Source of the DNA: Tetradesmus obliquus
Taxonomy: Eukaryota > Chlorophyta > Chlorophyceae > Sphaeropleales > Scenedesmaceae
Assembly (NCBI GenBank): GCA_030272155.1
Contig: CP126191.1
Location: 10,845,001 to 10,909,000, forward strand
DNA: 64,000 bases
Direction of reading: 5' to 3'
Shown here: piece by piece, positions 1 through 64,000 of the stretch
Position numbering within the stretch: the first letter of the stretch is position 1
Layout of the letters: each line of letters opens with the position of its first letter
The notes under the pieces: generated by a model
Database searches by the model: none
Told to the model about the DNA's origin: nothing
What the model saw: only the letters and a program-made list of their open reading frames with translations
Position numbers and translations under genes: made by a program

Positions 1-104
1 TGCAGGACCTTGAGTGTTTAATGCAAGCCTACAGGGCAGAGTCAAAACAACTATGCTATCCAGTGGCTGAACATTGCAGTGAGCATTCGCTCCATAGCAC
101 CCAC

Positions 105-441
105 CTGGTATGTATGTCACGCAGTACCTACACAGGACACAATGAACAGGCACCGCAGGGCAGGGGGTTGGTCAGCTTTGGCATGTGGTTGCTGATGAGC
201 TGCATCTGCAGGGCTGCTCCTACCGACACGCACGCGTGCTCTGCCAGCGAGGCCAGACACCAGCTGAGCTGCGCTGAGCTTCAGCCTCACAGTTTGCACA
301 GCCAGAGATCGCCGCCACTACATGGCACATTACAAACGTCCCTTGCAGGAAAAGAAAAAAAGAACAAGGGACATGCGCACCATATCATGGCCATGAACTG
401 GATGATGAGCAGGAAAATCACCAGGATGGCACTGCCGATCT

Positions 442-479
<38 letters not shown>

Positions 480-2460
480 CAGGCAAGCTAATTGCATACA
501 GTGTGCAGCTGCTGCTTGCGGTGACGGCATACTCATGTGAAGACCGCAACCATCATCACCAAACACCATGTGGCCTGCTGCTGCCACAAAAGTCCTGCAG
601 ACAACTAGCACACATGCAGGACCTGTTGCACCTGCTTGATTAACATTCTGGTGCTGGTGTCCAGCGCTGTCACGGTCATGAAACTACTGCAAGCTGCTGC
701 TGCCTCCCTGGCTGTGCTGTCCTGCAGCTCCTGCTGCTGATGTGCTGCCATGCAACCCCTGCTGCTGCTGCTGTGCTGTCCTGCAAGCTGCAGCGATGCT
801 GCGCTGTCCTGCAAGCTGTGCCGATGCTGCGCTGTCCTGCAAGCTGTGCCGATGCTGCGCTCTCCTGCAAGCTGTGCCGATGCTGTGCTGTCCTGCAAGC
901 TGTGCCGATGCTGCGCTCTCCTGCAAGCTGTGCCGATGCTGTGCTGTCCTGCAAGCTGTGCCGATGCTGCGCTCTCCTGCAAGCTGTGCCGATGCTGTGC
1001 TGTCCTGCAAGCTGTGCCGGCTCACCGTGAAGGCCACTGCCAGGGTACCGGCAATGGAGGCCAGGTACACAAACGTGGCCAGTGCTCGATGCGGCTGCAC
1101 CATGTTCTTGCACTGCGAAGCACACGGCAGCAAGTGCAGCAGCAGGAAGCGGCGTGAGCGCAGCAGCGTGACACATCACATCAGTGCGTGCATATGGCCG
1201 CGCCGTGCTATCTCTCAGTCGTGCACTGCAGTGGCTGCTTGCTGCATGCAGCGACACTACGACCCCATGCTGCAGAATAACCAGTGGCAGGGCAGATGTC
1301 GGCAACAAGCAACCTGCTGTCGTTGCTGCAGCTGCAGCCCTCACCTGCTTGCCAGGGCCCATCAGGAACATGGTGCTGCAAGGACGGCAGCATCAGGGCA
1401 CACCAACATCAAAAGAGCTGAAGAATAAGGCAGCAGTCACATGCCATGGAAGGATGAGCAGCCAGCTGCTTGCAGGCGCGACCGCCTTCAAGTGGGCCCG
1501 GCTGCTGCTGCATGCTCTGACGCAAGATGCGCAAGCCCTGCTTACTTAAACTGGAATTATCAATTGCAGTGCAGCCGCATTTCGATGCTGTGCCCAGCTG
1601 TTGCACTGCGCTGGCTGCGTGTGCAGGCCAGCCTCTGCGCCACACACCCTGCCTCACCTGCCCATGGATAGCACGCTGCCAATTGAGTACAGCACCGCAA
1701 ACTTGGTCACTTGCAGCGTCCACAGGAACATGAGCGACTGCAGGCAAGCAGGTGGCGGTGGCCCCAGGAACACAGCTGCGTGGGTGGGCGACTTGATTCA
1801 CTGCTGCTGTCTACATTGCTGGCTGCGCACGCTCATGGCTGGCACGCCTGCAGCATCCTGTTGCGCTGCTGCTGCTGCTAAGAGTTGTAGCATGTCAAGA
1901 AGAAGCCCTCTTTGCTGTCATTTGCTGGTGCTGCTGCTGCTGCTGCTGCTGGTGCTGGTGCTGCCAGCGCTGAAGAGCCGTAATGTGCGCGCCATCCTAG
2001 CCTGCTGCTGTCCCTCCTACTGTGGCTGCCTGCAGCTGCCTGCAGCTGTTGCTGCCTGGCGAGGGCCCTCACCAGGAAGCTGAACAGAATGCCCAGCCCA
2101 AACGTGATGCCAAAGCCTATGGCTCGCTGCAGTACAGTGAAAAGGTGCAGCGGTGAGTAGTGAGAGACGTACGGAAGTCTTCAGATGCAGCCAAGTTCAT
2201 GCCTGTCGTGCAACCATCAAACGGGGTTACACCCATCCTCCCGTCCTGCAGCTGCTGCTGAGCATAACACGCGTGGCAGTCACCTGTCTCCAGGTCATCG
2301 TGGTGGCTTCATCCACTTGCCGCAGCAGTTGCTGAGGCAGCGTCTCAGGCTCTACAGTCGCGAGCAGAAAGAGCAGTTGCAGCGCATGCCAGTGACGTCC
2401 GTGCACGCAGAACATCTAAAACAGAGCACCTGCTGGACCCAGATATGACTGCTGCTGCAT
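105..2460 (-). CDS. SFT2-like vesicle transport membrane protein, 3' end outside window
   Basis: SFT2/Got1 family proteins are small four-helix Golgi membrane proteins that act in retrograde endosome-to-Golgi vesicle fusion. Minus-strand exons, read downward, are 2430-2460, 2284-2351, 2073-2126, 1658-1737, 1345-1375, 1026-1112, 381-439 and 105-127. All have GT-AG borders and every phase joins. They encode about 145 residues starting MQQQSYLGPAE. Visible helices are RAIGFGITFGLGILFSFL (34-51), KFAVLYSIGSVLSMG (about 63-77), ALATFVYLASIAGTLAVAFT (about 98-117) and SAILVIFLLIIQFMAMIWY (about 120-138). The family hallmarks FLMGPGKQ and YCVTYIPG follow helices 2 and 4. Family members are about 160 residues, so roughly 15 C-terminal residues lie in an exon beyond the left edge. 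If the last intron is retained, the frame stays open to the edge. The start is the first ATG of a 31-bp exon whose phase fits the next exon exactly. Family call is firm; the first exon is less so. Confidence 0.85.
441..479. repeat. CAG/CTG microsatellite at an SFT2 3' splice site
   Basis: An uninterrupted run of about 12 CAG units on the plus strand (CTG on the gene strand). It ends at the 3' splice site of the SFT2 exon 381-439, so it takes the place of a pyrimidine tract. The polyserine or polyalanine frames it creates are not genes. Confidence 0.9.
774..1019. repeat. 28-bp minisatellite in an SFT2 intron
   Basis: About 8.7 tandem copies of a 28-bp unit around the words gccgatgctg and ctgcaagctgt, with spacing of exactly 28 bp at 820, 848 and 876. 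Units alternate between two variants (gctgcgctctcc and gctgtgctgtcc), giving a 56-bp second-order period over the last six. It lies wholly inside SFT2 intron 440-1025. Long open frames in several phases are a by-product of the repeat. Confidence 0.9.
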
Positions 2461-2977
2461 TAATGAAGCTTTTGCGGCCAACCATTTGGCTTGTGTCGCC
2501 CCAGGAGCTGCAAAACTGACTACAACACAGACAGCTGCTGCTCTCTCCTGCTAGGTGTGCTTACCTGGTTCCTGCCCCGTGATCTTCTGCCCCAGCGCTT
2601 TCATACGATCCATAAAACCCATGATTACTGCGTTTGCCCACTTTGCTGCTGCGTATGTTGCTTGTGTACCACAACGATGGACTAGACCTATCGGTGTTGA
2701 CCTCCTCGCGATCGCAGAATACGTACTCAAAATCTACTCATCGGTAAAGGCCATTCGGTACACAACAGTGCTGTATTGTTGCCTGTCATTGTTGGTTAGG
2801 GCTGTCAGGAATATGAAAGTCGACGACTGTCGTGCTGACAGTACTGCATTTTGTTCAGCCGATCAAACATTCATTATCGCAATGCGTCAGCAAGTCACGC
2901 TGGTTATACCCCCAAGGTCGCATTACTGCTGCCCCTGACAACCGACTTCCTACTGTTCCAGCAGAAGAGCAGCACGG
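2461..2977. promoter_or_regulatory. Divergent SFT2/CLYBL intergenic region
   Basis: 517 bp separates the SFT2 start (minus) from the CLYBL start (plus), so both promoters and 5' leaders must lie here or the transcripts overlap. I see no gene and no clear TATA box. The base composition is less CAG-rich than the flanking introns. Confidence 0.45.
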
Positions 2978-5900
2978 ATGGTCCGCTGGCGCAGCAGCTG
3001 GAGAACCTTAGCCGCAGCATGTCAGAACTTGAAGGCGCTTGCCAGCTGCTTGCATGACCCAGGCACCAGAACTTATGCTGCTTCCGCAGCAGCAGCAGCA
3101 GCAGCAGTGCATCACCACCTGCACCATTACCCTCCAAGGAGAGCAATGCTGTACGTGCCAGGTAATCCAGCTGGGGGACTTTGCATCGCATGCAAATGTT
3201 CATGTTCTGTGTATAGGTTGAGAAGCCTCGCTGTGGCCACACCAGTGGCATTGCTGCAGCTCAGCTTCCCAGGGGCCAGCACAACATTGGAAGCCGCTCA
3301 GCCGCTCAGCGGTGTACATTGCTGACAAATGTTGCATGTGCCGTGCTGGATTCATGCTTGCAGGCACTGCTGAGCGCAAGCTGAGAAAGGTGCAGCAGCC
3401 GGTGGCAGCTTGAGGCATTCCTGCAACATAGTCGACTGTCACTGCAGACGTGTGCTGCCAGCGCTTCTGCTTGATGCCACATGTAACTGCTGGCATCAGT
3501 GCTGAAAGCGCGCCTGCGTCAAACTTCACGCTTGCGCTACCTGACTGCGGCGGCTGCGCTGCTGCTTATGCTCAGGCCGCCACCGAGATATCTGTTGACA
3601 GCATCGTGATGGACTGTGAGGATGGCGTGGCTCTCAACATGAAGGATGTGGCGCGAGGTGGGAAGCAGCAGCAGCAACAGTAGAGAGCAGCAGTAGCAGC
3701 AGCAGACAGATGTTTGAATAGGTGTGTGAACTTGCTGTGCACCCTGCCAGCATGCCTTTGATTGCTGCGTGCTAGCAGTGCTGCTGCAGTCCTGAGTCGT
3801 CAATCCTATGTGTCTGCAGTTGCACGCTGCAGCTACCCCTCGCTGCTCTTGCCTGATATGCAAACTGCTTGCTGGGTGTATCGCTTTGTCGACTGCTGGT
3901 GCTGCTGCTGCTGAGGCTGCTGCTGCTGCTGCTGTGTTCCCTGCCATCTTGTATTGATGCTACGGTCGCTTGTGTTGCCGCCCGTTGGGCTTCTTCTGGT
4001 GGAATGCCTGGCGCAGCCACCATCGCCTTGATGCTTGATGGTGCGTGCAGCGACTGCAGTGGCTGCGGTGCTTGAGCTCAATTAGGCCCCGCAGCGCTGT
4101 AGAAGCATTCATGCAGCAAACAGAACCGCTGACTGATGCGTCGCTTTGTCTCGCACAATTTGGTAGGTTGTTGCTCTGTTCTGCTGAGCTCATGTTTCAT
4201 GCAGCATCAGTGTCGTGTTGCTTCCCACATCCCAACCAGTGCCATCGCCGCTGCCTTTGTTGCCGCTGCTGCCCTGTTCTGGTTTGGCTCGCAGACCTGG
4301 ACTTCTGCCCTAGCAGTGAGGCAGCGGTGCGCATAAACCCCGTCAGCAGCGGCATGGCAGGCGATGACCTGGCGGCAGTGCTGTCGGCCAAGCGGCTGCC
4401 TGATGCACTTGTAGTGCCAAAGGTGGAGGGGCCTGATGAGGTGCACTGGCTGGTAGACAGGGTACAGCAGCTGCTGGCCAAGCAGCGGCAACGGCAGCAG
4501 CTGGGGCAGGGCAGCGGTGATGCAGAGGGCAGCGGCAGCAGGCAGGGCCGGCAGCAGCCGCTGGCACTGGTGACCATGTGTGAGAGTGCAATGGCACTGC
4601 TTGACCTCAGGTGGGCGCCGGTGCAGCAGAGAGTGCAGCAGCTCTGCCACACTGTGTGTGCATTTATCTGTCATGCCGCATGAACAGCAGCCTGTGTATG
4701 TGGCTGTGTCAGGCAGTGTGCGTTTGCGTGCGTAAGTGTGTGTGGCAGCAGCATGAGTGCCGCACGGTGTGTGCGTCCGCATGTGCAGCTCGCATGACTG
4801 TGTGCGTGCTTGCAGTGTCCCCATCGCGCACGCGCGTATCCAACAGGCGTGTGTGTGCATGTGCAGTGCTTGCATGCGTATGCTCGTGCATGTGCAGTGT
4901 GTTTGCGCTTTCGTGGGCGCACGTGCAATGCACACGCTCGTATGCGCGGACATGTGATTCGCGTGTGTGTGCGTGCGGGCACGTGTGCAGTGCGCACTCG
5001 TAATGAATGTGCATATGCAGCATGCATGGGTGTGTGCATGTGCGTGTGCATGCACCCGTGTCTACGCGCGCACATGACTTTGAGGTGTGTGAGCACGCGT
5101 CTGCAAGTGTATGGTATATGCGCGTATGTGCGTGATGCATCGGGCGAGTGCGTGTGCGTGCATAGGTGTGTACATGTGCAGCGTGCGTGCGCGTATGTGT
5201 TGGTTCCTGCACAGTGTTCTCGCGTTGCATGGATGTGGGTTTGCGCGCGTAAGTCTGTATGCACGTACGCGTGTGCAATCGCCTATGCTGTGAGTGCACG
5301 TGTCATGTGCCTGCACAAAACGCGCGCGTTTAAAAGCGTTCAAATTTGCACGCAACTGGGCTTGGCATGGGCGGATCGCGTACGCGTGTACATGTGCTAT
5401 ATGTGCGTGTGTGCGGGTGCGTCTGCATATCCCGCGGTCGCGTGGGTGTGCTTCGTCATGTGCAACGGCGTACGCGCATATGCGTGCGCATGTGTAGCTT
5501 GCGCCCGCGAGCATGTGCCTGCACTTCGCACGTGCATTGTCATGGGCATGGGTGTGCGCACGTGCGGCGTGTGTGTGTATCTGCGTCTGCGTGTGCTGCG
5601 TGTGCTTGCGCATGGGTGTGCACACCCACATGGGTGTGGGCGTTTGCAGTATGCATGCGCGCGTGTACGTGTGCACGTGTGCGAGTGCTAGTACTTGAGC
5701 TTGCTTGCACATGCATCAGCACCTCTGGGTGCTCGCGTGAGGTGGTGTTGCGTACGCGCCTGCCTTTGTGCATTCATCTCACCCTCGCAAATTGGCGTGC
5801 CTCACACCTGCCCTTGCCGCTGCTCTTTACCTCACAGGCGTTCGTTTCAGGCGGCGCTGTTGTATGGCTCACCAGGCCCGCTGCAGCTGCAGGCCTGCAT

Positions 5901-7336
5901 CCTGGGCGGTGACGACATGGCGGCCAGCCTGGGGGCCACGCGCAGCGCAGACAATGCAGAGCTGGCGCACGCGCGTGGTCAGTTCCTGCTGACCTGCAGG
6001 GCTATGCAGGTGCAGGCGATTGACATAGTCAAGGTGCGAGGTGTGTGTGTGATGGTGTGCACTGTGTGCATGTGTGAAATGATGAAAGGTGCACCAGCGC
6101 CTACGCCAGTTTTTTTTGCGGACAGATATAGCATGTGTATGCGTGCACACATACAGGCACGTGTTGGTGTGCTTGTCGGCGTGTGTGCATGTGCGCATGT
6201 GCAGTTCCAAATGTGAGCAGCTTGAGCTTGTGGTATCGTTTATGTGCATGTGTGTGCGCGCGGGAGTCTCTACAAGTGATGCTGTGCGCATGTGCCAGTT
6301 GATGTGCCTGAAGATGTGCGTATGCACTCATTGGGACGCTGGTGCACGCATTCAAAGTGTGTGTGCGTGCGAGTGAGTCAAAGTGTGAGTGAGTGAGTGA
6401 GTGAGTGAGTGAGTCACTACCCAGGCAGCTCTGCAGCTCCTGGGTAAGAGGGTGTTGAAGTGTGTGTGCGAGCTCGACTCGCCGCGTGCGCTCTGCTCAA
6501 GTACGCATTTATGCAGGTACGCGCGTGCACGACGGCAAGCACGCGTGTGTGTGCAAGTGGAAAGGCTCGCGTGCGTGCACCTGTGTGTGCGGTCACGTGC
6601 ATGTGTTGGCGTGTATGTGGTGCCACACAGTGTGTTGACATGCGGTGCGTGCGACTGCAAATGTAAGTGCACGCCTCAGGCAGTGTGTGCATGGTTTTAC
6701 GCATGCATGCATGCATGCATGCATGCACATCAATGCTGGTGTCAGCGTGTGTGCTTGTGTGTGTGCTTCGGGAGATGCGGGGTGCGTGGGCGCGCATGGA
6801 CGTGCGTGCATACGTTTATGCTTGCGCGTGCATATTCGCACAAAACATATGTGTGTGATGCGGTGAGCACGCGCTGTGACAGGCACATGCGCGTGCCAGC
6901 GCACATCTGGTCAGACACGTATCCTATGGGGATTCGCATGCAGCACCAAGAGCCACCGTGGCGTGATACGTGATACCTGTTGCAGGCGGGTGTCATCACC
7001 ACAGGATGAACCTGTGCGGCAAGGGCTGCAGTGCACCTTCGTGTAGGTGTTGAGGGCTGTGTTCGTGTGGCTCTTTACATCTCAGACGCACTCGTTGATG
7101 CAAATCAGCGTAGCTGGTCCAGCGCGCGCTGGACTGGGTGCATTCTGCAAGGATCCAAAGCAACCTGAAACAAGCACCTGCTGCTATAGCCAGTGTTTGT
7201 GTCGGTTCCTGTGCATGCCTTGCTGAAGGCCTGGCTGTATGCCAGCATGGAAACAACAACCAGCGGACACAATTAGCACCCACATGGCAACGGACACGCC
7301 ACACTCCATGCTGTTGCGCTTATGTGTATTATGTGC

Positions 7337-7388
<52 letters not shown>

Positions 7389-8290
7389 CCAGATCGACCT
7401 GTCTGAGGCGGGCATGCGGGGCCTGGCTGCAGAGGCTCGGCAGGCTGCACTGGCTGGCTGGTCGGGCAAGCAGGTCATTCACCCCAAGCAGGTGGGCACA
7501 CGAGCGGCACAGCGCCAGCAGACCAAATTGTGTGGCACTGGACCTGAGGGTTATGTGGTGGTGCTTAAGCTTGCAAGAGGTAGTTCTTACAGCCGCAGCA
7601 GCAGCAGCTGCCCATGTAGCTGCGGGGGCAGCTGACGGCCTGGTGATGAGCACTGTTGATTGTTGCGGCAGGTTGATGGCGTGCTGCAAATGCAGGTTTT
7701 TGAACTACCGACGCCATTGATTGTGTTGTCCTACCTGCAGGTGCCAGTGGTGCAGGCTGCATTCAGCCCAAGCGCAGCAGATGTACAAGCGGCAATGCGG
7801 CTGCTGACCGCCTACACGGAGCACCAGCGGCAAGGCCAAGGCGCCTTCATTTTTGAGGGAAAGATGATTGATGCACCCACTGTGCTGCAAGTAAGCAGTC
7901 GTCAGGCGGCGGCTATGTGTTGAGAACTACCGCTGTAGTCGATGGCGTGCTTCACCTACGGCTTGTGGCCTCATGATGGCCTTCACTACCAGGAAGTCAG
8001 AAACTCGGCAGGCGAACTGAGTCAGCCTTTTATTCACCAGCACCGCAGCAGACAGTTGCTGGGCACATTATGTATGTACAGCCAGGATGTGTCATTCAAT
8101 GAGCAGGTGTGTGCTTAGCGTGCTCACATCAGGCAGCAGCTGCTGAGCTGTTGTATAGCCAAGTGTTAAATGTGCCTGTTGAGGACGACAAGTCCTGCTG
8201 CTGAGGTACTTGCTTGGCTGCTCCCTGCAGGCGCGCAATGTGCTGGCACTGGCTGACCGCTTCGAGCCTTCTGGGGCAGACATGCTGTAG
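2978..8290 (+). CDS. CLYBL/CitE-family citramalyl-CoA lyase, mitochondrial
   Basis: HpcH/HpaI-CitE superfamily lyase. Animal CLYBL cleaves citramalyl-CoA to acetyl-CoA and pyruvate in mitochondria and supports itaconate and B12 metabolism. Exons: 2978-3161, 3364-3389, 3576-3657, 4017-4040, 4295-4610, 5838-6033, 7393-7491, 7741-7890, 8231-8290. All have GT-AG borders, phases close, and the product is 378 residues (human CLYBL about 340). The start MVRWRSSWRTLAAACQNLKA is an Arg-rich amphipathic presequence. Family blocks are RRAMLYVPGTAERKLRK (54-70), DSIVMDCEDGVALN (from about 78), AAVRINPVSSGM, LPDALVVPKVEGPDE, MCESAMALL (metal ligand Glu about 202), LGGDDMAASLGATRS (Asp about 237), GWSGKQVIHPKQ and GKMIDAPTVLQ (catalytic Asp about 353). 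A Gln/Gly-rich insert sits at about 152-175. Two tiny exons (26 and 24 bp) are supported by phase and by alignment to the family. Exact substrate is inferred. Confidence 0.92.
4640..5700. repeat. Alternating TG/CG/CA-rich tract in CLYBL intron
   Basis: About 1 kb of degenerate alternating purine-pyrimidine sequence (tgtgcgtgcgtgtgcatg and variants) fills most of intron 4611-5837. It reads open in several frames on both strands, giving Cys/Val-rich or His/Thr-rich pseudo-proteins. No domain is visible in any of them, and exon phases on both sides join correctly without it. Confidence 0.8.
6034..6870. repeat. Second TG/CG/CA-rich tract with GTGA and GCAT runs
   Basis: Intron 6034-7392 starts with the same alternating purine-pyrimidine composition. 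It contains a (GTGA)n run at about 6373-6412 and a (GCAT)n run at about 6700-6727. Both CLYBL introns that flank exon 5838-6033 carry this type of sequence, whereas the shorter introns do not. Confidence 0.75.
7335..7387. repeat. CTG microsatellite at a CLYBL 3' splice site
   Basis: A CTG run of about 17 units, with one interruption, ends six bases before the acceptor AG at 7391-7392 of exon 7393-7491. Confidence 0.85.
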
Positions 8291-9303
8291 CGCCCCGCTC
8301 TGGCTGGCACTCGCTGCAGTTGCAGCTGACTCAAACATCACCAGCAGCGGCGGCTGCACAGCAGCAGCGTGCAGCAGGTTCTATCGGTCGCAAAGGGCAG
8401 CCCAGGCCAGCAAGGCTCTGGCAGCCAGATGGGGGTATTCACAACGAACACCAGTATGAATCCCTGAAGCGGCGGTCATTGCATCACTGTTTGTCATTAC
8501 ATCGGCTGCTGACCATGGCGTTGATGCTATGGCTTGATGGGTAACATGATGATGATGATCGGCTGCTGACCAGGCAAGAGAGCATTGCAAGGCCCAGTGG
8601 CGTATTATATTCAATGCTTTGGATTGCATGCTGCGTCTGTCTGCGGTCATGTTGAGCTTGATACGATTTGTGATATTTGTGAGATGCTGCATGTTTGGCA
8701 TGTCTGGGAGCCTCGCCAGGCCATCTGAGACAGTGTCGTCTGGCAGCCGCTGCTGATGACAGGTGCTTGCATCGCATCAACCTGCTTCCCATGCTGCAGC
8801 GAGCATGTGCAAGGGAACGCGCGGTGCCGCCAGGGTGGTGATGGTACTGTGGCCGCAGGTGACTGCAATTGTTCATGCTGTTGGGCTTTGCAGTGCTTGC
8901 AATCTGGGCTGCATGCAGCAGATGGCGTATGGTGCATTATATATCAATGTTCATGTTGGCGCACCAGTTTTTCAGCCTGTGGATGCACAACCCAGATATA
9001 TCTATTTGTAAACGCCATTCTGCCATATCTATTTGTACACGCCATTGCCATTGCTGCATGAGTCCCTAGCACCAAAGCAATAGAAAGGCTCACCAGCCTC
9101 CACGGCAAGGCGCGGACAACCCTTTGAGATCAGCAAGCATGTTGCAACATGTGTAATATGCAGCATCGCAATTCTTGTAGCGGCAACCTCTGCACTGCTG
9201 ACAACTCGTCAACATTGCCACCTTCCATCTCAACATTCATAGCCCGCAAGTCAAAAGCCAGGGCGCCACCCACAACCCTGCCTCTGAACAACCTGGCAAA
9301 CTT
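8291..9303. other. Convergent 3' region between CLYBL and the LRR gene
   Basis: About 1 kb between two convergent stop codons, presumably 3' UTRs plus spacer. TGTAA words at 9007-9011 and 9152-9156 are candidate CLYBL polyadenylation signals, though they lie far from the stop. It contains mini-element copy A (8501-8572). No gene recognised. Confidence 0.5.
8501..8572 (+). mobile_element. 42-bp mini-element, copy A, with 15-bp target-site duplication
   Basis: The direct repeat atcggctgctgacca occurs at 8501-8515 and 8558-8572. Between them, 8516-8557 begins tggcgttgatgctatggc and ends in (ATG)n. The same core occurs inverted at 22485-22531 between a different direct repeat. Unrelated flanks that are each duplicated are the signature of insertion. 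The trinucleotide tail and the TSD length fit target-primed reverse transcription as in LINEs and SINEs, but the unit is far too short to class. Confidence 0.7.
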
Positions 9304-10972
9304 TCACTGCCCTTTCAGCGCAGCCAACTCCCCACCCATTTCAACATCAGGCAGGCTGTCGAGCAGGGCTTTCCAGTCGGGTATCTGCTTCTCAGGATCA
9401 GACTTCAGCTCAAACAGATCTAGGCGAGTGAGCTGTGTTGCTGCCTGCAGGCGCATGATGGGATGCGGTTGATCGCCCTCTGCATAGCCACTGCCAAACC
9501 AGCGAACTGGCGCTGACAGGAGGCGCAGCTGCTCCAGCCCAACAATCGCCTCGGCAAGGCTCTCACTATCCTCCACATCACCAATCAGCCTGGGCCTTCG
9601 AAGTGATAGCATTCTGACAGCGGCCACTGACAGCATCAGCTCCTGCAGGCATGTCAGGCCCGCCAAGCTGGCAGCCACATCAGCCACTGCATAAGCCCCC
9701 AGCTGAAGCGTCAAGCTGGTGAGGCTGGTCAGCTGCCCAAGTAGCGCTCCAAGGGCGGCTGGGCTGCTTGTGCCAAACCCTGCTCCTTCTTGTGGCGGCC
9801 CATGTGATGCCACACCTATCGATTTCAGCGGCAGCGCAGCCAGAGCTGCAATGACCTGGGGCGCGTTTTCATCTGCGATGTACAGCATGTCTATGTTCAT
9901 GTACGTGAGCTGCGTGAGGCACTGCGCAACGCCTGCAAAGCCGTCTGGTCGCTGGTGGTCAATGCTGCGGACGTCCAGGCGCTGCAGGCGGCTGAGCTGC
10001 ATCAAAGGCCGCGCATGCATGACCCAGGGCACTGTCAGGTTGATTATGAGGTTCGGTGGCAGCGTGGACTCCTCTCCGATGACAAAGCGCTTGCCGGTCA
10101 CGTGAAGAGTTGTCAGCGCTGTCAGGTGGGCCATCTGCACGCCCTGCTGCAGCTGTAGTATCCAGTCCATTTGCTTCATGTCCACATCCAGGCGCAGCTG
10201 CGGCAAGCTTGCAGGAAACCCTCGCAGCAGCTGTACAAACTGTGCAGGACCGCTGATGATGGTGCCCAGGCGGATGGAGGTGAGCTGGCTGAAGGTAGTT
10301 GACGGGATGGGCCCGTAGGGAAGGCATGCTGCTACGCCTGGGCCTGCAATGCTGATGCTCTGCAGGTTGGGAAGTGCTGCTAGCTCTGCGCGGATCATGC
10401 TGCCCTCGTGGCGATGCAAGGGATGGCCTGCATGGCTTGGTAGCTGCAGATTGATTCTGCTGAGCGTCTTGGGCATGCTCCGCAGGATGGCTACAGTGGC
10501 TGCTGCACTGCTGGTGTTGTGGCCAAACATTTGCTGCGGCCAAAAACATTACTGCAAATATAAACATTACTGCAAACCCAAACATTACTGCCAAGATAAA
10601 CATGACTGCAAATCCACTGCCAGTGGCCAGCAAGCTCCACGTGCACTCCTGGCTGAAGAAATCAATGTCCATCCTGTCTAGCTTCAGCTGCAGGGTGCGA
10701 ACGCTTTGCAGGAGGCATGCATTCTTCTCAAGCCACGTTGCTGCCTGCTGGGCGTTGCTGCTGCTGCTTGAATTCAGGTGCAGTTCCTGCAGCTGGTGGA
10801 TGCGGGCAGCGCGTGCTGCGGTTGCTACTGTTTTGCTGGTGGCAAGCAGTCTGACTGTCACGTCCAGTGATGGAGAAATGGAGGGATGACAGAGAACGTA
10901 GGGCAGCTCTAAGATGCTGTTGGGGACGTGGCTGCGCTGCATCGCACCACTGCTGTTGCTGTTGGAGGCCAT
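9304..10972 (-). CDS. F-box-like leucine-rich-repeat protein
   Basis: Exons 10607-10972 and 9304-10533 join in phase 0 across a 73-bp intron to give about 531 residues. The N-terminus has an F-box-like stretch (ILELPYVLCHPSISPSLDV, then VRLLATSKTVATAARAARI), followed by a first leucine-rich region. The long second exon is a series of irregular leucine-rich repeats with phrases such as LTSLTSLTLQLGAY, LAGLTCLQELMLSV, LSRLQRLDVRSID and QLTRLDLFELKSD. F-box/LRR proteins usually present substrates to SCF ubiquitin ligases, and large families of such LRR proteins occur in green algae. The role and partner here are unknown. Without the intron the two halves lie in different frames. The alternatives are two separate genes or a frameshifted pseudogene. 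The divergent AGE gene starts 1.1 kb away. Confidence 0.7.
10536..10612. repeat. 18-bp tandem repeat forming the LRR-gene intron
   Basis: Four imperfect copies of an 18-bp unit around aaacattactgcaaa on the plus strand (tttgcagtaatgttta on the gene strand). They coincide with the inferred intron 10534-10606. On the gene strand each unit contains both an acceptor-like tttgcag and a donor-like gtaatg or gtcatg. Confidence 0.75.
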
Positions 10973-12103
10973 GATAGCAGGCAGTGGAGCTTCGACAGGC
11001 CAGGGACGCGGCTACTTGTTGGGCGTTCGAATGGAGCGTTAGCAGGTCCGCACTGGTGTAAAGGCGTCAATGGCAAATGTTGCGAACTAGTCCACTGCGG
11101 TCAACTGCACGTAGAAGTTCAGCCAGGGGAGAGCCGTTCTATGTACGTATTTGTGTAGAAGTTGACGAGTTTTTCCAAAACTGGTTGTGTGCACACTGGC
11201 CCTCACTTGCTTAAAGGTGCCGAAACAAGGGAGAGGTTAGGGTTAAACGTTTGGGCGGTTCAATCTTCTGATTGCAAACAGAACACTTTGTTTCTCGCTT
11301 CAACGAGCTCACTTGCAGAGTTAAAGAACAAAGTCATTTCAAAAGACTCATTTAACAAGCATTATGACGAAAATTCGTCTGAAAACGGGTGATGTACTTT
11401 TTACCAAGGTCTGGCACACATACCTTGTGCCGCAGCACATTCATCTCTCACTGCAACCAGCCAATTCTGGCAGGCCTGCCATTACGCCTGCTCGAGGCTG
11501 TTGCCTTGATGCATGGTTGTTATCAGCTGCTGCATTTGCTGCCGTTCATGAACCATGATCATGCAGCGGTTTGATTCGCTGCTGGGCAGCACCTGCATCT
11601 GGTTGCACCTGTGAAGTGTCGCAATGGCTTCTTGTGACGGCCGTGTGTGATACGACTTTTCGACATGAGATGGAGTGTGGCATCAGTGCTGTGACAGTGG
11701 CATGCATGCCACATGGCAGTGCCTGCTGCACGAGACAGCGACAGCAGCAGCGTACCGTTGCCACTCAAATGATTAAATGTGTTTGACTGTCACAATTGTG
11801 TACTACTCTGCTGGTCAATAGGCCCGACACTGGTTTGTGGTTCGCAGGCGCGGCAGCTGCTGAGCCAGCGGTATCTGTACGTCACGGCATGGCATTGACC
11901 AGCACAGTGACGCCATGACATATTGTAAAACCTTAAACACTCACGGAAGTACTTGCCAGTATATACGGCTCTCAGCACACCGCACTCGGCTGTCAGCGCC
12001 CAAACGCCCGCCATTTGTCACGCACGTTGCTGTTTTGGCAGAGGCGAGTGCCACCCATGACTTGTGATTCAAATTCTTAAAAGCTTATTTTAACTCCCGT
12101 TTT
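10973..12103. promoter_or_regulatory. Divergent LRR/AGE intergenic region
   Basis: 1.1 kb between divergent start codons, more AT-rich than its surroundings and poor in CAG runs. The sequence tatatac at about 11960 lies some 140 bp upstream of the AGE start and could serve as a TATA element. No gene recognised. Confidence 0.35.
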
Positions 12104-12886
12104 ATGTCGCTTACAGGGACGGCAACTCTGGTGCTGGTGTTACTGCCAATCACCCTTGCTTCAGCATCTATGCATGTATGGACGCAAGGGCTGGTAGCAG
12201 ACACACTAACGGACCTAGAAGCCATTAGAAGAAGCGTTTACAACTTCTGGGCATGCAATGGCCTCGATGAAGCGTATGGTGGCTTCCATGGCACGCTGCA
12301 GCGTGATGGCTCCCCCACAACACCAGCAGACAAGGGCCTGGTGCAGGGCACCAGGCATGCATGGTGAGGTTCACAGCAGCAGAAGCAACAAAGCTGTTCA
12401 GTTTCATGAGACATGCGGCAGCTGCATGTGTGTACACAGCGCCATCTCAGACGCAACGCCAGCACAGCAGCAGCGGCTCTTCAAGCGGTTGCCTAGGCCA
12501 GCAGACAGTGCTTGCATGGAATGTGAACAGAAAATCACGACAGCTGGACCAGTTAGAATTCAGCAGCGTGCCACAAGTTAATAAGCTGACAGTGCCCGTG
12601 TCCAGCATTCCGGCAAGTGCCTCAGTACAGCCAGCTAGCATGCTGCAGGGGTGCGTGCATGTGTTGCATTGGCAGCCCCGAGCACATTAACAGCAAAGGA
12701 GTTTCTCAACAGCTGCTTATGTGCTGGCCATGGTGGTGCATGTGTGCAGGGCCTTCAGCACCTTCCACCTGCATGGCTACAGACATGCAGAGGCGGGCAG
12801 CAAGAGAAGCAGCACATGCAGCGCACACGCCCCCTTGCAGGACGTGGTAGAAAATAGCAGTACAGCTGCAGAAACGCCATCATCAT

Positions 12887-12917
<31 letters not shown>

Positions 12918-15275
12918 AGCAGTTCATGGGCAAACCAGCACAGGGCAAAGCGACAATGACAGCACAGCAGGCGCTGGCCAGACACCCCTTGAGGGTGAAG
13001 AGGCAACCATGCTGGGTCACAGGCAGCGGCTGCCTACCAGCCAGCAGCTAGCCCGATCAGCATTTGAATTTGTGGTGTCAAGCATGCGGCTGCCAGACAC
13101 TGGATTGTTGGCATGGATGGCCAGCATGAATGGCAGCAGCATCCTGCAGGACAACACAGTGCTGTACGGGCAGTGGTTTGTGCTGTACGGCTTCTCGCAG
13201 TACTACGCGGCGTTTGGGGATGTGCGGGCGCAGCAGTATGCTCTGGACTGCTTTGCAGCAGTGGACGCTGCCTGGCACAACAGCAGCACTGGCGGCTACA
13301 CTGAGTGAGTCGGCAGCAGCCCTTCAACTGGCTTTTTTGAAGTCCGTGGAGGCCATACAATAAGGCATGTCCATAAATGGCTTTCGCATCCTGCTATCAA
13401 AATCTCTCCTGCAAGCAATTGTTGTGAGCTCCCATTGTTGCTTTTGCTGGAAAGTAACACTTAGAACAAACTGACATTATTTGCTGCTGGGTTCTGCTTG
13501 CAGGAACTTTGTCAACAGCATCCCTGACGAGGCACTGGCACCCGTCGACAGCGACATGCCCAGGTGTGTAAGCTTGAGCAGCAGCCACGCTGAGGCCAGG
13601 TTTCCTGCTAACACAGCAAGCCTCACAGCCAGCATGCACAGTGTGACCTGGCAGCTGGCAAAGGGCAAAGCACAGCAGGCATGGTGTTGCAGCTGCTGTG
13701 CTTCTGCTGCTTCATCTTAATCATCCCTGCTCTGGTCTGCTTTCTGGCCTGCCTTCCCTCAGGACGCTCAACGTGCTCATGCATGGCATGGAGGCGTTAG
13801 CAGCGCTGCACCGCATCAGCAGCCACCCCACAGTGCTGCAGCGGCTGCTGGAGCTGCTGGACATCCTGTGCACCAGGCTGGCGCGGGAGCAGGGCCTGCT
13901 GTATGAGGCGTACCTGCCTGCTGCAGGTGGAGCGCAGTGGCAGCCGGCACCAGGGCAGGTGGTCGTGTATGGTGAGCAGCTGCTGCAGGCAGTAGTGCGA
14001 TGCCTGGTTGCAGCTGGTGCAGCAAGTGTTAAGTTCTCCAGCAACTGCCCATCCCCTACAGTCCCTGCACGGCTCTGCAGCTTGCTGAATACACGTAGCC
14101 ATAGCAATGACTGCCAGTGCCACAACATGATTTGCTGTTGTGCTGCAACTGTGCTGCAGGCCACAACCTGGAGTCCACCTGGCTAGTGGCAGACACGCTG
14201 GACTACCTGCTGGCCATTGACGCAATTGAACCGGCCACAGCAGCACGCTACAGGGCCGCAGCCATGGACATCGGCGCAGCAGCAGTGCAGCAGGGCTATG
14301 ATGCAGTGCATGGCGGTGTGTATGAGTCCGGCCTGCCTGGCCAGGCGCCCAATTCTACGGCCAAGGTGTGGTGGGTGCAGGCGGAGTCCATGATGGCGCT
14401 GTGGAAGCTGTGGCAGCACAGCGGGGAGGTGCAGTATCTGCGCAAGCTGGCGCAGAGCACACACTTTGTGCGGGAGCACGTGCTGGACAATATCTACGGG
14501 GAGATGTTCTGGCAGGTGGGCGCAGCTGGCAGTGCTGCCTGGAAGGAATCAGGAAGCTGCTGCTGTCAATCATAAAGTGCAGTGCACTGCAGTGGCAGGC
14601 TTGAATGTTGTTGCACACAGTGGGGCTGCCGAATAGCTGAGAGTGCAGGTCCCAGCTGTGACACATGCAGCTGCACACCTGCCAAGGACATGACATATGT
14701 AAGGACATTTTAAGGGCAGAAGAGTATACTCTGCGCTACGTAGCGCATATATTGGCCAACTGTGATTCTCAGCATGACAAGCTGTTTTGGTTGTAGCTGT
14801 ATGTTGAGCCCTCATCCAATGCTGCTGCTGCAGGTTGAGGCTGACGGCACTTCAAAGTTCTACAACAACACTAACTTGGACACCAAGGGCAACATGTGAG
14901 CACATGCTGCTGGGTGATGCAGTTGCACCCACTGCCAGCACTAACGACTGTACACACTGCTGCAACTGACATGATGGTTGATGCTTTGCTGTGACATGCT
15001 GTGTTTCAACACTGACAGAACAGCATGCACGCATAGCAGTGTCACACATAGCCTACGTGAGGTCTGATGCCTTCCCAGCACTGCAAGCAGTAATATTGCT
15101 GACATGATCAAGTGCAGGTTTGTACAGAGTTTTTTGCCAGCCATGTTGGAGTACGCCGCAACAAAGGCACCATAGTAACAGCCATGACCCGTGACTGCTT
15201 GCATGCAGGTGGAAGGCCAGCTACCACTCAGCGAGGGCGCCGTTATTCCTGGAGCGCTGGATGACACAGCAGTGA
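12104..15275 (+). CDS. AGE-family (N-acylglucosamine 2-epimerase-like) protein, secretory
   Basis: The AGE superfamily are (alpha/alpha)6-barrel enzymes that epimerise or isomerise free sugars (renin-binding protein, cellobiose epimerase, mannose isomerase). Exons: 12104-12363, 12750-13304, 13504-13563, 13763-13971, 14160-14515, 14834-14895, 15209-15275. All are GT-AG, phases close, 522 residues. Family blocks are GLDEAYGGFHGTLQRDGS (about 53-70), VLYGQWFVLYGFSQYYAAFG, GGYTENF, LNVLMHGMEALAALHR, VYGHNLESTWLVADTLDYL (about 358-376) and WKASYHSARA near the C-terminus. The His of GHNLE and the His of YHSARA match the two catalytic histidines of the family. Two oddities stand out. The N-terminus MSLTGTATLVLVLLPITLAS looks like a secretory signal, although the best-known members are cytosolic. 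Exon 2 carries a Ser/Ala-rich insert (about residues 123-170) containing a TCA microsatellite. Substrate cannot be told from sequence. Confidence 0.9.
12876..12921. repeat. ATC/CAG microsatellite inside AGE exon 2
   Basis: About nine ATC units run into five AGC/CAG units. They are translated in frame as polyserine then polyalanine in a linker that is absent from typical AGE-family proteins. Length changes in multiples of three would keep the frame. Confidence 0.85.
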
Positions 15276-15428
15276 AAGCAGCAGCGAAGTGCCGCCCACC
15301 TGCAGTGTGTTATTGGAGTCCTATGTTTGGCCACAATGCAGCAGTCCAGTGTGGTGCCAATTCCCTTTGAGTGACTGGTTGGAGGCAAATCTGAGTTTTC
15401 AATTAGGAATAGACTGGGTCTGGTATAC

Positions 15429-15433
15429 TGTAA
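15429..15433 (+). promoter_or_regulatory. Candidate AGE polyadenylation signal TGTAA
   Basis: A TGTAA word 154 nt after the AGE stop. TGTAA is the usual polyadenylation signal of chlorophycean algae and lies about 10-20 nt before the cleavage site, which here would fall at the start of the 15447 hairpin. Confidence 0.45.
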
Positions 15434-15446
15434 TGCTCGCTTCAAG

Positions 15447-15501
15447 CATTTGCTGCCGGACAACAGTCAGCAAGTTGCTGACTGTTGTCCGGCAGCAAAT
15501 G
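15447..15501. repeat. 55-bp near-perfect inverted repeat (hairpin)
   Basis: A 27-nt left arm (catttgctgccggacaacag, then tcagcaa) is followed by a single g and its exact reverse complement. The stem is uninterrupted and the loop cannot close without opening a few pairs. I see no flanking target-site duplication. Confidence 0.95.
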
Positions 15502-16120
15502 TGATTTGGCTAGCAACTGCAAGGCCAGGCTGGGACCACCCCACGTGTATGCCTTGTGTAACGTGTCACACGGACCGCCACTAAGACAGTGCGTTCTGCA
15601 TGCGTCCTGTCTTTCAAGTTTCCCACAATGTAGGCTGCATAGGGGCAAACCCAGAGCCACACTGGCTTGCATTGTACTGCTGTACTTCAACAATTTAGCA
15701 CACAATCCCATCACACAGAGGATGGTATCTAAAAATCACGATGAACATAATGAACTACCATCCTTTCTGCCATTCTTGCAGCACCCAGGCGCCCCCTGCT
15801 GGCCCCTGCTTGTCACGAAAAACCAAGTAACTGTTCGTCACCATGGCCATCATCCGCAGAATATGTATCTCTCCAAGGCTGACCATGGATGCTGGTAATC
15901 ACCAGTTGTAACTTGACCTGGCTTTTGAGTGCATACTTGAGTTTTATTCGGAAGGCAAGGCCAAAACAACCCTTGAGTGAAGTCCGTACCCGGTTCAAGG
16001 CCTAGCGCGGACTTCAGCTGCGTACTGTTGCAGTTTGTGCACTTCGTGTTCCCACAAAGCTTGTTGTTCAGCGTTGATCATCCCCGACTTGCTGCAACTT
16101 TCGGAAGCAAGCAGGACAGC
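15502..16120. other. Spacer between AGE and methyltransferase genes
   Basis: About 620 bp of spacer and 5' leader. It contains a short inverted repeat with arms gaagtccg (15979-15986) and cggacttc (16008-16015) just upstream of the methyltransferase start. No gene recognised. Confidence 0.4.
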
Positions 16121-16934
16121 ATGGCTTCTCGGACAGTGGTCGCTCGCGCTCAATGTGGTTGCGGGTGCGCAAAGCTGCAAAATCGGTGAGCGTTTGAGCT
16201 ATTGTCAGCATACAGGGAACATTACGACGCTCTGACTTGTGCTAGGCGTACAGCAGAAGCAGCAGCAGCAGCAGCAGCAGGGGCATGGAAGGCATGGAAG
16301 GCATGGAAGGCATGGAAGGCATGGGTCTACCTTGCCCTACCTCTGTCGAACTGCAGCGAGGCAACAGCACTGACAGCAGCCGCATATCTCGATAGAATGC
16401 GTCAATTTGGAACCCTCCTTCCAGCCTGTCTGCTCGCAATATGGCCCTGACACCTTGCAACCACCTGCCTGCAGGCGCGTTTGGTACGACAAGATGTATG
16501 CGCGCACGATCTCAGGCAGCACCGCCAAGTACAACATGCTGCTGGATGGCAGGAAGCGGCAGCTGCTGGCACCGCTGCTGGAGGACAGCAGCATTCGCGA
16601 CGTGCTGGAGATAGGCATAGGCAGCGGCGCCAACTTGCCGTACTACGCAGCTGCCAGAAAGGCAAGCTGCAGAGTCGGGCGCTCTGTCTGCTGAGTTTCC
16701 GCTTGGCTGTCAAACTCTTGTGCAAGTGACTTGGCTTGTGTGATGTGCACCAGTGAACGATACGTGTGCATATGCAGCAGTAGCAGCAGCCGCTTTGCCC
16801 TAACCTGCAGGTTTTTCCAACTGCATCCCTGCAAGGCCAACACTGCCTGCAGCCACACTAGGTTTGGGATGTCAGCAGCAGCTGGTGATACGGCAGCGCT
16901 TTCTGCATGTGCTCGCCATGCAACTGCAACCTGC

Positions 16935-16965
<31 letters not shown>

Positions 16966-18674
16966 TGACAAAATTGCAACTCGACTGGGGCCGCCCCAGT
17001 GAGGCTCACAAACACAACCGCCCACACACACCAACAAACCTGCCGCACACCTCCCGCCTGCAGGACATCCACCTGACAGGCGTGGACCCCAACGCGCAGA
17101 TGCTGCCCTACCTCACCGCCAGCTGCCAGGCGGCAGGCTTCCCTGAGCAGCAGCTGGCCTTCAGCACAGGCCTGGCTGAGGCGCTGCCGCTGCCTGATGA
17201 ATCACAGGATGTTGTCATTTCCACTCTGGTGCGCGGCACTAGCATGTGTTACTGCTGGGAGTAGAATGCCTCATACTTGAGGCTGGAGGATGGCGAAGCA
17301 GTTACATGGTGGTGTTGCTGAATTATTGGTGTGCCTGCAGCGCACCTGGCAGGCATTGAGGGTGCCCTCATCTAAATGATGGGGCTGTGCATGCATGGAT
17401 GTGGTGCTTGTTCTCTGCTGTGTGCTGCCTGAAGAGTCGCAGGACGGGGGCATGTCCACACTGGCGCGCACCTAATTTCTGGGCTTGCATCTACAGCCGC
17501 ACAGGTAGTAACAATTTGAAGGGCTGGCAGGGTGTCTGCAGAGGTTTGGCGAAGGCTGTGCAGGCACAGATGTGCTGCATGCGGTGCGTGGTTCTTGCAA
17601 AGCTCCAAGAAGCACATCTCACAAGAAAAGACGTATGCTGGTAGGCCTAGCTGGGCTGAGCCCACCTGGTGCTCTGTGGGTGCTGCACGGTGCGTGTGCT
17701 GCAGGTGCTGTGCTCCGTGGACGACCAGCGGGCAGCGCTGGCAGAGGTGCTGCGCGTGCTGAGGCCAGGTGGGCTGTCAAGCTGCTCAACTTAGCTGGGC
17801 AGATGGTGCGTTACTCTGGAATAGCTGTTTACACGCTGGCTGCATGGTGCTTCACTGTGCACAGCCATGTATGGGTGTCGCTGGTAGATGCCCCTGATGC
17901 AACACACACCTGATCCCCAGCAGCCATGCACCACGGGCTGCTGTGTGCACAGTGAAGAGCAGCTGCGTCTCCCTCAATTCCTTGCTTGAATTGGCACCTA
18001 CTCAACCGCCTGTACACGGCGTCAGCTTCAGCATGCTGTTCCTGTCTCTCGCACAGCAACATTCACTCCCTCAGGTGTTATGACGCATGTCGTGCGCTGC
18101 AGGCGGGTCCTTCCTGTTCGTGGAGCAACAGTGAAAACCGTCACCTTTACGTGTTAAAACCCCCTGTCATGCCTTGCTGCAGGCGGCTCCTTCCTGTTCA
18201 TGGAGCACGTGGCAGCCCCGCTGGGCAGCTGGCCCAGGAGCTTGCAGGAGCTGGTCAACCCGCTGTGGCGGAGGGTGGCTGACGGCTGCCACGTCAACAG
18301 GTGCGGCTGGACTGCAAGCAATACTAGTGCTGCATGTGTGTTGGGGCATTCTGGGTGTGCTGACAATGAGGACGGGCTTGTTTCGTGGGTGTGGGTACGC
18401 CCGCTGACGTGTGACAGACTTGCTGATCGATTGACAAGGACAGACGACAGCATGCTGTCGGTCGCACGTTTGGGTGAAGGAGCTTGTGCATGGTTTCAAT
18501 TGCTGGCAGCTAGCAGTGCCATGGTCACTGCAGCGGCCTGCAGCCATGATGTACTGGGGCTGCTGGCATCAGCGCGCTGCCTGGCCAGCTGCGCTATGCA
18601 GGCCACCAGCAACGTGTATGTGCATTTGCCGCGAGCAACAGCGCAGGGCTCGGCTCGCAGCATTGCTCCTGCCT

Positions 18675-18719
<45 letters not shown>

Positions 18720-18877
18720 GCTGCTGGTGGTGGTGCTGCTGCTGCTGCCGCAGGGAGACGTGGAGCGTGATCCGCTCTGCCGGCTTCAGCAGCCTGGACC
18801 TGACACACTTTGCTGCCACGCCCAGCCCGCTGTTCACACTCATCGCGCCACACATTGCGGGGCGCGGCGTCAAGTGA
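16121..18877 (+). CDS. METTL7-type SAM-dependent methyltransferase
   Basis: Class I (Rossmann) methyltransferase. METTL7 proteins methylate small thiols at membranes and lipid droplets; plant and algal relatives are often plastid-located. Exons: 16121-16185, 16475-16661, 17064-17228, 17705-17768, 18183-18300, 18754-18877. Phases close to 240 residues, the family length. SAM motif I is VLEIGIGSGANLPYY, the post-I acidic loop is LTGVDPN, then LAEALPLPDESQDVVISTL, VLCSVDDQRAALAEVLRVLR, PGGSFLFMEHVAAPLGSW, ADGCHVNRETW and the C-terminal PLFTLIAPHIAGRGVK. Exon 2 ends at a GC donor (aaag/gcaagc); a GT donor 15 bp later keeps phase but adds ASCR plus one residue to a loop where relatives have none. 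The N-terminus MASRTVVARAQCGCGCAKLQ may be a short transit peptide. Introns 3 and 4 hold degenerate copies of neighbouring exons. Substrate unknown. Confidence 0.88.
16259..16324. repeat. CAG run and 9-bp minisatellite in methyltransferase intron 1
   Basis: A CAG run (about 16259-16280) is followed by about five copies of the 9-bp unit ggcatggaa (16282-16324). It is intronic. Translation would give a WKAWKA-type repeat that is not part of the protein. Confidence 0.85.
17424..17470 (+). pseudogene. Degenerate duplicate of the 3' end of methyltransferase exon 3
   Basis: This 47-bp intronic stretch aligns without gaps to 17189-17235. In the same relative frame it reads LPEESQDGGMSTLAR, against LPDESQDVVISTLVR in the real exon. 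It lies 196 bp downstream of that exon, has about ten mismatches, and the GT donor base pair of the parent is changed to GC. Confidence 0.7.
18100..18132 (+). pseudogene. Degenerate duplicate of the 5' end of methyltransferase exon 5
   Basis: The sequence from ctgcaggcgg onward matches the acceptor and first 25 or so coding bases of exon 5 (18183 onward), with two mismatches over about 31 bp. It lies 81 bp upstream. Its frame would read GGSFLFVEQQ and then stop, so use of this acceptor would truncate the enzyme. Confidence 0.75.
18680..18750. repeat. CTG microsatellite at a methyltransferase 3' splice site
   Basis: About 15 CTG units with one CTA, then GTG and further CTG units, ending at the acceptor cag (18751-18753) of the last methyltransferase exon. 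Confidence 0.85.
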
Positions 18878-18985
18878 GGGCGCAGCGCAACACTGCAAAG
18901 GGCCACACCCTAAACATCACAATTTGCAGGCAGAGCAGGCAGGGACAAGTCGCCTTTGCTGGCTGAATGCTCTGCCATCACCAGT

Positions 18986-18990
18986 TGTAA
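18986..18990 (+). promoter_or_regulatory. Candidate methyltransferase polyadenylation signal TGTAA
   Basis: A TGTAA word 109 nt after the methyltransferase stop, consistent with the green-algal polyadenylation signal. Confidence 0.45.
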
Positions 18991-19862
18991 TCACCTCCTA
19001 CGGCAGCATATTGATTGGCTGCAAGCATATTGGGTGCTGTATTTGCATTAATGCTGTGTGCACACAGGCACATGCCACAGTGGCAGCGCCCACAGCACGT
19101 CGGTCAATGGACGCGCATACGAAGGCGTTGTCTGACATGCCGTTGTCATTTGCATGGCTCATTGCATGCCATCCGGCTGCATGTGCTGTACACAAGTTTT
19201 TCCTATTTGATGGGCATGCAAGTTGATCCCCCAAGACCAGGCTGCTTCATGTTTCAGGGAATGGTGTTTGGCGTACACCTGGCATGCCCAAGTTGACATT
19301 GTGGCGTTTTGTGGCACCAGCATACCTCATGCCAAGGCACATGAGTTCGTTTTGTGTTCAACCCTTTCACAGTGACATTTATCGTCACTGTAGCACTCCA
19401 GGAGGTGGCAGTGCACCTAGGGTGCTCTTCAGCATCGTGCTTGTGTGCATCCTAGCATGCCATGATGGTTGGCCTGGCAGCCTGAGGTGGCATATCTCCA
19501 GGCCATCAGCACCAGGCATGCATGCAGAGGGCCTATTCTGATGAATTTATACGGCTCTGCCGTGCTACGAGCAAATATTCTTATCGAGGCATGTCCCTTG
19601 TGGTGAACAGGGAGCACATGCTCCATGTGTGGGCCAGACTGGATGCTGTTTTAAACTGTAACAAACTCCAGGTTGCCTTCTTGGTGCATGCAGCCCAGTT
19701 GGCTCAAAATCACATATATTATTCAACTACGTTGCTTGCCGGTGCATGCAGACAGCAGGAACACACACCAGCACACACCTGCTGCTTGCTCTTCCGCTCT
19801 GATGCTTTTGCCTGCTGAATCCCTCTTCACGGCAGTATGCACAACTTAGTCAAGTAACTGCA
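18991..19862. other. Spacer between methyltransferase and rhomboid-like genes
   Basis: About 870 bp with no convincing gene. Short open frames show no domain, splice logic or composition bias beyond chance. It must contain the promoter of the gene starting at 19863. Confidence 0.4.
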
Positions 19863-20200
19863 ATGTCGAGTGCTACTTTGCTGCAGCGAAGCAGGTGCCA
19901 TTGCGCAGCTTCGCGGGTTCCGGCTTGGCGAAGGCCATGTGCGGTGGTGACTGCATCGGCCAAGCCAGACCGAGCAGCAACGACTATCACTTCGCTAGAT
20001 GACTTGCTCGGCTCTCGAGATGAGGAGCCTGAGGACGCTACAGAGTTAGAGGGCAGCAGCTGGAGGCCTTTCCAGCTGCTCAGAGTGCCTGGTGAGTGAC
20101 CCACAGCAGCGCAGGTGCACATGATGTGCAATGAAGCAGGTGCAACACGCAAGACTCATTTATGCATCATCAACGTGGGTATATGCATGCTCGGTGCCTC

Positions 20201-20234
<34 letters not shown>

Positions 20235-21679
20235 CGCAACTGCTGCTGCTGCCACTGCTGCTGCTGCTGCTCGACAGGCTGGGCATGGACGGAGATCCAA
20301 GAGCCGCGCGTGGTGCCGCTGGCCTCCACTGCGCTGTACTACCTGCTGCTGCTGGTGAGTGCAGCAGACACGCAGCGACAGCACTGGCGCGCCTCGCAGC
20401 ACAGGCAGATGCAGCGATGCAAGGAAACCGTGTGTGCACATGACATGGTTCAAGCGGCAAGAGCAGGCAGGCGTACGGTCTGCTGCCCCCTGCTCTTCCA
20501 GCAGTGAACTCTCTGTTCCGCACAACTAGTGTCAGCAGCACGCAATGCCGCTGCTGCCATGGCGCAATCGTGCACGCCAGTCCCAGCAGCAGCACTCCAG
20601 CACACAGCACCAGCAGCAGCCACACCTGTTTGAAGCTTGCTTCTGCTGCCCGCTGCTGCCCGCTGCTACCCCTGCAGGTGTACAGCAGCTACTACGTGGT
20701 GCAGCTCACAGACGGCCAGCAGGCAGCTGATGACCTGCTGCTGCGCCTCACCAACGACCACGCGGCAGTGGCCTCAGGCGACAGCCTGCGCCTCTTCACA
20801 GCCTTCTTCGTCTCTGACAGCATCCAGCAACTTGTCATCGGCCTGCTGGGCCTGGCCACTGTGGCAGCAGAGCTGGAGTCGTTGTTGGGCTACAGCACCT
20901 TCTGGGCGGTGTGGTGTGTGACCGTGCTGGCTGGATCCTTAGCAGATGCGGCGATGAGTGGGCTGCCCATCACTGCGGGGCCTGCCCCCGGGGTTGGTGG
21001 GGCAGCTGCTGCGCTGCTGGCGCACCACCTGCACAACTGGCGCGTGGAGCAGATGCTGGCGCAGGCCAAGGCGGGGCAGGTGCCGCAGCAGATGGTGCAG
21101 CTGGAAGACGAGTACAACAGGCAGCAGCGGCAGCTGTGGGCTGCAGAGGCCGCAGCAGCAGGCGCCTCCACCACCACCACCACCACCAGCAGCAGCAGCA
21201 GTAGCAGCGCATCAGCACAGCAGCAGGGTGGGCAGCAGCCAAACAGCCGCAGCGAGCCTGCTGCTGTGGAGCTGATTGAGTCTGAGCTGGAGGGCCCGCT
21301 GGGCTTATCAGTCAACATCGCGCTGCCGCGTGAGGGCAAGGCTTTCATCACTCTTGGGGGCGCTGCTGTGGGTGTGGTGTCAGCGCTGCAGGACGCAGCC
21401 AACAGCGACACATACACGGACTGGCCGGCGCTGTCTGTTGGCTTTGCGGTTGGTGCGGTGCTGGGCTGGCTGGCGTGCCCTGTGTACTCAATCGAGCTGG
21501 AGCCAGCCAGCAGCAGGACCGGCAGCAGCAGCAGTGAGGAGCAGGCAGACCTGCTGCTGCCTGTGCTGCATGACATGCGGCCGCCCGCAGAGCGCGCGAA
21601 TGCCGTGGTGGGCACTGCCGCAATCCTGTTTGCTGTGCTGGGTGTATGGCTGATCTCTGAGGGTATGTTCATGGATTAG
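19863..21679 (+). CDS. Plastid rhomboid-like membrane protein, probably protease-dead
   Basis: Exons 19863-20091, 20278-20354 and 20678-21679 (GT-AG, phases close) give 435 residues. The first about 40 (MSSATLLQRSRCHCAASRVP..., rich in Ser, Arg, Ala) resemble a chloroplast transit peptide, followed by an acidic stretch. The membrane core resembles rhomboid: LRLFTAFFVSDSIQQLVIGL (140-159), LESLLGYSTFWAVWCVTVLAGSL (168-190) and PAPGVGGAAAALLAHHLHN (204-222). True rhomboids have a catalytic Ser in GxSG at this last block; here residues 207-210 read GVGG and no catalytic His is evident later. A 40-residue Thr/Ser/Gln-rich linker (about 262-292) precedes three further hydrophobic segments, ending GVWLISEGMFMD. 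Inactive plastid rhomboid relatives are known in plants. Family assignment rests on pattern only; an unrelated multi-pass plastid protein remains possible. Confidence 0.65.
20202..20270. repeat. CTG microsatellite upstream of rhomboid-like exon 2
   Basis: Interrupted CTG run of about 20 units ending seven bases before the acceptor AG at 20276-20277. Confidence 0.85.
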
Positions 21680-22470
21680 GCTTGTCCCTGCGGCTTGCGT
21701 TGCATTGCATCTGTACAGCCTCCCCTGTTATGTCTTTCATGTGCCGTTGTGTTGTGTACTGAGTTCGAAGCTACTGTGTGGTGTGTTGTCAATAAGGAGC
21801 TTCCCAGCATGGCGCCGCCTGGTGCGGTTCTCCACTTCCACCAGCAAGGATTTGCTGCAGCTGTGTTGCAGGCAGCAGCAGCAGCAGCAGCAGCGGCGGC
21901 AGCAGCAAGCAGGGAGCAACAGCAGCAACCTTGCACATGGCTGCTCGTAAAACTTGCGTTCGCAAGCAGGGCATGCGCTGGTGTTGTGCTGTGGCAGCTC
22001 TACATGCCAGGGCTGGTGTAGGGGTTGAACGCTAGTTGGGCCTCAGCAGCATAAGCAAGCACTGGCAGGTGCACAGAGATGGTTGCTGTGTTCGTCCTGG
22101 GTGCTGTCCGCATGTATATCCCTGGTTGATATGTGTGCAAGGAGGGTGTTTAAGGGGCATCAGAAAGGTGTTGGACCGAATCTGGGCACTAGGAGAAGCA
22201 AGCTGGGCATCTGCGACACTGCTGCTGTTGTGCAGATGCCACAGCAGGTTGGTGCGTTGTTCTGCATGTGCCTTATGTTGCATAACGCGGTTGTCATGCA
22301 AAGGGGCCGTACGTGATGTACTGCACGTGCACACCGTAGTTTTGCCAAGCTGGGTTGGCAATAGCGCTGAATGTGCTGTGGCATAGTTGGCCCCCAGCTC
22401 CCGCGCCGGCACAGGGTGTATGTGCGTGGTGCAGCTGTCCCCATTGCGATGTGCAGTATGCAAGCTCTCT

Positions 22471-22545
22471 GGCTCCAAGCAGATCATCATCATCATCATG
22501 TTACTCATCAAGCCATAGCATCAACGCCATCGGCTCCAAGCAGAT
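22471..22545 (-). mobile_element. 47-bp mini-element, copy B, with 14-bp target-site duplication
   Basis: The direct repeat ggctccaagcagat occurs at 22471-22484 and 22532-22545. Between them, 22485-22531 read on the minus strand is gatggcgttgatgctatggc, then ttgatgagtaac and a (ATG)n tail. It differs from copy A by one base in the 42 shared and has a longer tail. Both copies start at nearly the same base, which argues for a discrete unit rather than random 5' truncation. Confidence 0.7.
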
Positions 22546-23049
22546 GGATGTGTGAATTGTGTTGTCTTGTGTCAGGGGATTGCCCCAATCATTATAGGTT
22601 GCGTCCCTGAAATCTGGCATTGCATAATGTGAGAGAGCTTTACCCTGCCATGGGGCAGCGGTTGCCAGGGTTGTCGACAAAAGCAGTGTATTGATGATAG
22701 TGGTGGCACGCTGCATGCGTCTGGTTGGTGCCACAAAGCAGTGCTGACAAGCATGACACAGCGTTGTCTGGGCTGTGGTTTTAGCCACGAACCTGAGGTA
22801 ACAGCTTGTTACCTGCGGCATTGTAATCCAGCAGGTTGACATATGTAAAATGACGAATTCTATACAAAGCCAGGATACCGAAGTACGCTGGTCATGCACA
22901 GCTGCGCACCTTCAAGCAATGTAGGCTGAAGGCAAAGCCGAACGTCTGTATTACAGCATAGATTGCTCGTTCCAGACCCTCAGCTTTTCGTTGATCTGTT
23001 TGCCGCTGCAGCCTAAGGAGGGCTGGACCGCTGCAGATCTGCAGCTCAG

Positions 23050-23121
23050 CTCAGATACTGGCAGTATGCGGAGCTCAGATACTGACAGTATGCGGAGCTC
23101 AGATTCTGGCAGTATGCGGAT
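23050..23121. repeat. 24-bp tandem repeat, three copies
   Basis: Three units of 24 bp starting ctcagatactggcagtatgc, with two substitutions among them. The length is a multiple of three and the frame is open, but no surrounding gene is recognisable. Confidence 0.85.
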
Positions 23122-24749
23122 CCGCTCCAGAGCGGCTTTCAGGAGCTGTTGCAGCTTATGCCAGCACCCTGCCGCTGCGGCACGTTTGCCTCCTGTTAAA
23201 AGCAGGATGGCGCTGCTGTGTTGAGTGCTTGAACATGGCGTTTTGATGCAGCGAGCAGTAGCTGTGTCTAGGCGCGGGTGCAGCGCAGAGCAGAGGGCCC
23301 TCCCCGGGATCCCCGGAGGGGCGTAATCAGGAGCTGTGGTGACGGACTGAGACTCTCGCCGCCCCCTTCAAACCACCACTGCATGCAGAAAACACGTACA
23401 AAATTCACCTTATTGTTCAGCTTGCAGCCGACTTGCGTCGCATCGCATTGGCAAGCCGGTTACACCAGGCCTGTCACATGTGCAGCATACAGAGGCGTCA
23501 CCGGGCACAGCAGCAGCTACCGTAACTTGTGAATTTACTCAGTTGAACCAGGCTTTATTTGTCTTCATCTGATTACTTCTCAGCAGTTCCGCTGAACTTC
23601 TAAATGCATCAGCAGCGGATCATGATAGCCTTAGGTGTGTTGCAATACCCCCATCTTGACTTAACGTAGCAACAGACATGCCAGCAATGAGTGAGGTTAG
23701 GCCAGAAGCGGGCAGGCTACGCGTGTGCCGCGCACACAGCAGCCGCCAGAGCAGTGACAGCTCAGCATTCTCAGCTGAGCAGCACACAGCACACATCCCA
23801 AACAGTACTGACATGCTGGCATGTAGTCAAGCAAAGGCAAATGACAGCCCATCAATGGAGTATCAAGGGTGGGTGGGAGGGAAACGCGCATGCACGAACG
23901 TTGCTGCCGTACAATCAAACAGCTGGCATTCAAGCCAAGCTGCATCTTCTTTAATAGAGCGACATCACACTACCATGCACTTGAACCCTGATGACAACAG
24001 CCTAGTTAAACTAACACCTGTCAGTCCTCATGATCCCTGCAGCACAAATCGTGCTTACCAGTGGCATACTTGCTTCAGCGGACCCCATGAATGAACATAG
24101 AGTTACACTGGATAGAAGATAGTGGATGTTTCTAATAGTTGCTGTCCGGGCTGCAGCGAACACCAACGCAGTGCGTTGCTGCTTGGTCTGCCTTTTTGTT
24201 ATCCCGGCTGTGCTTGCTGCGTGCCCTGCAGGTATACTACGTAGTGCCCGCTGCGGATAAGGTGAAAACTCCATTTGACGCCGGCTGTGCTTGAACAGCT
24301 GCTGAACCACAGGTGTGCCTGCCAGGCAATGCTGCTGCGGCACTTTATTCATGGCGCCGCAGACCTGCTGCACTCAGCAACTGCTGTCTGCTCCGCTGGT
24401 TTTGGTGCTGGAGACGTTGGATCTGGTCGCCCTAATTCAATACATTGACTGTCACCGCACACAGCTGTGCAGCATGCTGCTGTCTGGCACACTAAGCTCG
24501 CCAGGCTTGCCTAGCCTGATAGAATCCAAACATCCTTGTTGAGGACTTCAAGTTCGTCTAAGGCTCCTTACGTACCGCTGCCTGGGTCGCTGACAACCAC
24601 TTGCTTGTGTACAATTGCCATGACCAGCCGATAGCTCCACCACAGCTTGCATGAGTATCCATGATCAGCTGCAGGCAGTTGTGCTGATCAATGCGAGATT
24701 CCTCGAAGGGCACTTGTAGGCAAGAGCAACACACAAGGCACGCCAGTGA

Positions 24750-27700
24750 TCGAAAAAACCATGCATTTCAAATAGATAAATCAAATTAACATGCATACAG
24801 CTAGCTCCTGACATCGTCAGCTGGGTGGTCAAAGCGCAGAGACGTACCTGCCAGGCTGGTGGGCGGGGAAACTCATGTGATGGAAAATCCCTAGTACGAT
24901 GCGGCATGCAAGAAACTTCAATGATACTGCACTTGCTGCGGGCTTCTGTGCATTTGATATAAAGAAACCAAATTACCAGGCATATATAATGCTCCTAATA
25001 TCGTCAGCTTGGTGGTCCAAGCGCAGAGACGCACCTGGTGGGCCGGGGAAAACCCATGTGATCACAAAACCCTAGTACGATTCGGCAGGCAAGAAGCTTA
25101 ATGATACTGCACTTGCTGTGGGCTCCTGTGCATTTCAAATAGAGAAGCCAAATAACCAGGCATATATAATGCTTCTGACATCGTCAGCTGGGTGGTCACA
25201 GCGCAGAGACGTACCTGGTGGGCCGGTGAAACTCCGGTGATCGAAAACCTCCATAGTGCGATTTGGCAGGCATACAGCTCAAATGATACTGCACTAGCTG
25301 TTGTCTTCTATTAATTTCAAACGGAGAAACCAAAGTAACAGGCATATGTCATGCTCCAGACATCGTCAGCTGGGTAGTTTGAGCACAGTGACACGGGAGA
25401 ACAGCTCCAATGATACTGAACTTGCTGCGGGCGTCTGTGCATTTCAAACAGAAAAACCAAAGTAACAGGCATATATCATGCTCCAGACATCGTCAGCTGG
25501 GTAGTCTAAGCACAGTGACGCGCCCGGTGGCCGGGGAAAACTCCGGTGATTGAAAAACCCTAGTGCGATTCGGCGGGCGTACAGCTCCAATGATACTGCA
25601 GTCGCTGTGGGCTTCTGTGCATTTCAAATAGATAAATCAAAACAACAGGCATATAGCATGCTCATGACATCGTCAGCTAGGTGGTTGAAGCGCTGCAACA
25701 CACCTGGTGGGCAGGAGGAAACTCCGGTGATCGAAAACCTGCATAGTGCGATTTGGCAGGCATACAACTCAAATGATACTGCACTAGCTGGTGTCTTCTG
25801 TGCATTTAAAATAGATAAATCAAAATTACAGGCATATAGCATGCTCCTGACATCGTCAGTTTAATGGCTGAAGCGCTGCGACGCCCCTGGTGGCCCGGGG
25901 AAAACTCCGGTGATCGACTAACTGTACATCACCCCTAGTGGGATTCGGCGGGAGAACAGTTCCAATGATACTGAACTTGCTGCGGGCGTCTGTGCATTTG
26001 AAACAGAAAAACCAAAGTAACAGGCATATATCATGTTTCAGAAGCACAGTGACGCGCCCGGTGGCCGGGGAAAACTCCGGTGATTGGAAAACCCTAGTGC
26101 GATTCGGCGGGCGTACAGCTCCAATGATACTGCAGTCGCTGTGGGCTTCTGTGCATTTCAAATAGATAAATCAAAACAACAGGCATATAGCATGCTCATG
26201 ACATCGTCAGCTAGGTGGTTGAAGCGCTGCAACACACCTGGTGGGCAGGGGAAAACTCCGGTGATCGAAAACCTGCATAGTGCGATTTGGCAGGCATACA
26301 ACTCAAATGATACTGCACTAGCTGGTGTCTTCTGTGCATTTAAAATAGATAAATCAAAATTACAGGCATATAGCATGCTCCTGACATCGTCAGTTTCATG
26401 GCTGAAGCGCTTTGACGCCCCTGGTGGGCCGAGGAAAACCCCCGGTGATTGACTAACTGTAAATAAACCCTAGTGGGATTCGGCGGGAGAACAGCTCCAA
26501 TGATACTGAACTTGCTGCGGGCGTCTGTGCATTTGAAACAAAAAAACCAAAGTAACAGGCATATATCATGCTCCAGACATCGTCAGCAGAGTAGTCTAAG
26601 CACAGTGACGCGCCCGGTGGGCTGGGGAAAACTCCGGTGATCAAAAACCTCCATAGTGCGATTTGGCAGGCATACAGCTCTAATGATACTGCACTAGCTG
26701 GTGTCTTCTGTGCCTGTCAAATAGATAAATCAAAAATACAGTCATATAGCATGCTCCTGACATCGTCAGCTAAATGGCTGAAGCGCTGCGACGCCCCTGG
26801 TGGGCCTGGGAAAACTCCGGTGATCGACTAACTGTACATAACCCCTAGTGGGATTCGGCTGGAGAACAGCTCCAATGATACTGAACTTGCTGCGGGCGTC
26901 TGTGCATTTCAAACAGAAAAACCAAATAAACAGGCATATATCATGCTCCAGACATCGTCAGCTGGGTAGTCTAAGCACAGTGACGCGCCCGGTGGGCCGG
27001 GGAAAACTCCGGTGATCGGAAAACCCTAGTGCGATTTGGCGGGCGTACAGCTCTAATGATACTGCACTAGCTGGTGTCTTCTGTGCCTATCAAATAGATA
27101 AATCAAAATTAAAGGCATATAGCATGCTCATAACATCGTCAGCTAGGTGGTTGAAGCGCTGCAACACACCTGGTGGGCAGGAGAAAACTCCGGTGATCGA
27201 AAACCTGCATAGTGCGATTTGGCAGGCATACAGCTCAAATCATACTGCACTAGCTGGTGTCTTCTGTGCCTGTCAAATAGATAGATCAAAAATAAAGGCA
27301 TATAGCATGCTCCTCACATCGTCAGCTAAATGGCTGAAGCGCTGCGACGCCCCTGGTGGGCCGGGGAAAACCCCGGTGATCGACTAACTGTACATCACCC
27401 CTAGTGGGATTCGGCGGGAGAACAGCTCCAATGATACTGAACTTGCTGCGGGCGTCTGTGCATTTCAAACAGAAAAACCAAAGTAACAGGCATATATCAT
27501 GCTCCAGACATCGTCAGCAGAGTAGTCTAAGCACAGTGACGCGCCCGGTGGGCTGGGGAAAACTCCGGTGATCAAAAACCTCCATAGTGCGATTTGGCAG
27601 GCATACAGCTCAAATGATACTGCAGTCGCTGTGGGCTTCTGTGCATTTCAAATAGATAAATCAAAATTACAGGCATTTAGCATGCTCATGACATCGTCAG

Positions 27701-30700
27701 CCAGGGTTGTTGAAGCGCTGCAACACACCTGGTGGGCAGGGGAAAACTCCGGTGATCGAAAACCTGCATAGTGCGATTTGGCAGGCATACAACTCAAATG
27801 ATACTGCACTAGCTGGTGTCTTCTGTGCATGTAAAATAGATAGATCAAAAATAAAGGCATATAGCATGCTCCTGACATCGTCAGCTAAATGGCTGAAGCG
27901 CTGCGACGCCCCTGGTGGGCCTAGGAAAACCCCTGTGATCGACTAACTGTACATAACCCCTAGTGGGATTCGGCTGGAGAACAGCTCCAATGATACTGAA
28001 CTTGCTGCGGGCGTCTGTGCATTTCAAACAGAAAAACCAAAGTAACAGGCATATATCATGCTCCAGACATCGTCAGCTGGGTAGTCTAAGCACAGTGACG
28101 CGCCCGGTGGGCCGGGGAAAACTCCGGTGATCGGAAAACCCTAGTGCGATTCGGCGGGCGTACAGCTCCAATGATACTGCAGTCGCTGTGGGCTTCTGTG
28201 CATTTCAAATAGATAAATCAAAATTAAAGGCATACAGCATGCTCATAACATCGTCAGCTAGGTTGTTGAAGCGCTGCAACAAACCTGGTGGGCAGGGGAA
28301 AACTCCGGTGATCGAAAACCTGCATAGTGCGATTTGGCAGGCATACAGCTCAAATCATACTGCACTAGCTGGTGTCTTCTGTGCCTGTCAAATAGATAGA
28401 TCAAAAATAAAGGCATATAGCATGCTCCTGACAAATGGCTGAAGCGCTGCGACGCCCCTGGTGGGCCGGGGAAAACCCCGGTGATCGACTAACTGTACAT
28501 CACCCCTAGTGGGATTCGGCGGGAGAACAGCTCCAATGATACTGAACTTGCTGCGGGCGTCTGTGCATTTCAAACAGAAAAACCAAAGTAACAGGCATAT
28601 ATCATGCTCCAGACATCGTCAGCAGAGTAGTCTAAGCACAATGACGCGCCCGGTGGGCTGGGGAAAACTCCGGTGATCAAAAACTTCCATAGTGCGATTT
28701 GGCAGGCATACAGCTCTAATGATACTGCACTAGCTGGTGTCTTCTGTGCCTGTCAAATAGATAAATCAAAAATACAGTCATATAGCATGCTCCTGATATC
28801 GTCAGCTAAATGGCTGAAGCGCTGCGACGCCCCTGGTGGGCCGGGGAAAACCCCGGTGATCGACTAACTGTACATAACCCCTAGTGGGATTCGGCTGGAG
28901 AACAGCTCCAATGATACTGAACTTGCTGCGGGCGTCTGTGCATTTCAAACAGAAAAACCAAAGTAACAGGCATATATCATGCTCCAGACATCGTCAGCTG
29001 GGTAGTCTAAGCACAGTGACGCGCCCGGTGGGCCGGGAAAACTCCGGTGATCGGAAAACCCTAGTGCGATTCGGCGGGCGTACAGCTCCAATGATACTGC
29101 AGTCGCTGTGGGCTTCTGTGCATTTCAAATAGATAAATCAAAATTAAAGGCATATAGCATGCTCATAACATCGTCAGCTAGTTGGTTGAAGCGCTGCAAC
29201 ACACCTGGTGGGCAGGAGAAAACTCCGGTGATCGAAAACCTGCATAGTGCGATTTGGCAGGCATACAGCTCAAATCATACTGCACTAGCTGGTGTCTTCT
29301 GTGCCTGTCAAATAGATAGATCAAAAATAAAGGCATATAGCATGCTCCTGAAATCGTCAGCTAAATGGCTGAAGCGCTGCGACGCCCCTGGTGGGCCGGG
29401 GAAAACCCCGGTGATCGACTAACTGTACATCACCCCTAGTGGGATTCGGCGGGAGAACAGCTCCAATGATACTGAACTTGCTGCGGGCGTCTGTGCATTT
29501 GTAACAGAAAAACCAAAGTAACAGGCATATATCATGCTCCAGACATCGTCAGCAGAGTAGTCTAAGCACAGTGAAGCGCCCGGTGGGCTGGGGAAAACTC
29601 CGGTGATCAAAAACCTCCATAGTGCGATTTGGCAGGCATACAGCTCTAATGATACTGCACTAGCTGGTGTATTCTGTGCCTGTCAAATAGATAAATCAAA
29701 AATAAAGGCATATAGCATGCTCCTGACATCGTCAGCTAAATGGCTGAAGCGCTGCGACGCCCCTGGTGGGCCTGGGAAAACCCCGGTGATCGACTAACTG
29801 TACATAACCCCTAGTGGGATTCGGCTGGAGAACAGCTCCAATGATACTGAACTTGCTGCGGGCGTCTGTGCATTTCAAACAGAAAAACCAAAGTAACAGG
29901 CATATATCATGCTCCAGACATCGTCAGCTGGGTAGTCTAAGCACAGTGACGCGCCCGGTGGGCCGGGGAAAACTCCGGTGATCGGAAAACCCTAGTGCGA
30001 TTCGGCGGGCGTACAGCTCCAATGATACTGCAGTCGCTGTGGGCTTCTGTGCTTTTCAAATAGATAAATCAAAATTACAGGCATATAGCATGCTTATGAC
30101 ATCGTCAGCTAGGTGGTTGAAGCGCTGCAACACACCTGGTGGGCAGGGGAAAACTCCGGTGATCGAAAACCTGCATAGTGCGATTTGGCAGGCATACAGC
30201 TCAAATCATACTGCATTAGCTGGTGTCTTCTGTGCCTGTCAAATAGATAGATCAAAAATAAAGGCATATAGCATGCTCCTGACATCGTCAGCTAAATGGC
30301 TGAAGCGCTGCGACGCCCCTGGTGGGCCGGGGAAAACCCCGGTGATCGACTACCTGTACATCACCCCTAGTGGGATTCGGCGGGAGAACAGCTCCAATGA
30401 TACTGAACTTGCTGCGGGCGTCTGTGCATTTCAAACAGAAAAACCAAAGTAACAGGCATATATCATGCTCCAGACATCGTCAGCAGAGTAGTCTAAGCAC
30501 AGTGACGCGCCCGGTGGGCTGGGGAAAACTCCGGTGATCAAAAACTTCCATAGTGCGATTTGGCAGGCATACAGCTCTAATGATACTGCACTAGCTGGTG
30601 TCTTCTGTGCCTGTCAAATAGATAAATCAAAAATACAGTCATATAGCATGCTCCTGACATCATCAGCTAAATGGCTGAAGCGCTGCGACGCCCCTGGTGG

Positions 30701-33150
30701 GCCTGGGAAAACCCCGGTGATCGACTAACTGTACATAACCCCTAGTGGGATTCGGCTGGAGAACAGCTCCAATGATACTGAACTTGATGCGGGCGTCTGT
30801 GCATTTCAAACAGAAAAACCAAAGTAACAGGCATATATCATGCTCCAGACATAGTCAGCTGGGTAGTCTAAGCACAGTGACGCGCCCGGTGGGCCGGGGA
30901 AGACTCCGGTGATCGAAAAACCCTAGTGCGATTCGGCGGGCGTACAGCTCCAATGATCCTGCAGTCGCTGTGGGCTTCTGTGCATTTCAAATAGATAAAT
31001 CAAAATTACAGGCATATAGCATGCTCATGACATCGTCAGCTAGGTTGTTGAAGCGCTGCAACACACCTGGTGGGCAGGGGAAAACTCCTGTGATCGAAAA
31101 CCTGCATAGTGCGATTTGGCAGGCATACAGCTCAAATCATACTGCACTAGCTGGTGTCTTCTGTGCCTGTCAAATAGATAGATCAAAAATAAAGGCATAT
31201 AGCATGCTCCTGACATCGTCAGCTAAATGGCTGAAGCGCTGCGACGCCCCTGGTGGGCCGGGGAAAACCCCGGTGATCGACTACCTGTACATCACCCCTA
31301 GTGGGATTCGGCGGGAGAACAACTCCAATGATACTGAACTTGCTGCGGGCGTCTGTGCATTTCAAACAGAAAAACCAAAGTAACAGGCATATATCATGCT
31401 CCAGACATCGTCAGCAGAGTAGTCTAAGCACAGTGACGCGCCCGGTGGGCTGGGGAAAACTCCGGTGATCAAAAACTTCCATAGTGCGATTTGGCAGGCA
31501 TACAGCTCTAATGATACTGCACTAGCTGGTGTCTTCTGTGCCTGTCAAATAGATAAATCAAAAATACAGTCATATAGCATGCTCCTGACATCGTCAGCTA
31601 AATGGCTGAAGCGCTGCGACGCCCCTGGTGGGCCTGGGAAAACCCCGGTGATCGACTAACTGTACATAACCCCTAGTGGGATTCGGCTGGAGAACAGCTC
31701 CAATGATACTGAACTTGCTGCGGGCGTCTGTGCATTTCAAACAGAAAAACCAAAGTAACAGGCATATATCATGCTCCAGACATAGTCAGCTGGGTAGTCT
31801 AAGCACAGTGACGCGCCCAGTGGGCCGGGGAAGACTCCGGTGATCGAAAAACCCGTGTGCGATTTGGCGGGCGTACAGCTCCAATGATACTGCAGTCGCT
31901 GTGGGCTTCTGTGCATTTCAAATAGATAAATCAAAATTACAGGCATATAGCATGCTCATGACATCGTCAGCTAGGTTGTTGAAGCGCTGCAACACACCTG
32001 GTGGGCAGGGGAAAACTCCTGTGATCGAAAACCTGCATAGTGCGATTTGGCAGGCATACAGCTCAAATCATACTGCACTAGCTGGTGTCTTCTGTGCCTG
32101 TCAAATAGATAGATCAAAAATAAAGGCATATAGCATGCTCCTGACATCGTCAGCTAAATGGCTGAAGCGCTGCGACGCCCCTGGTGGGCCGGGGAAAACC
32201 CCGGTGATCGACTACCTGTACATCACCCCTAGTGGGATTCGGCGGGAGAACAACTCCAATGATACTGAACTTGCTGCGGGCGTCTGTGCATTTCAAACAG
32301 AAAAACCAAAGTAACAGGCATATATCATGCTCCAGACATCGTCAGCAGAGTAGTCTAAGCACAGTGACGCGCCCGGTGGGCTGGGGAAAACTCCGGTGAT
32401 CAAAAACTTCCATAGTGCGATTTGGCAGGCATACAGCTCTAATGATACTGCACTAGCTGGTGTCTTCTGTGCCTGTCAAATAGATAAATCAAAAATACAG
32501 TCATATAGCATGCTCCTGACATCGTCAGCTAAATGGCTGAAGCGCTGCGACGCCCCTGGTGGGCCTGGGAAAACCCCGGTGATCGACTAACTGTACATAA
32601 CCCCTAGTGGGATTCGGCTGGAGAACAGCTCCAATGATACTGAACTTGCTGCGGGCGTCTGTGCATTTCAAACAGAAAAACCAAAGTAACAGGCATATAT
32701 CATGCTCCAGACATAGTCAGCTGGGTAGTCTAAGCACAGTGACGCGCCCAGTGGGCCGGGGAAGACTCCGGTGATCGAAAAACCCGTGTGCGATTTGGCG
32801 GGCGTACAGCTCCAATGATACTGCAGTCGCTGTGGGCTTCTGTGCTTTTCAAATAGATAAATCAAAATTACAGGCATATAGCATGCTCATAACATCGTCA
32901 GCTAGTTGGTTGAAGCGCTGCAACACACCTGGTGGGCAGGAGAAAACTCCGGTGATCGAAAACCTGCATAGTGCGATTTGGCAGGCATACAGCTCAAATC
33001 ATACTGCACTAGCTGGTGTCTTCTGTGCCTGTCAAATAGATAGATCAAAAATAAAGGCATATAGCATGCTCCTGACATCGTCAGCTAAATGGCTGAAGCG
33101 CTGCGACGCCCCTGGTGGGCCGGGGAAAACCCCGGTGATCGACTAACTGT
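24750..33150. repeat. Satellite array, segment 1 (about 45 monomers)
   Basis: Head-to-tail monomers of about 180-192 bp share anchors ggtgatc, tgatactg, gcatatagcatgctc, gacatcgtcagct and ggggaaaac. The left edge (24,750 to about 25,540) is the most diverged part, with spacings of 187, 180, 182 and 127 bp between the tcgtcag anchors. From about 25,500 the array settles into three monomer classes, and from about 28,200 into five-monomer repeats of 931 bp (matching points at 30039, 30970, 31901 and 32832; the unit before has small deletions totalling 11 bp). All monomers point the same way. Runs of open codons are read in many monomers, but stops recur at the same junction and no splice or start logic supports a gene. 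Confidence 0.95.
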
Positions 33151-35831
33151 CACTATGGTCACCGAGATGTCCAGCTGCATGTCCAGGCATGTCCAGTTGC
33201 AGGTGTGCAACTGGACATGCCATGTGGCATGTCCAGTGTGGGACTGGACATGGCCATGTCCAGTGTGCTGCTGGACATCGAGCAGGTGACTGGACAAGGC
33301 AACTGGACTTTAAACCAGTGCAATATAATTACTTAGATTACATGCGTCCAATGCAATAAACAAGTTTTCGAGGCAGGGCAGCGAGATCGAGGTGCTCGGG
33401 TTGGCGCCCTCGACCCCCTGGTGCCAAGTCACTGCGACTGCTGCCTGGGCAAGTGGCCCATGGCCATGGGCTGCAACACAATAAGCACGCAGCTGCAGCT
33501 GCTGCAACCCCAACAGAAGCTGGCAGCTGCTGTACCACAACGCTGAGGTTGACATGGAAAAAAAACACGCAGCTTGCTGCATTCACAGCAAAAGCTCCCA
33601 GCTGCTGCAATCACAACACATTGCTTGTGTGTAGAAGCAGTGGGGACAACACACATACCAGTTGACAAGAAACACATTGACAACATTGCCGTCCTACCAC
33701 TGGTACGGAGCATGGCTATGCCAGTAGCACACGCAATTGCAATATCTGTGCATCCTGCTGAAGGCAGTGCCAGCAAAGCAATGCAGCAGTGGGCTGCCAT
33801 CACAGCTGCGTTCAACCATCTGCCGAAGACACCGCGTCTATTCCAGCAGCTGTTGATCGCGCACTGTTTCCTGCCCAGCCTGCAGCAACAGCGAGTTGGC
33901 ATGCCGCCACCGCCCGCATTGATCACAAGTGTAGCAGTTGTCTCCACACCTGCAGCAGTGCAGCAGAAACATAGCAGTTGCATTTGATACGTGCAAGCTG
34001 CAGCGTAGGACGTGGCACTTGCTGAGGTTGGCCCCATGCCAAACAGGGTCTGGGCCAGCAGGTGTGTGCGTGCCGACTGGCGCCCGCCACCTGCTTGCCA
34101 CGCTCAAGAGCAACAGTCTGCGTCCTGGGCGCCAACCCAAATCGCTGCCGCTGCACTACACATACGAGGCAGACTGCTTGCACTGGCGTTCACCATCTTG
34201 AAGCTCACCAGTAAGTGCACCAGCCATGCCACGCTGACAGCTGATTGCTTCCTGTTTCCCCTGCCTGCCCATGCAAGCCTCGTGCCAAATCTTCACGAAA
34301 GCAATCGCCTAGCAGCGGGTCTGCCGCTGCATCAAATCCAGGCCCCACGCTTACTGCAATCAAGTGTGAGACAAGCATATAGCAGCAGCTGGATGGGTGG
34401 TGTGCACTCCACACTGCGGGCATGGCAAGGCGTATGGTATGTGCGAAGTCACAGGCATGTTCTACATCATGCACCTGCTGGCCTGCTGGGCATGTGGTCT
34501 GCTGCCTGCGTTGTGGTTCATTTATGCATTGCACAGAATGCCAAGTGTGCGGCAGCACCATACTCAGACTAGGAAGAGCTGTCACTATATGACAGCAGCA
34601 GCAGCAGTAACGTGTTATGTTTTACGAGCATAACTCCGACCCACCTGTGATGCTGGGAAACGAACAGCTGGCAGGAGCCTGCAAACAGCAACAGCAGCAC
34701 ATGTGATGCACAACTGCACCTGTGGACAACCTGCACGCACACAGCCCTGCAAAGCTAGCATAGCATGGCTAATGCAGCTGTACATGCAACTGATCCTGAT
34801 CTGGTCATTGTTTGTTCATTTCTGCGACGGTACTGCTGCAATACTGCAACTGTTGCTGCTGCTGCTGTGCCACAGTGAGCTGGGTGCCTGCTGTCGTTCC
34901 AGCCGCTGCTGATCTGCCTGTGAGTGGCTTACCATCGCTTCAATGTAGAACGATGATCAACTTGCTGCGCCAGGCGCTTCAAACAGTGTATGATGTCCTG
35001 CAGGATCATCCGTGAAGCTGCCTACTGCTGCACAGACTGCTGCAGCTCAATGAGCAGGCGTCCGCAGCCACCTGAACACTCGATGCTCGCATTGATCTGT
35101 TGTATTTCATGCTTATTGTTCGCGAAGGGCTCTGCCAGCGGACACAAGCCCACAGCCTGTTTCAGCCCTGCGCACTATCTGCACAGCAGCTGCGGTGCGC
35201 GACATGGGTGCGATCACTCGTGTGATTCTGTAGTAATCATAGAAACTGTTGTTCGCACCTGATTACTTGCCAGTCGACGATCAGTCCACGGCCGTTTGCC
35301 ACCTGCCGTTTTGTATTGTAACAAATGACACGCCTGCAGCACCGCGCAATGGGACTATTCCGACAAATGAACGAAAGGTGTAAAAATTGAAACGACCTAG
35401 TGGCGTTTCAGCAGTAGGGGGAGACTGAACAACACTGTGGTGACATGCTGATCTTCGCTGTGAGGCACTATGGTGCCATGAAACACATTCACCAAGTATT
35501 CTAGTTTAAGTTTCACTTATTTGCAGTCTTTTTGCTGTGCATTGTCGAGGTGGTGCTGACCTGACCACGACAAACCCTACAGCAAGTTCAGCTGCCGTGC
35601 TAGCTGTCAAAGCCCACAATATGTGCGGCAGACATGCATAAACATCTAATCGGGGCTTCTCACGCTGGTAGCGTGTCGTATAAGACCATGTATCGTCTAA
35701 GCAGCAGCAGATGTCCAGGTGCTAGCAGGCTGGACATGCGACTGGACGTGCAGACTCACCAACTGGACACCATTTGGTGCAACTGGACATGCCTGGACAT
35801 GCGACTGGACATCTCGGTGACCATAGTGTGT
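33148..35831. mobile_element. CACTA (EnSpm-type) DNA transposon 1, 2,678 bp, in the satellite
   Basis: The element runs 33151-35828, begins CACTATGGTCACCGAGATGT and ends with the inverse; the inverted repeat continues past 45 bp with few mismatches. It is flanked by tgt at 33148-33150 and 35829-35831; the satellite empty site has a single tgt. The CACTA terminus, 3-bp TSD and subterminal repeats define the CACTA superfamily. The 8-mer atgtccag and its complement occur about eight times in the first 150 bp and about five times in the last 130. The interior has no recognisable transposase, only Cys/Ala-rich open frames of up to about 200 codons (33429-34037 minus, 33574-33987 plus), so it is probably non-autonomous. 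Confidence 0.9.
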
Positions 35832-36352
35832 ACATAACCCCTAGTGGGATTCGGCGGGAGAACAACTCCAATGATACTGAACTTGCTGCGGGCGTCTGTG
35901 CATTTCAAACAGAAAAACCAAGGTAACAGGCATATATCATGCTCCAGACATCGTCAGCTGGGTAGTCTAAGCACAGTGACGCGCCCAGTGGGCCGGGGAA
36001 GACTCCGGTGATCGAAAAACCCTTGTGCGATTTGGCGGGCGTACAGCTCCAATGATACTGCAGTCGCTGTGGGCTTCTGTGCTTTTCAAATAGATAAATC
36101 AAAATTACAGGCATATAGCATGCTTATGACATCGTCAGCTAGGTGGTTGAAGCGCTGCAACACACCTGGTGGGCAGGGGAAAACTCCGGTGATCGAAAAC
36201 CTGCATAGTGCGATTTGGCAGGCATACAGCTCAAATCATACTGCACTAGCTGGTGTCTTCTGTGCCTGTCAAATAGATAGATCAAAAATAAAGGCATATA
36301 GCATGCTCCTGACATCGTCAGCTAAATGGCTGAAGCGCTGCGACGCCCCTGG
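35829..36352. repeat. Satellite array, segment 2 (short, between two transposons)
   Basis: About 2.8 monomers of the same satellite in the same orientation. The left end abuts transposon 1 and the right end, ...gcgacgcccctgg, abuts transposon 2. It is repeated at 53728-54251 as the start of the second 17.9-kb unit. Confidence 0.95.
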
Positions 36353-39300
36353 CACTGCACTTACAACTGCTTTCCCTAACCATTCCCTAAGCCGTTCCCT
36401 AAGGCTTCCCTATATCGTGGTTAGGGAATCCCTATTAGGGACAAATGGCGTCCCTAATAGGGATTCCCTAACCTGATAGGGATTCCCTATTTCTTCTGTA
36501 CCGCGAAACAGCTGTAAAACGGCATTTTACACGCATAAAACATGATCGGAACCATTGTCATACACACGGGTCACTACTGGAGCAGCTCCGTGACTCGGTG
36601 CACCGACCTCGGTGGCCTCGCAGTACCATGCATATGCAGCATATGGGGCATGCCTGAGCAGCAACGTGATGCTGCTGCCAACAGCATCAAACGCACCATA
36701 TATATGCTATACAGTAAAACATACTCTGGCACAGAGTGTTGGTCTCTGATCCACATGATGAAGGCACAGCAGCTGCAACCTTGCTGTTCTGCAACCATGG
36801 CACGTAGCTACGTGCCACAGCAAGTTAACATGTTGCAGCGTCTGATGTCAATGATTAGGTACCCAGCAAAACATGTCATCTTCTCCTGCATCAATCAAGT
36901 AGCTTCAAAGGTCCAAAATCCCACGCATCACGCCTCGACACCACCACCAGCAGCGCCAGCAGTGGCACTGCGTGTGCTGCGGCGCAGCTGCTGCCCCGTC
37001 GTCACAGTTGGGTCAGCGCACTTTATGAAAGCCACTCTCGCTCGTCATCTGAGGATATTGTGCCAGCAGACCCCTCACTACCAGCTCGCTTGCGCTTCCT
37101 GTGCTGCTGCTTGCCCGGCTGCTTGCCTGCTGCTGGCCGCGCGCCTGCTTAGTCCCAGACAGCTTGCGCGGCTTTGTCGTAGCTGCTGCTGAGGGCGCTG
37201 AGGCCTTGCCAGGCACACGGCCTGCGGCCCTTGCTGCCCTGTTTGCTGGCAGCAGCGGCTTGACGAGCTGGCAGCAAGGCAGAGACCACACAGAGAACGA
37301 GCCACAGTCAGTTCATCATGATGACGTACAACATCCATGTGCAGCAGAACCAGACAGCAGCTACTGCTGGACCTTATCCCAACACACCTCTTCCGCTGCC
37401 TTGCATGCAAGCTCCTGCAAGTGCATGCGACAGATCCTGCCCATCAAGTCAAGATATGCACATAGGCCGCCTGCAAGAATGAAGAACTGCAGTTGGAACC
37501 CACCTGCTGCAGCGCTGATGCAACAGGATCTGCGACCTGCGATCCTGTTGGCAAGCCCTGCTGCTCCTGCGGAGACTGCTCCTGCAGCTCTGAGCCCTGC
37601 TCCTGCAGCTGTGGGTCATGCTGCTGCTGCTGCTGCTGCTCCTGCAGCTTTGGGTCATGCTGCTGCTGCTGCTGCTGCAGCTGTGGGGCCTGCTGTTGCA
37701 CCTGCGGTGGAGCGATACCTGCGAAGGGGTTGAGCGGTGTGGAGACAGCTGGCACCTGAGCTGCTAGTCCTGTAATCGTGCTCTGCAGCTGTCTCCGGCT
37801 GTCCCGCCCGCTGGCCCTCTGCATACACCATTCTCATTGAGTGCGCCAGCAGCCTGCATGGTCGACGAGCGCAGGCAGGCAACAGCGCAGAGCATATGGG
37901 TGTTAGTGTTGTTGCAACAGGAAGCTGTTTGCAACGCCTGAACTGCTCAACACGGCTTGCCGTGCCATGCTACCTCTGCCCATCTGCCATGCCTTGCTGG
38001 CTCTGCAGATGTGGTGATGATTATTTAGGCGCAGAAACATGTCGCCCACACAGCAAGTGTAGCTGCTGCTGAGCCGCAGAACCTGTCAGGGCCTGCAGAG
38101 GGTGTGCTTGATGTTGTTTAACATCAGCGCCCACAGCAGCATAGTCAGACCCTCTGGTGCATTCAGCAGCGGCATGCTGTAAAATGCTGCAGCACTGCGC
38201 CCCAGCAGAAAAGGCGCCAGCAGGCAGCAGTGCTGTACAACATCGCTGCTCAACAGCTGGCAGCGTCACGCAGTGCAGGCTGTCCAACTGCTGCTGTGGG
38301 GTATGCCGCACCTGCGTCTGGCACTCCCTGCTGCAGTACGCAGCCTGGCCGCAGCCTGCGCACTTGTTTGCGCGCTCCTTGCTGCACACCTGCACGGCGG
38401 CAGCAGCGCACCTGGCACTGTTAGCATGCTGACATGTGTGAAATTGACTGACAAAGCAGCAGCTGCCAGGGCTTGCAGCACCAAGAACCAAAGGTGGATA
38501 CAGCAACCAGAAAAGCGCACGTGGCTGACGCAATTGCCAGGTTGTACAAGCTATATCACAGACAGCGGCAGCAGTAGCAGCAGCAGGCAGCACCAGCAAC
38601 ACAAAAGGATCAGCAGCAGCAAGCGCTGCAGCCACCCCCCGCACCTTGCACAGTGTGTGCAGCTTCACGTCAGCAGGCAGCGGCCGCAGCGGCAGCAGGA
38701 AGCTGGCCCGGGACTCGCTGCCACGCCTGAAGCCCTCTTGCGCTGACACGCAGTCGGCCGGCAGCAGCTCTGCATGCATGCGTTCATGGCGGCAGCGCGG
38801 GCGGCATGTGCAGTGAGTGGTGCCGGCATCCACCGCATGCGAGGGTTGCTTGCACAGCTGCCAGTGCGCAATAGATAACAGCGGCCGGTGCTTCATGCAG
38901 AACGAAGGGTAGCAGCAGCAGCAACAACAGCTATGTTAACCAACAATGCAGCTGCAGCTCAACTCATGTTTGTGCTGTGCTGACATGATCTTACCTGTGT
39001 CACTGTCCCTGCAAGCACTTGCAGCAGTGAGGCAGCACCGCGAGAACGGTAGAGCAGCAGCCGCCTGAGGCAGGCGTGCATCCTGTGTTGTATCATTGCT
39101 GGTAGACAAAGTTCTGCACATAACAACATCAGGCAAACAAAGCCAGGTGGCACATACATAAAGGCGCACACCCAAGCAGTTGTGCAGTGCCTGTCAGGCC
39201 GTTGCGCACACAGACAGCGTTGAATCCGTGGCAGCCCTACAAACTGTAATAGACTGCCAATCATTGCTGCAGCGTGCATAGCTGCGTGCATACGTAACAA

Positions 39301-40689
39301 GTGCAGGGCTGCATGGTCAGCCGTCTCAAAAGCAGGTAACCCTTCTCACCTTTACTGTTCCACGAGCGTGACAGTGATTACGCAACTGCAAGGCAGCATC
39401 GTCCCATATGACAGCGCTCTGTTTGTGCGCCGCACAATGTTGTGTGCCCACGTATCACAGGAGGCATATGGTGTGCCCACGTATCACAGGAGGCATTTGG
39501 CTGAGCAGTTCTACATGGCTACATAGCTGTCAACAGCATGCTGCTCCTGGTGCTGCAGCAGGCAGCGCTGCTGCCTCCTCCACATGCTGCTGGCACAAAG
39601 CAGTATAGCTACTATACACGAACATTTTATACGCAGATGATGCACTTTAGAACCCCTGGAGGAGGCACTGCATCAGCCACTTTGCAAAGGCAGCAACAGC
39701 TCCTGCCCCTGGCACTGTGAAGCACCATTGCTGCACCAACCTCAGCGGATCAGTCCAGGGATGACAGCCACCGTAGCCACCTGACATCTGCAGGATATGG
39801 GCTGCGCGATTGATGATGATTGAGCAAGACAACGCCCATTGCTGCAACCACCGAGTGCACTAAAGGTCAACCACCACTGATCCGATCCATGCAGCGCCCG
39901 ATGAGACCTCTTGCCGGCCCAGTAGCTATTTGTGATGTATGAGTCATCTCAATTGCTGTCGAGGCCCGGCCAATCGATGCTATAGACCGAACGTGTGAGT
40001 GCTTCAGGAGCAGCAGGTTGCTACGGGAGCGTCGAATCGCAAGATGAAGTAATAAATGCACGAGGGTGTCGTTTTGTGATTTGAAGGCGGCAAGTTGCGC
40101 GTATGGAGCTTCCATCTGTTTCGGCCCCAGTCAAATGTCTTGGCATAACACCTGTGACAGAGCTATGTTTGACGGCACTGCTGAGCTTGCATTATATCAC
40201 GTACAAGAGTTTGCTTTGTATTTGATTTCAACAGCTTACCGAGCACCATCACTTGGTGAGCGTGAATTTGCTCGTGGCACTAGTGGAGCTGCTGCATCTG
40301 CTGCAGCTCAGTGCCGCAGGCAGGTCCACTTGAAGTGTGCAGAAGTGCAGCACAAGTTGCGCTGATACACGCAGAAGCACATTGATCGTAATCATAATGT
40401 CCTTCATCCAACGGCAAAGATGCACAACACGCAGCACCTTCAGCAGCACTGCTAGCAGCAGCAGCAGCAGTCAGCAGGACCCACTGCAGGAGCAGGCACA
40501 GCAATGGTGAGGGTCGCCTACCCGGCTGCCAGCTTCAACATAAGTACAAGTAGACAATATATCATATAATACAATGCGTTTTACTCTCTACAGGCTCTGT
40601 ATATGCGAGAAACAGCTGCTGCAACTTTTAGGGAATGGCTAGGGAAGGGTTAGGGAACGGTTAGGGAACGAGTTCTGACCAGAGTGTGG
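36350..40689. mobile_element. CACTA (EnSpm-type) DNA transposon 2, 4,334 bp, in the satellite
   Basis: The element runs 36353-40686, begins CACTGCACTTACAACTGC and ends, read inward from the other side, CACTCTGGTCAGAACTCG. CACT, the AACT at position 13 and the following TTCCCTAACC are shared at both ends. Flanking tgg at 36350-36352 and 40687-40689 is a 3-bp TSD; the intact satellite reads cccctggtgggcc. Subterminal repeats of ttccctaa and its complement occupy 36372-36491 and 40626-40670. No transposase is recognised. A spliced MYND-finger gene lies on the minus strand, and a 29-bp direct duplication at 39443-39500. Other interior open frames are unrecognised. Confidence 0.87.
38021..38896 (-). 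CDS. MYND zinc-finger protein gene carried by transposon 2
   Basis: Exon 38645-38896 starts with an ATG (MKHRPLLSIAHW) and ends PADVKLHTLCK at a GT donor. Exon 38312-38389 begins VCSKERANKC and continues AGCGQAAYCSRECQTQ to a GT donor. Joined in phase 0 they give C-x2-C-x7-C-x2-C-x4-Y-C-x3-C, the first three-quarters of a MYND finger, and the finger only forms after splicing. A last exon at 38021-38194 or 38021-38176 would keep phase and supply a further His and Cys, but with atypical spacing. MYND fingers bind proline-rich partner proteins, and short MYND proteins are very numerous in green algae. No transposase function is implied; capture of a host gene fragment is the simplest reading. 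More upstream exons are possible. Confidence 0.55.
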   Translation of the reverse strand: MKHRPLLSIAHWQLCKQPSHAVDAGTTHCTCRPRCRHERMHAELLPADCVSAQEGFRRGSESRASFLLPLRPLPADVKLHTLCKVRGVAAALAAADPFVLLVLPAAATAAAVCDIACTTWQLRQPRALFWLLYPPLVLGAASPGSCCFVSQFHTCQHANSARCAAAAVQVCSKERANKCAGCGQAAYCSRECQTQVRHTPQQQLDSLHCVTLPAVEQRCCTALLPAGAFSAGAQCCSILQHAAAECTRGSDYAAVGADVKQHQAHPLQALTGSAAQQQLHLLCGRHVSAPK

Positions 40690-43600
40690 TGGGCCGGGGA
40701 AAACCCCGGTGATCGACTAACTGTACATAACCCCTAGTGGGATTCGGCGGGAGAACAACTCCAATGATACTGAACTTGCTGCGGGCGTCTGTGCATTTCA
40801 AACAGAAAAACCAAAGAAACAGCCATATATCATGCTCCAGACATCGTCAGCAGAGTAGTCTAAGCACAGTGACGCGCCCGGTGGGCTGGGGAAAACTCCG
40901 GTGATCAAAAACTTCCATAGTGCGATTTGGCAGGCATACAGCTCTAATGATACTGCACTAGCTGGTGTCTTCTGTGCCTGTCAAATAGATAAATCAAAAA
41001 TACAGTCATATAGCATGCTCCTGACATCGTCAGCTAAATGGCTGAAGCGCTGCGACGCCCCTGGTGGGCCTGGGAAAACCCCGGTGATCGACTAACTGTA
41101 CATAACCCCTAGTGGGATTCGGCTGGAGAACAGCTCCAATGATACTGAACTTGCTGCGGGCGTCTGTGCATTTCAAACAGAAAAACCAAAGTAACAAGCA
41201 TATATCATGCTCCAGACATCGTCAGCTGGGTAGTCTAAGCACAGTGACGCGCCCGGTGGCCGGGGAAAACTCCGGTGATTGGAAAACCCTAGTGCGATTC
41301 GGCGGGCGTACAGCTCCAATGATACTGCAGTCGCTGTGGGCTTCTGTGCATTTCAAATAGATAAATCAAAACAACAGGCATATAGCATGCTCATGACATC
41401 GTCAGCTAGGTGGTTGAAGCGCTGCAACACACCTGGTGGGCAGGGGAAAACTCCGGTGATCGAAAACCTGCATAGTGCGATTTGGCAGGCATACAACTCA
41501 AATCATACTGCACTAGCTGGTGTCTTCTGTGCCTGTCAAATAGATAGATCAAAAATAAAGGCATATAGCATGCTCCTGACATCGTCAGCTAAATGGCTGA
41601 AGCGCTGCGACGCCCCTGGTGGGCCGGGGAAAACCCCGGTGATCGACTAACTGTACATAACCCCTAGTGGGATTCGGCTGGAGAACAGCTCCAATGATAC
41701 TGAACTTGCTGCGGGCGTCTGTGCATTTCAAACAGAAAAACCAAGGTAACAGGCATATATCATGCTCCAGACATCGTCAGCTGGGTAGTCTTAGCACAGT
41801 GACGCGCCCGGTGGCCGGGGAAAACTCCGGTGATTGGAAAACCCTAGTGCGATTCGGCGGGCGTACAGCTCCAATGATACTGCAGTCGCTGTGGGCTTCT
41901 GTGCATTTCAAATAGATAAATCAAAACAACAGGCATATAGCATGCTCATGACATCGTCAGCTAGGTGGTTGAAGCGCTGCAACACACCTGGTGGGCAGGG
42001 GAAAACTCCGGTGATCGAAAACCTGCATAGTGCGATTTGGCAGGCATACAACTCAAATGATACTGCACTAGCTGGTGTCTTCTGTGCATTTAAAATAGAT
42101 AAATCAAAATTACAGGCATATAGCATGCTCCTGACATCGTCAGTTTCATGGCTGAAGCGCTGCGACGCCCCTGGTGGGCCGGGGAAAACCCCGGTGATCG
42201 ACTAACTGTACATAACCCCTAGTGGGATTCGGCGGGAGAACAACTCCAATGATACTGAACTTGCTGCGGGCGTCTGTGCATTTCAAACAGAAAAACCAAG
42301 GTAACAGGCATATATCATGCTCCAGACATCGTCAGCTGGGTAGTCTAAGCACAGTGACGCGCCCAGTGGGCCGGGGAAAACTCCGCTGATTGAAAAACCC
42401 TAGTGCGATTCGGCGGGCGTACAGCTCCAATGATACTGCAGTCGCTGTGGGCTTCTGTGCATTTCAAATAGATAAATCAAAATTACAGGCATATAGCATG
42501 CTTATGACATCGTCAGCTAGGTGGTTGAAGCGCTGCAACACAACTGGTGGGCAGGGGAAAACTCCGGTGATCGAAAACCTGCATAGTGCGATTTGGCAGG
42601 CATACAGCTCAAATCATACTGCACTAGCTGGTGTCTTCTGTGCCTGTCAAATAGATAGATCAAAAATAAAGGCATATAGCATGCTCCTGACATCGTCAGC
42701 TAAATGGCTGAAGCGCTGCGACGCCCCTGGTGGGCCGGGGAAAACCCCGGTGATCGACTAACTGTACATAACCCCTAGTGGGATTCGGCGGGAGAACAAC
42801 TCCAATGATACTGAACTTGCTGCGGGCGTCTGTGCATTTCAAACAGAAAAACCAAAGAAACAGCCATATATCATGCTCCAGACATCGTCAGCAGAGTAGT
42901 CTAAGCACAGTGACGCGCCCGGTGGGCTGGGGAAAACTCCAGTGATCAAAAACTTCCATAGTGCGATTTGGCAGGCATACAGCTCTAATGATACTGCACT
43001 AGCTGGTGTCTTCTGTGCCTGTCAAATAGATAAATCAAAATTACAGGCATATAGCATGCTCCTGACATCGTCAGCTAAATGGCTGAAGCGCTGCGACGCC
43101 CCTGGTGGGCCGGGGAAAACCCCGGTGATCGACTAACTGTACATAACCCCTAGTGGGATTCGGCTGGAGAACAACTCCAATGATACTGAACTTGCTGCGG
43201 GCGTCTGTGCATTTCAAACAGAAAAACCAAAGTAACAGGCATATATCATGCTCCAGACATCGTCAGCTGGGTAGTCTAAGCACAGTGACGCGCCCGGTGG
43301 GCCGGGGAAGACTCCGGTGATCGAAAAACCCTAGTGCGATTCGGCGGGCGTACAGCTCCAATGATCCTGCAGTCGCTGTGGGCTTCTGTGCATTTCAAAT
43401 AGATAAATCAAAAATAAAGGCATATAGCATGCTCATGACATCGTCAGCTAGGTGGTTGAAGCGCTGCAACACAACTGGTGGGCAGGGGAAAACTCCTGTG
43501 ATCGAAAACCTGCATAGTGCGATTTGGCAGGCATACAGCTCAAATCATACTGCACTAGCTGGTGTCTTCTGTGCCTGTCAAATAGATAGATCAAAAATAA

Positions 43601-46600
43601 AGGCGTATAGCATGCTCCTCACATCGTCAGCTAAATGGCTGAAGCGCTGCGACGCCCCTGGTGGGCCGGGGAAAACCCCGGTGATCGACTAACTGTACAT
43701 AACCCCTAGTGGGATTCGGCTGGAGAACAACTCCTATGATACTGAACTTGCTGCGGGCGTCTGTGCATTTCAAACAGAAAAACCAAGGCAACAGGCATAT
43801 ATCATGCTCCAGACATCGTCAGCTGGGTAGTCTAAGCACAGTGACGCGCCCAGTGGGCCGGGGAAAACTCCGCTGATTGAAAAACCCTAGTGCGATTCGG
43901 CGGGCGTACAGCTCCAATGATACTGCAGTCGCTGTGGGCTTCTGTGCATTTCAAATAGATAAATCAAAATTACAGGCATATAGCATGCTTATGACATCGT
44001 CAGCTAGGTGGTTGAAGCGCTGCAACACAACTGGTGGGCAGGGGAAAACTCCTGTGATCGAAAACCTGCATAGTGCGATTTGGCAGGCATACAGCTCAAA
44101 TCATACTGCACTAGCTGGTGTCTTCTGTGCCTGTCAAATAGATAGATCAAAAATAAAGGCATATAGCATGCTCCTGACATCGTCAGCTAAATGGCTGAAG
44201 CGCTGCGACGCCCCTGGTGGGCCGGGGAAAACCCCGGTGATCGACTAACTGTACATCACCCCTAGTGGGATTCGGCTGGAGAACAGCTCCAATGATACTG
44301 AACTTGTTGCGGGCGTCTGTGCATTTCAAACAGAAAAACCAAAGTAACAGGCATATATCATGCTCCAGACATCGTCAGCAGAGTAGTCTAAGCACAGTGA
44401 CGCGCCCGGTGGGCTGGGGAAAACTCCGGTGATCAAAAACTTCCATAGTGCGATTTGGCAGGCATACAGCTCTAATGATACTGCACTAGCTGGTGTCTTC
44501 TGTGCCTGTCAAATAGATAAATCAAAAATAAAGGCATATAGCATGCTCCTGACATCGTCAGCTAAATGGCTGAAGCGCTGCGACGCCCCTGGTGGGCCGG
44601 GGAAAACTCCGGTGATCGACTAACTGTACATAACCCCTAGTGGGATTCGGCTGGAGAACAGCTCCAATGATACTGAACTTGCTGCGGGCGTCTGTGCATT
44701 TCAAACAGAAAAACCAAAGTAACAGGCATATATCATGCTCCAGACATCGTCAGCTGGGTAGTCTTAGCACAGTGACGCGCCCGGTGGGCCGGGGAAAACT
44801 CCGGTGATCGAAAAACCCTAGTGCGATTCGGCGGGCGTACAGCTCCAATGATACTGCAGTCGCTGTGGGCTTCTGTGCATTTCAAATAGATAAATCAAAA
44901 TTACAGGCATATAGCATGCTCATAACATCGTCAGCTAGTTGGTTGAAGCGCTGCAACACACCTGGTGGGCAGGAGAAAACTCCGGTGATCGAAAACCTGC
45001 ATAGTGCGATTTGGCAGGCATACAGCTCAAATCATACTGCACTAGCTGGTGTCTTCTGTGCCTGTCAAATAGATAGATCAAAAATAAAGGCATATAGCAT
45101 GCTCCTGACATCGTCAGCTAAATGGCTGAAGCGCTGCGACGCCCCTGGTGGGCCGGGGAAAACCCCGGTGATCGACTAACTGTACATCACCCCTAGTGGG
45201 ATTCGGCTGGAGAACAGCTCCAATGATACTGAACTTGTTGCGGGCGTCTGTGCATTTCAAACAGAAAAACCAAAGTAACAGGCATATATCATGCTCCAGA
45301 CATCGTCAGCAGAGTAGTCTAAGCACAGTGACGCGCCCGGTGGGCTGGGGAAAACTCCGGTGATCAAAAACTTCCATAGTGCGATTTGGCAGGCATACAG
45401 CTCTAATGATACTGCACTAGCTGGTGTCTTCTGTGCCTGTCAAATAGATAAATCAAAAATAAAGGCATATAGCATGCTCCTGACATCGTCAGCTAAATGG
45501 CTGAAGCGCTGCGACGCCCCTGGTGGGCCGGGGAAAACTCCGGTGATCGACTAACTGTACATAACCCCTAGTGGGATTCGGCTGGAGAACAGCTCCAATG
45601 ATACTGAACTTGCTGCGGGCGTCTGTGCATTTCAAACAGAAAAACCAAAGTAACAGGCATATATCATGCTCCAGACATCGTCAGCTGGGTAGTCTTAGCA
45701 CAGTGACGCGCCCGGTGGGCCGGGGAAAACTCCGGTGATCGAAAAACCCTAGTGCGATTCGGCGGGCGTACAGCTCCAATGATACTGCAGTCGCTGTGGG
45801 CTTCTGTGCATTTCAAATAGATAAATCAAAATTACAGGCATATAGCATGCTCATAACATCGTCAGCTAGTTGGTTGAAGCGCTGCAACACACCTGGTGGG
45901 CAGGAGAAAACTCCGGTGATCGAAAACCTGCATAGTGCGATTTGGCAGGCATACAGCTCAAATCATACTGCACTAGCTGGTGTCTTCTGTGCCTGTCAAA
46001 TAGATAGATCAAAAATAAAGGCATATAGCATGCTCCTGACATCGTCAGCTAAATGGCTGAAGCGCTGCGACGCCCCTGGTGGGCCGGGGAAAACCCCGGT
46101 GATCGACTAACTGTACATAACCCCTAGTGGGATTCGGCGGGAGAACAACTCCAATGATACTGAACTTGCTGCGGGCGTCTGTGCATTTCAAACAGAAAAA
46201 CCAAGGTAACAGGCATATATCATGCTCCAGACATCGTCAGCTGGGTAGTCTAAGCACAGTGACGCGCCCAGTGGGCCGGGGAAAACTCCGGTGATCGAAA
46301 AACCCTAGTGCGATTTGGCGGGCGTACAGCTCCAATGATACTGCAGTCGCTGTGGGCTTCTGTGCATTTCAAATAGATAAATCAAAATTACAGGCATATA
46401 GCATGCTTATGACATCGTCAGCTAGGTGGTTGAAGCGCTGCAACACACCTGGTGGGCAGGGGAAAACTCCGGTGATTGAAAACCTGCATAGTGCGATTTG
46501 GCAGGCATACAGCTCAAATCATACTGCACTAGAAGGTGTCTTCTGTGCCTGTCAAATAGATAAATCAAAATTACAGGCATATAGCATGCTCCTGACATCG

Positions 46601-49600
46601 TCAGCTAAATGGCTGAAGCGCTGCGACGCCCCTGGTGGGCCGGGGAAAACCCCGGTGATCGACTAACTGTACATCACCCCTAGTGGGATTCGGCGGGAGA
46701 ACAGCTCCAATGATACTGAACTTGCTGCGGGCGTCTGTGCATTTCAAACAGAAAAACCAAGGTAACAGGCATATATCATGCTCCAGACATCGTCAGCTGG
46801 GTAGTCTAAGCACAGTGACGCGCCCAGTGGGCCGGGGAAAACTCCGCTGATTGAAAAACCCTAGTGCAATTCGGCGGGCGTACAGCTCCAATGATACTGC
46901 AGTCGCTGTGGGCTTCTGTGCATTTCAAATAGATAAATCAAAATTACAGGCATATAGCATGCTTATGACATCGTCAGCTAGGTGGTTGAAGCGCTGCAAC
47001 ACAACTGGTGGGCAGGGGAAAACTCCTGTGATCGAAAACCTGCATAGTGCGATTTGGCAGGCATACAGCTCAAATCATACTGCACTAGCTGGTGTCTTCT
47101 GTGCCTGTCAAATAGATAGATCAAAAATAAAGGCATATAGCATGCTCCTGACATCGTCAGCTAAATGGCTGAAGCGCTGCGACGCCCCTGGTGGGCCGGG
47201 GAAAACCCCGGTGATCGACTAACTGTACATCACCCCTAGTGGGATTCGGCTGGAGAACAGCTCCAATGATACTGAACTTGTTGCGGGCGTCTGTGCATTT
47301 CAAACAGAAAAACCAAAGTAACAGGCATATATCATGCTCCAGACATCGTCAGCAGAGTAGTCTAAGCACAGTGACGCGCCCGGTGGGCTGGGGAAAACTC
47401 CGGTGATCAAAAACTTCCATAGTGCGATTTGGCAGGCATACAGCTCTAATGATACTGCACTAGCTGGTGTCTTCTGTGCCTGTCAAATAGATAAATCAAA
47501 AATAAAGGCATATAGCATGCTCCTGACATCGTCAGCTAAATGGCTGAAGCGCTGCGACGCCCCTGGTGGGCCGGGGAAAACTCCGGTGATCGACTAACTG
47601 TACATAACCCCTAGTGGGATTCGGCTGGAGAACAGCTCCAATGATACTGAACTTGCTGCGGGCGTCTGTGCATTTCAAACAGAAAAACCAAAGTAACAGG
47701 CATATATCATGCTCCAGACATCGTCAGCTGGGTAGTCTTAGCACAGTGACGCGCCCGGTGGGCCGGGGAAAACTCCGGTGATCGAAAAACCCTAGTGCGA
47801 TTCGGCGGGCGTACAGCTCCAATGATACTGCAGTCGCTGTGGGCTTCTGTGCATTTCAAATAGATAAATCAAAATTACAGGCATATAGCATGCTCATAAC
47901 ATCGTCAGCTAGTTGGTTGAAGCGCTGCAACACACCTGGTGGGCAGGAGAAAACTCCGGTGATCGAAAACCTGCATAGTGCGATTTGGCAGGCATACAGC
48001 TCAAATCATACTGCACTAGCTGGTGTCTTCTGAGCCTGTCAAATAGATAGATCAAAAATAAAGGCATATAGCATGCTCCTGACATCGTCAGCTAAATGGC
48101 TGAAGCGCTGCGACGCCCCTGGTGGGCCGGGGAAAACCCCGGTGATCGACTAACTGTACATAACGCCTAGTGGGATTCGGCGGGAGAACAGCTCCAATGA
48201 TACTGAACTTGCTGCGGGCGTCTGTGCATTTCAAACAGAAAAACCAAGGTAACAGGCATATATCATGCTCCAGACATCGTCAGCTGGGTAGTCTAAGCAC
48301 AGTGACGCGCCCAGTGGGCCGGGGAAAACTCCGGTGATCGAAAAACCCTAGTGCGATTTGGCGGGCGTACAGCTCCAATGATACTGCAGTCGCTGTGGGC
48401 TTCTGTGCTTTTCAAATAGATAAATCAAAATTACAGGCATATAGCATGCTTATGACATCGTCAGCTAGGTGGTTGAAGCGCTGCAACACACCTGGTGGGC
48501 AGGGGAAAACTCCGGTGATTGAAAACCTGCATAGTGCGATTTGGCAGGCATACAGCTCAAATCATACTGCACTAGCTGGTGTCTTCTGTGCCTGTCAAAT
48601 AGATAGATCAAAAATAAAGGCATATAGCATGCTCCTGACATCGTCAGCTAAATGGCTGAAGCGCTGCGACGCCCCTGGTGGGCCGGGGAAAACCCCGGTG
48701 ATCGACTACCTGTACATCACCCCTAGTGGGATTCGGCGGGAGAACAACTCCAATGATACTGAACTTGCTGCGGGCGTCTGTGCATTTCAAACAGAAAAAC
48801 CAAAGAAACAGCCATATATCATGCTTCAGACATCGTCAGCAGAGTAGTCTAAGCACAGTGACGCGCCCGGTGGGCTGGGGAAAACTCCATTGATCAAAAA
48901 CTTCCATAGTGCGATTTGGCAGGCATACAGCTCTAATGATACTGCACTAGCTGGTGTCTTCTGTGCCTGTCAAATAGATAAATCAAACATACAGTCATAT
49001 AGCATGCTCCTGACATCGTCAGCTAAATGGCTGAAGCGCTGCGACGCCCCTGGTGGCCCTGGGAAAACCCCGGTGATCGACTAACTGTACATAACCCCCA
49101 GTGGGATTCGGCTGGAGAACAGCTCCAATGATACTGAACTTGCTGCGGGCGTCTGTGCATTTCAAACAGAAAAACCAAAGTAACAGGCATATATCATGCT
49201 CCAGACATCGTCAGCTGGGTAGTCTAAGCACAGTGACGCGCCCGGTGGGCCGGGGAAGACTCCGGTGATCGAAAAAACCTAGTGCGATTCGGCGGGCGTA
49301 CAGCTCCAATGACCCTGCAGTCGCTGTGGGCTTCTGTGCATTTCAAATAGATAAATCAAAATTACAGGCATATAGCATGCTCATGACATCGTCAGCTAGT
49401 TGGTTGAAGCGCTGCAACACACCTGGTGGGCAGGAGAAAACTCCGGTGATCGAAAACCTGCATAGTGCGATTTGGCAGGCATACAGCTCAAATCATACTG
49501 CACTAGCTGGTGTCTTCTGTGCCTGTCAAATAGATAGATCAAAAATAAAGGCATATAGCATGCTCCTGACATCGTCAGCTAAATGGCTGAAGCGCTGCGA

Positions 49601-52600
49601 CGCCCCTGGTGGGCCGGGGAAAACCCCGGTGATCGACTAACTGTACATAACCCCTAGTGGGATTCGGCTGGAGAACAGCTCCAATGATACTGAACTTGCT
49701 GCGGGCGTCTGTGCATTTCAAACAGAAAAACCAAAGTAACAGGCATATATCATGCTCCAGACATCGTCAGCTGGGTAGTCTTAGCACAGTGACGCGCCCG
49801 GTGGGCCGGGGAAAACTCCGGTGATCGAAAAACCCTAGTGCGATTCGGCGGGCGTACAGCTCCAATGATACTGCAGTCGCTGTGGGCTTCTGTGCATTTC
49901 AAATAGATAAATCAAAATTACAGGCATATAGCATGCTCATAACATCGTCAGCTAGTTGGTTGAAGCGCTGCAACACACCTGGTGGGCAGGAGAAAACTCC
50001 GGTGATCGAAAACCTGCATAGTGCGATTTGGCAGGCATACAGCTCAAATCATACTGCACTAGCTGGTGTCTTCTGTGCCTGTCAAATAGATAGATCAAAA
50101 ATAAAGGCATATAGCATGCTCCTGACATCGTCAGCTAAATGGCTGAAGCGCTGCGACGCCCCTGGTGGGCCGGGGAAAACCCCGGTGATCGACTAACTGT
50201 ACATAACCCCTAGTGGGATTCGGCGGGAGAACAACTCCAATGATACTGAACTTGCTGCGGGCGTCTGTGCATTTCAAACAGAAAAACCAAGGTAACAGGC
50301 ATATATCATGCTCCAGACATCGTCAGCTGGGTAGTCTAAGCACAGTGACGCGCCCAGTGGGCCGGGGAAAACTCCGGTGATCGAAAAACCCTAGTGCGAT
50401 TTGGCGGGCGTACAGCTCCAATGATACTGCAGTCGCTGTGGGCTTCTGTGCATTTCAAATAGATAAATCAAAATTACAGGCATATAGCATGCTTATGACA
50501 TCGTCAGCTAGGTGGTTGAAGCGCTGCAACACACCTGGTGGGCAGGGGAAAACTCCGGTGATTGAAAACCTGCATAGTGCGATTTGGCAGGCATACAGCT
50601 CAAATCATACTGCACTAGAAGGTGTCTTCTGTGCCTGTCAAATAGATAAATCAAAATTACAGGCATATAGCATGCTCCTGACATCGTCAGCTAAATGGCT
50701 GAAGCGCTGCGACGCCCCTGGTGGGCCGGGGAAAACCCCGGTGATCGACTAACTGTACATCACCCCTAGTGGGATTCGGCGGGAGAACAGCTCCAATGAT
50801 ACTGAACTTGCTGCGGGCGTCTGTGCATTTCAAACAGAAAAACCAAGGTAACAGGCATATATCATGCTCCAGACATCGTCAGCTGGGTAGTCTAAGCACA
50901 GTGACGCGCCCAGTGGGCCGGGGAAAACTCCGCTGATTGAAAAACCCTAGTGCAATTCGGCGGGCGTACAGCTCCAATGATACTGCAGTCGCTGTGGGCT
51001 TCTGTGCATTTCAAATAGATAAATCAAAATTACAGGCATATAGCATGCTTATGACATCGTCAGCTAGGTGGTTGAAGCGCTGCAACACAACTGGTGGGCA
51101 GGGGAAAACTCCTGTGATCGAAAACCTGCATAGTGCGATTTGGCAGGCATACAGCTCAAATCATACTGCACTAGCTGGTGTCTTCTGTGCCTGTCAAATA
51201 GATAGATCAAAAATAAAGGCATATAGCATGCTCCTGACATCGTCAGCTAAATGGCTGAAGCGCTGCGACGCCCCTGGTGGGCCGGGGAAAACCCCGGTGA
51301 TCGACTAACTGTACATCACCCCTAGTGGGATTCGGCTGGAGAACAGCTCCAATGATACTGAACTTGTTGCGGGCGTCTGTGCATTTCAAACAGAAAAACC
51401 AAAGTAACAGGCATATATCATGCTCCAGACATCGTCAGCAGAGTAGTCTAAGCACAGTGACGCGCCCGGTGGGCTGGGGAAAACTCCGGTGATCAAAAAC
51501 TTCCATAGTGCGATTTGGCAGGCATACAGCTCTAATGATACTGCACTAGCTGGTGTCTTCTGTGCCTGTCAAATGGATAAATCAAAAATAAAGGCATATA
51601 GCATGCTCCTGACATCGTCAGCTAAATGGCTGAAGCGCTGCGACGCCCCTGGTGGGCCGGGGAAAACTCCGGTGATCGACTAACTGTACATAACCCCTAG
51701 TGGGATTCGGCTGGAGAACAGCTCCAATGATACTGAACTTGCTGCGGGCGTCTGTGCATTTCAAACAGAAAAACCAAAGTAACAGGCATATATCATGCTC
51801 CAGACATCGTCAGCTGGGTAGTCTTAGCACAGTGACGCGCCCGGTGGGCCGGGGAAAACTCCGGTGATCGAAAAACCCTAGTGCGATTCGGCGGGCGTAC
51901 AGCTCCAATGATACTGCAGTCGCTGTGGGCTTCTGTGCATTTCAAATAGATAAATCAAAATTACAGGCATATAGCATGCTCATAACATCGTCAGCTAGTT
52001 GGTTGAAGCGCTGCAACACACCTGGTGGGCAGGAGAAAACTCCGGTGATCGAAAACCTGCATAGTGCGATTTGGCAGGCATACAGCTCAAATCATACTGC
52101 ACTAGCTGGTGTCTTCTGAGCCTGTCAAATAGATAGATCAAAAATAAAGGCATATAGCATGCTCCTGACATCGTCAGCTAAATGGCTGAAGCGCTGCGAC
52201 GCCCCTGGTGGGCCGGGGAAAACCCCGGTGATCGACTAACTGTACATAACGCCTAGTGGGATTCGGCGGGAGAACAGCTCCAATGATACTGAACTTGCTG
52301 CGGGCGTCTGTGCATTTCAAACAGAAAAACCAAGGTAACAGGCATATATCATGCTCCAGACATCGTCAGCTGGGTAGTCTAAGCACAGTGACGCGCCCAG
52401 TGGGCCGGGGAAAACTCCGGTGATCGAAAAACCCTAGTGCGATTTGGCGGGCGTACAGCTCCAATGATACTGCAGTCGCTGTGGGCTTCTGTGCTTTTCA
52501 AATAGATAAATCAAAATTACAGGCATATAGCATGCTTATGACATCGTCAGCTAGGTGGTTGAAGCGCTGCAACACACCTGGTGGGCAGGGGAAAACTCCG

Positions 52601-54251
52601 GTGATTGAAAACCTGCATAGTGCGATTTGGCAGGCATACAGCTCAAATCATACTGCACTAGCTGGTGTCTTCTGTGCCTGTCAAATAGATAGATCAAAAA
52701 TAAAGGCATATAGCATGCTCCTGACATCGTCAGCTAAATGGCTGAAGCGCTGCGACGCCCCTGGTGGGCCGGGGAAAACCCCGGTGATCGACTACCTGTA
52801 CATCACCCCTAGTGGGATTCGGCGGGAGAACAACTCCAATGATACTGAACTTGCTGCGGGCGTCTGTGCATTTCAAACAGAAAAACCAAAGAAACAGCCA
52901 TATATCATGCTCCAGACATCGTCAGCAGAGTAGTCTAAGCACAGTGACGCGCCCGGTGGGCTGGGGAAAACTCCATTGATCAAAAACTTCCATAGTGCGA
53001 TTTGGCAGGCATACAGCTCTAATGATACTGCACTAGCTGGTGTCTTCTGTGCCTGTCAAATAGATAAATCAAACATACAGTCATATAGCATGCTCCTGAC
53101 ATCGTCAGCTAAATGGCTGAAGCGCTGCGACGCCCCTGGTGGCCCTGGGAAAACCCCGGTGATCGACTAACTGTACATAACCCCCAGTGGGATTCGGCTG
53201 GAGAACAGCTCCAATGATACTGAACTTGCTGCGGGCGTCTGTGCATTTCAAACAGAAAAACCAAAGTAACAGGCATATATCATGCTCCAGACATCGTCAG
53301 CTGGGTAGTCTAAGCACAGTGACGCGCCCGGTGGGCCGGGGAAGACTCCGGTGATCGAAAAAACCTAGTGCGATTCGGCGGGCGTACAGCTCCAATGACC
53401 CTGCAGTCGCTGTGGGCTTCTGTGCATTTCAAATAGATAAATCAAAATTACAGGCATATAGCATGCTCATGACATCGTCAGCTAGTTGGTTGAAGCGCTG
53501 CAACACACCTGGTGGGCAGGAGAAAACTCCGGTGATCGAAAACCTGCATAGTGCGATTTGGCAGGCATACAGCTCAAATCATACTGCACTAGCTGGTGTC
53601 TTCTGTGCCTGTCAAATAGATAGATCAAAAATAAAGGCATATAGCATGCTCCTGACATCGTCAGCTAAATGGCTGAAGCGCTGCGACGCCCCTGGTGGGC
53701 CGGGGAAAACCCCGGTGATCGACTAACTGTACATAACCCCTAGTGGGATTCGGCGGGAGAACAACTCCAATGATACTGAACTTGCTGCGGGCGTCTGTGC
53801 ATTTCAAACAGAAAAACCAAGGTAACAGGCATATATCATGCTCCAGACATCGTCAGCTGGGTAGTCTAAGCACAGTGACGCGCCCAGTGGGCCGGGGAAG
53901 ACTCCGGTGATCGAAAAACCCTTGTGCGATTTGGCGGGCGTACAGCTCCAATGATACTGCAGTCGCTGTGGGCTTCTGTGCTTTTCAAATAGATAAATCA
54001 AAATTACAGGCATATAGCATGCTTATGACATCGTCAGCTAGGTGGTTGAAGCGCTGCAACACACCTGGTGGGCAGGGGAAAACTCCGGTGATCGAAAACC
54101 TGCATAGTGCGATTTGGCAGGCATACAGCTCAAATCATACTGCACTAGCTGGTGTCTTCTGTGCCTGTCAAATAGATAGATCAAAAATAAAGGCATATAG
54201 CATGCTCCTGACATCGTCAGCTAAATGGCTGAAGCGCTGCGACGCCCCTGG
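40687..54251. repeat. Satellite array, segment 3 (about 73 monomers)
   Basis: Regular three-class satellite. Anchor tcgtcag occurs at 45859, 46042, 46234 and 46415, giving class spacings of 183, 192 and 181 bp and a 556-bp three-monomer repeat. Five-monomer repeats of 931 bp are mixed in (for example 44865 to 45796). The monomer class with 183-bp spacing mostly carries the short palindrome ccggggaaaaccccgg at its end. It contains the 4,086-bp tandem duplication and the junction of the two 17,899-bp units at 53727/53728. Confidence 0.95.
45545..53728. repeat. 4,086-bp tandem duplication inside the satellite
   Basis: Matching points 46352/50438, 46851/50937, 47403/51489, 47839/51925, 48395/52481, 48890/52976 and 49326/53412 are all 4,086 bp apart. 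The length equals two 931-bp plus four 556-bp repeats, or 22 monomers. Copy 1 is about 45,545-49,635 and copy 2 about 49,635-53,728. Substitutions seen include one at 51575 (aaatggata for aaatagata) and one at 48836 against 52922. Confidence 0.85.
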
Positions 54252-57200
54252 CACTGCACTTACAACTGCTTTCCCTAACCATTCCCTAAGCCGTTCCCTA
54301 AGGCTTCCCTATATCGTGGTTAGGGAATCCCTATTAGGGACAAATGGCGTCCCTAATAGGGATTCCCTAACCTGATAGGGATTCCCTATTTCTTCTGTAC
54401 CGCGAAACAGCTGTAAAACGGCATTTTACACGCATAAAACATGATCGGAACCATTGTCATACACACGGGTCACTACTGGAGCAGCTCCGTGACTCGGTGC
54501 ACCGACCTCGGTGGCCTCGCAGTACCATGCATATGCAGCATATGGGGCATGCCTGAGCAGCAACGTGATGCTGCTGCCAACAGCATCAAACGCACCATAT
54601 ATATGCTATACAGTAAAACATACTCTGGCACAGAGTGTTGGTCTCTGATCCACATGATGAAGGCACAGCAGCTGCAACCTTGCTGTTCTGCAACCATGGC
54701 ACGTAGCTACGTGCCACAGCAAGTTAACATGTTGCAGCGTCTGATGTCAATGATTAGGTACCCAGCAAAACATGTCATCTTCTCCTGCATCAATCAAGTA
54801 GCTTCAAAGGTCCAAAATCCCACGCATCACGCCTCGACACCACCACCAGCAGCGCCAGCAGTGGCACTGCGTGTGCTGCGGCGCAGCTGCTGCCCCGTCG
54901 TCACAGTTGGGTCAGCGCACTTTATGAAAGCCACTCTCGCTCGTCATCTGAGGATATTGTGCCAGCAGACCCCTCACTACCAGCTCGCTTGCGCTTCCTG
55001 TGCTGCTGCTTGCCCGGCTGCTTGCCTGCTGCTGGCCGCGCGCCTGCTTAGTCCCAGACAGCTTGCGCGGCTTTGTCGTAGCTGCTGCTGAGGGCGCTGA
55101 GGCCTTGCCAGGCACACGGCCTGCGGCCCTTGCTGCCCTGTTTGCTGGCAGCAGCGGCTTGACGAGCTGGCAGCAAGGCAGAGACCACACAGAGAACGAG
55201 CCACAGTCAGTTCATCATGATGACGTACAACATCCATGTGCAGCAGAACCAGACAGCAGCTACTGCTGGACCTTATCCCAACACACCTCTTCCGCTGCCT
55301 TGCATGCAAGCTCCTGCAAGTGCATGCGACAGATCCTGCCCATCAAGTCAAGATATGCACATAGGCCGCCTGCAAGAATGAAGAACTGCAGTTGGAACCC
55401 ACCTGCTGCAGCGCTGATGCAACAGGATCTGCGACCTGCGATCCTGTTGGCAAGCCCTGCTGCTCCTGCGGAGACTGCTCCTGCAGCTCTGAGCCCTGCT
55501 CCTGCAGCTGTGGGTCATGCTGCTGCTGCTGCTGCTGCTCCTGCAGCTTTGGGTCATGCTGCTGCTGCTGCTGCTGCAGCTGTGGGGCCTGCTGTTGCAC
55601 CTGCGGTGGAGCGATACCTGCGAAGGGGTTGAGCGGTGTGGAGACAGCTGGCACCTGAGCTGCTAGTCCTGTAATCGTGCTCTGCAGCTGTCTCCGGCTG
55701 TCCCGCCCGCTGGCCCTCTGCATACACCATTCTCATTGAGTGCGCCAGCAGCCTGCATGGTCGACGAGCGCAGGCAGGCAACAGCGCAGAGCATATGGGT
55801 GTTAGTGTTGTTGCAACAGGAAGCTGTTTGCAACGCCTGAACTGCTCAACACGGCTTGCCGTGCCATGCTACCTCTGCCCATCTGCCATGCCTTGCTGGC
55901 TCTGCAGATGTGGTGATGATTATTTAGGCGCAGAAACATGTCGCCCACACAGCAAGTGTAGCTGCTGCTGAGCCGCAGAACCTGTCAGGGCCTGCAGAGG
56001 GTGTGCTTGATGTTGTTTAACATCAGCGCCCACAGCAGCATAGTCAGACCCTCTGGTGCATTCAGCAGCGGCATGCTGTAAAATGCTGCAGCACTGCGCC
56101 CCAGCAGAAAAGGCGCCAGCAGGCAGCAGTGCTGTACAACATCGCTGCTCAACAGCTGGCAGCGTCACGCAGTGCAGGCTGTCCAACTGCTGCTGTGGGG
56201 TATGCCGCACCTGCGTCTGGCACTCCCTGCTGCAGTACGCAGCCTGGCCGCAGCCTGCGCACTTGTTTGCGCGCTCCTTGCTGCACACCTGCACGGCGGC
56301 AGCAGCGCACCTGGCACTGTTAGCATGCTGACATGTGTGAAATTGACTGACAAAGCAGCAGCTGCCAGGGCTTGCAGCACCAAGAACCAAAGGTGGATAC
56401 AGCAACCAGAAAAGCGCACGTGGCTGACGCAATTGCCAGGTTGTACAAGCTATATCACAGACAGCGGCAGCAGTAGCAGCAGCAGGCAGCACCAGCAACA
56501 CAAAAGGATCAGCAGCAGCAAGCGCTGCAGCCACCCCCCGCACCTTGCACAGTGTGTGCAGCTTCACGTCAGCAGGCAGCGGCCGCAGCGGCAGCAGGAA
56601 GCTGGCCCGGGACTCGCTGCCACGCCTGAAGCCCTCTTGCGCTGACACGCAGTCGGCCGGCAGCAGCTCTGCATGCATGCGTTCATGGCGGCAGCGCGGG
56701 CGGCATGTGCAGTGAGTGGTGCCGGCATCCACCGCATGCGAGGGTTGCTTGCACAGCTGCCAGTGCGCAATAGATAACAGCGGCCGGTGCTTCATGCAGA
56801 ACGAAGGGTAGCAGCAGCAGCAACAACAGCTATGTTAACCAACAATGCAGCTGCAGCTCAACTCATGTTTGTGCTGTGCTGACATGATCTTACCTGTGTC
56901 ACTGTCCCTGCAAGCACTTGCAGCAGTGAGGCAGCACCGCGAGAACGGTAGAGCAGCAGCCGCCTGAGGCAGGCGTGCATCCTGTGTTGTATCATTGCTG
57001 GTAGACAAAGTTCTGCACATAACAACATCAGGCAAACAAAGCCAGGTGGCACATACATAAAGGCGCACACCCAAGCAGTTGTGCAGTGCCTGTCAGGCCG
57101 TTGCGCACACAGACAGCGTTGAATCCGTGGCAGCCCTACAAACTGTAATAGACTGCCAATCATTGCTGCAGCGTGCATAGCTGCGTGCATACGTAACAAG

Positions 57201-58588
57201 TGCAGGGCTGCATGGTCAGCCGTCTCAAAAGCAGGTAACCCTTCTCACCTTTACTGTTCCACGAGCGTGACAGTGATTACGCAACTGCAAGGCAGCATCG
57301 TCCCATATGACAGCGCTCTGTTTGTGCGCCGCACAATGTTGTGTGCCCACGTATCACAGGAGGCATATGGTGTGCCCACGTATCACAGGAGGCATTTGGC
57401 TGAGCAGTTCTACATGGCTACATAGCTGTCAACAGCATGCTGCTCCTGGTGCTGCAGCAGGCAGCGCTGCTGCCTCCTCCACATGCTGCTGGCACAAAGC
57501 AGTATAGCTACTATACACGAACATTTTATACGCAGATGATGCACTTTAGAACCCCTGGAGGAGGCACTGCATCAGCCACTTTGCAAAGGCAGCAACAGCT
57601 CCTGCCCCTGGCACTGTGAAGCACCATTGCTGCACCAACCTCAGCGGATCAGTCCAGGGATGACAGCCACCGTAGCCACCTGACATCTGCAGGATATGGG
57701 CTGCGCGATTGATGATGATTGAGCAAGACAACGCCCATTGCTGCAACCACCGAGTGCACTAAAGGTCAACCACCACTGATCCGATCCATGCAGCGCCCGA
57801 TGAGACCTCTTGCCGGCCCAGTAGCTATTTGTGATGTATGAGTCATCTCAATTGCTGTCGAGGCCCGGCCAATCGATGCTATAGACCGAACGTGTGAGTG
57901 CTTCAGGAGCAGCAGGTTGCTACGGGAGCGTCGAATCGCAAGATGAAGTAATAAATGCACGAGGGTGTCGTTTTGTGATTTGAAGGCGGCAAGTTGCGCG
58001 TATGGAGCTTCCATCTGTTTCGGCCCCAGTCAAATGTCTTGGCATAACACCTGTGACAGAGCTATGTTTGACGGCACTGCTGAGCTTGCATTATATCACG
58101 TACAAGAGTTTGCTTTGTATTTGATTTCAACAGCTTACCGAGCACCATCACTTGGTGAGCGTGAATTTGCTCGTGGCACTAGTGGAGCTGCTGCATCTGC
58201 TGCAGCTCAGTGCCGCAGGCAGGTCCACTTGAAGTGTGCAGAAGTGCAGCACAAGTTGCGCTGATACACGCAGAAGCACATTGATCGTAATCATAATGTC
58301 CTTCATCCAACGGCAAAGATGCACAACACGCAGCACCTTCAGCAGCACTGCTAGCAGCAGCAGCAGCAGTCAGCAGGACCCACTGCAGGAGCAGGCACAG
58401 CAATGGTGAGGGTCGCCTACCCGGCTGCCAGCTTCAACATAAGTACAAGTAGACAATATATCATATAATACAATGCGTTTTACTCTCTACAGGCTCTGTA
58501 TATGCGAGAAACAGCTGCTGCAACTTTTAGGGAATGGCTAGGGAAGGGTTAGGGAACGGTTAGGGAACGAGTTCTGACCAGAGTGTGG
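54249..58588. mobile_element. CACTA transposon 2, second copy via segmental duplication
   Basis: Element 54252-58585 with the same ends, same flanking tgg and same satellite context as 36353-40686. The insertion site is identical, so this is a passenger of the 17,899-bp duplication rather than a second transposition. I see no difference between the two copies. Confidence 0.9.
55920..56795 (-). CDS. MYND zinc-finger protein gene, second copy
   Basis: Duplicate of the gene at 38021-38896. Exons are 56544-56795 and 56211-56288, with a candidate last exon 55920-56093. The LCKVCSKERANKC finger forms across the first intron as in copy 1. Sequence appears identical, so both copies have the same coding capacity. 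Confidence 0.5.
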   Translation of the reverse strand: MKHRPLLSIAHWQLCKQPSHAVDAGTTHCTCRPRCRHERMHAELLPADCVSAQEGFRRGSESRASFLLPLRPLPADVKLHTLCKVRGVAAALAAADPFVLLVLPAAATAAAVCDIACTTWQLRQPRALFWLLYPPLVLGAASPGSCCFVSQFHTCQHANSARCAAAAVQVCSKERANKCAGCGQAAYCSRECQTQVRHTPQQQLDSLHCVTLPAVEQRCCTALLPAGAFSAGAQCCSILQHAAAECTRGSDYAAVGADVKQHQAHPLQALTGSAAQQQLHLLCGRHVSAPK

Positions 58589-61500
58589 TGGGCCGGGGAA
58601 AACCCCGGTGATCGACTAACTGTACATAACCCCTAGTGGGATTCGGCGGGAGAACAACTCCAATGATACTGAACTTGCTGCGGGCGTCTGTGCATTTCAA
58701 ACAGAAAAACCAAAGAAACAGCCATATATCATGCTCCAGACATCGTCAGCAGAGTAGTCTAAGCACAGTGACGCGCCCGGTGGGCTGGGGAAAACTCCGG
58801 TGATCAAAAACTTCCATAGTGCGATTTGGCAGGCATACAGCTCTAATGATACTGCACTAGCTGGTGTCTTCTGTGCCTGTCAAATAGATAAATCAAAAAT
58901 ACAGTCATATAGCATGCTCCTGACATCGTCAGCTAAATGGCTGAAGCGCTGCGACGCCCCTGGTGGGCCTGGGAAAACCCCGGTGATCGACTAACTGTAC
59001 ATAACCCCTAGTGGGATTCGGCTGGAGAACAGCTCCAATGATACTGAACTTGCTGCGGGCGTCTGTGCATTTCAAACAGAAAAACCAAAGTAACAGGCAT
59101 ATATCATGCTCCAGACATCGTCAGCTGGGTAGTCTAAGCACAGTGACGCGCCCGGTGGCCGGGGAAAACTCCGGTGATTGGAAAACCCTAGTGCGATTCG
59201 GCGGGCGTACAGCTCCAATGATACTGCAGTCGCTGTGGGCTTCTGTGCATTTCAAATAGATAAATCAAAACAACAGGCATATAGCATGCTCATGACATCG
59301 TCAGCTAGGTGGTTGAAGCGCTGCAACACACCTGGTGGGCAGGGGAAAACTCCGGTGATCGAAAACCTGCATAGTGCGATTTGGCAGGCATACAACTCAA
59401 ATCATACTGCACTAGCTGGTGTCTTCTGTGCCTGTCAAATAGATAGATCAAAAATAAAGGCATATAGCATGCTCCTGACATCGTCAGCTAAATGGCTGAA
59501 GCGCTGCGACGCCCCTGGTGGGCCGGGGAAAACCCCGGTGATCGACTAACTGTACATAACCCCTAGTGGGATTCGGCTGGAGAACAGCTCCAATGATACT
59601 GAACTTGCTGCGGGCGTCTGTGCATTTCAAACAGAAAAACCAAGGTAACAGGCATATATCATGCTCCAGACATCGTCAGCTGGGTAGTCTTAGCACAGTG
59701 ACGCGCCCGGTGGCCGGGGAAAACTCCGGTGATTGGAAAACCCTAGTGCGATTCGGCGGGCGTACAGCTCCAATGATACTGCAGTCGCTGTGGGCTTCTG
59801 TGCATTTCAAATAGATAAATCAAAACAACAGGCATATAGCATGCTCATGACATCGTCAGCTAGGTGGTTGAAGCGCTGCAACACACCTGGTGGGCAGGGG
59901 AAAACTCCGGTGATCGAAAACCTGCATAGTGCGATTTGGCAGGCATACAACTCAAATGATACTGCACTAGCTGGTGTCTTCTGTGCATTTAAAATAGATA
60001 AATCAAAATTACAGGCATATAGCATGCTCCTGACATCGTCAGTTTCATGGCTGAAGCGCTGCGACGCCCCTGGTGGGCCGGGGAAAACCCCGGTGATCGA
60101 CTAACTGTACATAACCCCTAGTGGGATTCGGCGGGAGAACAACTCCAATGATACTGAACTTGCTGCGGGCGTCTGTGCATTTCAAACAGAAAAACCAAGG
60201 TAACAGGCATATATCATGCTCCAGACATCGTCAGCTGGGTAGTCTAAGCACAGTGACGCGCCCAGTGGGCCGGGGAAAACTCCGCTGATTGAAAAACCCT
60301 AGTGCGATTCGGCGGGCGTACAGCTCCAATGATACTGCAGTCGCTGTGGGCTTCTGTGCATTTCAAATAGATAAATCAAAATTACAGGCATATAGCATGC
60401 TTATGACATCGTCAGCTAGGTGGTTGAAGCGCTGCAACACAACTGGTGGGCAGGGGAAAACTCCGGTGATCGAAAACCTGCATAGTGCGATTTGGCAGGC
60501 ATACAGCTCAAATCATACTGCACTAGCTGGTGTCTTCTGTGCCTGTCAAATAGATAGATCAAAAATAAAGGCATATAGCATGCTCCTGACATCGTCAGCT
60601 AAATGGCTGAAGCGCTGCGACGCCCCTGGTGGGCCGGGGAAAACCCCGGTGATCGACTAACTGTACATAACCCCTAGTGGGATTCGGCGGGAGAACAACT
60701 CCAATGATACTGAACTTGCTGCGGGCGTCTGTGCATTTCAAACAGAAAAACCAAAGAAACAGCCATATATCATGCTCCAGACATCGTCAGCAGAGTAGTC
60801 TAAGCACAGTGACGCGCCCGGTGGGCTGGGGAAAACTCCAGTGATCAAAAACTTCCATAGTGCGATTTGGCAGGCATACAGCTCTAATGATACTGCACTA
60901 GCTGGTGTCTTCTGTGCCTGTCAAATAGATAAATCAAAATTACAGGCATATAGCATGCTCCTGACATCGTCAGCTAAATGGCTGAAGCGCTGCGACGCCC
61001 CTGGTGGGCCGGGGAAAACCCCGGTGATCGACTAACTGTACATAACCCCTAGTGGGATTCGGCTGGAGAACAACTCCAATGATACTGAACTTGCTGCGGG
61101 CGTCTGTGCATTTCAAACAGAAAAACCAAAGTAACAGGCATATATCATGCTCCAGACATCGTCAGCTGGGTAGTCTAAGCACAGTGACGCGCCCGGTGGG
61201 CCGGGGAAGACTCCGGTGATCGAAAAACCCTAGTGCGATTCGGCGGGCGTACAGCTCCAATGATCCTGCAGTCGCTGTGGGCTTCTGTGCATTTCAAATA
61301 GATAAATCAAAAATAAAGGCATATAGCATGCTCATGACATCGTCAGCTAGGTGGTTGAAGCGCTGCAACACAACTGGTGGGCAGGGGAAAACTCCTGTGA
61401 TCGAAAACCTGCATAGTGCGATTTGGCAGGCATACAGCTCAAATCATACTGCACTAGCTGGTGTCTTCTGTGCCTGTCAAATAGATAGATCAAAAATAAA

Positions 61501-64000
61501 GGCGTATAGCATGCTCCTCACATCGTCAGCTAAATGGCTGAAGCGCTGCGACGCCCCTGGTGGGCCGGGGAAAACCCCGGTGATCGACTAACTGTACATA
61601 ACCCCTAGTGGGATTCGGCTGGAGAACAACTCCTATGATACTGAACTTGCTGCGGGCGTCTGTGCATTTCAAACAGAAAAACCAAGGCAACAGGCATATA
61701 TCATGCTCCAGACATCGTCAGCTGGGTAGTCTAAGCACAGTGACGCGCCCAGTGGGCCGGGGAAAACTCCGCTGATTGAAAAACCCTAGTGCGATTCGGC
61801 GGGCGTACAGCTCCAATGATACTGCAGTCGCTGTGGGCTTCTGTGCATTTCAAATAGATAAATCAAAATTACAGGCATATAGCATGCTTATGACATCGTC
61901 AGCTAGGTGGTTGAAGCGCTGCAACACAACTGGTGGGCAGGGGAAAACTCCTGTGATCGAAAACCTGCATAGTGCGATTTGGCAGGCATACAGCTCAAAT
62001 CATACTGCACTAGCTGGTGTCTTCTGTGCCTGTCAAATAGATAGATCAAAAATAAAGGCATATAGCATGCTCCTGACATCGTCAGCTAAATGGCTGAAGC
62101 GCTGCGACGCCCCTGGTGGGCCGGGGAAAACCCCGGTGATCGACTAACTGTACATCACCCCTAGTGGGATTCGGCTGGAGAACAGCTCCAATGATACTGA
62201 ACTTGTTGCGGGCGTCTGTGCATTTCAAACAGAAAAACCAAAGTAACAGGCATATATCATGCTCCAGACATCGTCAGCAGAGTAGTCTAAGCACAGTGAC
62301 GCGCCCGGTGGGCTGGGGAAAACTCCGGTGATCAAAAACTTCCATAGTGCGATTTGGCAGGCATACAGCTCTAATGATACTGCACTAGCTGGTGTCTTCT
62401 GTGCCTGTCAAATAGATAAATCAAAAATAAAGGCATATAGCATGCTCCTGACATCGTCAGCTAAATGGCTGAAGCGCTGCGACGCCCCTGGTGGGCCGGG
62501 GAAAACTCCGGTGATCGACTAACTGTACATAACCCCTAGTGGGATTCGGCTGGAGAACAGCTCCAATGATACTGAACTTGCTGCGGGCGTCTGTGCATTT
62601 CAAACAGAAAAACCAAAGTAACAGGCATATATCATGCTCCAGACATCGTCAGCTGGGTAGTCTTAGCACAGTGACGCGCCCGGTGGGCCGGGGAAAACTC
62701 CGGTGATCGAAAAACCCTAGTGCGATTCGGCGGGCGTACAGCTCCAATGATACTGCAGTCGCTGTGGGCTTCTGTGCATTTCAAATAGATAAATCAAAAT
62801 TACAGGCATATAGCATGCTCATAACATCGTCAGCTAGTTGGTTGAAGCGCTGCAACACACCTGGTGGGCAGGAGAAAACTCCGGTGATCGAAAACCTGCA
62901 TAGTGCGATTTGGCAGGCATACAGCTCAAATCATACTGCACTAGCTGGTGTCTTCTGTGCCTGTCAAATAGATAGATCAAAAATAAAGGCATATAGCATG
63001 CTCCTGACATCGTCAGCTAAATGGCTGAAGCGCTGCGACGCCCCTGGTGGGCCGGGGAAAACCCCGGTGATCGACTAACTGTACATCACCCCTAGTGGGA
63101 TTCGGCTGGAGAACAGCTCCAATGATACTGAACTTGTTGCGGGCGTCTGTGCATTTCAAACAGAAAAACCAAAGTAACAGGCATATATCATGCTCCAGAC
63201 ATCGTCAGCAGAGTAGTCTAAGCACAGTGACGCGCCCGGTGGGCTGGGGAAAACTCCGGTGATCAAAAACTTCCATAGTGCGATTTGGCAGGCATACAGC
63301 TCTAATGATACTGCACTAGCTGGTGTCTTCTGTGCCTGTCAAATAGATAAATCAAAAATAAAGGCATATAGCATGCTCCTGACATCGTCAGCTAAATGGC
63401 TGAAGCGCTGCGACGCCCCTGGTGGGCCGGGGAAAACTCCGGTGATCGACTAACTGTACATAACCCCTAGTGGGATTCGGCTGGAGAACAGCTCCAATGA
63501 TACTGAACTTGCTGCGGGCGTCTGTGCATTTCAAACAGAAAAACCAAAGTAACAGGCATATATCATGCTCCAGACATCGTCAGCTGGGTAGTCTTAGCAC
63601 AGTGACGCGCCCGGTGGGCCGGGGAAAACTCCGGTGATCGAAAAACCCTAGTGCGATTCGGCGGGCGTACAGCTCCAATGATACTGCAGTCGCTGTGGGC
63701 TTCTGTGCATTTCAAATAGATAAATCAAAATTACAGGCATATAGCATGCTCATAACATCGTCAGCTAGTTGGTTGAAGCGCTGCAACACACCTGGTGGGC
63801 AGGGGAAAACTCCGGTGATTGAAAACCTGCATAGTGCGATTTGGCAGGCATACAGCTCAAATCATACTGCACTAGAAGGTGTCTTCTGTGCCTGTCAAAT
63901 AGATAAATCAAAATTACAGGCATATAGCATGCTCCTGACATCGTCAGCTAAATGGCTGAAGCGCTGCGACGCCCCTGGTGGGCCGGGGAAAACCCCGGTG
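58586..64000. repeat. Satellite array, segment 4 (about 29 monomers, continues past the edge)
   Basis: Second-unit equivalent of the array at 40687 onward, same orientation and class order. It runs off the right edge inside a monomer, so the full array is longer than the window shows. Confidence 0.95.

Follow-up and report, generated by a model that had tools for sequence, protein, structure and literature searches.

The two short inserts that we analysed in the window (the whole 64,000-nt stretch of DNA) almost certainly derive from one non-LTR retrotransposon (LINE) of the APE type, as heavily 5′-truncated copies. This near-certainty belongs to the truncated-LINE reading and does not extend to the predicted RNA hairpin considered below. 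A direct reading of positions 8501–8572 bears out the original prediction of a 42-bp insert within exact 15-bp direct repeats, and its positions were exact (8501–8515, 8516–8557 and 8558–8572). The window holds just one other copy, which is likewise flanked, as had been claimed, by two exact copies of an unrelated 14-mer (22471–22545, minus strand, ATCTGCTTGGAGCC). The features of both inserts, including their target-site duplications (TSDs), are as follows.

8501..8515, plus strand: left TSD of insert 1, ATCGGCTGCTGACCA
8516..8545, plus strand: insert 1, final 30 nt of the LINE ahead of the tail (ORF end, TGA stop and TGGGTAAC)
8546..8557, plus strand: insert 1, (ATG)4, the LINE 3′ tail
8558..8572, plus strand: right TSD of insert 1, ATCGGCTGCTGACCA
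22532..22545, minus strand: left TSD of insert 2, ATCTGCTTGGAGCC (14 bp)
22500..22531, minus strand: insert 2, final 32 nt of the LINE (GATGGCG...GAGTAAC, one difference)
22485..22499, minus strand: insert 2, (ATG)5 tail
22471..22484, minus strand: right TSD of insert 2, ATCTGCTTGGAGCC (14 bp)

Insert 1 (8516–8557, 42 bp; copy L078 of our set) reads TGGCGTTGATGCTATGGCTTGATGGGTAAC + ATGATGATGATG, and insert 2 differs from it once (GAGTAAC versus GGGTAAC). The final A of the left ATCGGCTGCTGACCA doubles as the adjacent LINE base, a 1-nt microhomology. Across the window, the 15-mer ATCGGCTGCTGACCA occurs at just these two sites, even when 2 mismatches are allowed (0.27 expected from shuffles), while the core occurs exactly twice at up to 3 mismatches (0.09 expected), the second time at 22512–22529 on the minus strand. 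As a random control, we searched 20,000 window places of equal geometry and found a shared word of at least 14 nt at 116 of them (0.6%), a rate that is probably inflated by the window's tandem arrays. Therefore, two independently flanked inserts are not the product of chance.

Several other features of the window were recorded. A 183/375-bp satellite forms large arrays in positions 24762–64000. Between these arrays, the tandem-repeat rows and 291-aa ORF (MYND finger, 3.3e-05) of 36372–40670 recur at 54271–58569, a spacing of ~17.9 kb. Two further ORFs presumably belong to host genes, one with a Rhomboid domain (20504–21679, plus strand, 4.4e-09) and one with a sub-threshold leucine-rich-repeat match (9304–10530, minus strand, 2.3e-05).

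A search of the whole assembly (104.66 Mb in 17 contigs), in which the window occupies C1:10845001–10909000, established that the 30-bp core is a real repeat: it occurs exactly at 134 places and with up to 3 mismatches at 439, compared to 0 for a reversed-pattern control. Shorter probes recovered more exact copies (268 for the 21-mer GGCTTGATGGGTAACATGATG and 329 for the 16-mer GGGTAACATGATGATG). We characterized 131 copies, comprising the first 100 of the 268 21-mer places in list order (contigs C1–C6) and the 31 entries among the first 100 of the 16-mer list that these did not include. The extra 31 are biased towards short or mutated copies because they were chosen for lacking an exact 21-mer; the 100-copy set, in turn, is blind to tips shorter than 15 nt. 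The tails carry 2–4 ATG units in 114 of the 131 copies, found with search patterns that demanded at least 2 units. Much longer microsatellite tails were seen in L097 (at least 52 units), L137 (23 units) and L179 (at least 18 units). When the fetched sequence was searched for (ATG)n alone, four tracts had no recognised tip; one passed the repeat test, its 'repeat' being (TGATG)-type tail sequence, and the tracts are too few to judge.

In longer copies, the sequence ahead of the 42-bp unit is coding, and it is this extension that identifies the parent. It had been suggested that the unit might be the 3′ tip of a LINE, and the longer copies do run into a reverse-transcriptase (RT) ORF; looking for a longer element with the same 3′ end and tail, we found an RT-coding LINE, L153 (C16:315801–323800, minus strand), the one copy that was read over its full length. 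Its RT ORF (L153:434–3799, minus strand, 1121 aa) matches RVT_1 at 1.3e-27, and upstream of it lies an APE-like endonuclease ORF (L153:3231–4460, minus strand, 409 aa, Exo_endo_phos at 6.6e-14). The two ORFs overlap in different frames, an arrangement that may reflect a frameshift in that copy, and both sit ahead of the common 3′ end. The RT ORF terminates in ...GRGADGVDAMA* with a TGA stop, followed by TGGGTAAC and then (ATG)n, so that only 8 nt separate the stop from the tail. Consequently, the LINE has almost no 3′ UTR, and the 42-bp unit is composed of its last codons, its stop and its tail.

Compared to solved structures, the RT is most similar to R2 (3.5e-13), with human L1 at 1.8e-4. 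A 220-aa C-terminal query returned at least 152 matches, including fragments and more distant relatives, with 150 of 275 candidates scored. The query was taken from copy L001, and its final ~10 residues lie in another frame, which leaves matches across the remainder unaffected; L001 is one G short in a GGGG run near the ORF end. The terminus that L001 would give (...GPMALMLWLDG*) was ruled out, as L153 and L154 both end in ...GADGVDAMA*, in a different frame. Overall, the copies have the properties of a LINE family: a common 3′ end with varied reach into an RT-coding element, and a short-repeat 3′ tail, (ATG)n, that adjoins the TSD. The combination of an APE endonuclease and an RT with a very short, repeat-like 3′ UTR is also present, a feature of RTE-type elements that we do not take to be unique to them. 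At one site, L057 (G000:C1:1588279–1588949), a second and longer copy of the LINE directly follows the tail of a tip copy, as a nested or twin insertion.

We found that the retained length of the LINE varies widely, from 7 to 515+ nt with a median of 31 nt (131 copies; the median is also 31 in the 100-copy set), so the unit is not of a fixed 42 bp as first described. Most copies are very short: 102 of the 131 retain no more than 40 nt and 112 no more than 60 nt (75 and 85, respectively, of the 100 list-order copies), and only five retain 370 nt or more. Tips with perfect repeats can be as short as 7 nt (L159) or 3–7 nt (L183). Across the 76 copies with a TSD of at least 9 bp, the whole insertion has a median length of 42.5 bp and is at most 60 bp in 64. 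A LINE 9-mer lies within 40 nt above the scored break in 11 of 112 copies scored at up to 60 nt, compared to 3 of 85 in the control; thus, some of them are in fact longer copies that have lost an internal segment, clearly so in L121, L139, L168, L170, L177 and L185, and lengths are slightly underestimated. What is unusual here is quantitative, namely the extreme shortness and the commonness of tips among the copies examined. In the parts of the open-licence literature available to us, we found no report of a LINE whose typical copies are comparably short.

The shortness of the copies raises the alternative, also offered in the original prediction, of a mini-retroelement in its own right: a discrete unit, comprising ~31 nt and the tail, that has an RNA of its own (for example, a processed 3′ fragment of LINE RNA) and depends on the LINE for mobilisation in trans. 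The strongest single cluster of starts does fall at 31–33 nt (28 of 131 copies) and at the predicted hairpin bulge, so a processed RNA end is conceivable. However, starts also cluster at 11–12, 16–18 and 26 nt and continue into long LINE copies that hold the RT ORF, such an element would have no room for a promoter, and 85 short copies have no common upstream module. We consider a discrete mini-retroelement very unlikely, and truncation of the LINE itself to be the far better account.

The target-site duplications were evaluated in 127 copies, after dropping four of the 131 that retained more than 480 nt or had too little flank. A direct repeat of at least 8 bp is present in 87 of the 127 (control 3.2%), of at least 10 bp in 72 (mismatched flank pairs 0.44%) and of at least 14 bp in 32 (control 0). 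An exact repeat of at least 8 bp is absent from the other 40, some of which have a mismatched repeat (e.g. L086) while others have none visible. Among the 76 copies with a TSD of at least 9 bp, its length is 9–17 bp in 69, the variable length that is typical of a LINE. The data therefore supports insertion with target-site duplication as the origin, both at the two window sites and genome-wide, and the prospect that most copies would lack duplicated flanks is not what we found. Homology does extend beyond the position of the 42-bp unit's repeats, but solely because the repeats of longer copies lie farther out, at their own break: the duplication tracks each copy's own break, and most copies have their own direct repeat nearby.

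The position of the duplications also bears on whether the tips could be the 3′ end of a SINE that has its tail in common with the LINE, another of the suggested origins. Algal SINEX elements do have 3′ ends in common with their LINEs, according to the accessible part of PMC3747384. A SINE would carry its own 5′ module, with a pol III promoter, between the duplication and the LINE-derived end. Instead, 58 of the 76 TSDs have their end close to the LINE break, at most 4 nt inside or 3 nt outside it. Moreover, a comparison of the upstream flanks of the 85 short copies revealed no repeated module, only two similar pairs, one of which is leftover LINE. We regard a SINE origin as highly improbable.

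A local origin without retrotransposition, in which two sites underwent tandem duplication or template-switch repair by chance, can be weighed on the same data. One locus (C5:295386–295440) is indeed a local tandem array of tip plus duplicated flank. The 439 dispersed copies at up to 3 mismatches, the (ATG)n tail, the AC|A motif described below, the variable 5′ ends and the link to the RT ORF all argue against such an origin, which we find scarcely credible for the window inserts. As a general explanation, local duplication is refuted, and chance repeats are rejected as well. At the same locus, in L182 and L183 (G000:C5:295341–295550), a tip of at most 7 nt, (ATG)n and a 20-bp flank are tandemly repeated with a 39-bp unit; a tiny insertion thus seems to have seeded a small array.

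We analysed the target sites and junctions of the 76 copies for signs of how the truncated LINE copies were inserted. The trimer AC|A occurs at the left TSD end in 22 (background 3.0%, p = 4e-16); the first TSD base is A in 49, and C precedes the A in 42. Extra bases separate the TSD from the LINE at 31 junctions, with four or more bases at 18. At the remaining 45, target and LINE share 1–4 nt in 39 cases (p = 3e-9; the chance level of 0.44 used here is our own derivation). Target-primed reverse transcription that is interrupted early accounts for these observations, and we infer the following steps. The LINE endonuclease would nick the target, preferentially at AC|A, and the LINE RNA would prime on the nick through its (AUG)n end. 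After tens of nucleotides, cDNA synthesis would halt or the template, possibly an already-short RNA, would end. The cDNA end would then be joined to the upstream target, often via 1–4 nt of microhomology.

The breaks are not distributed uniformly over the range of 7–40 nt (chi-square p = 2e-9), with 67 of the 102 located at 11–12, 16–18, 26 or 31–33 nt from the tail. We calculated the predicted fold of the 75-nt 3′ end of this family (family 1) and obtained a hairpin with arms at 37–33/31–27 plus 20–11; position 32 forms its bulge and positions 26–21 its loop. The predicted folds at 55 and 120 nt are nearly identical to it, and the upper stem is retained at 45 nt. The clustered breaks coincide with the 3′ base, inner joint, loop edge and bulge of this predicted hairpin. 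A rival sequence rule places 83 of the 102 breaks 0–3 nt before a TG, where such positions make up 22 of 34. Because the hot spots were picked post hoc, after the data had been viewed, we offer the hairpin as a hypothesis only, by which early stops might be set by a structure ~11–37 nt from the tail. In its full form, the 3′ hairpin would abort target-primed reverse transcription at set points (3′ base, bulge and loop), and the LINE would mainly write ~20–70 bp insertions, a few of them with at most 7 LINE nt plus (ATG)n; we consider this possible but doubtful. The predicted hairpin could perhaps also serve as a recognition signal on the LINE RNA for the LINE's own protein.

A sister LINE family, with 51–57% amino acid identity to family 1, provides a comparison. 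Its 3′ end, as read in 11 copies, is near-identical and has an (ATG)n tail. The sister tip 16-mer AAATGGTAACATGATG has 157 exact copies and the sister 30-mer has 95, so short tips are likely in this family too, although mutation could be part of the cause of the gap. Between the families, 0 of 20 stem bases differ, compared to 8 of 35 other bases (p = 0.04). The predicted sister fold forms the family 1 hairpin at just one of four lengths (75 nt) and a different hairpin at 45, 55 and 132 nt, which speaks against the hairpin proposal. Overall, conservation of the predicted hairpin is weakly supported. In a separate region (G000:C8:244321–309246), a tandem array contains six of the listed ORF matches of the sister LINE, with a spacing of 10,568 bp in four of the five steps.

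Insertions of this kind have a precedent. According to the accessible part of the report on RTE LINEs in Lepidoptera (Tay et al. 2010, PMC2887409), these elements have an extremely short, simple-repeat 3′ UTR, and they have abundant copies in which the TSDs flank just the RT C-terminus and the repeat, some having been misread as SINEs. The view that such insertions are not a described class is therefore not upheld, since that part of the report describes, for the RTE clade, short 3′ ends of LINEs that carry TSDs and microsatellite tails. Judged by their features, the present insertions match that description in kind: both have an APE endonuclease and RT, a short repeat 3′ UTR, tip copies between TSDs and an ability to seed microsatellites. 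Unlike the RTE LINEs as described there, half of the copies examined here retain at most 31 nt and are hardly recognisable by protein similarity, the nick site is AC|A, and APE and RT occupy two overlapping frames (L153).

Other LINEs share some of these features. According to the available text of PMC4176376, two zebrafish LINEs, ZfL2-1 and ZfL2-2, cannot do without a 3′ stem-loop, and our LINE resembles these stringent-type elements and UnaL2 in having a predicted stem-loop ahead of a short 3′ repeat; it differs from their description in that the predicted stem-loop would lie mostly within the ORF end. Green-algal RandI, RTEX and L1 LINEs carry short-repeat tails such as (ATT)n, (CAA)n and (CATA)n, as seen in the same portion of PMC3747384; our LINE likewise has a non-poly(A) 3′ repeat, but the algal repeats tabulated there do not include (ATG)n. 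In the excerpted account of PMC13295347, Bov-B and plant RTE elements have a signature of a T-run ~10 nt upstream and then an A at the TSD start. The TSDs here similarly start with A (49 of 76), whereas C (42 of 76), not T, precedes it, and there is no T enrichment at −14 to −9 in the 76 copies. The absent T-run is not decisive against RTE membership, as the signature is reported there for some RTE only.

These results close the reading of the tips as a new mini-element, and they provide an extensive natural collection of LINE insertions that aborted, in which the start, stop and nick positions can be read. Because the tips are expected to fall below the usual thresholds of repeat annotation, surveys of such genomes may undercount both LINE activity and the origin of ATG microsatellites. 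If the hairpin proposal were true, a hairpin-aborting LINE would be a disperser of near-pure trinucleotide microsatellites, which would be expected to escape standard repeat annotation.
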